This document shows positions 1 to 64,000 of a stretch of DNA of 64,000 nt, piece after piece. The stretch is taken from positions 1 through 64,000 of the forward strand of contig NZ_JAAHGH010000017.1 of NCBI RefSeq assembly GCF_010672525.1. Reading direction: 5' to 3'. A program made the translations under genes and the position numbers. The notes below the pieces were generated by a model. It was not told the origin of the DNA. It did no database searches and saw only the letters and a program-made list of their open reading frames with translations. The stretch's first letter is position 1, and every line of letters begins with the position of its first letter. This DNA comes from Okeania sp. SIO2B3 (GTDB lineage: Bacteria; Cyanobacteriota; Cyanobacteriia; Cyanobacteriales; Microcoleaceae).

Positions 1-2
1 CA

Positions 3-3000
3 GTAATTGACGATAACTTAGTGCAACAATGGGAAACACAACTAAAGGCAGTACCAGAAATAGAACAAGTAGCAGTAGTAGTGCAACAGAAAATACCACA
101 TTTACCACCATTGCATATATCAGACTTGCTGCCATCAGACTTAGTTCCTGGAAATAGAATACTAACAGATTTAGTAACACATCCAACAAATCCATCTCTT
201 CAACCAGAAGATTTAGACTCAAAAGCACTCGCCCTCAGTGATGGAGGATTGTTGAATATCCCAGAAGATGCCCCCAGAACCTTGACAGAGGCTCTGATTA
301 AAACTGCTACTCAGTTCAAAGAACGCCAAATAATTTATGTACTGGCTGAAGGAAAAGCAGATTTTCAAACTTATGGTTCTCTGTTAGAAGAAGCAAAATC
401 AATCTTGAGTGGCTTGTACCAAATGGGTTTAACAGCAGGGAGTAGGGCAATTTTACAAATTCAATCCCTGCGAGATTACTTTCCCATATTATGGGCTTGT
501 ATTCTAGGTGGGATTAAACCAGTAACGGTAGCAGTAGCCAGTAAATATGAAGAAACAAATGCTGTTGTCAAAAAGTTGTATAGCACCTGGGAATTGCTGG
601 AACAGCCACCAATATTAGCAAGTGATTCTTTAATAGAACAGCTAAATGGCTTAAATAATTTCTTACCCGTGTCAAATTTGAAGGTAGTATCGGTGAGCGG
701 GTTACGCAATTATCCACCCACAGCAGAAATTCATAAAAGCCATCCAGATGATGTTGCTTTCTTTCAATTGACTTCAGGTAGTACAGGCGCGCCCAAATGT
801 ATTCAAGAAACCCATAGAGGAATTATTGCCCATATTCATGCAGCTCAACAGTTTAATGGCTATCTAGATAGTGATATATGCCTCAACTGGCTTCCTGTAG
901 ACCATGTAGTGCCAATTCTTACTACCCACTTGAAAGATGTTTATTTAGGATGTCAGCAAATTGAAGTAGCCACTGAAATAATTTTAGCTAACCCCTTAAC
1001 CTGGTTAGATTTAATTGAAAAGTATTGTGTGACTCACACTTGGGCACCGAATTTTGGGTTTAAATTAGTTAGTGATTCCCTGTTAAAAGTTCCAGGTAAA
1101 AGTTGGGATTTATCTTCAATTAAATTCCTGATGAATGCAGGAGAGCAAGTGACTTTACCAGTTGTACAAGAATTTCTGAATTTAGTGTCTCCTTATGGTA
1201 TAAAATCTCAAGCCATGCAACCAGCATTTGGTATGGCAGAGGTTTGTACTTGCATGACATATCAAAATCAATTTACACCGGAAACAGGAGTTCATCGAGT
1301 AGAGAAATCATCTTTGGGAGGTAAACTGCAAATTACTCAAGATGATGAGCGAGATACTATTGATTTTATTGATTTAGGTAAACCAGTTCCCGGAGTACAA
1401 ATTCGGATTACCGATCAAAATAATCAAGTGGTACCAGAAGGAGTGATTGGTCGGTTTCAAATTAAGGGAGCAGTTGTGACTCCAGGTTATTTGAATAATG
1501 CTAAAGCTAACGAAGAAGCATTTGTAGGAGATGGTTGGTTTAATTCAGGAGATTTAGGGTTTATAATTGATGGTCATTTGATTCTCACAGGAAGAGAAAA
1601 AGAGCAAATTGTGATTAATGGAGTGAATTATTATTGTTATGAAATTGAGGAAATTGTCAATCAAATAGAAGGAGTAGAACCAACTTATGTAGGAGCTTGT
1701 GGGTTGACATCAGATTCAAAAGGAACAGAAAAGTTAGCCATATTTTTTACACCACAAAACTCCAGCGGAGAAATAGATATAGAACTGATTAAAAAGATTA
1801 AAGGTAAAGTATCTGCCAATATAGGTATTAATGCAGATTATGTGCTGCCTTTAGAACGTCAAGATTTTCCGAAGACAACAAGTGGAAAAATTCAGCGTTC
1901 CCTAATGAAAAAAATGTTGGCGAAGGGTGATTTTGATGAGGTAATCAAGCAGCTCGATGTTAAAGAGGGAAATAGTAATACAATTCCTGATTGGTTCTAT
2001 GAAAAAGTATGGCGGAGAAAACAAGGATATTATCAACCACGAAAATTAGCAGAAATTGGGGTTGTTTTAGTATTTTTAGATGGCTTAGAATTAGGTGAAA
2101 AACTGTGTCATAAATTAGACAAAAATTCTCAAGTTTATGTGAAGGTAGAACAGGGAGAAACTTTCAAAAAGGTCAATGATAATCACTATATAATTGCTCC
2201 AGATGTCCGAGAAGATTATCAAAAATTATACGAGTCTCTAGCAGCAGAAAATCTCCAAATCGGAGCAATTATTCATCTGTGGCATTATGATAAATATGCA
2301 GGAGAAATTACTGACATAGAAACTATAGAAACAGCACAAAAAACTGGAATTTATAGCCTTTTATTTATATTACAAGCCTTTAGTAATCAAAGTGAAAATT
2401 ATCCAGTGCGACTGCTTTATGTCGCCAGTCATAGTCAGTCTCTGAATCCCAAAGAAGCCATTGCATATCAAAAAGCAACAGTACCAGGTTTACTAAAAAC
2501 TATTCCCCAGGAAATCCCCCACTGGAGTTGTAGGTATCTAGACATACCACAAGAATCATTAGATGTCAATAGCGATCAGATACTTGAGGAACTAACTATT
2601 GATGCCAAAGATTCAGAAGTGGCTTATCGAGATGGAGAGCGTTGGGTATCAGGTCTGGAGAAAATTAACCTGTCTTCTTCACCTAAACAATCATTACCAT
2701 TCAAAGCAGAAGGCACTTACCTGATCAGTGGCGGTTTAGGAGGAATTGGTGTCGAAATTGCCAAGTATCTCCTGCAACATTATCAGGCTAAATTATTGCT
2801 GTTAGGTCGTACACCTTTACCAGAAAGCAACAGTTGGCAAACCCATTTACAACAAGGAGGTAAACTAGCAGAGAAAATCGAAGCTTACCAACAATTACAA
2901 AAACTAGGTGGTGAGGTGATATACCTAGGGGTGGATATCTGCAATATTACAGCAGTGCAGGAGGTAGTAGAGCAAACCTTGTCTGGATGGAACACTCAAC

Positions 3001-4790
3001 AACTAGATGGAGTGATTCATTTGGCAGGGTTGATGCAAGAGCGCTTGCTGATGGAAGAAACACCAGAAAGTTTAGCTGAGGTGTTACACCCTAAACTCAT
3101 AGGTACTTGGGTATTACATCAATTGCAAGAATTGCAACCCAAAAGCTTGTTTATCAATTTTTCCTCTATTAATGGTTTCTTTGGTGGCACAACGGTGGGA
3201 GCTTATGGAGCAGCTAATAGTTTCTTGGATGCTTTCTCTTACTATCAACGCGATCGGAGTCAGTTACAGAGCTATTGTTTAGCTTGGAGTATGTGGGATG
3301 AAATGGGGATGAGTCGGGGTTATCAGATGAAGCAGTTAACTCAAGCTAAGGGTTATCTAGCTGTGGGATTATCTCAAGGTATGTCTTCACTCTTAGCTGG
3401 TTTATGCCATGATAAACCCTACTTGATGGTCGGTTTAGATGGTAGTAATCTTAATATCAGAAGGTTAACTGCTCCATCGGATAATCTGCAACAATTAACA
3501 GCTTACTTTACTACTAACGATAAAGGTAAACCAAATGTAAGTTCTCTGGATCATCAGGTATATGATGCGGTGGGTAAACCTAGTATTTGTACTGTGGTGG
3601 AGTTGCCACAAATGCCTTTGACTGAGACTGGGGAAATTGATGTAGGTTTACTTTCTGAGAGTAATTCGGGTCGTTCAACTCAAGAAAGGGTAAAGCCCAG
3701 GAATGATATAGAGCGTAAAATTGCTCAAATTTGGCAGGAGTTGCTTGGGGTGTCCCAGGTGGATATCTATGATAATTTCTTTCAATTAGGTGGGAATTCT
3801 CTTTTGACTACTCAAATGATTTCTCGCCTCCGACAAGCTTTGGGGAATGAACTGACTTTACAGCGCTTATTTGAGTCACCGACTATTGCTGGTATAGCTA
3901 AACATATTGAAGCGCTGCGTCAGTCTTCTCCAGATGAGAATAAATTTTCTCCTCTGTTTCCAATTAACCCAAATGGCTCCAAAGTCCCTATATTTTGCGT
4001 ACACCCTAGTAGTGGAATGGCTTTATCCTACTTTGAGTTAGCTAAATTATTAGGTGATGATCAACCATTCTACGGCTTACAAGCATTGGGTTTAGAAAAG
4101 GGGCAAGAACCTCTGACGCAAGTAGAAGATATGGCTACTCTGTATCTATCGGCTATTCGTCAGGTTCAGCAAAATGGTCCATACATTCTACTGGGTTGGT
4201 CTTTTGGTGGATATGTAGCCTTACAAATGGCTGATGAACTAATAACTCAAGGTGAACAAGTAGCTTTTCTAGGATTACTTGATACTTACGTTCCCTCTGA
4301 GTTACCTGATGAGCAAGTCCTGATGGAAAGGGGAGAAATAGTTGTGCCACTGTTTGGGGGAACAATTTCAATACCTGCTAAAGAATTTCAGCAACTTACT
4401 TCTAACGAACAAGCACTTTTCGTTATGAAGCAAGCTCAACAAGCTAAACTACTTCCGCCTGATTTTGAAGTGGATGATATTCAACGTCTCTTAGAACTTT
4501 TAAGATTAAATTTAAAAGCAATGGGTGGGTATTCTCCCCCTCCTTATCCAGGCCCTATAACTTTGTTCCGGGCGGAAAAAGGCTCCTTAGGACTCTCTCA
4601 AGAAGTCTTTGCTGCTATGGAACCAACTCTAGGTTGGGCAAAAACAATTGTGGGCAAGGTTGAGGTAGAAACTGTTCCTGGTTATCACGAATACATGGTC
4701 TATAATCCTAATGTCACAACTCTGGCTCAGAAATTGCAAGTTTGTATAGAGCGATCGCTCAAAATCCTTTCATTAATGGATAATGGATAA
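3..4790 (+). CDS. Assembly-line enzyme: AMP-ligase (A) - ketoreductase - ACP - thioesterase, 5'-partial
   Basis: The reading frame is open to the left edge, so the gene starts outside the window; the first internal start is a GTG at 21, and residue numbers count from it. Domains in order: an AMP-forming acyl/amino-acid ligase (about 75-640; P-loop LTSGSTGAPK near 250-259, and GDLGF plus TGREKEQI in its C-terminal half); a KR structural segment beginning near FYEKVWRR; a catalytic ketoreductase (GGLGGIG near 904-910, S-x12-Y-x3-N with Tyr1062); a carrier protein (LGGNSL, phosphopantetheine Ser1260); and a type I thioesterase (GWSFGG, Ser1394, Asp1421, His1556). There is no ketosynthase or condensation domain in the visible part. 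The inferred role is to activate one acid, reduce its keto group on the carrier and release it by the thioesterase. A-KR modules elsewhere make alpha-hydroxy acids from alpha-keto acids, but the substrate here is unknown. The stop codon lies inside a heptanucleotide repeat. Confidence 0.85.
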   Translation, partial: VIDDNLVQQWETQLKAVPEIEQVAVVVQQKIPHLPPLHISDLLPSDLVPGNRILTDLVTHPTNPSLQPEDLDSKALALSDGGLLNIPEDAPRTLTEALIKTATQFKERQIIYVLAEGKADFQTYGSLLEEAKSILSGLYQMGLTAGSRAILQIQSLRDYFPILWACILGGIKPVTVAVASKYEETNAVVKKLYSTWELLEQPPILASDSLIEQLNGLNNFLPVSNLKVVSVSGLRNYPPTAEIHKSHPDDVAFFQLTSGSTGAPKCIQETHRGIIAHIHAAQQFNGYLDSDICLNWLPVDHVVPILTTHLKDVYLGCQQIEVATEIILANPLTWLDLIEKYCVTHTWAPNFGFKLVSDSLLKVPGKSWDLSSIKFLMNAGEQVTLPVVQEFLNLVSPYGIKSQAMQPAFGMAEVCTCMTYQNQFTPETGVHRVEKSSLGGKLQITQDDERDTIDFIDLGKPVPGVQIRITDQNNQVVPEGVIGRFQIKGAVVTPGYLNNAKANEEAFVGDGWFNSGDLGFIIDGHLILTGREKEQIVINGVNYYCYEIEEIVNQIEGVEPTYVGACGLTSDSKGTEKLAIFFTPQNSSGEIDIELIKKIKGKVSANIGINADYVLPLERQDFPKTTSGKIQRSLMKKMLAKGDFDEVIKQLDVKEGNSNTIPDWFYEKVWRRKQGYYQPRKLAEIGVVLVFLDGLELGEKLCHKLDKNSQVYVKVEQGETFKKVNDNHYIIAPDVREDYQKLYESLAAENLQIGAIIHLWHYDKYAGEITDIETIETAQKTGIYSLLFILQAFSNQSENYPVRLLYVASHSQSLNPKEAIAYQKATVPGLLKTIPQEIPHWSCRYLDIPQESLDVNSDQILEELTIDAKDSEVAYRDGERWVSGLEKINLSSSPKQSLPFKAEGTYLISGGLGGIGVEIAKYLLQHYQAKLLLLGRTPLPESNSWQTHLQQGGKLAEKIEAYQQLQKLGGEVIYLGVDICNITAVQEVVEQTLSGWNTQQLDGVIHLAGLMQERLLMEETPESLAEVLHPKLIGTWVLHQLQELQPKSLFINFSSINGFFGGTTVGAYGAANSFLDAFSYYQRDRSQLQSYCLAWSMWDEMGMSRGYQMKQLTQAKGYLAVGLSQGMSSLLAGLCHDKPYLMVGLDGSNLNIRRLTAPSDNLQQLTAYFTTNDKGKPNVSSLDHQVYDAVGKPSICTVVELPQMPLTETGEIDVGLLSESNSGRSTQERVKPRNDIERKIAQIWQELLGVSQVDIYDNFFQLGGNSLLTTQMISRLRQALGNELTLQRLFESPTIAGIAKHIEALRQSSPDENKFSPLFPINPNGSKVPIFCVHPSSGMALSYFELAKLLGDDQPFYGLQALGLEKGQEPLTQVEDMATLYLSAIRQVQQNGPYILLGWSFGGYVALQMADELITQGEQVAFLGLLDTYVPSELPDEQVLMERGEIVVPLFGGTISIPAKEFQQLTSNEQALFVMKQAQQAKLLPPDFEVDDIQRLLELLRLNLKAMGGYSPPPYPGPITLFRAEKGSLGLSQEVFAAMEPTLGWAKTIVGKVEVETVPGYHEYMVYNPNVTTLAQKLQVCIERSLKILSLMDNG

Positions 4791-4808
4791 TGGATAATGG
4801 ATAATGGA
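4774..4808 (+). repeat. Heptanucleotide tandem repeat (TAATGGA x5)
   Basis: Five perfect tandem copies of TAATGGA run from 4774 to 4808. The repeat overlaps the 3' end of the assembly-line gene and supplies its last codons (SLMDNG) and its TAA stop at 4788-4790. Cyanobacterial genomes commonly carry such short tandem heptamers. Confidence 0.9.
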
Positions 4809-4811
4809 TAA

Positions 4812-5011
4812 TTACCTCTCCCTTTTAGGGAGAGGTAAGACCAATAAGGGAAAAATTTATTCTCTTGGTCGATTGGATCTGGCGCAGGTTTCGCAGCCAT
4901 CCCACCCTGCGGGAAGCTACGCTAACGACCGCTTTTTTCCCCTTTATTGGGAAGGCAGAGTCAGCTGAATTGTTTAATTATTTAATTATTTAATTATTAA
5001 TTATTCGGTAA
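4812..5011. repeat. Family D dispersed repeat, copy 1
   Basis: The element starts with TTACCTCTCC and ends TTCGGTAA. It carries a GC-richer core (GGCGCAGG, GCCATCCCACCCT, GCTACGCTAACGACCGC) found again at 20319-20380 and, inverted, at 48965-49090. An AT-rich run of TTTAATTA units sits before the right end. It fills the spacer between the assembly-line gene and the methyltransferase. It contains no gene. Confidence 0.7.
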
Positions 5012-5054
5012 AAATTGATGTAATGAACTCATAAACATAAATATTTGAATCCCT

Positions 5055-5870
5055 ATGTCTCAAATTACAAGTAAACTAACCGGTGTCTCTCGTACTATGG
5101 CCGCCACCCTGAAGACCAGAGCAGAAGAACAAGAGCGTCCTGACTGTCTGTTTCAAGACCCCTTAGCTGTACAGTGGCACAAACAATTGCCTCTAGATGA
5201 TGATATGGAAGCATCATATAATTTGGTAGGTGGTATATATCAAACCAGTTTGTCTACACGGTCTTATATTCATGACCAAATTACTTCTGGTCATATTGCT
5301 AACCATCCCCATCCTGTTGTTGTAGAATTGGGTGCGGGTTTATCTACTCGCTTTCACCGCATTGGACAGAATGTTAAATGTTGGCTAGACCTTGATTTAC
5401 CAGATGTAACAAATTTACGCCGTCAACTAGATTCTGAAACCGAGCAACACCAGTTTATTAGTGCTTCGATAATGGATTTTGACTGGATGAATTCTATTCC
5501 TGATGTGGGTTCTGAAAATATTTTATTCCTTGCAGAAGGCTTGCTCATGTACATTGAGCCAAATCAATTGCAGCAACTGGTTAAGGAAATGCGATCGCAT
5601 TTCCCTGGTGCAACTTGGGTAATGGATGTTATGGGTAATTCCTGTAAGTTATTATTAAATCAAGGGGCAGCTAAAATCGGAGCCCCACTTAAGTGGTTTG
5701 TGAAGAACGAACAAGACTTAGCCACCATGGGATTGCAAGTGGTCAATACTTGGCCTCTCTATAAACTATATCCAGAACGTTTTCCTTGGCAATGGCAACT
5801 ACCTTTGAAATTCCTTACCCAATTCCCCTACTTTCGTAATTTTTATCTAATTGTTGAAACTAAGCTATAA
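5055..5870 (+). CDS. SAM-dependent methyltransferase, Ppm1/LCM (TcmP-like) family
   Basis: The 271-residue protein has the layout of the leucine-carboxyl-methyltransferase/TcmP-like family, which O-methylates carboxyl or hydroxyl groups of small molecules or proteins. An N-terminal segment (RTMAATLKTRAEE, FQDPLA) is followed by the SAM motif VVVELGAGLSTRF near 88-100, an acidic loop LDLDLPDV, and FLAEGLLMYI near 158-167. It lies 264 bp after the assembly-line gene on the same strand, so tailoring of that product is a reasonable inference. The spacer holds a family D repeat, which may separate transcription. No good Shine-Dalgarno sequence precedes the ATG. A degenerate copy of its last 30 codons occurs at 9836-9931. 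Confidence 0.8.
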   Translation: MSQITSKLTGVSRTMAATLKTRAEEQERPDCLFQDPLAVQWHKQLPLDDDMEASYNLVGGIYQTSLSTRSYIHDQITSGHIANHPHPVVVELGAGLSTRFHRIGQNVKCWLDLDLPDVTNLRRQLDSETEQHQFISASIMDFDWMNSIPDVGSENILFLAEGLLMYIEPNQLQQLVKEMRSHFPGATWVMDVMGNSCKLLLNQGAAKIGAPLKWFVKNEQDLATMGLQVVNTWPLYKLYPERFPWQWQLPLKFLTQFPYFRNFYLIVETKL

Positions 5871-5964
5871 TTAGGTTTTGTTGCATGAAAGTTGCGATTA
5901 AGTATGAAGTTTAACGGTACGAGGTTAAGGTAGAAATTGTTCCTGGCGATCACGAATATATGCT

Positions 5965-6107
5965 TTACCGAAAAATTGTGGGTATGCGCCTCCCTTTTTA
6001 AAGGGATAAAAAGCGGTCTCCGGATGGCGAAGTCTCCTCGCTGGCCGACCATCGACCAAGAGAAAAGAGACTATTCCTTATTTCAAGCCTCCTTATTGCA
6101 GAGGTAC
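5965..6107. repeat. Family D dispersed repeat, copy 2
   Basis: The element begins TTACCGAAAAATTGTGGG, as at 6700 and (one mismatch) 48925, and ends near GCAGAGGTA. Its core has AAGCGGTC and a shuffled form of the GGATGGCGA/TCCTCGC motif of other D copies. It interrupts the thioesterase relic. Confidence 0.65.
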
Positions 6108-6180
6108 TGATAACTGATAACTGAAATGACCAACCTAGTGTAATACCAATTCCCATGCATTAATGCAAGACCTTGAGTAA

Positions 6181-6364
6181 TATCATGTCCGGTTGAACAG
6201 TTATAAATAAATAACGACGGAGTCCTCAGGAGTCAAGCCACCCCCGCCCCTCCCAGGAGGGGAAGGACCGAGTCAGGAGGTAAGAAGGAAGAAGGAAGAA
6301 GGAAGAAGAAGAACTGGAGTTGAAGGAGAAAGTTTTTTGATCACTAATTATCTGGACATGATAT
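6181..6364. repeat. Family A MITE-like element, uninterrupted copy
   Basis: The 184-bp element has terminal inverted repeats TATCATGTCCGG (left) and GGACATGATA (right) and is flanked by TAA on both sides, a likely 3-bp target duplication. Inside are a GC-rich CCCCTCCCAGGAGGGG module and a GAAGGAA heptamer run (6281-6308). It has no coding capacity. Its reverse complement matches the outer element at 21796-22509 and gives the empty sites for two insertions there. Confidence 0.85.
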
Positions 6365-6525
6365 AATACTTCAGTTATCAACTAATTAGCACAGGCCGAA
6401 TCATTTTTTTGCTAATTAGCAGCTCATTTAATGTTAATTATTCTTATGTTTACTTCCCCTCCCAGGAGAGGTTAGGGGTGGGTCCCCTGCTCAACAAAAT
6501 GTAGAAAAGTTTTTGAGAAATGATA

Positions 6526-6681
6526 TATAGCAATGAGCACTGGTATATTTACAAATTGCAGGAGGGGTCAAATAGCTAAAAGTCTTATATTATCGGCAAT
6601 TTATTCCCCTCCTGGGAGGGGGAGGGGCTAGGGGTGGGTTGCCTGTTGGCAGATGAGCTGTTGCCTGCGCACAGCGCTATA
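6526..6681. repeat. Family F MITE-like element, copy 1
   Basis: The ends are TATAGCAATGAGC on the left and GCACAGCGCTATA on the right. The internal sequence (GGTATATTTACAAATTGC, AGCTAAAAGTCTTATA) recurs at 49385-49500 and, inverted, at 22350-22482. This copy carries an extra GC-rich CCCCTCCTGGGAGGGG module. It is non-coding. Confidence 0.8.
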
Positions 6682-6699
6682 ACTACCCTGGCTCAAAAG

Positions 6700-6797
6700 T
6701 TACCGAAAAATTGTGGGTATGCGCCTCCCCTTTTAAGGGGATAATAAATAAAAATTTTCATCTGTTTGTCAATCCTCTTCTTTTCAAGGAGAGGTAA
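6700..6797. repeat. Family D dispersed repeat, copy 3 (short form)
   Basis: The 98-bp form runs from TTACCGAAAAATTGTGGG to GGAGAGGTAA without the GC-rich core. It is followed by tandem ATTATTC units (6797-6830). It lies directly after the ITTLAQKL relic. Confidence 0.7.
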
Positions 6798-6949
6798 TTA
6801 TTCATTATTCATTATTCATTATTCATTATTGAAAGATTTGTTTGGAGCAAGCTTAATTTGAAGGATTAGTTTTTATTTTCAAGCTTATTGCTATTTAGGA
6901 TGAGGAAGTGGTAGTGTAAAGGGGTGATAGCAAAAAAGTGGGCTATGTC

Positions 6950-6985
6950 CACTGAATTTCTATAAACTAGGAGGAAATAATTAAC
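6950..6985 (+). promoter_or_regulatory. Duplicated leader and strong RBS of lipase 1
   Basis: Positions 6950-7002 are identical over 53 bp to 8645-8697 ahead of the second lipase. The leader includes a strong Shine-Dalgarno sequence (AGGAGG) followed by an AT-rich spacer to the ATG. The identity stops within the first codons, so the leader moved with the gene or is under strong constraint. Confidence 0.7.
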
Positions 6986-7984
6986 ATGACAGTAGCACCT
7001 TATGATCGCAAGATATCTGAACTTCTCATACAGGCAGTATCACTTGCCTATCAACAATATTATCGTGAGGAATCTGAGGAGAAATCTGGCAATAACTATG
7101 ACGGAGACATCACTCAATTCCCTCTTTTTAAAACAGTTTTCAGTGAATATACTCAAGTAAGAAATTTTAAAAGTTATAACTCTGATCCAGAAAGCATGAA
7201 GGATGAGTTCGGTGATAAATTTCAGGATCTGGTCTATGATATAGAGAAGTTTTGTTATCCATCGATGCCCGAGAATCCAAGTGAATACAAAGAAGAGAAG
7301 TATTCTTCATACCTAGGTTTCCTACTGAAATCTAAGAAAAACAACATCATTGTCTTTCGAGGAGTGCGAACTCCATTTGAGAAGAAACAATCAATGATTT
7401 TCCCACAAGTTCCTTGTAAATTAGGGGGTAAATATGTCGGATATATTGCGTCAGGTGTTTCAGAAATGTACATGAAAAACCTATATAACAAAAGATCCTT
7501 ACAGGATCAGATGTCCCCATTGCTAAAAGAATTAGATAAAGATATACCTTGCTATATAACTGGTCATAGCTTTGGGGGAGCACTTGCTATCATAACAGCT
7601 CTTGAACTCGTAGAGACTTATGATATGAGTCCAGACAATGTATTTATGTACAACTATGGAGGGTCGGCTATAGGCGATCCTATATTTGCAAAGTATTACG
7701 ATGCTAAAGTTCCAAATAGCTATAGGGTTGTAAACACTAAAGACTTTGCACCAAATATTCCTAGCATGTTTGGGATTCTTCATATGGGTCCTAGTTACAA
7801 GTACCAACATGTAGGCCAAAAATGGTCTTTCAGAAAGGACGCTTACGTATATCCACAAAATGAGCTGGTTATTCTTCCAGAAAGGAATCATCTTGACATG
7901 GTTGCTTATAATAAAGGTGAACCTCAAGTAGACCCATATTATGCAGCTGTAGTCAACGAAAAAGAAAAATCTACGGATGAATAG
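6986..7984 (+). CDS. Lipase class 3 family alpha/beta hydrolase (paralogue 1)
   Basis: The 332-residue protein has the class 3 (Rhizopus/Rhizomucor type) lipase core. NIIVFRGVRTPFE lies near 113-125, the nucleophile elbow GHSFGG has Ser195, VNTKDFAPNIP carries a likely catalytic Asp, and a late HVGQ/HLDM segment has candidate His residues. The family hydrolyses acyl esters of glycerol or other lipids. No signal peptide is visible. The ATG at 6986 is fixed by AGGAGG just upstream. A paralogue follows at 8681 in the same direction, separated by a dead TnpB gene. The natural substrate cannot be read from sequence. Confidence 0.8.
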   Translation: MTVAPYDRKISELLIQAVSLAYQQYYREESEEKSGNNYDGDITQFPLFKTVFSEYTQVRNFKSYNSDPESMKDEFGDKFQDLVYDIEKFCYPSMPENPSEYKEEKYSSYLGFLLKSKKNNIIVFRGVRTPFEKKQSMIFPQVPCKLGGKYVGYIASGVSEMYMKNLYNKRSLQDQMSPLLKELDKDIPCYITGHSFGGALAIITALELVETYDMSPDNVFMYNYGGSAIGDPIFAKYYDAKVPNSYRVVNTKDFAPNIPSMFGILHMGPSYKYQHVGQKWSFRKDAYVYPQNELVILPERNHLDMVAYNKGEPQVDPYYAAVVNEKEKSTDE

Positions 7985-8349
7985 ACCCTTAAAGATACAA
8001 ATGAACTATATTTACGCTCTTGGATAACCCAGAGCTGTTTCATTCTAAACTGTGCCATTTTATGTATTTACAAAACCAGGTTATATCAAATCCGGTTAAA
8101 TACCCTGACAATCAATAGCTTAAAACCCTGATTATTACGTTATTGGATCTATGTGCAATTAGGCGGATTTGATATTATTTCAAGCTTTAGGAAATTTATC
8201 TTTCGCTGTCTGAAAATCAATAAATTTATCAAAATGTTGGCAGAAGACCGGCGCTCTCCGGTCACGGGAGCGTCGGGATGAATGCCAATCAATCTTGCGG
8301 TTTCACAGGCAATCTGTAAAAATGTGAACATAGAAAACCCAACAGGAAG

Positions 8350-8650
8350 ATGCTTGAAAAAGCGTACAAATTTAGGTTTTACCCAACTCCAGAACAGGAA
8401 AATCTGTTGCGGATCACATTGGGTTGTGTGCGTCTAATCTACAACAAAGCTTGAGCAGCTAGAACTACTGCATGGCATGAAAACCAAGAACGAGTAAGCT
8501 ACAAGCAAACACCTCAACTATGCTTACTTGTTGGAAAAAACAGCAAGATTTAGATTTTCTTGCAGAAGTCAGCAGTGTACCACAGACTTGAACCACGGCA
8601 CTTTAGTCATTGAAGATTTGAATGTTCGCGGGATGTTAGCTAAACACTGA
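8350..8650 (+). pseudogene. TnpB (IS200/IS605 accessory) remnant
   Basis: The start reads MLEKAYKFRFYPTPEQE and then LGCVRLIYNKA, the usual TnpB N-terminus, followed by an in-frame TGA. Frames then change, and a late segment reads LVIEDLNVRGMLAKH, the TnpB RuvC-II region. The middle and the C-terminus are missing. A hairpin-rich stretch at about 8245-8280 (CCGGCGCTCTCCGG) may be the element's left end. The following lipase leader duplication begins exactly at the last codons (CACTGA). Confidence 0.85.
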
Positions 8651-8680
8651 ATTTCTATAAACTAGGAGGAAATAATTAAC

Positions 8681-9652
8681 ATGACAGTAGCACCTTACGA
8701 TCGTAATAAATCATTACTTCTCATACAGGCAGTATCACTTGCCTATCAACAATATTCTGCTTGGAAAAAGGACGATCACTATAACGGACAAGTCAATGAT
8801 TTACCTCTTTTTAAGAGTGTTTTCAATGACTATCGTGTAGTGAAAAAACTTCAAGGTTATTCCAGAGCTAAAAGTAGCACTAGCATTTATCAGAGCAATA
8901 AAGATTTAGACGAAAAACATAGCTATTTCTCATACCTAGGTTTCATACTGAGCTCGCCGACAGACAACATCATTGTCTTTCGCGGAGCAAGAACTCCATT
9001 CGAGATATCGGAAACACTGCAGTACACCGAAGTGCCTTATTTATTAAATTCTGCAAATAAAGGCAATATTGAGCAAGGCGTATCAGAGATGTACATAGAC
9101 ATACCCGATACTACTAAGGAACAATCCTTAAGGACTCAGATTAACGCAGGGATAAAAGACTTAGAACACAATAAACCTTGGTATGTAACTGGTCATAGTT
9201 TAGGAGGAGCGTTTGCTATTCTAACAGCTCTTGAGCTCGTAGTGAGTCATCATATAAGTGCAAACAATGTATTTATGTATAACTATGGAGGAATGAAGGT
9301 AGGCAACTCTCAATTTGCAACTTTTTACAATGCTACTGTTCCGAACAGCTATCGGGTGGTAAACACTAAAGACTTTGTACCAGGTCTTCCTCCGCAGATA
9401 TACAAAAACTACAGACATATAGGCCAAGAATGGTTTTTCTGCAAAGACACAGACACTCCATCGGATCAGTACGCAGTTAATGGTCAAACATATAAAGTAT
9501 ATAATCATTTGCATGAAGTAGAGCATCAAATAACAAATCAACAAACATCTCAGCAAAAATCAATTCAGATAGACCCGTATTATACGGCGGTAGCTAAAAG
9601 ACAGGAACAGCTAAGGTCTACAACCAGCCCAACGGTTGCACCCAGCGCATGA
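8681..9652 (+). CDS. Lipase class 3 family alpha/beta hydrolase (paralogue 2)
   Basis: The 323-residue paralogue of the lipase at 6986 shares the start MTVAPYDR and the segment LLIQAVSLAYQQY. It has the elbow GHSLGG with Ser173, NIIVFRGARTPFE, VFMYNYGG, VNTKDFVPGLP and the RHIGQEW region. Compared with paralogue 1 it is shorter before the FRGA motif and has a different, Gln/Thr-rich C-terminal tail. The leader and AGGAGG ribosome site are identical to those of paralogue 1. Divergence inside the gene with an identical 5' leader suggests an old tandem duplication with a conserved or gene-converted start region. Confidence 0.8.
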   Translation: MTVAPYDRNKSLLLIQAVSLAYQQYSAWKKDDHYNGQVNDLPLFKSVFNDYRVVKKLQGYSRAKSSTSIYQSNKDLDEKHSYFSYLGFILSSPTDNIIVFRGARTPFEISETLQYTEVPYLLNSANKGNIEQGVSEMYIDIPDTTKEQSLRTQINAGIKDLEHNKPWYVTGHSLGGAFAILTALELVVSHHISANNVFMYNYGGMKVGNSQFATFYNATVPNSYRVVNTKDFVPGLPPQIYKNYRHIGQEWFFCKDTDTPSDQYAVNGQTYKVYNHLHEVEHQITNQQTSQQKSIQIDPYYTAVAKRQEQLRSTTSPTVAPSA

Positions 9653-9683
9653 GTAAACTAAAATTAGATACATTCAACTAGGG

Positions 9684-9790
9684 CTAGGGTGTGTTTTCAA
9701 ACTCGTTATGAAAAACTTGCTGCCAATTATACAGCCATGATTACGATCGTCTGCATTACTTTGTGGCTATAATTTGAAAACACGCCCTAG
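9684..9790. repeat. Family H MITE-like element with CTAG ends
   Basis: The left end CTAGGGTGTGTTTTCAAA and the right end TTTGAAAACACGCCCTAG form an almost perfect 18-bp inverted repeat enclosing about 70 bp. The outer CTAG on both sides may be target duplication. It is non-coding and lies just after lipase 2. Confidence 0.75.
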
Positions 9791-9835
9791 TGTCGCTACG
9801 CGGAAGTCAAAAGTCAAATATTTCAGCTACATCAA

Positions 9836-9931
9836 AAACGTTGGCCTTGGCAATAGCAACTACCGTTGAAATTACTTACCCAGTTTCCCTACTTTCGTAA
9901 TGCTTATCTAATTGTGGAAACTAAGCTATAA
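9836..9931 (+). pseudogene. C-terminal remnant of a second Ppm1/LCM methyltransferase
   Basis: The last codons match 5777-5870 of the intact methyltransferase: RWPWQ, an in-frame TAG, then QLPLKLLTQFPYFRNAYLIV and ETKL with the same TAA stop. Only about 31 codons remain. Together with the thioesterase relics it marks a former duplication of the assembly-line tail plus methyltransferase. Confidence 0.85.
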
Positions 9932-9943
9932 CAACTTACTTAT

Positions 9944-11725
9944 CTATTTACCAAACTCCTTACGCTCCAGAATATTTGCACAAGCTAATAAAATCCGGAA
10001 AGTCAGTCCCCCAGCAATTAATATCCCAACCCACTCTAAATATGGTATGTAAGGCAACTGTCTGACAAATTCATCAACCACTTCAAAATTAATGGGTTGA
10101 ATAATCCCAAAATATTGCTGATAGAGAAATACATATGATGTGCCAAACCCACCTATCACCAATACAGATGACAAAGCACGCAAAATCACTGCCAAGGTCA
10201 GAGCAAACCTGTTAACTGTTAACTCAAAAGGTATAGTTTGCTGTCGGAGTTGAGGTAAAATCAGATCGTTATACTCTGCAAAAATTTCTGAGAATTTATT
10301 CATTGATGCCATCATACTCTCAGGGCGCAAACTTTGAATTAAAGCACGACGCTCTGATTGTTGATTATACTTTTTGCTAACCTTGAAGTAATCGAAATCT
10401 GGCAACAAATACTGAAGCGAACCATCTAAGGTTAAAAGAGACCGACTAACTTTCAGAAATGACCAGTTATTGGGGATACCATATCTATTTAAAACTTGGG
10501 AAAATTCGGCTGTAGCTCCACCCAGGGATTTTTCCTTGTACGATAACCCCTTAAGTCCTGAGCTATCTGCCCAAGTCTGAGTTGCTTGTGCTATCTCTAC
10601 CCGTGCTCTAGAAATATTCACCTTGGGTACATCCACAGCAAACCTGATAATATAATCAGCAGCTCTAGTAAAGTCTCCCTCTGATAGGGCTTTATTATAT
10701 TTCAAATATGAGGTTCTCAATTCTTTTTCTAGAGAACCCGTACTTCCTAAATCAATCAGCACAAACTTGTTCTTACGCAACAAAATGATGTTGCCTGGAT
10801 GTAGGTCTCCATGATAGAGATTATCTTCATATATTTGTCGCAATAATGATAAGTATAAGCTTTCGCCAACCTTTTTGGGGTCTACATCGTTTTCGTCTTC
10901 CCATCTTCTAGCTTTGGCGCGATCGCGTTGATAAGTCTTAATATAATCCGCCATTAATACACCATCGATAAATTCCATCACCAAAACTCGACGTTTAGAA
11001 TATTTATCATAAATTTTTGGAGTATATATCTTGTGTGCTTTTAAGGTTTTTTTCATCCTACGAGCACTTGTTGCTTCATAGCGGAAATCTAACTCTTCTC
11101 TAAAAGTTTTCTCCAATTCTGCTAAAGCTTCATCTAAACTTAAATCACTACCAATATTTAAAGACATCAACACATTGGCCAAAACCTTAATCAGGTCTAA
11201 ATCTCGCTTAAAAGACTCCGCCAAACCAGGGCGTTGGATCTTAACCACCACAGGAATTAGTTTTTTCTTCTTCCGTAAAACTGCTCTATGAACTTGACCA
11301 ATAGATGCAGCAGCTAAAGGTTGTTCATCAAAAAACTCAAATATTTTTTCTATTGGTTTGCCTAATTCTGATTCAATAGTTGAGCGTACCATGTCAAAAG
11401 GAAACCCAACAGCTTGATACTGTAATTTTAGTAATTCATCACATACTTCATCTGGAAACAAGTCGTTTCGCAATGCGAATAACTGACCTGCTTTTACCCA
11501 AAAACCACCAAATTCTTCAAAAATTTCTCGTAATTGGGTGGCTGTTTTTTGAACATCTGACCTACCAGTAAATTTACGAATTTGTATCCCTACAAGATAA
11601 ACTATGAATCGCCAAATAATATAAGTGGTTGATAACCGACGGGCCTCTAGTTTATCCACGATTTTGACTTTTTTTCGGTCTTTTTTTTCAACTATAGGGG
11701 TAGGAATATATTTCTTCTTTATCAT
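9944..11725 (-). CDS. ABC1/AarF/UbiB-family atypical protein kinase-like
   Basis: The 593-residue protein has the ABC1 signature KAGQ at 78-81, the Ala-rich loop AAAS at 138-141, the invariant Lys of VVVKIQRPG (Lys162), HGDLHPGN at 305-312 and the metal-binding IDLGSTG at 324-330. One or two hydrophobic segments near the C-terminus (about 505-535 and 560-580) suggest membrane anchoring. Family members act in ubiquinone/plastoquinone or tocopherol-related lipid metabolism as small-molecule ATPase/kinases. Cyanobacteria usually have several, and which one this is cannot be decided here. The gene is monocistronic and convergent with the lipases. Confidence 0.9.
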   Translation of the reverse strand: MIKKKYIPTPIVEKKDRKKVKIVDKLEARRLSTTYIIWRFIVYLVGIQIRKFTGRSDVQKTATQLREIFEEFGGFWVKAGQLFALRNDLFPDEVCDELLKLQYQAVGFPFDMVRSTIESELGKPIEKIFEFFDEQPLAAASIGQVHRAVLRKKKKLIPVVVKIQRPGLAESFKRDLDLIKVLANVLMSLNIGSDLSLDEALAELEKTFREELDFRYEATSARRMKKTLKAHKIYTPKIYDKYSKRRVLVMEFIDGVLMADYIKTYQRDRAKARRWEDENDVDPKKVGESLYLSLLRQIYEDNLYHGDLHPGNIILLRKNKFVLIDLGSTGSLEKELRTSYLKYNKALSEGDFTRAADYIIRFAVDVPKVNISRARVEIAQATQTWADSSGLKGLSYKEKSLGGATAEFSQVLNRYGIPNNWSFLKVSRSLLTLDGSLQYLLPDFDYFKVSKKYNQQSERRALIQSLRPESMMASMNKFSEIFAEYNDLILPQLRQQTIPFELTVNRFALTLAVILRALSSVLVIGGFGTSYVFLYQQYFGIIQPINFEVVDEFVRQLPYIPYLEWVGILIAGGLTFRILLACANILERKEFGK

Positions 11726-11801
11726 ACTTTATTTTCAACTAGACCAAGAAATTATTGATTAATTGTTTACTTTACTATTTCATTTCAATGTTGAAATTTT
11801 A

Positions 11802-11863
11802 TAAGCATTCAGCTGTCAGCCATCAGCTAGCTGTTTGTGCAGCATTCTGCAGGAAATGCTTAC
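11802..11863. repeat. Family C MITE-like element, short copy
   Basis: The ends TAAGCATTCAGCTGTCAGC and GGAAATGCTTAC are the family C termini, enclosing TAGCTGTTTGTGCAGCATTC. Longer relatives occur at 17113, 44125 and 59464. It lies upstream of the aarF-like gene. Confidence 0.75.
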
Positions 11864-12515
11864 GAAATTTTTAGTTAGGTTTACTTTTGATTCAAATCTA
11901 GAAAATTACTCAGAATTCAGATAGAAAACACTCAGATTTGAAATACCTGAATTTTATTGGTAACACAATTTTTTAGTTATCAAACTATAGATAAATTACA
12001 CCTTTAAAGTCACATTGGTCATAATGATTAATATTTAATTAGCTAGATAGTGAAAACTATTTAAGAATTTTGGAAAAATTGCTAGATATCAGATATTGTA
12101 TGCAACAATGATCGCCAACTAATTTTTCATTTCATAATTATTGACTTAGGTATCAAATCAAGGATAATTTTTATGCAAATAAATCATCATTAACCATCGT
12201 AAATTTAGCCAACTAAGATTAAATATTGCGACCGCAATATTTAATGATCATTTTAATTAGGTTTATATTCATAATTCAATAACAAAATCCATTCTTTGTG
12301 TCAATTCATATAATGCCAATATAATTGTAATTGCTTACTGGTTGTTATATTTTTTTCATAAAAAACTTAGATATATTTCGATAATTTAGGTAATTTAAAA
12401 TTATCACTATGACGACAATAGCAAAGATTGATAATTGAATAAATTACTTTCGCGATCGCCTCCTATCTCATCAATGAAATCCCTCCCAATTTTTTGTTCA
12501 ATTCATTATCAAAAA
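11864..12515. other. AT-rich spacer between aarF-like gene and purM
   Basis: About 650 bp of AT-rich DNA between the start of the aarF-like gene and the 3' end of purM. I see no convincing open frame, RNA gene or inverted repeat apart from a small ATATTGCGACCGCAATAT palindrome at 12223-12240, which could act as a transcription stop or a protein site. Confidence 0.4.
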
Positions 12516-13514
12516 CTAATTGACTTCACCTAGACAATAAGCTTTGATTCCCTGAGAAGCAAACCAATTAATCGTTATTTCTGTCTGAATCGGTGACACC
12601 AAAACCACAAAACCAATCCCCATATTAAAAGTATTAAACATCGCTTCCTCTTCAACATTTCCAGCTTCAGCTATCCACTTAAAAATAGGAGGAATATCCC
12701 AACTACTTCTATCAATATTAATAGACATTCCTTCTGGCAAACAACGAGGTAAATTTTCTGGTAAACCACCCCCAGTAATATGAGCCATACCATGAATATC
12801 TAAACCCGCTTTTTGCCCTGCTAAAATTGGTTTAACATAAATTTTTGTTGGGGTTAATAGTGCCTCTCCTAAACTTTTCTTATTCAAAAAATTTGGGCAA
12901 TCTTGTAGAGAAATATTGTACTCGTCAATAATCTTTCTTACCAAGCTAAAACCATTACTATGAATGCCACTACTTTCCAACCCGATCGCCACATCGCCCA
13001 CTTGCACCTGAGACCCATCCAAAATCAAGCTTTTTTCCACAATTCCCACAGAAAAACCAGCTAAGTCGTACTCACCAGGTGGATAAAAACCAGGCATTTC
13101 AGCAGTCTCTCCCCCAATTAAAGCACACCCCGCTAAACGACATCCTTCAGCAATACCAGAAACCACTTCAGTTAACTGTTGCTGATTCAATTTTCCGGTT
13201 GCTAAATAATCTAAAAAAAATAGAGGTTCCGCCCCCGATGTCAACACATCATTGACACACATCGCCACCAAATCAATACCAACAGTATGATGACAATTAA
13301 GAATATTTGCTAATTTTAATTTTGTGCCCACACCATCAGTACCAGAAACCAAAACAGGTTCTGTATAGCCACTTGGCAAAGCAAATAACCCACTAAACCC
13401 ACCTAATGCTCCTAAAACTTCTGGTCGGTGGGTACTAATAACCATATTGCGGATATTATCTACAAATTCACGACCCGCTTCAACATCAACACCAGCTTGT
13501 TTATAGTCCATCAT
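12516..13514 (-). CDS. purM: Phosphoribosylformylglycinamidine cyclo-ligase (AIR synthetase)
   Basis: The 332-residue protein has the normal length for PurM. It closes FGAM to aminoimidazole ribonucleotide with ATP in purine synthesis. Visible motifs are [11 protein letters not shown] at the start, [51 protein letters not shown] and [16 protein letters not shown]. The ATG at 13514 (MMDYKQAG) gives the usual N-terminus. It stands alone on the minus strand, as purine genes often do in cyanobacteria. Confidence 0.97.
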
Positions 13515-13671
13515 GTCTTAGGCCAAAACTTTGATTGTGCGCTAGACAACAAAAGATTAAGAAACCCATTTATGAAGATTCTCAATCTAGCAAAGGCAAT
13601 TTCATAAATCCCTACTTTTGTCAGGATGTCTAACCTTTAGAAGTTTACCATCAGTCTTGTCTCTTTGACAC

Positions 13672-13694
13672 TCCGCGAGATAAATCCACGCGGA
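13672..13694. other. Hairpin downstream of TnpB (probable element right end)
   Basis: TCCGCG and CGCGGA form a perfect 6-bp stem around an 11-nt loop, 28 bp beyond the TnpB stop. IS200/IS605-type elements end in such imperfect palindromes, and the omega RNA scaffold maps to this end. The assignment is by position only. Confidence 0.45.
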
Positions 13695-13721
13695 TTATTA
13701 AGCAGAATACATTTGCCGGGT

Positions 13722-14990
13722 TCAATCCACGTCAAATTTAACCCTTAATGGCATAGTCAAAGATGCCTCTAGTCTGTCTGGGGTAAACCCATTCAGCTTA
13801 CTTTTTAATCCAATATTTGCTGCTCCATTGCAGTCAGCATTAATCAATTTATTTTGCTTCGTTTTGTACAAACCACGTTTAATTCTTTTGCCACTAAAGC
13901 TATATTCAGTTGAATTATGAGCATGATAAAAAGGTATATTATCTCTATCCAAAAAACTAGCCTTGGATGTGTAAGATTCCTCTTGTTCCAAATAAGTTAA
14001 TCCAGCTCTTTCACACATAGCTTTTAACTTTAATCTCAAACTATGATGCGGTATTTGTACAAATTTTTGGTTTGTTTTCTTACCTAAATTGATATCTTTT
14101 TTGATTCCGGGATTAACACCTACAACAATAGTAGATATTTGATTTTGACTACACCAGTTCATGAGATATCTAACTGCTTTATTCAGATAATCCCTTACTT
14201 TATTGTTTCGATTGACTGTAATGTTAATCTGTTTCTTAGTCAACCCTTTGATACCTTGTCGATCTTTTAATGACTGTAATCTAGCATTTTCCTTGTTGTA
14301 CCACTGGTTGATTGATTTAAGTTTTCTTCCGTCCAAAATGAACGACGACCCAGTATTTGATACACAGGTAGCTAAATTATTTAAACCAAGGTCTATAGCT
14401 AAAGCTTTATCAGTTTTTGTGGCTGGTTGTGGTTCAATTTCAGTAATAAATTCAACTTCAAAAAACCTAGCATTATATCTAGGAATTACCCTAACTTCCT
14501 TAAGGTTTTTATCTATTAATCGCTCCGGAAAAGGGATTTTTACTTCCCCATACTCAGCCTTAAATTTCCTAGACATTGGGATCTTAAAATATCCGTTTTT
14601 GACGATAATTCGAGGTATAATTAGAGGGAAATACCCCTCTTTATTTAAGTATCTAGGCAATCGTATTTGTTCAAAGCGATATAGCCTCTCATCGGCAGCT
14701 TTTATTAAGTTGAAAAAAATTCTAAAAGACCTATCAACAACTTTTAATGTTTGTTGTGCAATATCGGTTTGAAGTAGCTGGTAATTTTCATTATCTTTGC
14801 AGTGATGATAGTTGGATTCGTATCTGAGATACCCACCTTCTGCAAAATAAAACTGTCTAACAGAGTAAAGTCCTACATTCTACATATTTTTGGATAATCT
14901 GCACAACTGTCTGAGAGCTTTAAACTCTTGAGCCGACAAGTTCCTGATTTTGTTCTTTTGAGTCAGATACATTTCAACTATTATCGCCAT
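13722..14990 (-). pseudogene. TnpB RNA-guided nuclease gene with an in-frame TAG
   Basis: Read from the ATG at 14990, the frame gives MAIIVEMYLTQKNKIRNL and 36 residues, then TAG at 14882-14880, then continues in the same frame for about 385 residues to the stop at 13722. After the nonsense codon the body is intact: RuvC-I AIDLGLNN, a central STIVVGVN region, QIPHHSLR, and the final NADCNGAANIG with the last acidic residue. The Cys4 zinc ribbon of classical TnpB is absent; the same place reads KRIKRGLYKTKQNKL, as in a TnpB subgroup without cysteines. An internal TTG at 14660 could start a 312-residue fragment lacking the N-terminal domain. No TnpA is nearby. Confidence 0.8.
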
Positions 14991-15059
14991 ATAGTATAAG
15001 TATAGCGAAAATAATTATGAAAGGCAATATTTAGACGACAGGTTAAAACCTATCAGTTA

Positions 15060-15081
15060 GTTTTCACCCAGGGGTGAAAAC
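15060..15081. other. Strong hairpin upstream of TnpB
   Basis: GTTTTCACCC and GGGTGAAAAC pair perfectly around a two-base loop. It lies about 70 bp upstream of the TnpB start and could be the left-end hairpin of the IS200/IS605-type element. A second small inverted repeat, GGTTAAAACC, sits just before it at 15042-15051. Confidence 0.5.
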
Positions 15082-15306
15082 GGCCTGGTTTCCCACATCC
15101 CTAAATTTTTACGATGAAATTAACCAAATTTTTTTTCTAATTTGATTCCCAATCTGAAAAGTTTGTGATACTCTATTGCAGTCTCTTAATAATACTTAAA
15201 CATCGAAGAGTTTGGGTTATCCGGAATAGTCTTAGCTGGACTATGGCCAGATAAGTTCAACTCAATGGGTGCTTCTTAAAAAAAAGAGCTTAAAAAAAAT
15301 AGGTTT

Positions 15307-16344
15307 ATGAAGTACAAAATTTGGACTTTTCTGACTACTTTCTTGATATTTTCTAGTGTAGGTGTAGGTTACTCTTATGCAGATACTCTTCAAGAAGACA
15401 AAATTTATCAAAATAACGAACCAACAGATAGAAGCTTAGAAACAAATGATAACTTACAGAAAACTGTTGCTAATAGGCAGGTAGATGTACTCAAAGTTGG
15501 GGAATACCAGTTAAACACAGGAGAAGGGAAAGATACTGTTACTGAAATTATGGCCCATGAATTAACTGGTCGTCAAGCTGCAACTCTCTATGTTCGTAAT
15601 ATTCCAGTTCTTACTTTTCTTGACTCTCAGGGTAAGAAAGCAAATAATATTAGTCCAGAGTCTAACTCAGACTCTTCGATGAAAATAGCTACTATTCAAT
15701 CTTCTAATTCAAACCAACAAAAAGATCCTGTGTGGCGAGCATCAATAGTTGCCTCTCAACTAAATCAGCTTATGCAGGAAAACCCTAATCTGGATATTAC
15801 AGCTAAGTGGGACACAGATACTGAAAGCTACATGATTCTGGTCAATGACCAAAAATTAGTAGAAATAAACGAACAAACTATTCTGCCAGATAGTACCAAC
15901 GATTTAGCAACAGATACCCTACAAGCAACTAACCGTCTCAGACGACAAGTTAATAATGCCCCTCCTCTAGAAGAAATAGCAGGTAAACCAAAACCAAAAC
16001 CACAACCAGAGCCACAAAAAATAGCTGTCGGGCCTATTACTTTCCAATATCAAGGTTGGGCTTCTTGGTACGGCCCTGGATTTCATGGTAACTTAAGTGC
16101 TAGTGGCGAACGTTACAATCAATATGCCATGACAGCAGCCCATAAAACTCTGCCTTTTGGAACAAAGGTACGAGTGACTAATCTTAATAATGGTAGTTCA
16201 GTCGTCGTCAGGATTAATGATCGTGGCCCATTTATTCGAGGCAGAGTTATTGATTTATCTGCTGCGGCTGCTCGTATTTTAGGTATGATTCATAGTGGAG
16301 TTGCTCCTGTAAAGGTTGAGGTTATTGATTCTCGTGGATCTTAA
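15307..16344 (+). CDS. rlpA: RlpA-family septal-ring lytic transglycosylase / rare lipoprotein A-like
   Basis: The 345-residue secreted protein begins with a signal peptide ([18 protein letters not shown], likely cleavage after SYA near 25). The middle part ([20 protein letters not shown]) is the N-terminal region seen in cyanobacterial RlpA. A Pro/Lys hinge ([11 protein letters not shown]) leads to a C-terminal double-psi beta barrel, residues about 249-341, with [27 protein letters not shown] and RINDRGPF. RlpA acts on peptidoglycan denuded of stem peptides or at septa. There is no lipobox Cys, so the protein is probably periplasmic. The start is followed directly by the signal sequence. 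Confidence 0.9.
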
Positions 16345-16500
16345 TTTAGTCTGATTAAAGAATGTTTCACTACAGGAGTAGTTACTCTAATAGTTTCGTG
16401 AGAGTGTCTATATAAATGATATGGGGGAAAAGATCAACTTTTCCTCCTTTTTTTCTATTTCTTAAGTATCTGTGCAAAATTAATTTATAGCAGAAGTGAA

Positions 16501-16549
16501 GAAGGAAGAAGGAAGAAGGAAGAAGGAAGAAGGAAGAAGGAAGAAGGAA
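16501..16549. repeat. Heptanucleotide tandem repeat (GAAGGAA x7)
   Basis: Seven perfect tandem GAAGGAA units. Shorter runs of the same heptamer occur at 6281-6308 and 48818-48835, and its complement at 29205-29226 and 22232-22260. These are typical cyanobacterial short tandemly repeated repetitive sequences. Confidence 0.9.
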
Positions 16550-16734
16550 AAATCTTATGTGTTTGAACATTTTTTGAGAAACAGCAGCCTCTAAGGCTTA
16601 GTGTCATGTCAAGCTTAAAATAGGGTAATACCAGTTTGATAAATGTTTGCTACAAATAGTTAGAGTATTTTTTAGGAGTCAGGAGTCAGGATTCAAGAGT
16701 CAGGAGTCAGAATGAATGGTTTCAATGCCAGTTT

Positions 16735-16978
16735 TTAGGTCATAAATTCTCTTTTTCTCTTGGTGCGCGTTCCCTCTCTTGGTTGGCGTTCCCATGGCAA
16801 GGAAACCCGAAGAACACAGAACTGCTCCGCTTTTCGGTGCGGAATGCTACGCAAACATGTCGGCGATAGCCAAAACGCCGGGTTCCGACCGCTTGCGACT
16901 GGCGTCGTTGCGGGGTCGCACCGCTTTGTCCAAGGGACATTTCCTGTAAAGTAGGGGCGAATGGCCATTCGCCCCTAC
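16735..16978. repeat. GC-rich repeat patch ending in a 28-bp perfect palindrome
   Basis: Within an AT-rich spacer, 16760-16950 is markedly GC-rich and contains motifs shared with family D cores (GCGGAATGCTACGCAAACATG, split by other words). It ends at 16951-16978 with a perfect 28-bp palindrome whose arm is GTAGGGGCGAATGG. Open frames on both strands here are by-products of the base composition. The palindrome resembles stem-loops widely scattered in cyanobacterial genomes. Confidence 0.7.
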
Positions 16979-17112
16979 ACAATTTTTGTTGTGACGTGAG
17001 GTTAGAGATCGGCAAAAGCGCTGTAATGTTGTTACTGCTAAATCATAATAACCCTCTTCTGTTTTCTCCTAAAAAAGAATCTTTCTATTCCCATTACCAA
17101 TTCCCAATTATC

Positions 17113-17309
17113 GTAAGCATTCAGCTATTAGCTGTCAGCTATCAGCTCTCAGCTCTAGAGTTTTAATGAATATAGACTGTGTAAGCCAGCTTTTAGGTGT
17201 AAGTATAAACTCTGATTCAATTAGTAAAGCTTTTATATCAAACTAAAAGCAATAGCTGATGGCTGATAGCTGACGGCTGTTTGCGCAGCATTCCGGAGGA
17301 AATGCTTAC
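17113..17309. repeat. Family C MITE-like element, copy 2
   Basis: The ends are GTAAGCATTCAGCTATTAGC and GGAAATGCTTAC. Internal GCTATCAGCTCTCAGCT and GCTGATGGCTGATAGC blocks can fold on each other. The right end stops only 28 bp before the panC/cmk start, so the element may carry or disturb that promoter. Confidence 0.8.
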
Positions 17310-17336
17310 CAATTATCAATATTATTTTTATAAAAA

Positions 17337-18902
17337 ATGCGTCTATTTACTACTATTGCAGCTTTGCAATGCTACTTAAACTTATTGAAAAATGATCGAC
17401 ACAAATCTCCACATACTGTTGGTTTAGTACCAACAATGGGAGCTTTACACAAAGGACATTTAAGCTTAATTAAACGTGCTAAAGAAGAGAATAAAATTAC
17501 TGTTGTGACTATTTTTGTTAATCCTTTACAGTTCTCTCCTACTGAAGATTTCCAACAATATCCTCAGCAGTTAGAAACAGATAAAGAACTATGCGAACAA
17601 GAAGGAGTAGATATTATTTTTGCTCCCACTCCTGAAACGATGGGTATGGAAAATGAGCTGTCTACTAATGCTCAAAATTCTACAACTACAGTTGTTCCTC
17701 CATCTAGCATGACATCAATTATGTGTAGTCTTTCTAGACCTAATTTTTTTCAAGGAATTGCCACTATTGTAACTAAATTATTGAGTTTAGTTCAGCCAAA
17801 TAATGCTTATTTTGGGCAAAAAGATGCTCAACAATTAGCAATTATTCAACGGTTGGTAAAAGACCTCAGTTTGTCAGTTAATATTATTTCTTGTCCAATA
17901 GTTCGTGAAGCTTCAGGATTAGCTATTAGTTCTCGCAATCAATATTTAACTGTCGAACAAAAACAGCAAGCTGCCATATTATATAGCTCTCTTTGTCATG
18001 GTAGAAAAGTATTTTTAGAAAATCGAAATGCAGCAAATATTGTCGAAAAAATTAAAAATGCTGTGCAGGAACAATTAGCAACTTTACCATTTATAAAACT
18101 AGAGTATGTAGAAATAGTCAATCCAGAAAATTTACAACCTTTAGAAAATATTCAAGATATAGGTTTATTAGCGATCGCTGCTCATATTGGTTCTTGCCGT
18201 TTAATAGATAATATACTTTTGAGAAACCGCAAACCAATAATTGCCATTGATGGTCCTGCTGGAGCTGGCAAATCAACAGTAACCAAATTAGTAGCACAAA
18301 AATTAGGACTTTTGTACTTGGACACAGGAGCAATGTATCGGGCCGTAACATGGATGGTTTTACAAGGTGCTGTCCCAGTAGAAGATGAACCTCAAGTAGC
18401 AGAATTAGTCAGTCAATGTCAGATTAGCTTTAATGGTCCTGAAAATAAGCGTGTCCTGATTAATGGCCAGGATGTGACAGAAACAATTCGGAGCAGGGAA
18501 GTTACAAATCATGTTTCAGCTATTGCAGCTCAGGCAACTGTCAGGTATTTTATGGTAGAACAACAACAAAAATTTGGAACTAAAGGAGGAATAGTAGCAG
18601 AAGGACGAGATATTGGTACTCATGTATTTCCCAACGCTGAACTAAAGATTTTTTTAACAGCTTCTGCCGAAGAGCGATCGCGACGACGACTGCTAGAGTT
18701 ACAACAAAAAGGTCAAACTAATATCAGCTTAGAACAAGTAAAAAAAGATATTATTCAACGAGACCAAAAAGATGCTAACCGGAAAATTTCTCCCTTACGA
18801 AAAGCTCCAGATGCTATAGAAATTAGCACCGATGGTTTAAGCATAGCTGAAGTTACTCATAAAATTGTAGATATTTACACACAAAAAAATCCACAACTAT
18901 AG
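17337..18902 (+). CDS. panC/cmk: Bifunctional pantoate--beta-alanine ligase / cytidylate kinase
   Basis: The 521-residue fusion is typical of cyanobacteria. Residues 1 to about 290 are PanC, which joins pantoate and beta-alanine with ATP: PTMGALHKGHLSLI, FVNPLQF and AYFGQKDAQQLAII are present. Residues from about 300 to 521 are cytidylate kinase, which phosphorylates CMP/dCMP: P-loop GPAGAGKST at 306-314, LDTGAMYRAVTW, and GRDIGTHVFPNA. No stop or frameshift separates the parts. A slightly extended loop (MENELSTNAQNSTTTVV) lies in PanC. The ATG at 17337 directly precedes the expected RLFTTIAAL. Confidence 0.97.
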   Translation: MRLFTTIAALQCYLNLLKNDRHKSPHTVGLVPTMGALHKGHLSLIKRAKEENKITVVTIFVNPLQFSPTEDFQQYPQQLETDKELCEQEGVDIIFAPTPETMGMENELSTNAQNSTTTVVPPSSMTSIMCSLSRPNFFQGIATIVTKLLSLVQPNNAYFGQKDAQQLAIIQRLVKDLSLSVNIISCPIVREASGLAISSRNQYLTVEQKQQAAILYSSLCHGRKVFLENRNAANIVEKIKNAVQEQLATLPFIKLEYVEIVNPENLQPLENIQDIGLLAIAAHIGSCRLIDNILLRNRKPIIAIDGPAGAGKSTVTKLVAQKLGLLYLDTGAMYRAVTWMVLQGAVPVEDEPQVAELVSQCQISFNGPENKRVLINGQDVTETIRSREVTNHVSAIAAQATVRYFMVEQQQKFGTKGGIVAEGRDIGTHVFPNAELKIFLTASAEERSRRRLLELQQKGQTNISLEQVKKDIIQRDQKDANRKISPLRKAPDAIEISTDGLSIAEVTHKIVDIYTQKNPQL

Positions 18903-19105
18903 TTCAATTAATCCGGAAAATACTGAGTAGATTAAGATTAGTTAGATCAAACTCAGGAGGAGAATAAAGTATTTTATTTATAACGGAAGAATAGCTATTG
19001 TCTTAAGTAAAAACAATAGTTAAATCACCTAAAAAACAGAAATGTTTTGACAAGATAGCTGAATAATTTCAAAAAATTATAGTGATAAAGGTGTGTAGGA
19101 AAAAT

Positions 19106-20128
19106 ATGACAAACTTAGGTTCACTATCCAGACAAGGAAAATCTTTAGCAACAGTGATAGCTGCTAGTGGAAGTTTCTTAATCGGAATGTTACTGCCCAT
19201 GGAAATATGGACAAATCAACAAACAACCACAAAAGCAACTACAGTAAAAACAGCAACAAATACAAAGCAAATAAATCAGTCGGTAAATAACAAAGACACT
19301 CCATTAGAAGTAATTAAAATTAGTTCTGTTGTTGCTAAAAAAATTAATAATACTAAACAAAAACTGAGGGAATTAGAATTAAAAACCTTTAATTTTAGCG
19401 TCCCCAAAAGATTCCAAAGTCAAACAGTTAAAAATGTTACTCTCAATAGCAAACAAAAAGTTATTTCCTTAACCTTTGACGACGGTCCATGGAACAAAAC
19501 CACAGAACAAATATTAGATATTCTCAAAAAACATAATATTCGAGCAACTTTTTTCGTCGTCGGCCAACATTTAAACGTACGTCAAGAAATAGGTAAAAAA
19601 ATTGTAGAAGAAGGTCACGTTATTGCTAACCACACATGGAACCACCCTTCTAAAAGTAGTAAAATGAGTTCAGACCGGATCAAAAGCGAAATTGGACGTA
19701 CAGCAGACCTCATATATAAGATAACAGGTAGGACTACCAACCTATTTCGTCCTCCAGGAGGTGTCCTCGTTAATGGTTTAGCCGACTATGCCAAAGAACG
19801 GAAACACACCGTAGTCTTATGGTCTGCTGATTCTGTAGACTGGTATTACAGGTCAGCCCAACAAATTACTAAAAAAGTTTTGAATAGAGCTAGCAATGGT
19901 GGAATTGTCTTACTGCATGATGGCGGTGGCCCAAGAGGTCACGTTGTTGAAGCTCTACCCAATATTATTGCTGGCTTGAAAAAACAAGGTTATGAATTTG
20001 TTACCATACCAGAATTACTAACAATTAAAGATAGAGAGCTACATCAGGAAGAATTAGCACAAAAAAGAGAAATTAAAAAGCAAGAAACAAATGCACAAGA
20101 GAACAAGGAGCCGGCAAACAAGGAGTAA
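19106..20128 (+). CDS. Polysaccharide deacetylase (NodB domain), membrane-anchored
   Basis: From the ATG at 19106 the protein has 340 residues; an upstream GTG at 19082 would add eight. AGGA six bases before the ATG supports the shorter form. A hydrophobic segment (SLATVIAASGSFLIGMLLP) anchors or exports it. A Lys/Thr-rich linker leads to the NodB domain: SLTFDDGPWNKT (motif 1), HTWNHP (metal His pair), RPPGG (motif 3), SADSVDWYY and LLHDGGG. The family removes N- or O-acetyl groups from peptidoglycan or exopolysaccharide. The tail is charged and Glu/Lys-rich. The gene stands alone. Confidence 0.88.
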   Translation: MTNLGSLSRQGKSLATVIAASGSFLIGMLLPMEIWTNQQTTTKATTVKTATNTKQINQSVNNKDTPLEVIKISSVVAKKINNTKQKLRELELKTFNFSVPKRFQSQTVKNVTLNSKQKVISLTFDDGPWNKTTEQILDILKKHNIRATFFVVGQHLNVRQEIGKKIVEEGHVIANHTWNHPSKSSKMSSDRIKSEIGRTADLIYKITGRTTNLFRPPGGVLVNGLADYAKERKHTVVLWSADSVDWYYRSAQQITKKVLNRASNGGIVLLHDGGGPRGHVVEALPNIIAGLKKQGYEFVTIPELLTIKDRELHQEELAQKREIKKQETNAQENKEPANKE

Positions 20129-20146
20129 ACTTTCAACAATTAATAA

Positions 20147-20257
20147 TAGACATCTCCAGAAAAGAGGGAATAGGGAATAGGGAATAGGGAATAGGGAGAA
20201 ATAACTGATAATTTCTGTATGATAATTGACTTTATTTTTGATTTTTGGAGATGTCTA
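20147..20257. repeat. Family E MITE-like element, copy 1
   Basis: The terminal inverted repeats are TAGACATCTCCA and TGGAGATGTCTA. The interior has a GAATAGG tandem run (AGGGAATAGGGAATAGGG) and TAACTGATAATTTCTGTATG. Relatives are at 36884-36982 and 51412-51506. Confidence 0.85.
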
Positions 20258-20265
20258 ATGAATAA

Positions 20266-20417
20266 TTACCTCTTTTTATCAAGAAAAGGATTGGCTAAAA
20301 AGATTTTTTTTCTTGGATATGGCGCAGGCTTCCTCGCCATCCCACCCTACGTAAAAGCTGCGAAGAGCGACCGCTTTTATCCCTTATCCAAGAGGAGGCT
20401 TTAAACCTGAATTGTTG
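20266..20417. repeat. Family D dispersed repeat, copy 4
   Basis: The start TTACCTCTTTTT and the core GGCGCAGGCTTCCTCGCC, CATCCCACCCTACG and GAGCGACCGCTTTTATCCC match the other D copies. It directly follows the family E element. The right end is worn, passing into ATTATTAATT runs. Confidence 0.65.
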
Positions 20418-20518
20418 AATGAATAATTATTAACTATCAACTCTTAATTATTCATTATTAATTATTCATTATTAATTATTTGATAAACCCATCTATTAGT
20501 ACCTTTGACCAAAACAAA

Positions 20519-21766
20519 ATGGCTTCCATAGCTCGCAAAAATTTATTAGAAGATATTCCTCGGTTCATAGTAGCCCAAGCAGGGATATTATTTGCAGTCA
20601 GCTTAGTAACAATTCAAACAGGCATATTAAATGGGTTTGCTCGTTCCACAACCCTACTAATAGATAAATCCAATGCAGATATTTGGATCGCCTCTAATGA
20701 AATGGTCAACTTCGAGCTAACAGACCCCCTAATTTACGGTCAATTAAATCAAGCTAAAACAATAAAAGGCATCCAACAAGCAGAAGCTTTAATTTTAGGG
20801 TCAGTCAGATGGCGACCTCAGAATGGAGAAATGAGTCCATTAATGGTGGTTGGATTTAACCCAGATGGACAACTATTCAACCCAGGAAAAGTCATTGAAG
20901 GTAACCTCAGGGACCTAAAGCAACCATTCGCTGTGATGGCCGACCAAAGTAGATTATCCAGTATGCTTGCAGAAGGAGTAGGAACAACGGCGATCGCAGG
21001 TTCCCTACCAGCAAAATTAGTCGCAGTTACCAAAGGTACTCAGTCAATTGTATCCAGTACCTTGCTATTTACATCCCTAGAAAATGCTAATACATATATT
21101 AGTGCAGGTATTAACGCCGAAGTTAACTGCAAAGTTGTAGGAGCAGGAAATCTTCAATGTACAAAAGTAGTAGAAAAAAAAGACCCCACTCAAAAGTTGG
21201 AAGAAACGCCACCACCAAAAGAGTTAGAAGTAGCAGATCCGATCGCCTATATATTAGTCAAAGCTAAACCAGGTGAAGATTTACAAGTATTAAAACAAAA
21301 AATAGAAGAGGCGATGCCAGCTACTAATGCTTACACTAAAAATGAATTATCTGAAAAAACCAGATTTTTTTGGTTGGCACGAACAAATATTGGTTTAGTT
21401 TTGGGAATGGGTGCAGTAGTAGGTGTAATTGTAGGCATAGTAGTGGTCGCCCAGATTTTGTATTCATCTGTGTCCGATCACCTAAAGGAATTTGGTACTC
21501 TCAAGGCAATGGGTGCATCTGATAAGGAGTTGTATGCAGTAATTGTAGAGCAGGCAATTTGGATGGCAGTTTTAGGTTATCTCCCTGGGATGTTGGTGTG
21601 TTTAGGATTAAGTAGTTGGGTAGCAGGTAAAGGAATTATTATTTTGATTACACCTTTGTCTGCACTTGGAGTGTTAGGTATAACTGTTTTTATGTGTGTC
21701 GGGTCAGCTTTCTTTGCCATTCAAAAAGTAACTCGTATCGATCCTGCAATTGTATTTAAAGCTTAG
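20519..21766 (+). CDS. DevC-like ABC transporter permease (FtsX/MacB fold)
   Basis: The start ATG at 20519 (MASIARKNLLEDIPRF) fits DevC-type proteins better than an upstream in-frame TTG at 20480 inside AT repeats. It gives 415 residues. A first hydrophobic helix (VAQAGILFAVSLVTIQTGIL) is followed by a periplasmic MacB-like domain of about 260 residues, then three C-terminal helices of the FtsX domain, including IGLVLGMGAVVGVIVGIVVV and FGTLKAMGAS, the conserved coupling segment. DevC works with the ATPase DevA and the fusion protein DevB to export glycolipids or other large molecules. Neither partner is in the window, so this is an orphan permease here. Confidence 0.88.
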   Translation: MASIARKNLLEDIPRFIVAQAGILFAVSLVTIQTGILNGFARSTTLLIDKSNADIWIASNEMVNFELTDPLIYGQLNQAKTIKGIQQAEALILGSVRWRPQNGEMSPLMVVGFNPDGQLFNPGKVIEGNLRDLKQPFAVMADQSRLSSMLAEGVGTTAIAGSLPAKLVAVTKGTQSIVSSTLLFTSLENANTYISAGINAEVNCKVVGAGNLQCTKVVEKKDPTQKLEETPPPKELEVADPIAYILVKAKPGEDLQVLKQKIEEAMPATNAYTKNELSEKTRFFWLARTNIGLVLGMGAVVGVIVGIVVVAQILYSSVSDHLKEFGTLKAMGASDKELYAVIVEQAIWMAVLGYLPGMLVCLGLSSWVAGKGIIILITPLSALGVLGITVFMCVGSAFFAIQKVTRIDPAIVFKA

Positions 21767-21814
21767 AAATAATTTCAATACTACATCCTCTGTAATATCA
21801 TGTCCGGATAATTA

Positions 21815-22196
21815 GGGCTTGCTGAATAAAGTATGAGTGGTAGGAGTAGGAGACAGGAGACAACCCACCCGCGGGCCTCGACCCTGGAGGGGAAGACAGG
21901 AGACAACCCACCCGCGGGTCCCGACCCTGGAGGGGAAGACAGGAGACAACCCACCCGCGGGTCCCGACCCTGGAGGGGAAGACAGGAGACAGGAGTAAAC
22001 CCACCCCTAACCCCTCCCAGGAGGGGAATTTAGAAGAGGTAGGAGCTAAGTTTTGTCCTCAGATTTTTCTGTCCGAAGGTTTGCCTTTTATGCGTGCTTT
22101 TTTGAGGGTTTTAGACTAAAACCAACACACTTTTGGGGAATCAAAGAAGGTTCAAACCTTTACTTGTCAATGGTTTGATAATTAATCAGCAAGCCC
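21815..22196. repeat. Family B MITE-like element, copy 1 (nested in A)
   Basis: The ends GGGCTTGCTGA and TCAGCAAGCCC are perfect inverted repeats. TAATTA flanks both sides (21809-21814 and 22197-22202), while the uninterrupted A copy has a single TAATTA at this site, so this is a 6-bp target duplication. The left part holds a 43-bp tandem repeat. Confidence 0.88.
21852..21980. repeat. 43-bp tandem repeat, three copies
   Basis: Three units of 43 bp start at 21852, 21895 and 21938; each begins GACAGGAGACAACCCACCC and ends CTGGAGGGGAA. Units two and three are identical, and unit one differs at a few bases. The array lies inside the family B element. The spacing is too regular and spacers are absent, so it is not CRISPR. 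Confidence 0.9.
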
Positions 22197-22349
22197 TAAT
22201 TAGTGATAAAAAAACTTTCTCCTTCAACTCCAGTTCTTCTTCTTCCTTCTTCCTTCTTCTTTCTTACCTCCTGACTCGGTCCTTCCCCTCCTGGCTCCCC
22301 TCCTGGGAGGGGCGGGGGTGGGTTGACTCCTGAGGACTCCGTCGTTATT

Positions 22350-22482
22350 TATAGCGCTGTGCGCAGGCAACAGCTCCGGAAAGCAACAGCTCCGGAAGGG
22401 GGAATCAATTGCCGATAACATAAGACTTTTAGGTATTTGGCCTCTCCTGCAATTTGTAAATATACCAGCGCTCATTGCTATA
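22350..22482. repeat. Family F MITE-like element, copy 2 (nested in A, inverted)
   Basis: The ends are TATAGCGCTGTGCGC and GCTCATTGCTATA. Compared with the uninterrupted A copy the insertion sits in ATTTATTTATAAC with about 3 bp (TAT) duplicated. A short internal duplication of CAGCTCCGGAA is present. Confidence 0.8.
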
Positions 22483-22598
22483 TTTATAACTGTTCAACCG
22501 GACATGATATAATTCCCATTTCTCCTGAGTGCTGAGTTCTGAGTTCTAACTCCTACCCTTACCACTCATACTTTTTCAGCAAACCCTAATTAGGTGTT

Positions 22599-23389
22599 AG
22601 ATGTTAGATACTATACCAATTTGATGCGAGACTCCACAGAATGGTGAAATTTATTAACTTGTCTGTCTAGAACTACAGTTAACTCTGATTAAGATATTAT
22701 TCTCTGCAACTTTATATTCATTTGGTATGAGGTTTCTAAACCTTGAATCAAAGAGTGGTTAAATCTTCCTGAGACCAAATATGCCGATCAAAAAGTAGTT
22801 TTTCACCCGTCGCTCTAATGTTTAATATTTTTGCCATTTTTACCTAACTAAACTAACAAATATTCTCTTTTTTATATCCCTATAAAAAGTATATTGCCTA
22901 AAGGAAATCGGAGATAATTTAATCAAAAAAAGTTCACAATACATTCTTTTTTCTTTAATTGAAGCAAAAATATCATAATTTTTTATAGCGATTGATACAA
23001 ATAAATATAGCACACATAAAACCATTAAATCAATTTTTTTATAGTCAAAAAAAGTATATTTTGGAAAAATAAATCATCATTAATATTCAACTAAAACTCA
23101 TCATTTTGATATAAGTACAATATTTTAGTTATTTTACTTAATAGTTAATGTATTATTTTTACTTCATTTCCTGAAAAAGTGTCAGTAAATACAACTAGAA
23201 ATCGAATAAAATGTTACAAAAACTATTATTGACATTGAGCTGAGTCACTATGACCTAGTGATACAGAACAAAATTTACTTACGCCATAATGCTGACTCAG
23301 ACCCCTAGATACAAATCAATATTCTTACCATACAATTACAAGTATATGTAAATAACTCAGATAAATATAAAACTAAGGGCAGACTAAAA
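22599..23389. other. AT-rich spacer without a recognised gene
   Basis: At 22573-22598 a lone family B-like end (TTTTTCAGCAAACCCTAATTA) precedes this stretch. The remaining ~790 bp is very AT-rich. I see no supported open frame or RNA gene. The final ~150 bp presumably holds the promoter of the gene at 23390. Confidence 0.4.
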
Positions 23390-23845
23390 ATGTCTAATAT
23401 AAGCAAAAGTAAAGTCGAATATAACGAGCGATCGCTTAGAAAATTAGCTAGGGCTTTAACTATGTCTGAGGGCGATTTTTCCCTAATTTTAGTGCGTTGT
23501 AATTCTCCAGAATTAAGAGAACAGATCCTCGAAAAACTTAAACAAGAATACCCTGTAGAATACCAAGAATTAGCATTAGACAACTCTACTGATACACTTT
23601 ACTCCAGTATCAACCAAAAGTTAGGGGAAATTTCTCCAAAAGCTTTAATGGTTAAGAGTTTAGAATCAGTCAATACTCTAGATAGATTATTAATAGCAGC
23701 TAACCTAGTCAGAAATAAATTCCAAAACTTTCAGTTTCCATTAGTATTATGGGTGACAGATGAAATTCACAAAAAGTTAATTCGTGTAGCACCAGATTTT
23801 CAAAGTTGGGCATCGGCCATTAGCTTTAATCCCAAATCTGCCTAA
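23390..23845 (+). CDS. Orphan N-terminal domain of cyanobacterial multidomain/TPR proteins
   Basis: The 151-residue protein reads like the N-terminal module found ahead of TPR, CHAT or NTPase regions in cyanobacterial proteins: YNERSLRKLARALTMSEGDF, SLILVRCNSPELREQILEKL, KALMVKSLESVNTLDRLL and FPLVLWVTDEIHKKLIRVAP. The fold suggests a small P-loop-less alpha/beta domain preceding an effector. Here it ends with a stop immediately after the module (SAISFNPKSA), and nothing resembling TPR or an NTPase follows before eno. It may be a truncated relic or a stand-alone adaptor. Assignment rests on pattern memory rather than a search. Confidence 0.65.
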   Translation: MSNISKSKVEYNERSLRKLARALTMSEGDFSLILVRCNSPELREQILEKLKQEYPVEYQELALDNSTDTLYSSINQKLGEISPKALMVKSLESVNTLDRLLIAANLVRNKFQNFQFPLVLWVTDEIHKKLIRVAPDFQSWASAISFNPKSA

Positions 23846-25480
<1,635 letters not shown>

Positions 25481-25676
25481 GTTAGTGGTCTAATACCATC
25501 AAAAACTAAGTAACAACAAGAAAACTATCAGGGATAGAAACTCAAATGGGGTAATACCAGAGTTTCTTCCCATTTATTCGCAATAAAGCCAAAAGTTGAC
25601 TGTTGACGATAGTCACTTTCTAAACTAAACTTGAAACTGTTAAATCTGTTACATCCTTAAATCAGGAAAATTTTTG

Positions 25677-25790
25677 ATGGAGAATCAAACAAATGTTTCA
25701 TTCATTGGCACAGGGACAATAGGCTGTCCAATGATATTTAAACTACCTGAGGGGGACGACCCAGCGAAACTATATGACAAATATAAATAA
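25677..25790 (+). pseudogene. Truncated NAD-binding dehydrogenase fragment
   Basis: A 37-codon frame reads MENQTNVSFIGTGTIGCPM and then IFKLPEGDDPAKLYDKYK. FIGTGTIGCPM matches the GxGxxG dinucleotide fold opening of 3-hydroxyisobutyrate/6-phosphogluconate-type dehydrogenases (usually GFIGLGxMGxPM). The rest of such a protein is absent. It is either a gene relic or a chance short frame. Confidence 0.45.
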
Positions 25791-26656
25791 GCAGCAATAC
25801 GGGAATATTCTTCAAAAGAAGCAACTAGAGGATGTAGAGAAATCATCACTTGCTTGTTTGCCCGTATAGGAGTATAACTTAGCTAATAGTTAAATTATTG
25901 ACTGGCATTACTGCTAATGCTCAAAACAATAGTATTCCCTTAAACTTGATGTGGAATTTGATTAAAGCCTACCTTTGGTAGCAGTTTTGTACATTAAAAA
26001 TCACCAAAATTTAATTTAGAGCATGGTTTGATAGAGCTAGCAAAAGCTCTTAGATAGCATTTTATAGAATATGTGAATGATGTCATCATCGAAAAAAAAG
26101 CTGACTTCAGTTAGAAAAAAACATGGGATTAAATTATAGATGTGATATAATTGAATAGTTGAACCATTTGGGCTGTCGATAACGAATCTAGTTATCAGCC
26201 TAATCATAGAATTATTCGCAAAATTAAGCATTTAGATGTTAGCAAAAATGCAAAAATACCATACATAATAAAAATGATTTCAGTTTTAGAAAAAGCTGTC
26301 AATTTAGTTACCCTCAGAAGGAGGATCTGCATTAACAATTAGCCTCTTGACATAAAATTACGCTAGCCTTAGAAAGAAAAACTACGGGCTTCAGTACCTC
26401 TTGCAACAGGAAAGCGAGAAGATGCAAAATTTTCTTTTTTATCTCCTTAATAGGGACAATACCTGATTTTTGTGGTCAATTAAAGATTGCTAGATCAAGG
26501 TTTGGAATACTTTTAGGGAGAGCAATTAAGCATAAACTAGATTGTTCGATAAAACCTAAATAGTTTACTAGCTAAGTGTTTGTTAATACAGCATTAGCTA
26601 GAAGATTAACGTGAAAAAAATCAATTAAAACAAAAACAGTTTGGAGTAAAAAAACA
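25791..26656. other. Spacer upstream of methyltransferase, no gene recognised
   Basis: About 870 bp with scattered stops in all frames, apart from a weak 64-codon minus-strand frame (26037-26231) without recognisable features. It may be decayed coding DNA given the fragment before it. A ribosome site (GGAG) precedes the ATG at 26657. Confidence 0.35.
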
Positions 26657-27337
26657 ATGAGTCAATCAGTAAAAACTAACATCAACGAAAGTTTTAATGC
26701 CATCAAAGGAGCTCATATTCTCTCAGGTGATGCGGAAAAAATACAAGAATATTACGATCAATGGGCGGCTGCCTATAATAGCGATGTGTCTAACGAAGAG
26801 TATATTGGTCCTAAGTACATTGCCGATTTATTAGAAACTCTCAAGGGCGATAATGATTCAAAAGCAATAGATGCCAGTAATAAAAATATTGAAATTCTTG
26901 ATGCAGGATGCGGTACAGGTTTAGTGGGTATTGTCCTCAAGCAAAAAGGTTATCATCATGTAGATGGTTCTGATTTATCAGAAGGAATGGTAGAAAAAGC
27001 CCGTGCGACAGGTGCTTATAATGTTCTGGAAAGTGGAATTGACCTCACTAAAATAAATGAAGCTTATGAGGACAATCAGTATGATGCTACAGTTTGTTGT
27101 GGTGTGTTCACTTTAGGTCATGTGCCTCCAACTGCTTTATCAGAACTAATCCGCATTACCAAACCAGGTGGCTGGGTAGTAGTAAGTACCCGCAAGAGCT
27201 ATTACGATAGCACTGATTTCCAAGAAGTTTGCGATCGCTACCAACAAGAAGGTAAAGTCAAATTGGTCAATCATGTTAAAGATGGTCCATATATTGCTGA
27301 AGAAGGGGCGCATTATTGGGCTTTTGCAGTTTGTTAA
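26657..27337 (+). CDS. Class I SAM-dependent methyltransferase (WBSCR27-like)
   Basis: The 226-residue protein has the Rossmann methyltransferase motifs: ILDAGCGTGLVGIVLKQKGY (motif I), VDGSDLSEGMVEKAR (motif II), YDATVCCGVFTLGHVPP and LIRITKPGGWVVVSTR. An N-terminal helix with EKIQEYYDQWAAAYNSDV precedes it, as in the Williams-Beuren region/UbiE-like small-molecule methyltransferases. The substrate is unknown. It is the first of three unrelated methyltransferase genes within 5.5 kb on the same strand, together with an oxygenase, suggesting a small-molecule modification region. GGAGTAAAAAAACA precedes the start. Confidence 0.85.
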   Translation: MSQSVKTNINESFNAIKGAHILSGDAEKIQEYYDQWAAAYNSDVSNEEYIGPKYIADLLETLKGDNDSKAIDASNKNIEILDAGCGTGLVGIVLKQKGYHHVDGSDLSEGMVEKARATGAYNVLESGIDLTKINEAYEDNQYDATVCCGVFTLGHVPPTALSELIRITKPGGWVVVSTRKSYYDSTDFQEVCDRYQQEGKVKLVNHVKDGPYIAEEGAHYWAFAVC

Positions 27338-27697
27338 TTGACAAGCTGCGGTGAGCGAAGAGTGAAAGCTAACCTAGTAAAAGCTAACCAGATATAGGTT
27401 TGGCGATCGCGTGCAGCCAGTTTTACCTAGGATGTTGATTCTGATAATTTTTCCACCCCTGAAAAGTTATGCACCACTACTCCTGCTTATCTCTATGAAC
27501 AGGAGATTATTAGATTATTAAAAGTGTTGCTCGGGTACTGTTTTGGAGTTAGTCTTAGTATTTCTAAGATCGCCCTTGTTATTTCCCTATAGGGCAAAAG
27601 AGTAAAACAGAAAACCTGATAGAATCAACTCCCTAGGTTTTACCGAAACCTTAACTATTTTCTAGCAATATGAAGAAAGCAAAAATTAGCTAACTCT
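27338..27697. other. Spacer between methyltransferase and oxygenase
   Basis: About 360 bp without a supported gene. One GCGATCGC (HIP1) octamer lies near 27402. No terminator hairpin is obvious, so readthrough between the flanking genes is possible but not shown. Confidence 0.35.
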
Positions 27698-27751
27698 ATG
27701 GTTTTTATTGCGGAAATGTTAGATGGGAAATTGAACTATCAAATTGATACT

Positions 27752-28675
27752 ATGGAAAGTCTACCAATTATCTCTTTATCAGAATTAGAAAAAGCTAGCC
27801 CAGAAGAAATCAAAAAATTGTACGATGTTTGCTACGAACATGGTTTTTTTTATATAAAAGAACATGGAATTGGCTCAGAAATAATCAATCAAACTATTGA
27901 TGCATCCCGGAAGTTTTTTAAACTACCTGAAGATGTCAAACTAAACTATCGTCACGACATCCAAAAAGTTTATCCCAAACATTGTAGGGGTTACTCTCCT
28001 TTGTATGGGGAACTTCTGGATGGAGAACAAGCAGATCCTAAAGAAATTTTTGATTTAGGTATAGAAAGACCTTTATCAGAGCAACCATTTACAGGTCCGA
28101 CAGTTATACCTGATGATAGTATAGCTCCAGGTTTTGCTAGTTCTCATTATCAGCTACAAAATGAAATTCTGACAAAAGTAGTTCCTAAATTATTAAAGGG
28201 ATTAGCTTTAGCTTTAGGATTAGAAGCAAATTGGTTTGATAAATATTTTATAGATCCAACATTCATCCATCGGACGGTTTATTATCCGCCTGGTTTTGGC
28301 AAAGCGGGAAAACATACCGACACTGGAATTTTTACAGTCTTAATCCAAGAATACTTTCCTACTCCTTCTTTAAGGGTTTATACAAAAGATAAATGGATTG
28401 ATGTTCCTTGTATAGAAGATACCTTTGTCATTAATTTAGGGGATATGTTACAGTATTGGACAGAAGGTTTATTTGTCAGCACTCCTCACGAAGTAATTCA
28501 TAATCGTGCAAGCGACCGAGTTTCTATGCCTATTTTTGTTTTTCCAAATATTGAAACAATAATTCAACCTTTAGGTACTACTAAAACGATTCGTTCTAAG
28601 GAAGTGATGTTGAACAATTTTTTATCGATCTGGGAAACTGGTGAAGGGTCAGGTAGAGCTAAAGAATTAGTTTAA
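27752..28675 (+). CDS. 2-oxoglutarate/Fe(II)-dependent oxygenase, isopenicillin N synthase-like
   Basis: An ATG at 27698 opens the frame, but the ATG at 27752 gives the family's usual start MESLPIISLSELEK and matches the relic at 31044, so the 307-residue form is preferred. Domains: the N-terminal DIOX_N half (GFFYIKEHGI, SRKFFKLPEDVK, CRGYSPLYGE) and the 2OG-FeII core with HTDTGIFTVLIQ (metal His and Asp), FVINLGDMLQYWTEG, the second metal His in STPHEVIHN, and the 2OG-binding Arg and Ser of DRVSMPIF. Such enzymes hydroxylate, desaturate or cyclise small molecules. The product is unknown; the neighbouring methyltransferases suggest a shared pathway. A strong terminator follows. Confidence 0.9.
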   Translation: MESLPIISLSELEKASPEEIKKLYDVCYEHGFFYIKEHGIGSEIINQTIDASRKFFKLPEDVKLNYRHDIQKVYPKHCRGYSPLYGELLDGEQADPKEIFDLGIERPLSEQPFTGPTVIPDDSIAPGFASSHYQLQNEILTKVVPKLLKGLALALGLEANWFDKYFIDPTFIHRTVYYPPGFGKAGKHTDTGIFTVLIQEYFPTPSLRVYTKDKWIDVPCIEDTFVINLGDMLQYWTEGLFVSTPHEVIHNRASDRVSMPIFVFPNIETIIQPLGTTKTIRSKEVMLNNFLSIWETGEGSGRAKELV

Positions 28676-28710
28676 TTAGAGATAGATAAGAATTTAATAA
28701 TTTTCACGTA

Positions 28711-28766
28711 TAACCCAATTTATTAAGGATTTGATACCTGTGCCTAAATTGGGTTAGTTTTAATTA
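28711..28766 (+). terminator. Rho-independent-type terminator after the oxygenase
   Basis: TAACCCAATTTA (28711-28722) pairs perfectly with TAAATTGGGTTA (28745-28756), a 12-bp stem, and is followed by GTTTTAATT. It sits 36 bp after the oxygenase stop. Confidence 0.75.
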
Positions 28767-28909
28767 TAAGAATAAATAAGTGATATAATGTCGGCACTTT
28801 ATCGTTTGTGTAAACCCAAGGGTGAATATCTACAAAAAATTTAAGTTTTTTTGGACTTTTAAGTCTTCTGTTCTAGATAACTAGGCGTTGATGATTCTGG
28901 GTATGATGC

Positions 28910-28984
28910 AAGCCCCCCTAACCCCCCAATTTTGGGGGGTATAAAACTCTAAAAGTCCCCCAAAATTGGGGAATTTAGGGGGCT
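28910..28984. repeat. Long GC-rich inverted repeat
   Basis: AAGCCCCCCTAA and CCCCCCAATTTTGGGG on the left pair with CCCCAAAATTGGGGAA and TTTAGGGGGCTT on the right, about 28 bp per arm with small mismatches. Stem-loops of this type (CCCCCAATTTTGGGGG) are common dispersed repeats in cyanobacteria. Confidence 0.8.
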
Positions 28985-29259
28985 TGACCAGAACCAAACA
29001 ATTGCACATTCATACTTCAATTCAGCAACGCTGATAACTAATATAATATCCGAATAATTAGTTATTGTATGATGAGAGGAGTCAGTAGTCAGTAGGAAGA
29101 AAGGATGAAAGTTGGAATTATCTGGGAATATTCTGGCATTTTATGTCTGCATTGAATGGAATTAGAAAGTGCGATAACTGTATAACCGGATTTTATATAA
29201 AGCCTTCTTCCTTCTTCCTTCTTCCTTACCTTTACAATACCAATGCTACCGGAGATAAT

Positions 29260-29964
29260 ATGATTAATGAGTATGTTGAGATAGTCAATTATTATGACAA
29301 CCTATTGACCAGTGGATACTTTGACTATGATTCCCTTAGCAATACCTTGTACAACTTACTTGGTACTAGAAGAAAAGTTTTAGATATTGGTGTAGGAACT
29401 GGATTACTTAGTGAAAAAATGCTTGCTTTGGCAAACTATAACATTGTTGGCGTTGATTTTTCTCCCCGAATGTTGGAAATTGCGAAGAAGAGATTAGCAA
29501 ATTCAGATGTTAGATTGATTTGTGAAGATATTACACAATTTGAAACTGAGGAAAAGTTTGAAGCAATAGTTTCAACTGGAGGTGTGATTTGTATATTGGA
29601 AGAAGATGGAGAATATAGAATTTGTAGTCACATAACCGATCCAGAAAAAAATCAGCAGTTGTTGGCAAAGTTACACAGTCAGTTAGACGAGGATGGATTA
29701 TTAGCACTAGGAATTCAGGGAACTCATACCAACTATAGAAAGGAAATCAAAGGTGAGATTTTTTATGAGCAGAAAATCAAGAAAGAGGGAAATTATATTG
29801 ATAAGTGGTATGTGTTTTCTCAAGCTAATGGAGAAATTATCAGCGAACAATTTTGCCGTTTTTATGTTTTTGATAGACAACAGACAACTCAAATGCTGAT
29901 TGATGCTGGATTTAAGCAAGGATATCAGATTATTGATGGCAAGTTTTTAGTCAGCTACAAATAA
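29260..29964 (+). CDS. Class I SAM-dependent methyltransferase
   Basis: The frame opens at 29143, but its first 39 codons are read through a CTTCCTT heptamer repeat. The ATG at 29260, preceded by GGAG six bases away, gives the natural start MINEYVEIVNYYDNLL and 234 residues. Motifs: VLDIGVGTGLLSEKML (motif I), IVGVDFSPRMLEIAKKRL (motif II), LICEDITQFE, and a post-core GLLALGIQGTH. The C-terminal part (FYEQKIKKEGNYIDKWYVF) is a beta-rich lid like that of small-molecule N-/O-methyltransferases. Its substrate is unknown. It stands between the oxygenase and the degenerate locus at 30.3 kb. Confidence 0.82.
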   Translation: MINEYVEIVNYYDNLLTSGYFDYDSLSNTLYNLLGTRRKVLDIGVGTGLLSEKMLALANYNIVGVDFSPRMLEIAKKRLANSDVRLICEDITQFETEEKFEAIVSTGGVICILEEDGEYRICSHITDPEKNQQLLAKLHSQLDEDGLLALGIQGTHTNYRKEIKGEIFYEQKIKKEGNYIDKWYVFSQANGEIISEQFCRFYVFDRQQTTQMLIDAGFKQGYQIIDGKFLVSYK

Positions 29965-30030
29965 TACAGCAATTATGACACAATTAATGGCGTTGCTGAA
30001 GCATTTGTATGATATTAATCTTAATTCTTT

Positions 30031-30159
30031 AGGAGTAAACCCACCCCCTAACGCCTCCCAGTAGGGGAACTCAGTCGGATCAACTCAAGAGGGAAGAAAT
30101 AAGAAGAAAGAGCAGTAGAAGATCAAGTTTTTTTTTCGCGCTCTTATCCGGACATGATA
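30031..30159. repeat. Family A element, left-truncated copy
   Basis: The right terminus (ATCCGGACATGATA) and the preceding GGAGTAAACCCACC, CCTCCCAGTAGGGG, AGAAAGAGCAG and AAGTTTTTTTTT order match family A. The left inverted repeat is missing. Confidence 0.6.
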
Positions 30160-30328
30160 TCATACCTCAAGTCACCAACACCCAATTAATGAATGCTGTT
30201 TTTCTAAATGGGTAATTGTTTTTCCCCTAATCTACGGAAAAAATCAGGAAAAATATCAATGATTTGGTAAAATTGTGATTACACCATAATGACTACTCAC
30301 ATACTAAGTCAATAAATATCAGCAAAAA

Positions 30329-30866
30329 ATGCAAAGTTTAGAAACAAAAAAATATTTCAACTGCCAAGAATTTGATGATTTTCTAATTGAAGAAGTGTAC
30401 CTAGAAAATGTTTTAGTCAAAGGCAGTGAAATATGGTTTCGCTATCTCTGTTTTTGCTGGTTTTTGCGCTTATGGAGATAGAGAAAAAGTAATTAAAGCT
30501 TTTGGTAAAGACCTCTTTACTATGGAAGAAAATTTATATATTTGGTCAGAGTTACTGGGATTAAAAGGTTATATTCCTTGAAAATGTGTAGGAATGCCTG
30601 AAGAAACTCAACTTTATTTTTACAAGCTTTATCAACAAGGTGTGAGAAATCTGGCGATCGCTCTGTTTGAAAAGGAAATTTTGACACCGTTACAAAATAG
30701 TGGTAAGTCTGTAGAAAATTATTTTCAGGAAATTCAGAATCTATTCGGTCAAGTGTATGAAGAGCATCATACTATGCCAGAATGGTTGTGGCAAAAATTC
30801 GTCCAGTTCTCAGGAACTGTTCCCACCAATAATATTAAATTCGGTAGCATTGGTGTAATTAGATAA
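30329..30866 (+). pseudogene. Degenerate unknown gene (frameshift plus nonsense)
   Basis: Three collinear pieces: MQSLETKKYFNCQEFDDFLI and onwards to a stop at about 30481; a +1-frame piece AYGDREKVIKAFGKDLFTME to a TGA at 30579-30581; and, in the same frame after that stop, the 90-residue open frame 30594-30866 (MPEETQLYFYKLYQQGVRNL). The third piece could still be translated alone from its ATG. I recognise no family. The helical, Glu/Lys-rich composition suggests a soluble protein. It was probably one gene that is now broken, although two adjacent small genes cannot be excluded. Confidence 0.5.
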
Positions 30867-31043
30867 AGAGTGTGGGGAGTGTGGGGACCCACCCCTAACC
30901 CCTCCCAGGAGGGGAATATCGAGAAAGATTTGGCATTATGTGAAGATGGAACATTTTTTTATACCGAACCCGAGCAGATTTGATATAATTCTAGTTCTGA
31001 CAAACAAAAATCCTAATTAACGACAAAAATCTCAAGAAAAAAT

Positions 31044-31184
31044 ATGGAAAACCTGTCAATTATTTCTCTCAAAAAATTAGCACAAGAAGATCCGCACGAA
31101 ATCGAGCGATTATATCTTGCTTGCGACGATAGCGGTTTTTTCTATTTGAACGAGCATAGTATTGCCAAAGACATCATATTATAA
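31044..31184 (+). pseudogene. N-terminal fragment of a second 2OG/Fe(II) oxygenase
   Basis: The 46-codon frame reads MENLSIISLKKLAQEDPHEI and ERLYLACDDSGFFYLNEHSI, matching the start of the intact oxygenase (MESLPIISLSELEKASPEEI, YEHGFFYIKEHGIG). It then ends at a TAA. No oxygenase core follows. It is a truncated paralogue. Confidence 0.85.
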
Positions 31185-31359
31185 TCTCCTGTGAGCAATT
31201 TATCTCACATGGGAATTGACGGATATTACCAAATATCTCACAGATTTTACGGCTTATATCAATTACTTAATCTTAGGGGAAGCTAATCACTAATACCTGA
31301 TTAAACAGAGAAATGCTATAGTATAATAGCCTGAAAATTATAGGTTTAATATTTTTTAT

Positions 31360-32058
31360 ATGCACAAAAACAAAGAAGATCCAGAAAAAAATTCTAATGA
31401 TTTAGAAGACTGGGTTTTTGGTGCTGAAATAGCTCACAGATTTACTGATGAAGCAGAAAAACATATACCTGACTACTGGAAAGTAATAGAGCTAACAATT
31501 AATATACTTAAAGATAATATACCTCTAGATGGATTTATTGTAGACGTGGGATGTGCTAGTGGTAATACATTGTATTATTTATACAAACAGGGTTTCAAAA
31601 ATTTGTTTGGGATAGATTATTCTCAAGAAATGCTAAATGTAGCTGGCAAAAATCTGAGTAAAGTTGACAAAGACTTTCCTTCAAGACTTTTTCAATCAGA
31701 AACATTCGTTCAAAATATGATTTTTAATGCTATTGTTTGTAACTGGACTCTTCACTTCATTCAAGAAAGACAAGCATACTTAAAAGCTATTTTTGATTCT
31801 CTAATTAGTAAAGGATTATTTATACTGACAGAAAAAACACTTCAAAGTCAAATAATAGAAAATCAATATATACTTTTTAAACAAGACCAAGGATTAAGTA
31901 ATGAAGAAATTGAACGCAAGAAACAACAATTAGAAGGTATATTAGTTCCTCTATCTGTAAAACAAAATCTAGAGTTATTAGCTAAAACTGGTTTTTCTCA
32001 AATAGAAATAATCAATGCTAGACTAGGATTTGTAACTTTTTTGTGCATAAAACCCTAA
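31360..32058 (+). CDS. CmoA-like SAM-utilising enzyme / class I methyltransferase
   Basis: The 232-residue protein resembles CmoA (carboxy-SAM synthase) along its length. It has a start with WVFGAEIAHRFTDEAEKHIP, then IVDVGCASGNTLYYL (motif I), FGIDYSQEMLNVA, the CmoA-type stretch VCNWTLHFIQERQAYLKAI, FILTEKTLQSQ, then LSNEEIERKKQQLEGILVPL and a C-terminal GFSQIEIINARLGFVTFLCI. CmoA turns SAM and prephenate into carboxy-SAM for tRNA wobble uridine modification. The usual partner CmoB is not in this window. Near a broken oxygenase and racemase, a small-molecule role is equally possible. Conservation of the CmoA prephenate-contact residues cannot be settled by eye. Confidence 0.75.
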   Translation: MHKNKEDPEKNSNDLEDWVFGAEIAHRFTDEAEKHIPDYWKVIELTINILKDNIPLDGFIVDVGCASGNTLYYLYKQGFKNLFGIDYSQEMLNVAGKNLSKVDKDFPSRLFQSETFVQNMIFNAIVCNWTLHFIQERQAYLKAIFDSLISKGLFILTEKTLQSQIIENQYILFKQDQGLSNEEIERKKQQLEGILVPLSVKQNLELLAKTGFSQIEIINARLGFVTFLCIKP

Positions 32059-32257
32059 GTAAACCACAAAAGGAATATTATAAATATGGACTTGTTAATC
32101 AATCAAATTCATTTATCCTAAAATCGCTATTCAAAAACTCTAATTGAGATAATATACTCTTTGCTTAACGCTACTGGTAGCGACTTCACAGCGATATTTG
32201 CGATCAACTAGCTAAATTTTTCAGTGGTGACATTATTGATGACAACCTCGCCAGTTT

Positions 32258-32757
32258 AATAGAGCTTGGTTAGTAGATGATGCTCTGCGGGTAATGAATT
32301 CAGTAAAAGAACCAATTTTGTATTTTGAACAGCCTTGTGAAACTGATGAAGAGTGTTTACAAGTACGTCAACTGACTTATTATCCAATTATTTTAGATGA
32401 ATGTATTCAGCGTGATGGGGATGTTGTCCGCGCTCAAGCTGACAGTGCTTGTGAGGCTATTAACTTGAAGATTAATCGAGTTGGAGGTTTAACTAAAGCC
32501 AAGCGTATTCGAGACTTTTGCCTGGAAACGGGTATTAGGATGAATATTGAGGAAAGTGGCGGTAGCGTGATTGCAGATACTGAAGCAGTACACCTGGCTC
32601 AGAGTACCCCAGCAACTTATTTACGAGAACTTGGTTATGCCATGAAATCTTAACTGTGGATACAGCTACGGATGGTGCGCGAAATCAAGGGGGTAAAACT
32701 TATGCGCCAGAAGTTCCAGGATTGGGCGTAGAACCAAAAATGGATGTTTTGGGATAG
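32258..32757 (+). pseudogene. Enolase-superfamily (MR/MLE) racemase/dehydratase C-terminal remnant
   Basis: From NRAWLVDDALRVMNSV the frame continues through YFEQPCETDEECLQVRQLT, ILDECIQRDGDVVRA, EAINLKINRVGGLTKAKRI and MNIEESGGSVIADTEAVHLA to a stop at 32651-32653. A shifted frame then carries the family's tail LTVDTATDGARNQGGK and VPGLGVEPKMDVLG to TAG at 32757. The N-terminal capping domain and first metal ligand are gone. The EQPC/DE/LKINRVGG pattern is that of mandelate racemase-like enzymes such as hydroxyproline (betaine) epimerases or dehydratases. The gene is inactive. A 119-residue internal frame starts at 32294. Confidence 0.8.
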
Positions 32758-32797
32758 GCGATCGCTGTTTATGATATACAGCGCTTTTCAAATTGAT

Positions 32798-32888
32798 CAG
32801 GACTTACGCAACGGTACTAATTATAGTGGTTAAGTAAGCAATAATGACCAAATAATACACTATATGTAGCGGTACTGCGTAAATCCTG
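32798..32888. repeat. Family I short inverted-repeat element
   Basis: The ends CAGGACTTACGCAACGGTAC and GCGGTACTGCGTAAATCCTG form an imperfect 20-bp inverted repeat enclosing about 50 bp. CAGGACTTACGCA-type ends are frequent in cyanobacterial MITEs. It is non-coding. Confidence 0.7.
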
Positions 32889-32918
32889 TTGATGAACCAC
32901 ATCTCCATAATCAAAACC

Positions 32919-32951
32919 CAGTAGGGACGCCCTTATGCAACGTCCCTACTG
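32919..32951. repeat. Perfect 11-bp stem-loop
   Basis: CAGTAGGGACG pairs with CGTCCCTACTG around an 11-nt loop. It resembles the dispersed GTAGGG/CCCTAC stem-loops of cyanobacteria, as at 16951-16978. There is no T-run, so it is not a clear terminator. Confidence 0.65.
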
Positions 32952-33139
32952 TGGTCTACTGAAATGAAAATTGCTGTAAGTTTCTAACGATATCAAATCT
33001 AGAACACTGCGGGCTACCTTCACTGCACTTGAATATACGATGTAGGAACCAAGAGTTCTATTATCTTTTCAATATAGATTAAAGATGCTCTTATCTTTGA
33101 TACACTTTCTGATAAATTAGTCAAGTTTAAATAAAGTCT

Positions 33140-33454
33140 GTGAAATACTTCTTCTTATCAGAGGGGTGGGCCGTAGGTAGAATTTGGACGGTCGGTGGTC
33201 TCTGGAGTGAAACAGCTTGGAGACGAGCGCCAGATATTGAAAAAATGAATCTTTGTATTTTGGATAAAAATGAAACAATGTGGCTGCATCGAGTCGAAGA
33301 AGCAGTATTGATGGTAGAGATTTATCCCACTGCTGAAGCCCAAAAGTCTGCTTCTAATCAGAATATTGGCAATGTGGTGTTGACCCGCTTGATTAATTCT
33401 GAAAAAGTCTTGGAATATCTTTGTACTACCTCAGCCATCTGTCAAATTGGCTAA
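33140..33454 (+). CDS. Conserved cyanobacterial protein of unknown function
   Basis: The 104-residue frame starts with GTG at 33140 and reads MKYFFLSEGWAVGRIWTVGG, LWSETAWRRAPDIEKMNLCI and LWSET-rich motifs, then WLHRVEEAVLMVEIYPTAEA and NIGNVVLTRLINSEKVLEYL. The Trp-rich N-terminus looks like a small conserved cyanobacterial hypothetical. No catalytic motif, signal peptide or membrane helix is visible. It lies upstream of psbB on the same strand, but 0.9 kb of transposon debris intervenes. The start is likely correct because MKYFFLSEGW is a natural beginning. Confidence 0.65.
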   Translation: MKYFFLSEGWAVGRIWTVGGLWSETAWRRAPDIEKMNLCILDKNETMWLHRVEEAVLMVEIYPTAEAQKSASNQNIGNVVLTRLINSEKVLEYLCTTSAICQIG

Positions 33455-33652
33455 AGTCATTAGGCTTGAGTCTCAAGTCAAAAGTTAACTTAACTAAATA
33501 TTAATCATCAATTTTCTTGCTTTTGTAATGTTGGCTTGCGATTAACTTCAAAACTCTATACAATTCTTGAAATAGTTTTAACTTTTATGCCCCTATCTGA
33601 TAAAATAGGCCATATTGTCCCTCACTATCTTGACAATTGGACTATAATTGGG

Positions 33653-33706
33653 GCAACTTTACGTAAACCGTTGAGAGGCCTCACAGCATAATTTTCAATT
33701 TGGTGT
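33653..33706. repeat. 54-bp direct repeat, copy 1
   Basis: The sequence from GCAACTTTACGTAAACCGTT to CAATTTGGTGT is repeated at 33885-33938 with one mismatch (GAGAGG/GAGAAG). The two copies bracket a transposon right-end segment. Confidence 0.85.
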
Positions 33707-33884
33707 GAAATGAATCGGCGGTAAGCGTAAAATCTGACTGCGGAGCTAGGCGCGTAGTTTTTCGATCTGCAAAAAGGGCGGTGGGGCATCCCGTCCTTAA
33801 AGCTCGTGGAGTCCGATGCAATAGCAGGACTGCGAAGCGAGAAGCCTACACTATACCGAATGGTTAGTGTGGGAGTATGTCACG
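33707..33884. mobile_element. IS200/IS605-type right-end remnant (omega RNA-like region)
   Basis: The stretch has the look of the transcribed 3' ends of TnpB elements: GGGCGGTGGGGCATCCCGTC, GCAGGACTGCGAAGCGAGAAG, GCCTACACTATACCGAATGG, TTAGTGTGGGAGTATGTCAC. TACACTATACC and the later GTTAGTGTGGGA can pair. The TnpB C-terminal piece that should precede it lies after it, so the element is rearranged. The family assignment is from motif memory. Confidence 0.5.
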
Positions 33885-33938
33885 GCAACTTTACGTAAAC
33901 CGTTGAGAAGCCTCACAGCATAATTTTCAATTTGGTGT
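33885..33938. repeat. 54-bp direct repeat, copy 2
   Basis: Second copy of the repeat at 33653-33706. It is followed directly by the TnpB C-terminal remnant and is probably itself decayed tnpB or element-flank sequence. Confidence 0.85.
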
Positions 33939-33939
33939 C

Positions 33940-34150
33940 AGATGAGTTGATAGATGGTTTCCTAGTTCTAAGACTTGCAGTAGGTGTGGTCAAGTGAAGC
34001 AGTCTCTATCCTTATCAGAGCACATTTTTGAATATGAAAACTGTGGCTTAAGTTGCGATTGCTCCGCAACCCTAGGGCAAACGAGATTTGTTTGCAGAGC
34101 ATGACCTAGGAAATGCTAGCTTAAATCTAGCTATGGCGGTCAGTTTGCTC
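33940..34150 (+). pseudogene. TnpB zinc-ribbon and C-terminal remnant
   Basis: VDRWFPSSKTCSRCGQVKQS and LSLSEHIFEYENCGL are the TnpB zinc ribbon with CxxC and one later Cys. After an inserted ~50 bp GC-rich piece (GCGATTGCTCCGCAACC) the frame resumes as DLGNASLNLAMAVS, the usual DxNAxxNLA end. The upstream part of the gene is absent. Confidence 0.8.
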
Positions 34151-34349
34151 CGCAAGGCTGGCGCGAACAACCGTGACAGCTTGCGGACTGGACAGGCGCC
34201 GACTTTGCCAGTGGAATAGGGAATAGAACAGGTTATTTATAGAAAATCATAGATTTTTGGAGATAATCGTAGGTTTCTAAGAACGGCATAACAAACAAAA
34301 GAAAAAAGCTTTCAGTATAGACATCACTTAATAAGGAGGAGTGTAGTCA

Positions 34350-35876
34350 ATGGGACTACCTTGGTATCGAGTACATACAGTTGTTCTGAACGATCCAGGA
34401 CGACTAATATCCGTGCATTTAATGCACACTGCTCTAGTAGCAGGTTGGGCTGGCTCAATGGCCCTTTATGAACTAGCAATCTTCGATCCTAGCGATCCAG
34501 TCCTGAACCCCATGTGGCGTCAGGGAATGTTCGTCATGCCATTTATGGCACGTCTAGGTGTTACCCAATCTTGGGGTGGTTGGAGCGTTACTGGAGAAGC
34601 AGCTTCTAACCCTGGCTTTTGGTCTTTTGAAGGTGTAGCAGCAGCTCATATTATTCTTTCTGGTCTGCTGTTCCTAGCTGCTGTATGGCACTGGGTTTTT
34701 TGGGACTTAGAACTTTTCTTTGACCAACGTACCGGAGAACCTGCTCTAGACCTACCAAAAATGTTTGGTATTCACTTATTCTTATCTGGTTTACTCTGTT
34801 TTGGCTTTGGAGCCTTCCATTTAACAGGAGTATTTGGTCCAGGAATGTGGGTATCAGACCCCTATGGATTAACGGGTTCTATTCAGCCAGTAGCCCCGGC
34901 CTGGGGACCGGAAGGATTTAACCCATTTAATCCTGGTGGTATTGTCGCCCACCACATTGCAGCTGGAATTGTGGGAATTATTGCTGGTTTGTTCCACCTA
35001 TCTGTAAGACCACCAGAACGTCTCTACAGAGCCTTGCGGATGGGTAACATTGAAACAGTCCTCTCAAGCAGTATCGCAGCAGTTTTCTTTGCAGCCTTTG
35101 TTGTCGCTGGCACAATGTGGTACGGCAGTGCGGCTACCCCTATTGAATTATTTGGCCCTACTCGTTATCAATGGGATAACGGTTACTTCCAGGAAGAAAT
35201 TGATCGTCGCGTTCAATCTGAAATAGCAGCAGGTCAAACTGCTTCAGAAGCTTGGTCAACTATTCCTGAAAAATTAGCTTTCTACGACTATGTTGGTAAT
35301 AGCCCTGCGAAAGGTGGTCTTTTCCGTGTTGGCCCAATGAATAATGGTGATGGTCTTGCTCAAGGTTGGCTTGGTCATCCAGTATTTAAGGATAAGGATG
35401 GCGAGGAATTATTTGTGCGTCGTCTACCAAACTTCTTTGAAACTTTCCCCGTTATCTTGACCAATGCTGATGGTGTAGTCAAGGCTGATATTCCTTTCCG
35501 TCGTTCAGAATCAAAATATAGTTTTGAGGAGAAGGGCGTAACAGTTAGCTTCTTAGGCGGTGAACTTAATGGTCAAACGTTTACTAAAGCTACAGATGTT
35601 AAGAAGTATGCTCGTAAAGCTCAGATAGGTGAACCTTTTGAGTTTGACCAAGAAACTTTAGGGTCTGACGGTGTATTCCGGACTAGCACTCGTGGCTGGT
35701 TTACTTATGGCCACGCTTGTTTTGCTCTACTTTTCTTCTTCGGTCATATTTGGCATGGATGTCGGACTTTGTTCCGCGATGTATTCGCAGGTATTGACCC
35801 AGACCTAGAGGAACAAGTAGAGTTTGGTCTATTCCAGAAATTGGGAGACCTAAGTACTCGTAGGAAGGAAACCTAA
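34350..35876 (+). CDS. psbB: Photosystem II CP47 chlorophyll-binding core antenna protein
   Basis: The 508-residue protein matches CP47 in length and sequence: [20 protein letters not shown] at the start, with His pairs in transmembrane helices ([66 protein letters not shown]) that bind chlorophyll, and the large lumenal loop E between about residues 260 and 440. The C-terminus ends [20 protein letters not shown] lies 10 bp upstream of the ATG. psbT follows after a strong hairpin, and nrdR and rpsA lie further on. Confidence 0.99.
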
Positions 35877-35954
35877 AGCTACTGTGGTTTAACCAATAAT
35901 AAAAGTAGACCACTAAGAAAACTAGGTATCTCTCATCTTCAAATTTTCGATAAA

Positions 35955-36008
35955 AGTCCAACGACTACTTTGATAAAAGTTACAAAGTATTTTCGTTGGA
36001 CTTTTTTT
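35955..36008 (+). terminator. Terminator/attenuator between psbB and psbT
   Basis: AGTCCAACGA (35955-35964) pairs with TCGTTGGACT (35993-36002) and is followed by seven T. Inside the loop, ACTTTG and CAAAGT form a second stem. The structure should end most psbB transcripts before psbT, or act as a processing site or 3' stabiliser. Confidence 0.8.
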
Positions 36009-36059
36009 GACGTTCAACTGGTAAACTAATATAGAACTGGATTTTCAGGAAATTCCCTT

Positions 36060-36155
36060 ATGGAAAGCGCAGCTTACATATTAGTATTGGCTTTGGCCTT
36101 GGGTGTGATATTTTTTGCGATCGCCTTCCGCGATCCTCCCAGAATTGGAAAGTAA
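36060..36155 (+). CDS. psbT: Photosystem II reaction center protein T
   Basis: A 31-residue frame, too short for most ORF callers, reads [19 protein letters not shown] and then [12 protein letters not shown]. That is the single transmembrane helix and the FRxPPRI tail of PsbT, a small subunit at the PSII dimer interface. It lies 184 bp after psbB on the same strand, the classical cyanobacterial psbB-psbT order. A hairpin terminator stands between the two genes, so psbT may also have its own promoter. Confidence 0.96.
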
Positions 36156-36319
36156 TTAGTTTTGATCGTTTTAATTATCAAATAAATTGCTTTTTTTATG
36201 ATCGATGAGTGCTGAGTTCTCAACCCAGTACTCATTTTTTATAACTTTAAATAAGTTACTATTGGCCTAATTTAGGATAGAATATTTATGTCTGAACTTA
36301 TGTCTAAAAAATTTAAAGT

Positions 36320-36877
36320 ATGCGATGTCCAGTGTGCCAACATACAAATAGTCGTGTTCTAGAGTCGCGTTCAGCTGAATCTGGTAAGAGTATCCGACGT
36401 CGGCGGGAATGTTTGAACTGCCAGCATCGTTTCACGACTTATGAAAGAATAGAGTTTGTTACAGTAACAGTGATTAAAAAGGACGGTAAAAAAGAGTCTT
36501 TTGATAAGTTGAAATTACTCCGAGGTATTGTCCGCTCCTGTGAAAAAACTGGTATTGAACCTACTGAACTCGAAGCTCTTGTAGATGAAATTGAAGTTGA
36601 GCTACAGGGTAGATCCCAGAGAGAAGTTACTAGCGCTGAAATTGGTGAAATTGTTCTGAGTAAATTAGTTCACATTAGTGAAGTTGCTTATATCCGTTTT
36701 GCTTCTGTTTATCGTAAATTTCAAGGTATTAGAGATTTTGTAGATACTTTAAATCATCTCCAAAATCAAAAAAATAATTTAGATTTTAATTCTACTGCCC
36801 TAGAAAGTTCTGAAATTTCTCCAAAACCAGATGCTATTGATTGTGAAACCCCTGCTTCTTTTGTCACCTCGTCTTAA
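36320..36877 (+). CDS. nrdR: Transcriptional repressor NrdR
   Basis: The 185-residue protein starts with a rubredoxin-like zinc ribbon ([20 protein letters not shown], then [13 protein letters not shown]) and continues with an ATP-cone ([36 protein letters not shown]). NrdR senses ATP/dATP and represses ribonucleotide reductase genes. The acidic tail after about residue 150 is longer than in proteobacterial NrdR and poorly conserved in character. It sits between psbT and rpsA; I see no NrdR box pair in the window. Confidence 0.96.
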
Positions 36878-36883
36878 ACTTAA

Positions 36884-36982
36884 TGGACATCTCCACCAAA
36901 AGAGGGAATAGGGAGTAGGGAAAAAGAATTGATGAATAAGAGTACGATAATTGATTTAATTTTTTATTATGCGAGATGTCTA
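36884..36982. repeat. Family E MITE-like element, copy 2
   Basis: The ends TGGACATCTCCA and GCGAGATGTCTA match family E, enclosing the AGAGGGAATAGGGAGTAGGG and TACGATAATTGATTTAATT internal pattern. It begins 7 bp after the nrdR stop. Confidence 0.8.
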
Positions 36983-37527
36983 ATGATAATAACTATGACA
37001 GTAAGTAAGCTCAAGATATTTTGGAGCTGAACTGGTTAAAAGAATAGTGGATCGATAAATTAATGTGGCCTCAAACTTACTTAGAGGAAAGAATTAGGTA
37101 ATTTAAGCAAGCCAAATTATTAGATATCAGGTTAAATAATCTGCAATATTTGTCCTAAATACAGATAAAACTATGGCTTAGGACTATTTAGGTAATAAAT
37201 GGTTAACGAAAAACCGACATCAAAGTTTATGGTAAAATAAACTGTTTTGAGTAATAATAGTAGGTTAGGGTTAGCTTTTGCAGGGTAGAATCTATATGAT
37301 AGTCTTGACCAGAGCAGAGTACTTTAATACTCTAGGTCAAGTTTAACTCTGAATGAAACTGACCTAAATTTAAAGAATAGAAAGGCCATAACCAGGCAAG
37401 AACTATTAGCCAAAAGACTCTAAAGGTCTTAGTAGGAGCTGATGTCTTGGCAGTACAAGAGCTTTGTAATTAATATCTAGGTAAAAGAATACCTAAATTA
37501 ATTTATATATGCTCTTAAATATATAAG
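36983..37527. other. Spacer with no recognised gene
   Basis: About 545 bp between the family E element and the TnpB relic. All frames are broken. Part of it may be the unrecognisable N-terminal half of the tnpB relic that follows. Confidence 0.35.
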
Positions 37528-38100
37528 GGGTTGATGTTGGAGTTGAAAATTTTCTAGCAACAACTGAATTGTGAGTTGATTGAAACCCTAGATTCTGGAA
37601 ATAACTACATAGTAAGCTGAAATTGCTACAACGTAGAGTCAAATTCAAGCTTCTTGGGTTCAGCAAATCGACATCAACTTAACCATAAAGATAGCCAGAG
37701 TTGATCAAAAAATCTCAGACACCCGAAAAGACTTTCACTTTAAATTAGTTCATCATTATATGTGACCAAGCTGGAATGATATTTGTGGAAGACTTAGACT
37801 TGAAAACCTGGGCCAAAGGAATGTTAAGTAAACATACTTTAGATGCAGGGTTCGGTCAGTTATTCAAGCCTCTTGGCTTGGGTATGCTGGAAACGAGGGG
37901 TTTATTTGGGTAAGGTAGACTACAGATATACCAGTCAAATTTGTCCAAATTGTGGAGCGCATGCAGGCAAAAAAGACCTGTCTGAGCGCGAACATAAATT
38001 TCCTGAATGTCACTACTTAATCAACCGGGATACAGCAGCAGCAAAAGTGATTTGTCATCGAGGTGTCACTGCGGCCTTTGCAGATCGTAGAGCAAATTGA
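37528..38100 (+). pseudogene. TnpB remnant with several stops and frameshifts
   Basis: GVDVGVENFLATTEL is RuvC-I (usually GIDxGxxNxxATT). LHSKLKLLQRRVKFK and the pieces ARVDQKISDTRKDFHFKLVH and GMIFVEDLDLKTWAKGML (RuvC-II) follow in changing frames. The end, open as 37843-38100, contains VDYRYTSQICPNCGAHAGKK, the zinc ribbon (with SPECxY changed to FPECHY), and INRDTAAAKVI, the last RuvC motif. It is clearly inactive. Confidence 0.85.
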
Positions 38101-38184
38101 CTGTCTAGGCGTACTGTCGGGGGCTGGCAACAGTCTAGATAAGTGCCACTCAAGCAGTAAACCTAAATCGTGAGGTTTGGGTTT

Positions 38185-38214
38185 CTCCCGTTAAATTAAA
38201 GATTATAACGGGAG
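38185..38214. other. Perfect hairpin at the end of the TnpB relic
   Basis: CTCCCGTTA (38185-38193) pairs with TAACGGGAG (38206-38214). It may be the right-end structure of the dead IS200/IS605 element, since GAGGTTTGGGTTTCTCCCG is typical of such ends, or a hairpin in the rpsA leader. Confidence 0.55.
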
Positions 38215-38389
38215 AGGATGTCAAGAAACCATGATTTTGTCAAGGAGAGTTTTGCCTCATACATATAACCTATAAAATATTAATTAGACAGGCTAAATAT
38301 AATCTAATAGCTCCTATTTTTTGGTGAGAGGAAAACTATCAAGACAAGTAAAAAACATTAAGGAGAGAAATCCCAAGAAACTATAACGC

Positions 38390-39709
38390 ATGACAAATTT
38401 GAAAACACCCGCCAAAGAAGTTGGCTTTACTCACGAAGATTTTGCAGCTTTATTAGATAAATATGACTATCACTTTAGTCCTGGAGATATTGTAGCAGGA
38501 ACAGTGTTTAGCATAGAACCAAGAGGAGCATTGATTGATATTGGAGCAAAAACTGCTGCTTATATCCCTATCCAAGAAATGTCAATCAATAGGGTCGAAA
38601 ACCCTGAAGAAGTTATACAGTCAAATGAAACAAGAGAATTTTTTATCTTAACAGATGAAAATGAAGATGGACAGTTAACTTTATCCATCCGACGAATAGA
38701 ATATATGCGGGCCTGGGAAAGGGTCCGACAATTACAAGCTGAAGATGCAACAGTACGCTCACAAGTATTTGCAACAAACCGTGGTGGTGCTTTAGTTAGG
38801 ATAGAAGGACTGCGTGGGTTTATTCCTGGTTCGCACATTAGTACGCGTAAACCAAAAGAAGATTTACTTAACGAAGAATTGCCTCTAAAATTTTTAGAAG
38901 TAGATGAAGAACGTAATCGTCTGGTTCTAAGTCATCGTCGCGCTTTAGTTGAGCGGAAGATGAATCGTTTAGAAGTAGGAGAGGTAGTTATAGGGGCAGT
39001 TCGTGGTATTAAGCCCTATGGTGCCTTTATTGATATTGGTGGTGTTAGTGGCCTATTGCACATATCAGAAATTTCTCACGATCATATTGAAACTCCTAGT
39101 AGCGTATTAAAAGTCAATGATGAGCTAAAAGTTATGATTATTGACCTTGATTCTGACAGAGGCCGGATATCTCTGTCAACTAAGCAACTAGAACCAGAAC
39201 CAGGGGCCATGGTCAAAAATCCACAACTGGTATATGACCAAGCAGAAGAAATGGCGGCTAAGTTTAGAGAAAAAATGCTTGCTGCACAACGGGGAGAGAC
39301 GATTGAAGAAACAGTTGAAGCAACAGTAGAAACAGCAGAAGCACCTGAAGTGGAAGCAACAGTAGAAACAGCAGAAGCACCTGAAGTGGAAGCGATAGTA
39401 GAAACAGCAGAAGCACCTGAAGTGGAAGTGGCAGTAGAAACAACAGAAGCACCTGAAGTGGAAGTGGCAGTAGAAACAACAGAAGCACCTGAAGTGGAAG
39501 CGATAGTAGAAACAACAGAAGCACCTGAAGTGGAAGCGATAGTAGAAACAACAGAAGCACCTGAAGTGGAAGCGACAGTAGAAACAACAGAAGCACCTGA
39601 AGTGGAAGCGACAGTAGAAACAACAGAAGCACCTGAAGTGGAAGCGACAGTAGAAACAACAGAAGCACCTGAAGTGGATGAAGAAAAATCAGCAGCAGCT
39701 GTAGAATAA
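38390..39709 (+). CDS. rpsA: 30S ribosomal protein S1 with a 10-copy acidic C-terminal repeat
   Basis: The 439-residue protein has three S1 RNA-binding domains, the cyanobacterial form: about 30-100 (GDIVAGTVFSIEPRGALIDI), 118-180 (RSQVFATNRGGALVRIEGLR) and 198-270 (GEVVIGAVRGIKPYGAFIDI, GLLHISEISHDHIETPSSVL). It binds mRNA and helps initiation. Residues about 310-429 are ten tandem 12-residue repeats of the form EATVETTEAPEV, giving a long acidic tail, ending DEEKSAAAVE. Cyanobacterial S1 usually ends in a short acidic tail, so this expansion is unusual. AAGGAGAG lies upstream of the ATG. Confidence 0.96.
   Translation: MTNLKTPAKEVGFTHEDFAALLDKYDYHFSPGDIVAGTVFSIEPRGALIDIGAKTAAYIPIQEMSINRVENPEEVIQSNETREFFILTDENEDGQLTLSIRRIEYMRAWERVRQLQAEDATVRSQVFATNRGGALVRIEGLRGFIPGSHISTRKPKEDLLNEELPLKFLEVDEERNRLVLSHRRALVERKMNRLEVGEVVIGAVRGIKPYGAFIDIGGVSGLLHISEISHDHIETPSSVLKVNDELKVMIIDLDSDRGRISLSTKQLEPEPGAMVKNPQLVYDQAEEMAAKFREKMLAAQRGETIEETVEATVETAEAPEVEATVETAEAPEVEAIVETAEAPEVEVAVETTEAPEVEVAVETTEAPEVEAIVETTEAPEVEAIVETTEAPEVEATVETTEAPEVEATVETTEAPEVEATVETTEAPEVDEEKSAAAVE
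39317..39676 (+). repeat. 36-bp in-frame tandem repeat, ten copies
   Basis: Ten consecutive 36-bp units encode EATVETAEAPEV and its variants (EAIV, EVAV; ETA or ETT). Neighbouring copies are nearly identical (the last three encode the same peptide), a sign of recent expansion. The antisense Leu-rich frame over this array is an artefact. Confidence 0.95.
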
Positions 39710-39876
39710 GTAAATCGAGGCTAGTAGGTGAATAGGGAGTAAATAAAATAATTAAGTTAGAAAATAACTAAATCAAAAATAACTTATAGCTACTCCCTAT
39801 ATCCTGCTGACTTAATATTCTCAATCAGAATAAACTCTAGTAATAATTAAAAATATATTCTTCCCTATTTTAAAGA

Positions 39877-40626
39877 ATGGTAGCTATTAACTGCCGAGAT
39901 GTAATATTCCAAGATATTCAAGCAATAATTTTTGATAAAGATGGCACTTTGGAAAATTCTCAAGAGTTTCTCAGAAATTTAGGACAAAAGCTGGCTCGCC
40001 TCATAGACGCTAAAATTCCAGGAATTGGAGAACCATTACTAATGTCCTTTGGAATTAATGGACACAGTATTAACCCTACAGGATTAATGGCCGTTGGAAG
40101 TAGGCGAGAAAATGAAATTGCAGCAGCAGCTTATATTGCTGAGACAGGTCGAGGATGGTTAGAGTCACTAGCTATTGCTAAAGAGACTTTTGAAGAAGCT
40201 GAAAAAATCATGCAACAGTCTGAACCTTCTCCTATATTTACAGGAAGTCTGGAAGTGTTGAAGTACCTCTGGGAAAAGGGTATAAAACTGGGCATATTAT
40301 CTGCGGCTTCCACAAAAGCAGTACAAAATTTTGTCAAATACTATCAACTCAATGATTATATCCAACTAGAAATGGGGGTTGATGATGGCCTTAGTAAACC
40401 AGATCCAGAACTATTTTTACAAGCTTGCCAAAAATTAGGAGTGGCACCAGATAAAGTATTAATGGTTGGAGATTCTCCTATGGATATAGAAATGGCTAAA
40501 AAAGCAGGAGCAGCAGGTTGTATAGGAATTTGTTGGGGCAAGCCAGAAGTTAGCTATTTACAGGCAGCAGATGTAGCGATCGCCCAATTAGAAGAAATTA
40601 AAGTATTTTCAATAATTAATAATTAA
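39877..40626 (+). CDS. HAD-family hydrolase, phosphoglycolate phosphatase-like
   Basis: The 249-residue protein has the haloacid dehalogenase motifs: IIFDKDGTLENS (motif I, nucleophile and general-acid Asp), LGILSAAS (motif II Ser), GLSKPDP (motif III Lys) and VLMVGDSPMDIEMAKKAGAA (motif IV). A helical C1-type cap lies between I and II, so small phosphorylated metabolites are likely substrates. Cyanobacterial Gph-like enzymes of this kind act on phosphoglycolate or pyridoxal phosphate; specificity is not readable. It follows rpsA and precedes metK on the same strand. Confidence 0.85.
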   Translation: MVAINCRDVIFQDIQAIIFDKDGTLENSQEFLRNLGQKLARLIDAKIPGIGEPLLMSFGINGHSINPTGLMAVGSRRENEIAAAAYIAETGRGWLESLAIAKETFEEAEKIMQQSEPSPIFTGSLEVLKYLWEKGIKLGILSAASTKAVQNFVKYYQLNDYIQLEMGVDDGLSKPDPELFLQACQKLGVAPDKVLMVGDSPMDIEMAKKAGAAGCIGICWGKPEVSYLQAADVAIAQLEEIKVFSIINN

Positions 40627-40816
40627 TAAGTAACTTCCTGTATAGTTAGCATTGGCGACAAGATTAATTAATATAGTTGTCGCTAAATAGATGGAAAAAA
40701 TCGCTCAGATTAAGACACAGCAGTAATTCCAGACTTTTTTAGATAGGAGGTAGTGAAATCCTTACTTGACTTGGGTTTGCCAGTTTTTTTTAGTCATAAA
40801 GCGACGAGTCTAATTA

Positions 40817-41091
40817 GGGCTGGCTGATTAAATCTCAAAGCATTGACAAGTAAAGGTTTGAGCCTTCTTGAATTCCCAAGGGGATGCGCTCTTAAGTAGT
40901 CTAAAACCCTCAAAAAGTTAGCATAAAAGGCAAACCTTCGGACAGAAAAATCTTAGGACAAAACGCCCGCTCTTACCTCCTCGCTCCCAAGCCATTTCTC
41001 CCCTCCTGGGAGGGGCCCGCGGGTGGGTTGTCTCCTGTCTCCAGTATAGCTGTCTCCTACCCTTACCCATAAGACTTTTGAGCGCAAACCC
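40817..41091. repeat. Family B MITE-like element, copy 2 (inverted)
   Basis: The element runs from GGGCTGGCTGA to GCGCAAACCC with TAATTA on both sides (40811-40816, 41092-41097). The ATTGACAAGTAAAGGTTTGA block and the CTAAAACCCTCAAAAAG block match copy 1 in reverse orientation. It contains a CCCCTCCTGGGAGGGG module and lies in the metK leader. Confidence 0.85.
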
Positions 41092-41334
41092 TAATTATTT
41101 GTGTATTTGCATACCAATTTTGCTATAGTAGAAAACAACTGTTAGCTTAGAGACTGTAAAAAGTAATTTATAATTTTCTGCTTCTGGTCGAAAAAATGTA
41201 TTGACAAGTAAAAATAATCTCAGGTTAGGCCGTTTAAAATCATCCGACTTCACAGATAGTAGAAAGTAGTTATTTTATACAACCTAACTCCCTAAGCTGA
41301 AGTTGATTGAACGGCTAATGCCTGGAAAAATATT

Positions 41335-41340
41335 AGGAGG
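41335..41340 (+). promoter_or_regulatory. Ribosome binding site fixing a TTG start for metK
   Basis: AGGAGG ends 8 bp before TTG at 41349. No ATG or GTG exists in frame between it and the conserved [17 protein letters not shown], so the gene very probably starts at TTG. Confidence 0.8.
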
Positions 41341-41348
41341 AACTACTA

Positions 41349-42608
41349 TTGTCTAGTCGTTACTTATTCACTTCTGAGTCTGTTACTGAAGGACATCCAG
41401 ATAAAATTTGCGACCAAATTTCTGATACTATTATAGATGCTCTACTGACCCAAGACCCTCAGAGTCGTGTAGCTGCTGAAGTAGTAGTTAACACTGGGTT
41501 AGTCCTAATTACTGGTGAAATTACCACTAAGGCCCAAGTAAATTACATAGAATTAGCTAGAAAAAAAATTGCTGATATTGGCTATGTTCACGCAGAAAAT
41601 GGTTTTTCTGCAGATAGTTGCTCAGTATTAGTGGCTTTAGATGAACAATCTGCAGACATTGCTCAAGGTGTAGATAAGGCCCAAGAAACTCGCGAACAGT
41701 TAAGTGATGAAGAACTTGATGCAGTGGGTGCAGGAGACCAGGGGTTGATGTTTGGTTTCGCCTGTAATGAAACTCCTGAATTAATGCCTTTGCCTATTAG
41801 TTTGGCACACCGCGTTTGTCGTCAACTAGCGGCAGTTAGAAAAACTGGTCAACTTTCTTATTTACGGCCAGATGGCAAAAGCCAAGTTACTATTGCTTAC
41901 GAAGATGGTCGTCCTGTTGGTATTGACACGATTTTAATTTCTACTCAACACACCGCTACAATTGGGGAAATTACAGAATTATCAGAAATTCAAGCAAAGA
42001 TTAAAGAAGACCTCTGGAAATATGTTGTGGAGCCTATATTTGCAGATATAGATATTAAACCAGATGCACAAACTCGTTTCCTTGTCAACCCCACTGGTAA
42101 ATTTGTAATTGGCGGTCCACAGGGAGATTGTGGTCTTACAGGGCGTAAAATTATAATTGATACTTATGGTGGCTATTCCCGTCATGGCGGAGGAGCTTTC
42201 TCTGGTAAAGATCCGACAAAGGTAGATCGTTCCGCAGCTTATGCTTGTCGCTACATAGCAAAAAATATTGTGGCAGCAGGTCTAGCAGAAAAATGTGAAG
42301 TTCAAATTAGTTATGCTATTGGAGTAGCAAGACCTGTGAGCATGATGATTGAAACTTTTGGTACTTCTAAAGTAGATGAAGATAAGTTACTAGAGGTAGT
42401 TAAAGAAAACTTTGAACTTCGTCCAGCAGGAATTATTCAGACTTTTAACCTCCGAAACTTACCTGCAGAAAGAGGAGGTCGTTGTTACCAGGATGTTGCT
42501 GCTTATGGTCACTTAGGGCGTACCGACTTAGATTTACCTTGGGAGCAAACAGATAAGGTAGAGTTACTTAAGGAAGCATTTAGTCCACAGTTAGCAGCTA
42601 AAGTGTAA
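41349..42608 (+). CDS. metK: S-adenosylmethionine synthase
   Basis: The 419-residue enzyme makes SAM from methionine and ATP. Motifs: [19 protein letters not shown] (ATP and metal), [18 protein letters not shown] (signature 1), [20 protein letters not shown], and [20 protein letters not shown] (signature 2). The start is TTG with AGGAGG at optimal spacing. A strong hairpin terminator follows. With at least four SAM-dependent methyltransferases in this window, its product is their common cofactor, though no co-regulation is visible. Confidence 0.98.
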
Positions 42609-42652
42609 TTAACTGTCCATAGAGTTTGAATTATAGATAATATCTGATTATG

Positions 42653-42688
42653 AGCAACCAAGAGAATTTTCTTTTGGTTGCTATTTTA
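42653..42688 (+). terminator. Rho-independent terminator after metK
   Basis: AGCAACCAA (42653-42661) pairs with TTGGTTGCT (42674-42682), with an AGA/TCT extension toward the loop, followed by ATTTTATA. It lies 45 bp after the metK stop. Confidence 0.8.
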
Positions 42689-42697
42689 TAGTAATTA

Positions 42698-42990
<293 letters not shown>

Positions 42991-42997
42991 CAATTAA

Positions 42998-43250
42998 ATC
43001 ATGTCCGTAGGAGTTAGAAGTCAGGAGTTAGAGACTGTTTGTAAAAGGAATATGAAATCTAAGGGTAGGGTAGGTGAGGCTACAATACTTATGAGTCCTC
43101 CGCAAATTCTTAACTTGTCCGCCGTAACCCACCGAACATACCGAACATTAAAGCCAACGCTTTCTTAATCTTTGTTTGTATTCACTCTCTTAAGAGTCAG
43201 GAGTCAGGAGGGAATAGGAGACCAGAGGAGAAGAAAGTTTTTTATTGCTA
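42998..43250. repeat. Family A-like element, worn copy
   Basis: The left ATCATGTCCG end and a right part GGAGAAGAAAGTTTTTTATTG then CTAATTATA resemble the family A termini. The right inverted repeat itself is lost. Between them are GGAGTCAGGAG runs. The boundaries are approximate. Confidence 0.45.
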
Positions 43251-43555
43251 ATTATAACGATTTTCATATTAGTATTCAGTATTCAGTTATTAGTGGTCTG
43301 CTTTTGAATTTTTATTTATTTTGTCTTGCTTTCAAGTCTGGCTACTTGACACCATCGAATAAAAAAGATTATCTCATTTTTACCTATCCTTGACAATTTT
43401 TGTATCTGTGATGTAATATAAAAGTAGTATAAAGTTTTAATTTTAGTTTTGTATTTGATTTGCTAGACAGTATAAGCTATCTTAATTTGCTCATTTGAAC
43501 AAGTAAAAATAAATATATTTATTTTGAAAAAATAACGAATTATCAGAATAATAAT

Positions 43556-44107
43556 ATGAATGATTATCGTATAGAAAAAATCAGCAAGTATCTGAGTTGG
43601 GTGTTGAGACATCGACCGGATAAAATAGGTATAAAACTTGATACTAATGGTTGGGTTGCCATTGAAGAACTGTTGAAAGCATCTCAAAATTATAACTTTC
43701 CTATAACTCAGATAGAATTAAATGAGGTTGTAGAAAAAAATGATAAAAAACGCTTTTCTTTAGACTCTACTAAGACTTTAATTCGTGCTAATCAAGGACA
43801 CAGTTTAACAGTTGATTTGCAGCTAGAAGAAATAAAACCTCCAGATATACTTTATCATGGCACAGGAAATCATTTAATTGACTTGATTAAACAGACTGGT
43901 CTGCAAAAAATGTCGAGACATCATGTTCATTTATCACAAGATATTAATACTGCTATAAATGTCGGTAAAAGAAAAGGAAAACCAGCAGTATTTGCTGTAG
44001 ATGCGAGTGCCATGTACAAAGATGATTATAGATTTTACTTTTCTACAAATCATGTCTGGTTAGTTGATGAAGTTCCCTCACAGTATTTACAAATAATTAG
44101 AAAATAA
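43556..44107 (+). CDS. kptA: RNA 2'-phosphotransferase, Tpt1/KptA family
   Basis: The 183-residue protein matches KptA. ISKYLSWVLRHRPDKIGIKL at the start holds the conserved Arg-His, NGWVAIEELLKASQ follows, then KKRFSLD, IRANQGHS, ILYHGTGNHLIDLI (NAD site) and SRHHVHLSQDINTAINVGKR, ending HVWLVDEVP. The enzyme moves a 2'-phosphate from RNA to NAD, forming ADP-ribose cyclic phosphate. In bacteria no tRNA-splicing role exists, so the substrate (2'-phosphorylated RNA ends or ADP-ribosylation of RNA ends) is uncertain. It is monocistronic. Confidence 0.93.
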   Translation: MNDYRIEKISKYLSWVLRHRPDKIGIKLDTNGWVAIEELLKASQNYNFPITQIELNEVVEKNDKKRFSLDSTKTLIRANQGHSLTVDLQLEEIKPPDILYHGTGNHLIDLIKQTGLQKMSRHHVHLSQDINTAINVGKRKGKPAVFAVDASAMYKDDYRFYFSTNHVWLVDEVPSQYLQIIRK

Positions 44108-44124
44108 TCAAAGTAATTAATCAT

Positions 44125-44352
44125 TAAGCATTCAGCCTTCAGCTAGCCTCCTATCGGAGGAACTGCGTTATCAGCTATCAGCTTCATTAGCTTAAATTGT
44201 ATGGTTAAAAACTCAAAACAAGTCTTTCTTGTGCTTCAATTGATGAGTGGAAAATTTAGTATAAGTTAAACTAATTTTTACTTCATTCATTTTTATTGCT
44301 GAGAGCTGACCGCTAATAGCTGTTTGCGCAGCATTCCGCAGGAAATGCTTAC
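44125..44352. repeat. Family C MITE-like element, copy 3
   Basis: The ends are TAAGCATTCAGCCTTCAGC and GGAAATGCTTAC. The inner GCTATCAGCTTCATTAGC and GCTGAGAGCTGACCGC-type blocks and the TTTGCGCAGCATTCCGC motif are shared with copies 2 and 4. Confidence 0.8.
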
Positions 44353-44557
44353 ATTAATCAAGTATCAAATTAATTATGAAAGTTGACGACTCAATTATAT
44401 AAAGACTATTTCTAAAAGGAATTTATTTATCTTTTCTTTTGTGGGTTTAATACCTCAAACCTCACCTGCGGTGCTCAAAATTGTTTGGGGTTAGAATCGA
44501 TAAGTAATTTTTCCTCCTGACTCCTGACTCTTTATTCAAGTAGATTTTTGACAAAAT

Positions 44558-45763
44558 ATGGGAACAGAATATTTCGGTAGTAAAGAAAATTATCAACAAA
44601 ATAATCCTCAAAATAAAGGTTTATTAGGAGCTGGTTGGCGACCTCTTCACCGAGATTTTGATTTGGAATATCTATGGTATTTATTATCTAATGATCTTTG
44701 GGAATTAAGTCAAAAAACTCTTGATATAGCTAGCGATCTTGCTGATGCTTTGGGTCGTCATCAATTTGCTTGGTGGGCGAATATATTAAATGTTTTTTCG
44801 GAAAATACACGATATGAATTTGATGAATTTTGGGACTATATAACTCCTCAACCTCCAGCTCCAGATTATCGTTATCAAGATGTATTGAGTGTAGAAACAC
44901 CTGTGACACGCACTATTACTAGAGACACTATTGCTATTGAATATGTTCTCGATAGACTACAGGAAATTACTATTTTTAAAATACTTGATTTCTTGGGTAA
45001 ACCTGACATAATTACCCAGTCATTTATGGAAAGAAATTTTTACTATCCGATAGAAAGATTTATAAGTTGGCAAAGTCTAGAAACTTTAGGAACAGTATAT
45101 GGTTATTGGTCAAAATATTCCTGTTGGTTACAAATAGAAACTTATGATAAAGGTAGACGTTACTACAGTTTAATTGCTAAAGATATAGCACCACTTGTTA
45201 AAAAATCAACCTATAATATGGCGGTGATGGTAAGTGGTTATCAATGTCGTATAGGACAAGTTCAAAGTCAATTTCCGATCAACACATTTCCTCAAGATAT
45301 TCAAAATTTTACTGACACAGTACAACAAGCAATTTTGGAAGAAAATCAATTAGCTGTATTAGTAAGTGGAAAACCAGGAACAGGTAAAACAGCTTGGACT
45401 CAAGCAGTAGCAAAAGAGGTTTTAGTTCCTTTAGGATATGTAATTTTTATATTAGACCATGATGCAGTAGAAAATTTTGTACCACCCACATATCTAGAAC
45501 AAATTTGCATTATTATCAATGAGGCAGATAATTTAGCACAAGACCGTTCGCTTCAAGCTGCACAAACTAACAATAAAACAGAACATATTCTCAGTTTGCT
45601 AGATGGTACTTTATATCAAAGTGTCGTAGATGAATCAGGAATTCATCTACAACAGAAATTAGTTGTTTTAATGACCTGTAATACTAAAGAAAGGCTAGAC
45701 CCAGCTATCTTACGGAAAGGTAGAGTAGATTTAATGTCTGAATTTACTTACTGCTTTGTGTAA
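44558..45763 (+). CDS. AAA-family ATPase, C-terminal lid apparently missing
   Basis: The 401-residue protein has a long helical N-terminal region (WRPLHRDFDLEYLWYLLSND, aromatic-rich, no known domain) and an AAA module: Walker A SGKPGTGKTAW near 270-279, Walker B CIIINEADN, sensor 1 VVLMTCNTKERLDPAILRKG and the arginine finger RKGRVDL. It then stops at EFTYCFV, exactly where AAA proteins normally continue into the alpha-helical lid. The stop lies in the first copy of a 96-bp tandem duplication. A moderately high aromatic content and the absence of membrane segments suggest a soluble remodelling ATPase. Its substrate is unknown. Confidence 0.8.
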   Translation: MGTEYFGSKENYQQNNPQNKGLLGAGWRPLHRDFDLEYLWYLLSNDLWELSQKTLDIASDLADALGRHQFAWWANILNVFSENTRYEFDEFWDYITPQPPAPDYRYQDVLSVETPVTRTITRDTIAIEYVLDRLQEITIFKILDFLGKPDIITQSFMERNFYYPIERFISWQSLETLGTVYGYWSKYSCWLQIETYDKGRRYYSLIAKDIAPLVKKSTYNMAVMVSGYQCRIGQVQSQFPINTFPQDIQNFTDTVQQAILEENQLAVLVSGKPGTGKTAWTQAVAKEVLVPLGYVIFILDHDAVENFVPPTYLEQICIIINEADNLAQDRSLQAAQTNNKTEHILSLLDGTLYQSVVDESGIHLQQKLVVLMTCNTKERLDPAILRKGRVDLMSEFTYCFV

Positions 45764-45871
45764 ATTTGCGCAAATAATACTTAAAGAAAGACTAGACTCA
45801 GTTATCTTACGGAAATAGTAAAGTAGATTTAATGTCTAAATTTACTTACTACTTTGTGTAAATTTACGCAA
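45680..45871 (+). repeat. 96-bp tandem duplication at the AAA gene 3' end
   Basis: 45680-45775 and 45776-45871 are diverged direct copies: AATACTAAAGAAAGGCTAGA against AATACTTAAAGAAAGACTAG, and AATTTACTTACTGCTTTGTG against AATTTACTTACTACTTTGTG. The first copy contains the AAA gene's last codons and stop; the second is non-coding and worn. Confidence 0.88.
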
Positions 45872-46653
45872 AAGGCAAAAGATATTATATTTGATTTATG
45901 AAGTTTTGATGTAGATTTTAGTTTATACACAAAAGCTTGTTAAAATATATTGAAGACTACAATTATAATTCTAGAGTGGAGAATACACTTAGAATTGAGT
46001 TTATAGCTATTTACAGCTCAACTAATCATAAAAATTAGATAATAAAATATATAGGATTTTTTTTAATTGGCAAGAATTAATAATATTTTATAATGTCCAT
46101 TTCAATATTTCTTGTTCAGTGTAAAAATTTCAAACCTGTATTTGATTAAGTCACAAATAACTATGTATTAGTGGAAAATCACCAAAAACAATAAATGTAG
46201 TTTAAATTATATTCAATTATCTATAAAATTACTTAATATTCGGGTAATTGATGTTGCCTATTTGTGAAATTTAGATTGAATCAACTTTTTTTGACAATTT
46301 CCTGAAATAAAAAAAATATACAGAAAATAGGAAATAATTCTGGTAGTAAATCTATTTTAAAAGTGATTTTTGTTTTTTTCCTTAGTAGTTCTTATATTTT
46401 TTATTTACTTATTTCATATTCATAACTTTTGAACTTCTCAAGAAGTCTGATCGATATTTTTCTGATTCTTCTTTTTTAAAAAAATCATAGTTAACTTCTC
46501 GTTCCGAGATCTTCTTAATACAACAATTAACTGTTAATTAATATTTGACAACTTGCCAACTTGCATTGATAGGCAAGTTAGTTTTAAAAATATGATAGTT
46601 GAGGTGGTGAAACCAATTATATTCAACACCCCATAATTTATTAAACTGAGATT
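45872..46653. other. AT-rich spacer upstream of the histidine kinase
   Basis: About 780 bp with very low GC and no supported gene, RNA or repeat family. A small inverted motif CTTGCCAACTTGC/GGCAAGTTAG at 46552-46580 (ACTTGCCAAC and GATAGGCAAGT) might be a regulatory site. Confidence 0.4.
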
Positions 46654-48801
46654 ATGTACCATCTAACAGTACAAACACAAAATCAGACTAGGGAAGAAAT
46701 TTCAAAAATGAAACAAAGGCCAACAAAAGCAACTAATGATGGTCATTCAACCCTTCCCCAGAGTCATCAATATCCAGAGATACATGGGAGTCACCATCAA
46801 TTATGCCAATTCATCAAACACATACCTGTTGCTATAGCAATGCTGGACAAGGAAATGCGCTATCTAGCAACTTCTGGGATGTGGTTACAATATTGGCAAC
46901 TTGAATCTGATGAAATTATCGGTAATCAACACGATCAGCTATTCCCTAATCTCCCAGAATCTTGGGATAAACAAGCTAAAAAATGTCTACTTGGTATCAT
47001 TGACCAATTTGATTTAGAACATCTAATTACCGCTCCTACTCCTAATGGATTTATACAACGGGTAAAATGGAATGTCAAATCTTGGTATATAGATGAAGGT
47101 ATTATTGGTGGCCTGATTTTATCTATAGAGGAAATAACACCAGACAAACAACTTCAACAACAATTAGAATTAACTCAGTTAGCAACAGATAATGCAGCTG
47201 ATGCTATTTTCTGGATGACAATTGATGGACAAATATGTTACACAAATAAACAGGGATGTAATTTTCTTGGCTACTCCGAATCTGAGTTACTTGAACTAAC
47301 AATTCACGACATAGACTTAGAATTATCAGTAGAAGTTTGGCAAACTCATTGGCAAGAAGTTAAAAATCAAAATTCTTTGAGATTAGAGTCTAATTTTCTG
47401 ACCAAAAAAGGCGACATTTTACCTGTAGAAATTAATGTTAATTATTTAGAATTTCAGGGTAATGAATATCAATGTGCTTTTGTGCGTAACATTTCTCAGC
47501 AAAATCAAATTAATCTGCATTTACGAGAAGCTAAGGAACAATTGCAAGCGGTGTTAAATGCTGTACCAGGATTAGTTTCATGGGTAGATGCAGATTTACG
47601 ATATATAGGAGTTAATCAACATCTAGCTAATGCCTATAATTTACCCATAGAAACTTTTATTAATCAAGAAGTAGGATTTTTGCAAACAAGCCCAGAATTT
47701 AATAATTTTGTTTATGAATTTTTTGCTAAACCAGATTGGAATTATGCCAAAGAAGTAAAAACCAATGTTAGAGGAAATACTAGAACTTATCTAATAGTTG
47801 CTCAAAAATATTATCGTGATGAAGTATCGTTACCATCAGCAGTTTTTGTCGGTTTAGATATTACAGAACGTTTGGAAATGGAGGCTTCACTACGTAATAG
47901 TCAGAAAAAATTCCGGCAACAAGCTTATCAATTAGAGCAAACTTTGCAGAAACTAAACTCGACAACTACTCAATTAATTCAAAAGCAAAAAATGTCTTTC
48001 TTAGGACAGCTGATTACAGGTGTTGTCCATGAAGTGAATAATCCTATTAATTTTATTTCTGGCAATATTGCTCATGCGATAAAAGACGTTAAAGATTTGT
48101 TGAATTTAGTAGATATCTACCAACAAAATTATCCTCGTCTTTTACCAGAAATTGAAGATATAGAACTAGATTTTATTCAAGAAGATTTGCCAAAATTATT
48201 AGACTCAATCATGGCAGGAGCAGAAAGAATTGGAGATGTAGTAAGCTCACTCAAACAGTTTTCTACAGCAGAGGAAGAATCTATAAAAGCAGTAGATATT
48301 CACAAAGGTTTAGACAGTACACTTTTAATTTTACAGAATCAGTTTCAAGGCAAAGGAGGTCGTCCTGATATTAGTTTGATGAAAAATTATGGGAGTTTAC
48401 CAAAAGTAGAATGTTATCCTGGACAGTTGAATCAAGTCTTTATGCACATTTTAACTAATGCTATTGATTCATTGGAGGAGAAACACGAAGATTTAGTAAC
48501 AAAAAATATCAGCAATCAGCCATTTGAACCACAGATTTTAATTAGTACAAAAGTCAAAGATAATTCTGTAGAAATTGCTATTTCTGATAATGGCTCTGGC
48601 ATGACTGAAGAAATCTCTAGTCGTATATTTGAACCTCTATTTACTACTAAACATACAGAAAAAAATATAGGTTTAGGCTTGTCAATTTCTCAGGAATTAA
48701 TTGTTGAAAAACATCATGGAAAGTTGTACTGTAATTCTCTAGCTAGAGAAGGTACGGAATTTATAATTGAGATTCCTATTAAGTTTTATAGCTCAAGTTA
48801 G
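46654..48801 (+). CDS. PAS-domain sensor histidine kinase
   Basis: The 715-residue soluble kinase has three PAS segments: about 50-155 (VAIAMLDKEMRYLATSGMWL), 165-285 (WMTIDGQICYTNKQGCNFLG) and 292-415 (LVSWVDADLRYIGVNQHLA). A coiled coil (SQKKFRQQAYQLEQTLQKL) leads to the phosphoacceptor region GVVHEVNNPINF (His459). The HATPase_c domain has N box HILTNAIDSLEE, G1 ISDNGSGM, F box IFEPLFTTK and G2 GLGLSIS. There are no transmembrane segments, so the signal is cytosolic. No response regulator is adjacent. A second ATG (MKQRPTKAT) lies 22 codons in and cannot be excluded. Confidence 0.93.
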   Translation: MYHLTVQTQNQTREEISKMKQRPTKATNDGHSTLPQSHQYPEIHGSHHQLCQFIKHIPVAIAMLDKEMRYLATSGMWLQYWQLESDEIIGNQHDQLFPNLPESWDKQAKKCLLGIIDQFDLEHLITAPTPNGFIQRVKWNVKSWYIDEGIIGGLILSIEEITPDKQLQQQLELTQLATDNAADAIFWMTIDGQICYTNKQGCNFLGYSESELLELTIHDIDLELSVEVWQTHWQEVKNQNSLRLESNFLTKKGDILPVEINVNYLEFQGNEYQCAFVRNISQQNQINLHLREAKEQLQAVLNAVPGLVSWVDADLRYIGVNQHLANAYNLPIETFINQEVGFLQTSPEFNNFVYEFFAKPDWNYAKEVKTNVRGNTRTYLIVAQKYYRDEVSLPSAVFVGLDITERLEMEASLRNSQKKFRQQAYQLEQTLQKLNSTTTQLIQKQKMSFLGQLITGVVHEVNNPINFISGNIAHAIKDVKDLLNLVDIYQQNYPRLLPEIEDIELDFIQEDLPKLLDSIMAGAERIGDVVSSLKQFSTAEEESIKAVDIHKGLDSTLLILQNQFQGKGGRPDISLMKNYGSLPKVECYPGQLNQVFMHILTNAIDSLEEKHEDLVTKNISNQPFEPQILISTKVKDNSVEIAISDNGSGMTEEISSRIFEPLFTTKHTEKNIGLGLSISQELIVEKHHGKLYCNSLAREGTEFIIEIPIKFYSSS

Positions 48802-48924
48802 AAAAAAAACAATTGAAGAAGGAAGAAGGAAGAAGGGAAAATTGCTTATGAGGGGTATTAAACCCGCCACAGATAAAGATAAAAAAAGACTTTTCTCCAA
48901 TCCTATCCGTTTTAAGGCTATCTA

Positions 48925-49156
48925 TTACCGATAAATTGTGGGTATGCGCCTCCCCTTTTAAGGGGATAAAAGCGGTCGTTTTGCTGGCGCATAACTTACG
49001 TTAACGCTACGCGACATGTTTGCGGAGCATTCCGTAGGAAAAAGCGTAGCTTCCCGAAGGGTGGGATGGCGAGAAAACCTGCGCCATATCCATCAGACCA
49101 AGAGAAGAAAAATTTTTTCCTTTGAGTCAATGCTATCTGTTTTAAAGGAGAGGTAA
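48925..49156. repeat. Family D dispersed repeat, copy 5 (long form)
   Basis: The element runs from TTACCGATAAATTGTGGG to GGAGAGGTAA and carries the complete GC-rich core, with GTTAACGCTACGCGACATG, TTTGCGGAGCATTCCG, GCGTAGCTTCCCGAAGGG and ACCTGCGCCATATCC. The core is inverted relative to copies 1 and 4. Confidence 0.75.
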
Positions 49157-49384
49157 TAATTAATAATTAATAATTAATTATTAATTGTTGAACCACATCT
49201 TTACTTAACGTAAAACCTGATAAATATAGACCAGTTATCTATAAGTCTTTGAGAGGCTTTTTCCGGAGAAAAGTGTATTGAAAAGTACATTTTTTGAGAA
49301 CTGTAGACAAGATTCTTGCTCCCCACACCCCCACCCTGGAATACTTTTAAGACTTATGGATAAGAGATAGGTTTTAAGGAGAGG

Positions 49385-49500
49385 TATAGCAATGAGCGCT
49401 GGTATATTTACAAATTGCAGGAGAGGCCAAATAGCTAAAAGTCTTATATGATCAGCAATTTATTTCCCCAGATGAGCTGTTGCCTGCGCACAGCGCTATA
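49385..49500. repeat. Family F MITE-like element, copy 3 (minimal form)
   Basis: The 116-bp copy from TATAGCAATGAGCGCTGG to GCACAGCGCTATA lacks the GC-rich module of copy 1, so it probably represents the basic unit. Confidence 0.82.
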
Positions 49501-49544
49501 ATTGTGAATTATTAATTGTTAAAAAATTATCTATAATTACGATA

Positions 49545-49655
49545 TCAAGAAAATTTTTCGACCAGAGCTAATAAAAAATTTACAGTTAAAAATCCAACTC
49601 CTAAAAGAAGGATAAAAAACAAAGTGACACTAAAAATAGACTGAATTTTTTTCAT
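49545..49655 (-). CDS. Possible 36-residue single-helix membrane protein
   Basis: A short minus-strand frame reads MKKIQSIFSVTLFFILLLGV and then GFLTVNFLLALVEKFS: a positive N-terminus, one long hydrophobic helix and a short charged tail, the shape of small cyanobacterial photosystem or stress membrane peptides. It does not match PsbT, PsbX, PsbY or Ycf12 patterns that I know. The ribosome site is weak. It may be a chance frame in AT-rich DNA. Confidence 0.35.
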   Translation of the reverse strand: MKKIQSIFSVTLFFILLLGVGFLTVNFLLALVEKFS

Positions 49656-50052
49656 AGTACATTTTTGATACGAAATTTAGATGGGGAAGTGAAAATTATA
49701 AAATTCTATTCTAATTCTATAAGCTGCTAAAAATCGTAAAATCAGAACAGAATATTTCTTCGATTATGTATAGTATTTATCTATAAGTAAGCATAGTATA
49801 GAAGCAAGTCGGATTGCATTTAGATTTGTAACCTCCTTTCATAATTAAAAAAGTTGATGCTCTTGATTAGTTAAGAAACATCACCAAGACTTATAATTAT
49901 TTGTGGTTAGAATGGATGTGGGTAAGTCTAGTTGAACGGTAAGTTGATTACTGTCAAAAAAATAGGCATCGAATGCACTCAAGACTAAGAATAGAAAACT
50001 TTTTCTGCTACTGCCTTACATTCAGCTTAAGGAATATAAGGAATATATAGTT

Positions 50053-50826
50053 ATGGGGAATAAAGATTCATTACTCCGGAAAGCTCTGAAACCAACTTTG
50101 TATAAAAAGCATTGGATCAATTTAGTGGAGTATGCTTCAATAGTCGGTTCGGCAGTAGGTGCTTTTGCAGTAGCAGTTGGAAGTCATACTTTTTATGCAG
50201 TAGCTCCTCTAACATTGGCCTTATCTCTAAATGTGGCTAATAGATATAGATTTGAACGACAAATGCAATTATCTCAGCAGTCTGAGATGGTAGAAGTTCA
50301 AAAATCAGTAGAAAAGCTAGAAAAAAATGCTGTAAAGGTAATAGTAAAGCTTCGTCAACAGCTTTCTACAGATATTGAATCAGTTCGTGAAACACTCTCT
50401 AATCAATCAATACAAGGCGTAAACTCAGAAATACAACAGCAACTAATTGCACTAGAATCTTCAGTTTCTTCTGTACAACAAAGTTTAGCATCTGTAGATA
50501 CAAAAGCTTTGAATACAAATGATTGGCAAACAGTGAATGGCCGTCTTTTGGTAATTGAGGAAGCGATCGCTAATTTGCAAAGAGATATGGAAGCATTGGC
50601 CAAGGAACCTCAATCACAAATATCTCAACTTCAGGCCAAAATTGAAGATTTGGAAATACAAAATACAGAAGTTGTCAAACCTCATTTGAAGCGCTTAATT
50701 ACTCTTGTTAGACAATTGCAACATACAAGTTATTCAAACTCATCATCTCATCAATCTGTAATTTCAAAACAACAGTTCAGAGAACGTAATAGTGAGTCAG
50801 TTAAGCAACCTGAAGGTAGGTTTTAA
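50053..50826 (+). CDS. Membrane-anchored coiled-coil protein of unknown function
   Basis: The 257-residue protein has two adjacent hydrophobic segments (about 27-62: EYASIVGSAVGAFAVAVGSH and YAVAPLTLALSLNVANRY), then a long coiled coil from about 75 to 225 with regular Leu/Val/Ile heptads (VEVQKSVEKLEKNAVKVIVK, IEEAIANLQRDMEALAKE) and a polar Ser-rich tail. No enzymatic motif is seen. Such hairpin-plus-coiled-coil proteins often act as cytoskeletal or envelope scaffolds in cyanobacteria, but that is inference. AAGGAATATAAGGAATAT precedes the ATG. Confidence 0.75.
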   Translation: MGNKDSLLRKALKPTLYKKHWINLVEYASIVGSAVGAFAVAVGSHTFYAVAPLTLALSLNVANRYRFERQMQLSQQSEMVEVQKSVEKLEKNAVKVIVKLRQQLSTDIESVRETLSNQSIQGVNSEIQQQLIALESSVSSVQQSLASVDTKALNTNDWQTVNGRLLVIEEAIANLQRDMEALAKEPQSQISQLQAKIEDLEIQNTEVVKPHLKRLITLVRQLQHTSYSNSSSHQSVISKQQFRERNSESVKQPEGRF

Positions 50827-50864
50827 TAATTAATAATGAATAATTAATAATGAATAATTAATAA

Positions 50865-50961
50865 TTACTTCTCCTTTAAAACGGATAGGATTGACTCAAA
50901 GGAAAAATTTTCTTTTTATCCCCTTATAAAGAGGAGGCTTTCAAGCACAATTTTTCGGTAA
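50865..50961. repeat. Family D dispersed repeat, copy 6 (short form, inverted)
   Basis: TTACTTCTCCTTTAAAACGG at the left and CACAATTTTTCGGTAA at the right correspond to the reversed ends of the short form at 6700-6797. It is preceded by AATAATTAATAATGA runs. Confidence 0.65.
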
Positions 50962-51010
50962 ATAATAAAACTATAAGATAAGTTGATTATTAATGTAGAT
51001 TTCAAGAAAA

Positions 51011-51280
51011 ATGACTCAGATTATTTTAGAAAAACTAAAGCCTTTTGTGATAAATCGATTGAAAATATTGGCTCAAAAAAATAATCGTAGCTTGGAGGAA
51101 GAAATCACAGCAATTTTGGAGAAAGTTTTAGAAACTGAAGTGGAAATTAAGCCGAAATATGAAGGATGGCAACCGGGATTTTTTGAAGAGGTTATAGGAG
51201 GTTGGGCTGGTGAACCTTTAGTGCGAGAACCTCAACCAGAATATCAGGAACGAGAACCTTCTGTGAAAGAAAAACGATAA
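51011..51280 (+). CDS. VapB/FitA-type antitoxin, cut short by an in-frame stop
   Basis: The 89-residue protein has the ribbon-helix-helix start TQIILEKLKPFVINRLKIL and AQKNNRSLEEEITAILEKVL, then the C-terminal toxin-binding module WQPGFFEEVIGGWAGEPLVR with EPQPEYQEREP. It nearly equals the intact antitoxin at 52874. Directly after the TAA at 51278-51280, in the same frame, a second diverged module follows (WSPDFFEKTCGSWESDLVRE, then SQPEYQERESLL) up to TGA at 51377-51379, overlapping the ATG of the broken vapC. The original antitoxin therefore had two modules, or gained one by duplication, and now ends early. Its toxin partner is destroyed. Confidence 0.78.
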   Translation: MTQIILEKLKPFVINRLKILAQKNNRSLEEEITAILEKVLETEVEIKPKYEGWQPGFFEEVIGGWAGEPLVREPQPEYQEREPSVKEKR

Positions 51281-51375
51281 TGGTCTCCTGATTTTTTTGA
51301 AAAAACTTGTGGCAGTTGGGAAAGTGACTTAGTGCGAGAATCTCAACCAGAATATCAGGAAAGAGAGTCTTTGTT

Positions 51376-51453
51376 ATGAGTTATTTATTAGATACAAATG
51401 CTTGTATTAAATACTTATCTAGAAAAAAGGGAGTAGGCAGTAGGAGGAAATAA
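51376..51453 (+). pseudogene. vapC toxin gene truncated by a family E element
   Basis: The frame begins with ATGA overlap and reads MSYLLDTNACIKYL, matching MSYLLDTNVCIKLI of the intact toxin at 53128. It then runs into the family E element, encoding SRKKGVGSRRK and a stop. Only the first PIN aspartate remains, and the rest of the gene is not found downstream of the element. Confidence 0.88.
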
Positions 51454-51506
51454 TTGATAATTTCTGTGCGATAATTGATTTTATTTTTTCTGTTTAGAGA
51501 TGTCTA
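51412..51506. repeat. Family E MITE-like element, copy 3 (in vapC)
   Basis: The right end AGAGATGTCTA and the interior GGGAGTAGGCAGTAGG, TAATTGATAATTTCTGTGCG and TAATTGATTTTATTTTT match copies 1 and 2. The left end is worn (TACTTATCTAGAAAAAAGGG for TAGACATCTCCA...). It lies inside vapC codons. Confidence 0.75.
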
Positions 51507-51617
51507 ATAGTTTTGACTTGAGCTGATAGCTAATAACTGATAGTTTCATGCTTAAAGCTATAATTAAAAAATGAGCAGTTTTGATTACTAATTTAAAGTT
51601 AATTATTAACTAAGGAA

Positions 51618-52544
51618 ATGACTATCAATAACAATCCATCTAATATCAAAATATCTCTACCAGATAATACTCAATTACCAGAATCAGACGGCACTTTTAG
51701 TACCAATCCATCTAACATCAAAATATCTCTACCAGACCATACTCAATTACCAGAATCAGACAGCATTTTCAGTAACAATCTACCTCCGAAAATATTTATA
51801 CCAGACCATACTCATTTACCAGAATCAGACGGTACTTTTGTCAATAGTTTTCAGTATCCCCAAAGCAGTTTATTAACAGATTCGATTCAACCTGTACTAG
51901 ATAAAATTCATCCGGAAAAACAATATTGTATTGGTCAAAGTTTAGGAATTTATTGGCGAATTGTTGAACCTTTAAAACGAGGTGCTGTTGCTCCAGATTG
52001 GTGCTATTTTCCTCATATTTTACCCACATTAGATGGTGAAATTCGTCGTTCTTATTTTTTGTGGGGAGAGGCTATTCTACCATCAATTGTTATAGAATTT
52101 GTGTTGGGAGATGCTTCGGAAGAAAGAGATAAAACACCTCTTATTCGAGGGGAAAATGAATCCACACAAACACCTGGTAAATTCTGGGTTTATGAAAGAG
52201 TAATTCGACCAGTATATTATGCTATTTATGAAGTTCAAAAACCAAGATTAGAAGTATATCGACTTATGTATGGAGATGAATTGGTAGCTAAGTTTGAGTT
52301 AATAGAGGCAAATGAGCGGGGTCATTATCCAATTTCAAACTTAGGAGTAGAGTTAGGTATTTGGTCTGGTAGTTATCAAAATATGGAACTACCTTGGTTA
52401 CGTTGGTGGGATAGTGAGGGTAATTTGTTAACGACAAGTGGAGAAAGGTTGGAAACGACAGAATTATTATTGGCACAAGAAAGTCAAAAAGCTGAAAAGT
52501 TGGCTGAAAAGTTAAGAGCAATGGGTATCGATCCGGAGGAGTGA
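51618..52544 (+). CDS. Uma2/DUF820-family nuclease-fold protein with triplicated N-terminus
   Basis: The 308-residue protein is a Uma2-type member of the PD-(D/E)XK-like superfamily common in cyanobacteria. Its core includes AVAPDWCYFPH, LPSIVIEFVLGDASEERDKT (Glu and Asp of the putative active site), GKFWVYERVIRPVYYAIYEV and LEVYRLMYGDELVAKFELI. The C-terminal part is helical (LLLAQESQKAEKLAEKLRAM). The usual single N-terminal motif LPDHTHLPESDGTF appears three times because of a 72-bp tandem duplication. Family function is unproven; many copies occur per genome, often near toxin-antitoxin genes as here. Confidence 0.85.
   Translation: MTINNNPSNIKISLPDNTQLPESDGTFSTNPSNIKISLPDHTQLPESDSIFSNNLPPKIFIPDHTHLPESDGTFVNSFQYPQSSLLTDSIQPVLDKIHPEKQYCIGQSLGIYWRIVEPLKRGAVAPDWCYFPHILPTLDGEIRRSYFLWGEAILPSIVIEFVLGDASEERDKTPLIRGENESTQTPGKFWVYERVIRPVYYAIYEVQKPRLEVYRLMYGDELVAKFELIEANERGHYPISNLGVELGIWSGSYQNMELPWLRWWDSEGNLLTTSGERLETTELLLAQESQKAEKLAEKLRAMGIDPEE
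51633..51845 (+). repeat. 72-bp in-frame tandem repeat, three copies
   Basis: Units start at 51633, 51705 and 51777, each encoding PSNIKISLPDHTQLPESDGT-like sequence. Units one and two are almost identical. Unit three is diverged and merges into the native DUF820 start. Confidence 0.88.
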
Positions 52545-52592
52545 GGTTTGAGGTTAAAGAGTTATGTATTAGAGCGATCGCCGAGATAATTA

Positions 52593-52752
52593 GGATTTGC
52601 TGAAAAAGTCTTTTTTAAGGAGTAGGGAACCCACCCCTAACCCCTCCCAGGAGGGGAAAAGGGGAGTGGGGGAGTAGGGGAGCAATTTTTTTTGAGAAAA
52701 AAAGGCTAAAATCTTTATCTGTTAATGCTTTTATATTTAATCAGCAGAGCAA
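52593..52752. repeat. Family B MITE-like element, copy 4
   Basis: The left end GGATTTGCTGA and the right end TCAGCAGAGCAA are flanked exactly by TAATTA (52587-52592, 52753-52758). It contains the ACCCCTAACCCCTCCCAGG module and a GGGAGTAGGG run. It is 160 bp long, without coding potential. Confidence 0.85.
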
Positions 52753-52873
52753 TAATTATAAATCTTATCAGAGCGAACTGTTTTTCCGATTATGCTGTTA
52801 AGTAGTAGAAAAATTTGAGTAGAAATAATAAAATGATAAGATAAGTTTATTATTGATAAAAATTTAACGAAAA

Positions 52874-53131
52874 ATGACTCAGATTATTTTAGAAAAACTC
52901 AAGCCTTATTTAATAGATAAATTAAAAAGTTTAGCTGCAAAAAATAATCGTAGTTTGGAAGAAGAAATCACAGAAATATTGGAGCAAGCTTTAGAAACTG
53001 AAGTGGAAATTAAGCCGAAATATGAAGGATGGCAACCGGGATTTTTTGAAGAGGTGATAGGAGGTTGGAGTGGTGAACCTTTAGTGCGAGAACCTCAACC
53101 AGAATATCAGGAACGAGAACCTTTATTATGA
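52874..53131 (+). CDS. vapB: VapB/FitA-type antitoxin
   Basis: The 85-residue protein has a ribbon-helix-helix N-terminus (TQIILEKLKPYLIDKLKSLA, NNRSLEEEITEILEQAL) that binds its own promoter, and a C-terminal toxin-binding peptide (GWQPGFFEEVIGGWSGEPLV, PEYQERE). The stop overlaps the toxin start by 4 bp (ATGA), typical of translational coupling. It is nearly identical to the antitoxin at 51011 in both halves, so the two loci are recent duplicates. No strong ribosome site is seen, but the start matches the paralogue. Confidence 0.88.
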   Translation: MTQIILEKLKPYLIDKLKSLAAKNNRSLEEEITEILEQALETEVEIKPKYEGWQPGFFEEVIGGWSGEPLVREPQPEYQEREPLL

Positions 53132-53532
53132 GTTATTTGTTAGATACTAATGTCTGCATTAAACTAATTAATAATACAAATCAAGCAGTTGCTCGGAGAT
53201 TAGCTCAGGAAAACCCCAAACAAATTTATCTTTGTACGGTGGTTGAGTTCGAGTTATATTATGGAGCATATCGAAGTCAAAAAGTTGATGATAATATTGC
53301 TAAGTTAAAACGTTTTTTTAATCAATTTAATTTGCTAAATTTTGATAGTAGCTCGGCAAAAATAGCAGGTTATATTCGGGATAAATTAAATAAAAAAGGA
53401 ACACCAATAGGAGTCTACGATTTACAAATTGCTTCAATTGCATTGGCGAATGATTTGGTGTTGGTGACACATAATGTGAATGAATTTACCAGAATTGATG
53501 GATTAAAATATGAAGATTGGGAAACAGATTAA
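53128..53532 (+). CDS. vapC: VapC-type PIN-domain toxin ribonuclease
   Basis: The 134-residue PIN protein has LLDTNVCIKLI (Asp6), TVVEFELYYGAYRS (Glu42), GVYDLQIASIALANDLVLVT (Asp98) and the final HNVNEFTRIDGLKYEDW. These acidic residues bind the metal ions for RNA cleavage; VapC toxins usually cut tRNA or rRNA. It starts inside the antitoxin stop codon. It is the intact counterpart of the vapC destroyed at 51376. Confidence 0.92.
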   Translation: MSYLLDTNVCIKLINNTNQAVARRLAQENPKQIYLCTVVEFELYYGAYRSQKVDDNIAKLKRFFNQFNLLNFDSSSAKIAGYIRDKLNKKGTPIGVYDLQIASIALANDLVLVTHNVNEFTRIDGLKYEDWETD

Positions 53533-53567
53533 GTCGAATAGATCTTAGCAAAAATTTGATGCTAGGA

Positions 53568-54443
53568 TTAGCGATCACTTGGTTCGTTTAAAAAGCAATT
53601 GATACATGAATCATTTTTATTTTCTCTTTTAGGTGTATCTTGAAAGATTACTGGAAAAAGTTCTCCTACAATAAGAGGCATTCCTAAGAAGAAAAATAAT
53701 AATAAAATTAAAAGTCTTTCTACTATTGGTATTCTGCTAATTATATTGTTGGCTGAAATGTCTATAAGTTCGTCTTTTAAAACATCTTTTAAAATGTCTA
53801 TATCAGCTTGATTAAAATCCCCAGGAATAGTAATGACTAATTGGGGCTTGCCAAAAAACTTAGTACCCATAAAACTGACATCTTTAACAGCTATATCCAG
53901 ATTTTGTTCAGTAATTTTATTCTTTAATCCCCCTGATTGAAAAAGTTCTTCTATTTTTTCTAGTCCTGATTGAGAACCCTCTAAAATTAATTTAAGACTA
54001 CCTGGTGTAATATTTGCCACAAAAGCATCAACAGCTAAGTCTTCTAAAATACTAATAATAGATTTTAATGTTTCTATTGATTTTCTTTTAACAGTACCAG
54101 CAATTGCAAATGAAGCTTTTTCTTGTTTTTCCTCTTTCTCTTGTCCTTCGTTTTCTTCTTCTTCTAATTCTTGTATTTCTAGTTCAAAGTCTAATAATTT
54201 AAGTGTCTTGCATATGATGTTAAATATATCTAGCAGAATAGGCTTTTGATTAAAAAATTTACTTATTGTATTGCGGCCTATTCTACGTCCTGTCTCAAGT
54301 TCGATTCTGTCTTGAAGTTTTGTTTGCGAAGGTATCCCCTCTCTTCGCATAGCTCTTTTAGCTCTTTCGATCAACTTATCATTTGGTGTAGCAGTTACCC
54401 GTTCTTTACTCGAAGATTTTTTATCTTGGTTTACATTGCCCAT
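53568..54443 (-). CDS. HTH protein with an effector-associated-domain-like region and C-terminal membrane helix
   Basis: The 291-residue protein starts with a helix-turn-helix-like region (about 20-85: NDKLIERAKRAMRREGIPSQ, RIGRNTISKFFNQKPI) resembling XRE-type DNA-binding folds of cyanobacterial NTPase/effector proteins. A Glu/Lys-rich linker follows (about 92-110). Residues about 125-200 (LEDLAVDAFVANITPGSLKL, ILEGSQSGLEKIEELFQSGG) resemble the small adaptor (death-like or effector-associated) domains of cyanobacterial conflict systems. A hydrophobic helix (VERLLILLLFFFLGMPLIVG) near 237-256 should anchor it. No enzymatic domain is attached. Iterated 11-bp repeats lie 154 bp upstream, possible operators. 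The domain assignment is inference. Confidence 0.65.
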   Translation of the reverse strand: MGNVNQDKKSSSKERVTATPNDKLIERAKRAMRREGIPSQTKLQDRIELETGRRIGRNTISKFFNQKPILLDIFNIICKTLKLLDFELEIQELEEEENEGQEKEEKQEKASFAIAGTVKRKSIETLKSIISILEDLAVDAFVANITPGSLKLILEGSQSGLEKIEELFQSGGLKNKITEQNLDIAVKDVSFMGTKFFGKPQLVITIPGDFNQADIDILKDVLKDELIDISANNIISRIPIVERLLILLLFFFLGMPLIVGELFPVIFQDTPKRENKNDSCINCFLNEPSDR

Positions 54444-54927
54444 AGAAGGTATCTATAAAATAAATCTTGAAGGATACAAAAATTAGGTTTTTGTGGGTTA
54501 CGGCTAATTACAGCAGCTCACTATTTATTAAGCTTAACTATGGTTATTTTTTCTGACCTGTAGCCACTACTCTAGGAAAGCTAGGTTGAGCATAAAACAA
54601 TCATAAGGCAATCATAAGACAATCACAAAACACAAGGCTATCACAACAAAACCTTTATATAATGTATATTCCAGGATTTTTAGTAAAAAATTAGTTGATT
54701 GTACTGCAAGGTAATTGAGTTATTTATGCAAGTTTTACTTGTGAATATATTTCTAGTCTTATCGTAGCTTTTTCGTTTTTTTTATAAATTTTAATACAGT
54801 TAAAGTCAATTACTTTGTCGCTCATAAATTGAACATAAAAAAATCAAAACAAAACCATTAGTCAATCAATTCCATAAAATTTTGAGGTGATACTAAGAAT
54901 ACAAACAACATTTAAGAGAAATAAAAA
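54444..54927. other. Divergent regulatory spacer
   Basis: About 480 bp between the divergent HTH gene and the small repeat protein. Besides the 11-bp iterons at 54597-54629, it is AT-rich with T- and A-tracts. No gene is seen. Confidence 0.5.
54597..54629. promoter_or_regulatory. Three tandem 11-bp iterons (putative operator)
   Basis: ACAATCATAAG, GCAATCATAAG and ACAATCACAAA follow each other without gaps, and a partial CTATCACAA lies 9 bp on. One helical turn of spacing places equivalent bases on the same DNA face, as in repressor or initiator binding arrays. The neighbouring HTH protein is the obvious candidate ligand. Confidence 0.55.
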
Positions 54928-55182
54928 GTGGTGATTAAACATACTTCTGAGCCAACAGAAAACCAATGCACTCAGGTTTTACCTGATTTACCTGAAGGTA
55001 TTAGCCCAAAAGTTATGAAGAATGAAAAATTGATGGTTACACAGACTTCTAATCCAACGGAAAATCCTAATATTATGACTTTACCTGATTTGCCTTACGG
55101 TTATAGCCCAGTCGGCATTATCTTGGCAACATCTGTTTTAGTCAAGATACTTGTTCCAGTAATGAAAAAGAACAATAAATAA
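54928..55182 (+). CDS. Small protein with internal repeat and C-terminal membrane helix
   Basis: The 84-residue protein starts with GTG at 54928 or the next GTG at 54931. The two halves repeat: TSEPTENQCTQVLPDLPEGI followed by SP, and TSNPTENPNIMTLPDLPYGY followed by SP. The second repeat runs into a hydrophobic helix (VGIILATSVLVKILVPVM) and a basic end KKNNK. No known family is recognised. It is divergent from the HTH/membrane regulator and may be its target or partner. The paired repeat argues that it is a real, translated gene. Confidence 0.6.
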   Translation: MVIKHTSEPTENQCTQVLPDLPEGISPKVMKNEKLMVTQTSNPTENPNIMTLPDLPYGYSPVGIILATSVLVKILVPVMKKNNK

Positions 55183-55204
55183 TATAGAATCCGGTTAAAA
55201 AGCT

Positions 55205-55280
55205 GTCATTGCGACGATAGGAAGCAATCTCGCAAAACTCCTGAGATTGCTTCCTTCCACTCCGTTCCAGTCGCAATGAC
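55205..55280. repeat. Long stem-loop repeat (GTCATTGCGAC type)
   Basis: GTCATTGCGAC and GAAGCAATCTC on the left pair with GAGATTGCTTC and GTCGCAATGAC on the right, two perfect 11-bp arms separated by short bulges. Related CATTGCGA...GCAATCTC stem-loops occur as dispersed repeats in many bacteria. It lies between convergent genes and may also end transcription. Confidence 0.8.
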
Positions 55281-55438
55281 TTGGCTATAGCAATTATCCT
55301 GATTCTACATAAGTTCTTCAATTAACAGCCTAATGAAAAATCCCGTACTCTCTTTTTTAGGGAGTAGCGGGATAAAAGTCGCAAATTTTGGTGTATACTA
55401 ATCTAAAATGGGGAAGTTTTTGCCTAAATTCCAGTCAT

Positions 55439-57196
55439 CTACTTTTTCTCCATCAATTTCTGACTACTTTCAACCATATTAATAAACTCACTCCGATAAC
55501 CTTCTAAATCTAAACCTTTCGATTCATTTGCCAACTTCAACACTTCATTAAAACTAGCATCACCTTTATATTCTGAATCTCGTAAAATCATTCCATACTC
55601 AGCCACAGCAGCAGCAAATTTAAAATCATTTGAAGCATCATCTAAACTCACTCCCCTATCAACAACTGGCTGTTTTATCAACTCAGAAGTTGTACCCTTT
55701 GGCTCCTTATAACGCAACTTAACCAACATTAATTCATCACTATTATAAGCCGCATCCTCAACTTGATTATCTTGATATCTCAACTCATCAACTTCAGGCA
55801 AATTCACATTACTTTCTACTCCCACAGGAATAACTTCATAAAGTGCTGTAACCGAATGTCCTGCACCTAACTCCCCCGCATCCTTTGTATCATCATTAAA
55901 ATCTTGAGAACGTAACAGTCGATTTTCATAACCAATTAAACGATAAGCTTGTACTTTTGCCGGATTAAATTCCACTTGAATTTTCACATCCTTAGCAATA
56001 GTTAGTAGAGTTCCTCCCATCTCAGTCACTAACACTTTTTTCGCTTCCAAAAGATTATCAATATAAGCATAATTCCCATTTCCCTTATTAGCCAACTGTT
56101 CCATTTTGGCATCCTTAAAATTACCCGTACCAAAACCAAGCACCGTTAGAAAAATTCCTTCATCTCGATAATTTTCAATCATTCTTACCAATTCAGCATC
56201 GCTAGAAACTCCCACATTAAAATCTCCATCAGTCGCCAGAATAACTCGATTATTTCCTGAAGATTGATAAAACCTTTTAGCTAAATCGTAAGCAAGTTTA
56301 ATTCCTTCACCTCCAGCAGTGGAACCTCCAGCTTCGAGATTATTAATTGCTGCGAGAATTTTATCTTTTTCGCTGCCTTTTGTCGGAGGTAAAACTACTC
56401 CTGCTGCTCCAGCATAAACAACTATTGAAACAGTATCTTTTTCTGTTAGTTCATCTACCAATAATTGAAAAGCTGATTTGATTAAGGGTAATTTATTAGG
56501 AGTATTCATCGAACCAGAAACATCCAAGAGAAAGACTAAGTTACTAGGAGGTAAATTTTCTGTAACTATATCTTTGCCTTGAATGCCAACATGAACTAAT
56601 TGATGTTGAGAATTCCAAGGAGAATCAGAAATTTCTGTAGTGATAGAAAAGGGGATATTCGCTTCTGGTTGGGGATAGTCGTAAGTAAAGTAATTAATTA
56701 ATTCCTCGATTCTCACAGCATCTTTTGGTGGTAGTCTACCTTCAGTAATAAAGCGACGTAAATTACTATAAGATGCCGTATCTACATCAATCGAAAATGT
56801 TGAGAGGGGATTATTTTTTACTATTTTAAAAGGGTTGTCATTAATGAGGTTATATTCTTCTGTATTTGAAGATTCTAATTCTACTGTAGAATCTGTTTCA
56901 AACTGTGAAAAACTAGGAGCAGTTTGTGTTAGAGCCATATCTGCTGATTTTTGACGCCCTCTAGTACCTCCTCCTCTAGTAGCACCTTCCCTGAATTGAG
57001 AAGGTATTGAGCTTTGAGGAGTTGTATTTAAAGTTGCTGGAGGTGGTGGTGGAGGTGCAGGTGGCGCTGATGAAATTACTGCTTCTTCTGTTCTTTCTGG
57101 TTGACTACCACAGGCTATTAACATTAATAAAGGAAACAAGCCTAGTAATAATTTTATTTGATTAAATTGGCAGAATTTGACATTTTTTATCTTCAT
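55439..57196 (-). CDS. YfbK-like VWA-domain lipoprotein
   Basis: The 585-residue lipoprotein has a signal peptide with lipobox LLMLIAC (Cys about 29) and a Pro-rich linker (APPPPPPATLN). A VWA-associated N-terminal domain follows (FSIDVDTASYSNLRRFITEG, RIEELINYFTYDYPQP), then a von Willebrand A domain with the metal-ion site DVSGS, a later Thr and TDGDFN (NLVFLLDVSGSMNTPNKLPL, VILATDGDFNVGVSSD), and a C-terminal DUF3520-type domain (DELMLVKLRYKEPKG, FAAAVAEYGMILRDSEYKGD). The function of the family is unknown; surface or periplasmic binding is likely. It is divergent from the SPFH gene. Confidence 0.92.
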   Translation of the reverse strand: MKIKNVKFCQFNQIKLLLGLFPLLMLIACGSQPERTEEAVISSAPPAPPPPPPATLNTTPQSSIPSQFREGATRGGGTRGRQKSADMALTQTAPSFSQFETDSTVELESSNTEEYNLINDNPFKIVKNNPLSTFSIDVDTASYSNLRRFITEGRLPPKDAVRIEELINYFTYDYPQPEANIPFSITTEISDSPWNSQHQLVHVGIQGKDIVTENLPPSNLVFLLDVSGSMNTPNKLPLIKSAFQLLVDELTEKDTVSIVVYAGAAGVVLPPTKGSEKDKILAAINNLEAGGSTAGGEGIKLAYDLAKRFYQSSGNNRVILATDGDFNVGVSSDAELVRMIENYRDEGIFLTVLGFGTGNFKDAKMEQLANKGNGNYAYIDNLLEAKKVLVTEMGGTLLTIAKDVKIQVEFNPAKVQAYRLIGYENRLLRSQDFNDDTKDAGELGAGHSVTALYEVIPVGVESNVNLPEVDELRYQDNQVEDAAYNSDELMLVKLRYKEPKGTTSELIKQPVVDRGVSLDDASNDFKFAAAVAEYGMILRDSEYKGDASFNEVLKLANESKGLDLEGYRSEFINMVESSQKLMEKK

Positions 57197-57597
57197 ATTC
57201 TTGGCTCTGATATTGATTGAGTATTGAAATAATTTGACTAAAAATTTTTGCTTACAGCACTTTTGAGGATAGTGAGGTAAAGTTTAATACTAATCTCTAT
57301 TCCCTATTTACTAAACTCGTAAAACTTTGTACATCATCAACTCCAAAACTGCTGTAATTTCAGCAAATTAGTCTGAACTACAAAAAAGAGCGATCGCTTT
57401 CCTGAAACTTGAGAAAAATTTCTTACTATAGTAGATGGAATAGCTGTTTGTGTACCACAAGTTATCTAGATTGGGTAAAAATGGGGTATTTTAGATTCAA
57501 ATAAATATTAATTTTTATTAAAACTTAAAAATCAAATATTTCCAAGGTAAAATCAAATATAGATAGATTGAAAAAATTACTATCTAGGAGTTAAAAA

Positions 57598-58881
57598 ATG
57601 GGATTTTTTGATAAATTTGGTAGTCAATTTATTGATATTATAGAATGGCTTGATTCCAGCGATAATACAATTTATTATCGTTTTGAAAGACATAAAAATG
57701 AAATAAAAATGGGTGCAAAATTAACAGTGCGTCCGGGACAAGTAGCAGTATTTGTTAATGAAGGTAAAATAGCTGATGTTTTTTCGCCAGGAATGTATGA
57801 ACTCTCTACTCAAAACTTACCAATTATTAGTACATTAAAAGGGTGGAAATATGGTTTTAACTCTCCTTTTAAAGCAGAAGTATATTTTTTTAGTACGAAA
57901 ATTTTTACTAATTTTAAATGGGGAACAGCTAATCCCATTACAATTAGAGATTCTGAATTAGGACCAGTCCGCCTTAGAGCTTTTGGAAATTATAGTTTTA
58001 GGGTAAACGATCCTTCTAAATTACTACAAGAATTAGTAAGTACTGATGGACTGTTTCAAACTGATGAAATTAGCGATCATCTTCGTAATATAATTATGAC
58101 TTCCTTTGCAAGTTGGGTAGGAGAAAATCGAACTCCTTTGTTTGATTTAGCTTCTCATTATCGTTCTTTAGGAGAGCAAGTGCGTCAAGCTATTCAAACA
58201 GATTTTGCTCAAGTGGGAATTGAGTTAACTCAACTTCTGATTGAAAATATTTCTTTACCTCCTGAAGTTGAAAAAGCTCTTGATAAGAGAGCTTCTATAG
58301 GTTTACTAGGAAATATGCAAGAATATACTCAATATCAAACTGCTCAAGCAATTGAACAATCTGCCCAAAAACCAGGTACTAGCAATGCTGGAATGGAATT
58401 AGGTATGGGTATGGCGATGGCTAATCAAATGATGAATGGAATGCAATTTCAATCATCACCTCAACAACAGTTACCTGTGACACCACCACCACCATCTCAA
58501 GGTCAATGGTATCTTTATCAGAATAATCAACAATTAGGTCCTTTTTCTATTAATCAATTATCACAGCAAGGTTTAACCCCTCAAACTCAAGTTTGGAAAG
58601 CAGGAATGGATGCTTGGAAAGCTGCTTCAGAAATACCTGAATTAACTTTTCTATTTCCTGCTGCACCACCACCACCGCCTAGTATGGAAAAACAATGGTA
58701 TATGTATCTTAATGGAGAGAAAATTGGTCCTTTGAGTCAAGAGCAGTTATCAGAACAGGGTGTAACAGCAGAGACCCATGTTTGGACTAATGGTATGGAA
58801 GGTTGGAAAAAAGCTTCAGAAGTGACAGAATTCGCGACTTTATTAAATTCTACACCACCACCTCCTCCTCCATTAGTGTAA
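57598..58881 (+). CDS. SPFH-domain protein with two GYF_2 domains
   Basis: The 427-residue protein has an SPFH/virion-protein-like domain (about 25-240: VRPGQVAVFVNEGKIADVFS, GWKYGFNSPFKAEVYFFSTK, FGNYSFRVNDPSKLLQELVS) like Bacillus YdjI. A Met-rich helical linker follows (GMELGMGMAMANQMMNGMQF), then two GYF_2 modules (WYLYQNNQQLGPFSINQLSQ and WYMYLNGEKIGPLSQEQLSE, each ending VW.aGMd.WK.ASE) separated by Pro runs. GYF_2 modules bind Pro-rich peptides or act in protein contacts. The zinc-ribbon protein at 59760 is its YdjG-like partner. AGGAG lies upstream of the ATG. Confidence 0.9.
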   Translation: MGFFDKFGSQFIDIIEWLDSSDNTIYYRFERHKNEIKMGAKLTVRPGQVAVFVNEGKIADVFSPGMYELSTQNLPIISTLKGWKYGFNSPFKAEVYFFSTKIFTNFKWGTANPITIRDSELGPVRLRAFGNYSFRVNDPSKLLQELVSTDGLFQTDEISDHLRNIIMTSFASWVGENRTPLFDLASHYRSLGEQVRQAIQTDFAQVGIELTQLLIENISLPPEVEKALDKRASIGLLGNMQEYTQYQTAQAIEQSAQKPGTSNAGMELGMGMAMANQMMNGMQFQSSPQQQLPVTPPPPSQGQWYLYQNNQQLGPFSINQLSQQGLTPQTQVWKAGMDAWKAASEIPELTFLFPAAPPPPPSMEKQWYMYLNGEKIGPLSQEQLSEQGVTAETHVWTNGMEGWKKASEVTEFATLLNSTPPPPPPLV

Positions 58882-58953
58882 GTTTTTTTAATTATCTGTT
58901 GACATAGAAAAAGTAGGTTAAACAATTAATAATTAATAATTCATAATTAACAA

Positions 58954-59048
58954 TTACCTCTCCTTGAAAAGAAGAGGATTGAGGCTTAAGGAAAATTTTT
59001 TCTTGTTTTTCCTTTAAAGGAGAGGCTTTCAACCTTAATTATTAGGTA
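58954..59048. repeat. Family D dispersed repeat, copy 7 (short form)
   Basis: TTACCTCTCCTTGAAAAGAA to ATTATTAGGTAA, with TTCCTTTAAAGGAGAGGC inside. It lacks the GC-rich core and is preceded by AATTAATAATT runs. Confidence 0.65.
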
Positions 59049-59162
59049 AAAAAGCTAAGAAAAAACTTAAAAATTGGCGTTGCTCAATGATTTTATGATT
59101 TTTTAGTAGTCAATAGCTAGTAGTTAAAAGAGTTTTTTCTTTCCCAATAGTGACAATATTTA

Positions 59163-59351
59163 GGATTTGCTGAAAAAGTCTTTTTTAAGGAGTAGGGGAG
59201 TAGGGGAGTAGGGGAGTAATTTTTGGGCTACTCTCCTGCCCAAAATGCTGACTTTTTGAGCATAAAGCAGCTCAAAACTAGGTACTTTTTCCAGAGTAAA
59301 AAAGGCTAAAACCTTTATATATAAATGCTTTGATCTTTAATCATCAAGCCC
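59163..59351. repeat. Family B MITE-like element, copy 5
   Basis: The left end GGATTTGCTGA and the right end TCATCAAGCCC are flanked by TATTTA on both sides (59157-59162, 59352-59357), so here the duplicated target is not TAATTA. It contains an AGTAGGGG tandem run. Confidence 0.85.
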
Positions 59352-59463
59352 TATTTAGACCTTAGTATTATCAACCTTGAATCTTCACTTTCAAAAGTTT
59401 CATACCTCCATTCAGCAACGCCTAAAAATCTGTTCATTTCAATACATTAAACTTTGTGTTTGT

Positions 59464-59659
59464 GTAAGCATTCAGCTATTAGCGGTCAGCTATTCCTACG
59501 GAATGCTGCGCAAACAGCAATAAAAATGAATGAAGCAAGCACTTGCTTAACTTCTACTACATTTTTAAACAAAGAATTGAAGCACAAGAATAAAGAGCTT
59601 AAATTGTCCACTAAAGATAATAAAGCTGATAGCTGATAGCTGACCGCTGAATGCTTACG
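59464..59659. repeat. Family C MITE-like element, copy 4
   Basis: GTAAGCATTCAGCTATTAGC at the left and GCTGACCGCTGAATGCTTAC at the right form a near-perfect terminal inverted repeat of about 20 bp. The motif ATTCCTACGGAATGCTGCGC is inverted relative to copies 2 and 3. The 60-codon frame across it is spurious. Confidence 0.82.
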
Positions 59660-59759
59660 TGTTTGTTAAAGTTTATAATGCCGGAAGAACAAAGTTTTTA
59701 CGAATAAATATTCCCGATAAAATTAATCAAGAACTAAATACTAACTAAAAAAATTACAG

Positions 59760-60863
59760 ATGAATCAAAGTAATAATTCCTCATTAATTAAACGCTTTCC
59801 TTGTCCTAGTTGTGGAGCAAAAGTTAGTTTTAATCCCGAAGCTGCTCAATTAAAATGTGAATATTGTGGATGGGAAGATGTTATCCCTGAAAGTGACGAA
59901 CAAATTGAAGAACAGTCTTATAAACAATATCTTAATCAAAGTAATGCTAAATTAGCTACTCTATCAGAAATAGCCTTAGAAGTTAGTTGTAATAATTGTG
60001 GTGCAACTATTGAATTTGAACCACCACAAATAGCTGGAGAATGTGCTTTTTGTGGCTCAAATATAGTTGCATCTCCTACCAGTTCAGACCCCACTATTTT
60101 ACCAGAAGGATTAATTCCTTTTACCATTGGACGTAAAAAAGCTAGAGAAGAAGTGCAATCATGGATTAATAAACTATGGTTTGCTCCTAATGCTTTAAAA
60201 AAATTAGCTCAAATGGAGAAAATAAAAGGAATTTATCTGCCTTTTTGGACTTATGATGCTTATACTGCTACTAACTATAGTGGAGCAAGAGGGGTTTATT
60301 ATTACACTACTGAAACCTATACAGAAAATCAAGAAACAAAAACTCGTAGAGTTCGTCATACAATGTGGTATAGTACATCAGGACAAGTAAGCCGTTTTTT
60401 TGATGATGTTTTAATTAGTGCTACTTCTTCAGTCGATAAACAACGTTTGGATGCCCTTCAACCTTGGCATTTACACGAATCTCTTCGTCCCTACGAATCA
60501 TCATTTTTGGCAGGTTTTGAAGCTCAAAAACCTCAAATTTCTCTTCAAGATGGTTTTGAAGAAGCTAAAAGAGTTATGGATGTAAAAATTAGGTCTGATA
60601 TTCACCGGGATATTGGAGGAGATGAACAAAATATTAATCATTCATCTACTTCCTATAGTGCAATTACTTTTAAACACATATTGCTTCCTGTTTGGTTAAC
60701 AGCATATCAATATCAAAATAAAACTTATCAAGTTATGGTTAATGCTCGTACTGGAGAAGTTCAAGGCGATCGCCCTTACAGTATCTTGAAAATAACTTTG
60801 ATTATTTTATTTGCTTTAGCTATAGTAGCCATAGTTATTACTCTAGTAATAAGATTTAATTAG
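59760..60863 (+). CDS. Double zinc-ribbon membrane protein, YdjG-like partner of the SPFH protein
   Basis: The 367-residue protein has two zinc ribbons (FPCPSCGAKVSFNPEAAQLK with CEYCGW, about 14-43; and VSCNNCGATIEFEPPQIAGE with CAFCGS, about 76-104). A conserved domain follows (LIPFTIGRKKAREEVQSWIN, IYLPFWTYDAYTATNYSGAR, LLPVWLTAYQYQNKTYQVMV, NARTGEVQGDRPYS), then one C-terminal transmembrane helix (ILKITLIILFALAIVAIVIT). In Bacillus, YdjG and YdjI are encoded together in an envelope-stress operon with a PspA homologue. Here three repeat elements separate the pair and no pspA is present in the window. Confidence 0.88.
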   Translation: MNQSNNSSLIKRFPCPSCGAKVSFNPEAAQLKCEYCGWEDVIPESDEQIEEQSYKQYLNQSNAKLATLSEIALEVSCNNCGATIEFEPPQIAGECAFCGSNIVASPTSSDPTILPEGLIPFTIGRKKAREEVQSWINKLWFAPNALKKLAQMEKIKGIYLPFWTYDAYTATNYSGARGVYYYTTETYTENQETKTRRVRHTMWYSTSGQVSRFFDDVLISATSSVDKQRLDALQPWHLHESLRPYESSFLAGFEAQKPQISLQDGFEEAKRVMDVKIRSDIHRDIGGDEQNINHSSTSYSAITFKHILLPVWLTAYQYQNKTYQVMVNARTGEVQGDRPYSILKITLIILFALAIVAIVITLVIRFN

Positions 60864-61359
60864 TACTTTTAGTACTTTTTGAACGGGAGTAAAGTATAGT
60901 GTTAGACCATCACTAGATTTAAAGATGAAATCTTCATAATTATCGCAACTTTTAAGGACAGTAGTATTGAGAGAAACTAAGTATTAACAAGTTCAATCTA
61001 TCCATAGTGGCGATCGCTTGATTCTTCAACAAAGATTCTCATATCAAGTAACATTAATTAATCACCATATAATAATGTAGTGACATTCCATGGGACATCA
61101 CTACAGAGTTATACTCAATCAAGAAATATTTGCTACAAATATAATGGTAATTTTTAGTAGTAAATAGTAGATAGTTAGTAGTCAGTAGTTAGTAAAATAT
61201 ATTTTGTCTGATTTTCTATTATGAAAAACTCTATTAGAGTCCATAGAACTTGTGAGATTAACAATTTGATTTTTCCCAATAATTTGGAACATTTTTTCCT
61301 CTTTATATTTTCCTGTTAAGTACCAATAATTAACCTGATTTTATTTTTAAACTTAATTT
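60864..61359. other. Spacer between convergent genes
   Basis: About 500 bp, AT-rich with one GCGATCGC (HIP1) and a short AGTAGTAAATAGTAGATAGT run. No gene, terminator or repeat family is recognised. Confidence 0.4.
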
Positions 61360-61908
61360 TTACATTTTTCTATTTTCTTCTTTTATTGAGGTGGGATGAA
61401 GTAGAGATGTTGCTGCTTTTTGAGCAATTGCTTCTGAGACTTTAATTTGCTTAATAGTAACTAAACCCTCTTTGATAAACATATCTCTTAAAGCTGCCTT
61501 TTCCCCACTATTAAAAGGAGTCTCATAAAAAACTTCTTTAATACCAGCAGAAATAATTAATTTCAAACAATAAAGACAAGGTTCTAAGGTCACATAAATA
61601 ACAGCTCCATTCGTAGATATTCCATGTTTTGCAGCTTGAGCAATAGCATTAGCTTCTGCATGAACAGAACGAGATGGTAAAACTTTACTAGCATCACAAC
61701 TACTTAATTCAGGATAACAAAAACCCTGACTCGTACAATGTACAGAACCCGAAGGAGAACCATTATAACCAGTTGCTAAAACTTGTTTATTTTTAACTAT
61801 TACTGCACCCACAGGAAAAGCAAGACAAGTTGAACGAGTAGCAGCTAGTTTAGCTATCATTAAAAAGTATTCATCCCAAGTTGGTCTTTGATATAATTCT
61901 TCTGTCAT
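61360..61908 (-). CDS. Deoxycytidylate (dCMP) deaminase-like protein
   Basis: The 182-residue protein belongs to the zinc-dependent dCMP deaminase/ComEB family, which makes dUMP for thymidylate synthesis. [16 protein letters not shown] and [20 protein letters not shown] start the fold. The zinc site is [14 protein letters not shown] (His and catalytic Glu) and [14 protein letters not shown] (two Cys). The Cys-containing insert [11 protein letters not shown] is like that of phage and Bacillus enzymes. The ATG overlaps the dUTPase stop by 4 bp, so the two genes are co-translated. Both feed dUMP to ThyX, encoded upstream on the same strand. Confidence 0.9.
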
Positions 61909-62333
61909 ACTCCTGTAGAACCAAATCCTTTAATATCTCTTTCTGTTGTACTTAATTTATCAACTTCTTCTACCTTAACAGATAAAACTGATGCTATTAC
62001 CATTTGAGCTATTTTCATTCCTTTAGTTACTTGAAAGGAATTTTTACCATGATTTATCAGAATTATTCCTATTTCTCCTCGATAAGTTTCATCTATAGTT
62101 CCAGGAGTATTTAAAACTGTAATTTGATGTTTTAAAGCCAACCCACTTCTAGGACGAATTTGTGCTTCTGTTCCTAATGGTAATTCTATGGCAATACCTG
62201 TATGAATTAATTGACTTTCCCCAGGATTAATAGTTAATTCATCAATCGAAAATAAATCCAATCCTGCATCTTTGTTATGAGCATAAGAGGGCATAATTGC
62301 CAATTCATCTAACTTTTTAACTTTCAGTTTCAT
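61905..62333 (-). CDS. dut: dUTP diphosphatase (dUTPase)
   Basis: The 142-residue trimeric-type dUTPase has all five motifs: DAGLDLFS (I), [10 protein letters not shown] (II), [17 protein letters not shown] (III), a middle [12 protein letters not shown] (IV) and the C-terminal [11 protein letters not shown] (V). It hydrolyses dUTP to dUMP, keeping uracil out of DNA and providing the ThyX substrate. The stop overlaps the dCMP deaminase start. A truncated near-identical copy lies 121 bp upstream. Confidence 0.96.
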
Positions 62334-62454
62334 AATTTTAATTACAGGAATAGAGTGCTATGGGCAAGTCAAATTTAATTATTACTTTTGAATTTTGACT
62401 TTTAACTTGATTTAATTATTACTTTTGAATTTTGAATTTTGAATTTTGAATTTA

Positions 62455-62715
62455 TTATGTTTCATCTATAGTTCCAGGAGTATTTAAAACTGTAATCTGA
62501 TGTTTTAAAGCTAACCCACTTCTAGGACGAATTTGTGCTTCTGTTCCTAATGGTAATTCTATGGCAATACCTGTATGAATTAATTGACTTTCTCCAGGAT
62601 TAATAGTTAATTCATCAATAGAAAATAAATCCAATCCTGCATCTTGTGGATGTGCATAATAGGGAACAATTGCTGATTCATCTAATTTTTTAACTTTAAG
62701 TTTCATCATTTTCAA
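62455..62715 (-). pseudogene. Truncated duplicate of dut
   Basis: The 86-residue frame is almost identical to the intact dUTPase from KVKKLDE to [10 protein letters not shown], then stops. It contains motifs I and II and half of motif III; motifs IV and V are missing, so it cannot be a working dUTPase. It differs early on ([16 protein letters not shown] against [16 protein letters not shown]). The break lies next to a run of TTTGAAT units, suggesting slippage or recombination. Confidence 0.9.
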
Positions 62716-63373
62716 TTACAACAGTTATCGAGTTAATGAGATACAAAATTTTATTGTTCTAGGGAACAGGCAAAAAGGAAAATAAATTAATCTAATGTAT
62801 CTCACCATCCTCAAAAGTGTAATACATCTTTTGCTAGTAAGACAGATGAGATTTAGGGAGCAAAAACACAAGTGAGAGCAGAATCTTGAGTTCATTTATC
62901 ATCTAATAATTCCATTTTCCGAAAGAATTAGATTGATAGAAACTTCCCAATTTTGGCACTCCTGCAACCGTAATGGTATTGATTGAACTTGAGACAAATT
63001 ACCTCAGCTCCAATTACGAAGAATAGAAGATGTATTTCGGTGTCTTTCCTACTCACAGTTTTTTCCATTCCAGGTCTCCCCTACTCCCCTACTCCCCCAC
63101 TCCCCATATTCCCCTCCTGGGAGGGGCCCGCGGGTGGGTCCCCCTACTCCCCATATTCCCCTTCTGGGAGCAAGGCTAATTCATTGCCTGGGGAGAATAT
63201 TAATATGAAGTACATTTAATTGTGCAAATATACAAATATCTCCATCTCCCATCTCCCCATCCCCCCATCTCCCATCTCCACATCTCCCCATCAATTTTTC
63301 TAAGCGTGACAATAAATAGAACCTGCCCTCCACCGGAGGGGTTAGGGGTGGGTCCCCACTCCCCATCACTAAA
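62716..63373. other. Spacer with GC-rich repeat modules
   Basis: About 650 bp between the dut copy and thyX. Positions 63070-63180 hold tandem CCCCTACTCCCC units and two copies of a CCCCTCCTGGGAGGGG-type module with CCGCGGGTGGGT. Positions 63236-63296 hold CATCTCCC tandem units. CCGGAGGGGTTAGGGGTGGG sits at 63332-63353. No gene is supported; the frames here reflect the repeats. Confidence 0.5.
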
Positions 63374-64000
63374 CTAAGGTGATAATTTACCTTTTCCTAG
63401 CCTATTTTTTTCATACCATTCTGCTATATTGGGCACCCAATCTTGAACATGAGGCCACATTAACTCACAAAGTTTTTGAATTTCTAATTGAGCATTCTTT
63501 TTAAAACGTAAATCCAAAAAATGTAGCAGACTCCGACAATTAAAACTCACAACAAAATGCTGACGATAATCAAAAGGAATTTTCCCTCTAGCGTGTTCTT
63601 CAGACATTCCCAATTCCATATCAATTTTGTATTTTTTAGCTGCCTCCAAACACCACTGTAAATCTTGCTCTCTTTGTTCAGCAGAATAATAATATTTCTT
63701 CCCCTGACGGTCAGAATATTCTCCCACCGGACGTAAGTAAAAAGCAGTCTCTATATCCGTTTTTCCCTCTGCAACTGCAATAACTTTTCCCGAACAAAAT
63801 CGATAACTTTGTACATCGAAAGAATTGTGAACAACTAAACCATTAGCTATAAAATTATGCTCGGGATGTTCTACTTCAATATCATAAGTAATTTCTTTGC
63901 CAAACTTTTCAATAGATTCTATTCCTACAAAAACACCACAATTACAAGACAAACTATTGTTTCTTATATTGTCAATTTTGTTGTCTTTACTAGAACCCCA
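63374..64000 (-). CDS. thyX: Flavin-dependent thymidylate synthase ThyX, intein-interrupted, 5'-partial
   Basis: The C-terminal 149 residues are ThyX, which methylates dUMP with methylenetetrahydrofolate and FAD. SFDVQSYRF is the second half of the RHR-x7-S active-site motif, followed by AEGKTDIETAFYLRPVGEYS, DRQGKKYYYS, LEAAKKYKIDMELGMSEEHA and FNCRSLLHFLDLRFKKNAQL. Upstream of Ser the frame is an intein C-terminus. The rest of the gene lies beyond the right edge; the frame is open there. Cyanobacterial ThyX with an intein at this place is known from Trichodesmium, to my memory. It pairs with dut and the dCMP deaminase nearby. Confidence 0.93.
   Translation of the reverse strand, partial: WGSSKDNKIDNIRNNSLSCNCGVFVGIESIEKFGKEITYDIEVEHPEHNFIANGLVVHNSFDVQSYRFCSGKVIAVAEGKTDIETAFYLRPVGEYSDRQGKKYYYSAEQREQDLQWCLEAAKKYKIDMELGMSEEHARGKIPFDYRQHFVVSFNCRSLLHFLDLRFKKNAQLEIQKLCELMWPHVQDWVPNIAEWYEKNRLGKGKLSP
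63824..64000 (-). other. Intein C-terminal splicing segment within thyX (partial)
   Basis: The segment ends GKEITYDIEVEHPEHNFIAN followed by GLVVHN, then the +1 extein residue Ser. These are intein blocks F (YDIEVEHPEHNFIANG) and G (VVHN/S), with the penultimate His and terminal Asn needed for Asn cyclisation. The splice junction lies between 63824 and 63823. The N-terminal splicing domain and any homing endonuclease are outside the window. Confidence 0.93.

Follow-up and report, generated by a model that had tools for sequence, protein, structure and literature searches.

Nested short elements of three families in an Okeania spacer and the insertion sequences that may have moved them

Background

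How did several short repeats come to lie one inside another in a single intergenic spacer, in which order did they arrive, and which enzymes could have moved them? These questions are raised by a spacer of Okeania sp. SIO2B3, whose left neighbor is a permease gene (20480-21766) with FtsX and MacB_PCD domains. We analyzed it within a window, by which we mean the whole 64,000-nucleotide stretch examined, on contig C79 of a 10.0-Mb, 249-contig genome that is 99.85% complete. An original prediction, made from the window alone, had described a family-A element holding one B and one F insertion and had proposed that the three families could be ordered in time.

Architecture of the nest

Three kinds of short non-autonomous elements are nested in this one spacer, and the nest is real. 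Its features, together with the uninterrupted A copy used for comparison, are as follows.

6181-6363, plus strand: uninterrupted family-A copy of 183 bp, with TAA at 6178-6180 and 6364-6366
About 21780-22586, minus strand: outermost layer B0, a truncated older B-type MITE interrupted by A, from matches to uninterrupted B copies
21793-21795, no strand: left TAA target duplication of A, with the right copy at 22510-22512, read from the sequence
21796-22509, minus strand: interrupted family-A MITE with ends TATCATGTCCGG and CCGGACATGATA, from alignment to the reverse complement of 6181-6364 and from genome copies
21809-21814, no strand: left TAATTA duplication of the inner B, with the right copy at 22197-22202, read from the sequence
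21815-22196, plus strand: inner B MITE of 382 bp with ends GGGCTTGCTGA and TCAGCAAGCCC, from the sequence and genome copies
22352-22480, plus strand: F MITE of 129 bp with ends TAGCGCTGTGCGC and GCGCTCATTGCTA, with TA at 22350-22351 and 22481-22482

The A element at 21796-22509 is the 6181-6363 copy in reverse, interrupted by the B and F insertions. Against the reverse complement of 6181-6364, taken with some flank, block 22197-22352 was identical at 141 of 156 positions with one 12-base gap and block 22481-22510 at 30 of 30, the alignment being broken at the B and F ends as had been predicted. Without B and F and with one copy kept of each duplication, the nested A comes to 195 bp by coordinate arithmetic, and its difference from the 183-bp copy is due to the 12-base gap. 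The uninterrupted copy is a paralogue at another locus, and orthologous evidence comes from other Okeania genomes. The predicted coordinates of B, with its TAATTA duplication, were exact. The comparison copy, given as 184 bp, exists but stops at 6363, since base 6364 is already part of its TAA duplication, and the F insertion, placed at about 22350-22482 with a duplication of about TAT, is present at 22352-22480 (TAGCGCTG...CATTGCTA) with a duplication of TA.

The A element itself sits in an older, truncated B-type element. The surviving B0 end, TCAGCAAACCC, lies at 22576-22586 and is followed by TAATTA at 22587-22592; a second B0 end was looked for at the locus and not found, the other end being lost on the permease-gene side. 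When the A flanks were joined at one TAA, they matched the interior of two uninterrupted B copies across the junction (28/30 for L029 and 26/29 for L035) and reached the B end at 22586 (40/44 and 41/44, respectively), and a B search also matched 22550-22586. Movement of B at this locus therefore took place on either side of A in time: A came after one B and before a second B and F, and these last two, neither nested in the other, are not ranked. The proposal that A preceded B and F thus holds for the inner elements here but is rejected as a dating of the families, since A lies in an older B.

Nesting was also counted among 53 A, 23 B, and 34 F copies from the loci fetched at that stage. With matched duplications we identified F in A 3 times, B in A twice, and A in A, A in B, B in B, and F in B once each, although three of these cases are weak, resting on 40-46 bases. 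The A-in-A and F-in-B cases cover few bases (46 and 43) and might stem from the GC-rich interior common to the families, and a nesting at L208 was discounted at 40 bases and 86% identity only. The A, B, and F families overlap in time.

Several further features were noted. The inner B carries approximately 3 tandem copies of a GC-rich unit some 43 bases long at 21850-21985 (GACAGGAGACAACCCACCCGCGGG...GGAGGGGAA, read by eye), and a CCCCTCCTGGGAGGGG-type GC-rich interior is common to A and B (34/39 match) although their ends differ. More F-type ends, B-type ends or copies, and one A-type end occur in the window at 6526-6681, 49385-49500, 40815-41045, 42696, 52591, 59161-59353, and 30148.

Copies and target duplications of the three families

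The nest reading depended on other copies sharing the A, B, and F ends, and a genome-wide search found them. Exact 17-base ends occurred 155 times for A and 580 times for B, with 0 for the control in both searches, and F gave at least 44 matching stretches (40 of 212 candidates scored), a recurrence that is not due to chance. All three families have the properties of MITEs, being short, non-coding, and multicopy, with terminal inverted repeats and a duplication of fixed length: TNA in A, TANNTA in B, and TA in F.

Among 73 elements with A ends, which include sub-families with other interiors, identical flanking 3-mers were found in 62, compared with 1, 2, 0, 0, and 0 for identical 1-, 2-, 4-, 5-, and 6-mers; a smaller, earlier count gave 50 of 59 with identical 3-mers. 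TNA stood on both sides of 68 elements, with the middle base agreeing in 62 of them against a chance expectation of 0.44 (P ~4e-16). An identical 6-bp duplication, always TANNTA, flanked 23 of 30 B copies, and 28 of the 30 were 189-382 bp long. In 36 F copies, of which 18 were 128-129 bp long, the flanks outside TATAGC/GCTATA agreed at 1 base in 17, at 2 in 4, and at 3 in none, and uninterrupted A sequence shows a single TA at 3 nested F copies. By this flank count TAT was replaced with TA as the F duplication, the extra T being a chance neighbor.

TAATTA in the A end as a possible preferred landing site for B

The genome has 74 exact copies of the A end ATCATGTCCGGATAATTAGKKHT, of which 66 continue as A and 7 as a B start (GGGYT), with 1 ambiguous. 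A recognizable B right end was present in 6 of the 7 B-bearing ends, and A resumed directly after it in 5. Taking TAATTA-flanked B ends as 492, or about 246 filled sites, and 11,412 TAATTA sites outside ORFs, an estimate extrapolated from this one window (73/100 sites; 37 of 41 listed ORFs, 4 overlapping ones dropped), 1.6 B insertions would be expected at TAATTA in 73 A ends, where 7 were seen (P ~0.001). With each of the 492 ends counted as its own site, the same extrapolation gives 3.1 expected (P ~0.04). The excess is modest and suggestive of a hotspot.

The 7 B-bearing copies need not all record separate events. B-in-A composites might have multiplied as units, a reading that we consider unlikely but that has points in its favor: an A with B inside retains both A ends, 2 of the 7 (L313 and L314) have an odd GGGTTTGCGTATGGAA start in common, and identity among the inner B copies of L310, L311, and L312 (0.85-0.89) is higher than in 90% of other B pairs. 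Those three supply all 3 of the 21 inner-B pairs exceeding the 90th percentile (0.85) of other pairs, and they might share a history. Against multiplication as units, mean identity over the 21 pairs of the seven inner copies is 0.80, equal to the 0.79 over 276 pairs of 24 B copies outside A (a background that excludes all seven), L313 and L314 are only 0.78 identical, and inner B copies occur in both orientations, with L311 opposite to L310 and L312. Because inner copies are as unlike one another as B copies outside A, most of the inner B insertions look independent, and we retain repeated insertion as the preferred reading.

The locus in related genomes

Among best matches, identity of the permease protein is 91-97% in Okeania, followed by 87-90% in Trichodesmium and Hydrocoleum. 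The joined flanks have 95% identity (204/214) in Okeania sp. SIO1I7 (L137), where A is present at the same TAA and the F site is uninterrupted, that is, empty. A B-type element occupies the same TAATTA in opposite orientation and with a different sequence, which shows repeated use of the site and not a common B, and ordering by this allele was rejected. The B-bearing A is followed by another MITE with A ends, after which a second A stands in tandem; the L137 allele is therefore not a simple counterpart of the nest. The tandem A copies at 5314-6017 of L137 have a single TTA between them, a layout that simple insertion does not explain. In Okeania SIO3B5 (L140), CTCTGTAATTCCCATTTCT occurs in the matching spacer with one TAA, beside a B-type end, and is a candidate empty A site, though the match is short (21/22); the same spacer carries several other MITEs with A-type ends at 5397-6513 (TATCATGTCCGGTTGAATA...GATGCTACCGGACATGATA). 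In other relatives, the spacer is filled differently.

The rearranged, tandem A copies of L137, together with the GC-rich interior common to A and B, could be taken to mean that the nest arose by recombination between those interiors and not by insertion. This is very improbable, given that the breaks fall exactly at ends known from other copies and carry duplications of the length specific to each family. Insertion thus remains the preferred reading, and we turn to the enzymes that may have performed it.

Candidate parents of the A, B, and F families

The original prediction also proposed looking for full-length relatives encoding a transposase with the same ends. Candidate parents were found, with the A end TATCATGTCCGG on both sides of L183 and on one side of L184, and the ends of other candidate parents similar or matching. 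In the SIO2B3 genome itself, transposase matches numbered 12 for PF01609, 8 for PF13358, and 7 for PF13359, many of them short or with stops, and no autonomous A, B, or F was present in the first loci examined.

For A, the only fairly complete parent-type element seen in this genome was L162 (the same place as L176), a 1.17-kb element with a PF13358 domain and ends TATCAAATCCGGTAGCATCGG, which depart from the A ends in 2 bases out of 12. The transposase of L162 is divided between two overlapping frames close to a run of A, and its flanks are unlike (TTA and TGA). A decayed PF13358 locus of the same genome, L167, retains one end, TATCATGTCCGGTAGCATCGG. When the L162 transposase was searched against 61 genomes of the family, matches were obtained in 50. 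We examined 36 IS630-type loci for ends, 30 from this search (one being the genome's own copy) and 6 others from the SIO2B3 genome, and identified ends of the ATAT/ATAC kind in 17, other ends in 2, and none in 17. In 14 of the 17 ATAT/ATAC-ended loci the TNA flanks were identical, each of the four possible middle bases occurring among them; L176 and L178 had TNA flanks with differing middle bases, and L161, the F-type parent, was not flanked by TNA. The A-type parents thus carry a 3-bp TNA duplication in 14 of 16 cases and not the 2-bp TA duplication expected of IS630.

These TNA-type IS630 elements span five genera, and 13 of the 16 are 1130-1176 bp long, the remaining three being 986, 1427, and 1660 bp. 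The IS630 model NF033545 was over its cut-off for 3 of 4 proteins tested (L178, L183, and L162), a fragment, L164, scoring below it at 79.7 of 100 bits, and DDE_3 (PF13358) was over cut-off in all 4 A-parent-type proteins tested. The D-to-E spacing was 31 in 12 of 12 readable loci among the 16, with 4 unread; these spacings come from a looser motif, a stricter first motif having missed most loci, and spacing and duplication are tied only in loci where both are readable. L165 has a spacing of 31 with other ends, and L189 has both a 31 and a 34 motif. By its transposase the A parent is a relative of IS630, and it differs in its duplication. The A parents are likely IS630-family elements of approximately 1.16 kb whose transposase is of the DD31E type and which duplicate 3 bp, TNA.

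An IS630 element at 1386-2515 of L164 ends in TACCAATTT with TCA/TCA flanks. The TACCAATTT motif is common in cyanobacterial spacers, and TACCAATT stretches in spacers, including one in the window at about 22612 to the right of the nest, could represent TNA-group MITE ends.

TNA duplications are known for IS5 subgroups (IS1031/ISL2), and PF01609 or PF13359 transposases exist in the genome, but an origin of A from such an IS5-type or a PIF/Harbinger-like system instead of IS630 is highly unlikely, as IS630 loci from five genera carry TATCA..TCCGG-type ends, the likeness of L162 and L167 extends to GGTAGCATCGG, and A ends, with 2 mismatches allowed, flank a PF01609 or PF13359 transposase in 0 of 19 loci. 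We therefore keep the IS630-type candidates for A.

For F, a decayed IS630 element of about 940 bp in the SIO2B3 genome, L161, has ends TATAGCAATGTGCGCTGG, one base different from the F right end TATAGCAATGAGCGCTGG, and is for that reason the likely F parent. This one decayed copy has a PF13358 match over cut-off, a D-to-E spacing of 34, and TA adjoining both ends, and the F parent is accordingly put forward as a likely DD34E IS630 element with a TA duplication. Within one genome, two IS630 lineages appear to be separated by the length of the duplication, TNA going with DD31E and TA with DD34E.

For B, no copy with a transposase was seen in the loci fetched from the SIO2B3 genome, and no frame in a 658-bp B pair on C24 exceeds 81 aa. 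In the loci then fetched, B pairs 600-2800 bp apart were limited to the nest, L137, and, in another genome, a 1.09-kb partial element. A remnant inside the B pair of L170 was rejected, its frames being broken and the pair consisting of a B with an older truncated B next to it. In five genomes of one other genus (g9), the source of all candidate long B parents, B ends lie about 1.65 kb from each other. Eight such elements are 1654-1688 bp long, 7 of them with identical TANNTA flanks, and their transposases carry DUF772 and DDE_Tnp_1_2; both proteins tested scored far over the cut-off of 275 for the IS5 model NF033578 (466 and 474 bits). The B parent is likely an IS5-family element of approximately 1.67 kb with a 6-bp TANNTA duplication. 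A 2.85-kb B-type IS from another genus (L279, 10-2858) has within it an interrupting frame whose D-to-E motif is IS630-like (spacing 36), and nesting is thus found in full-length elements too.

Discussion

Taken together, the ends, duplications, and transposase matches suggest that the spacer between the FtsX/MacB-type permease gene and the next genes is very probably a stack of cut-and-paste MITEs, for each of which a full-length insertion sequence with the corresponding ends supplied the transposase in trans. An old B was present first, A inserted into it at TAA, and A then received a second B at TAATTA and F at TA. We infer that an IS630-family transposase of a DD31E group, duplicating 3 bp (TNA), moved A; that a DD34E, Tc1/ISY100-like IS630 transposase, duplicating TA, moved F; and that an IS5-family transposase (DUF772 and DDE_Tnp_1_2), duplicating 6 bp (TANNTA), moved B. 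The TAATTA just inside the A end has been struck repeatedly by B in both orientations, and no host function for the elements need be supposed.

Nested MITEs are an ordinary phenomenon; the most unusual finding here is the bacterial IS630 group with TNA and DD31E. A bolder proposal, which we regard as possible though rather doubtful, is twofold: that the A parent represents an undescribed bacterial IS630 group, in which DD31E and a 3-bp TNA duplication exist beside DD34E/TA relatives in the same genome as a counterpart of the eukaryotic IS630-Tc1-mariner groups that depart from the TA rule, and that the TAATTA inside the A end is a true landing site preferred by the IS5-type B. A limited literature search, with most subscription papers and ISfinder outside its scope, found no report of a TNA duplication for bacterial IS630. 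The split between TNA/DD31E and TA/DD34E bears on how Tc1/mariner-type enzymes set target stagger, a question that would be testable in bacteria. The recurrent B-in-A insertions at one site mean that nesting order dates insertions and not families. The nest provides duplication lengths, ends, and event order for three families in fewer than 900 bases, checked against relatives.

Comparison with known systems

The B parents resemble the IS5 family in scoring far above the NF033578 cut-off and in carrying DUF772 and DDE_Tnp_1_2, and differ from its subgroups, whose duplications are 2-4, 8, and 9 bp long, in their 6-bp TANNTA duplication. Nezha elements of cyanobacteria are reportedly short, non-coding, inverted-repeat MITEs that are mostly intergenic.

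ISY100 (ISTcSa), an IS630/Tc1-mariner element of Synechocystis, is described as moving by cut-and-paste and inserting almost only at TA, which it duplicates as F does, whereas the A group combines a 3-bp TNA duplication with DD31E (PMC2170065). Three-base duplications are known within the IS630-Tc1-mariner group from the eukaryotic Fot elements. Fot and Fot-like pogo elements are like the A group in having a 3-bp duplication (TAA) instead of TA, but they are eukaryotic, longer, and of pogo type, and they duplicate TAA or TAAA and not TNA (PMC7386202). Nesting of elements is already known, as indicated by a pipeline step, outlined in PMC3852290, that separates elements nested "as Russian dolls"; the text of one review (PMC10969869) contains neither "nested" nor "IS630." The MITEs of the cyanobacterium Anabaena sp. 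90 are likewise short, non-coding, and mostly intergenic with inverted repeats, and were reported as unmatched to the ISs of that genome (PMC3542288), whereas A, B, and F have candidate parents with matching ends and duplications.
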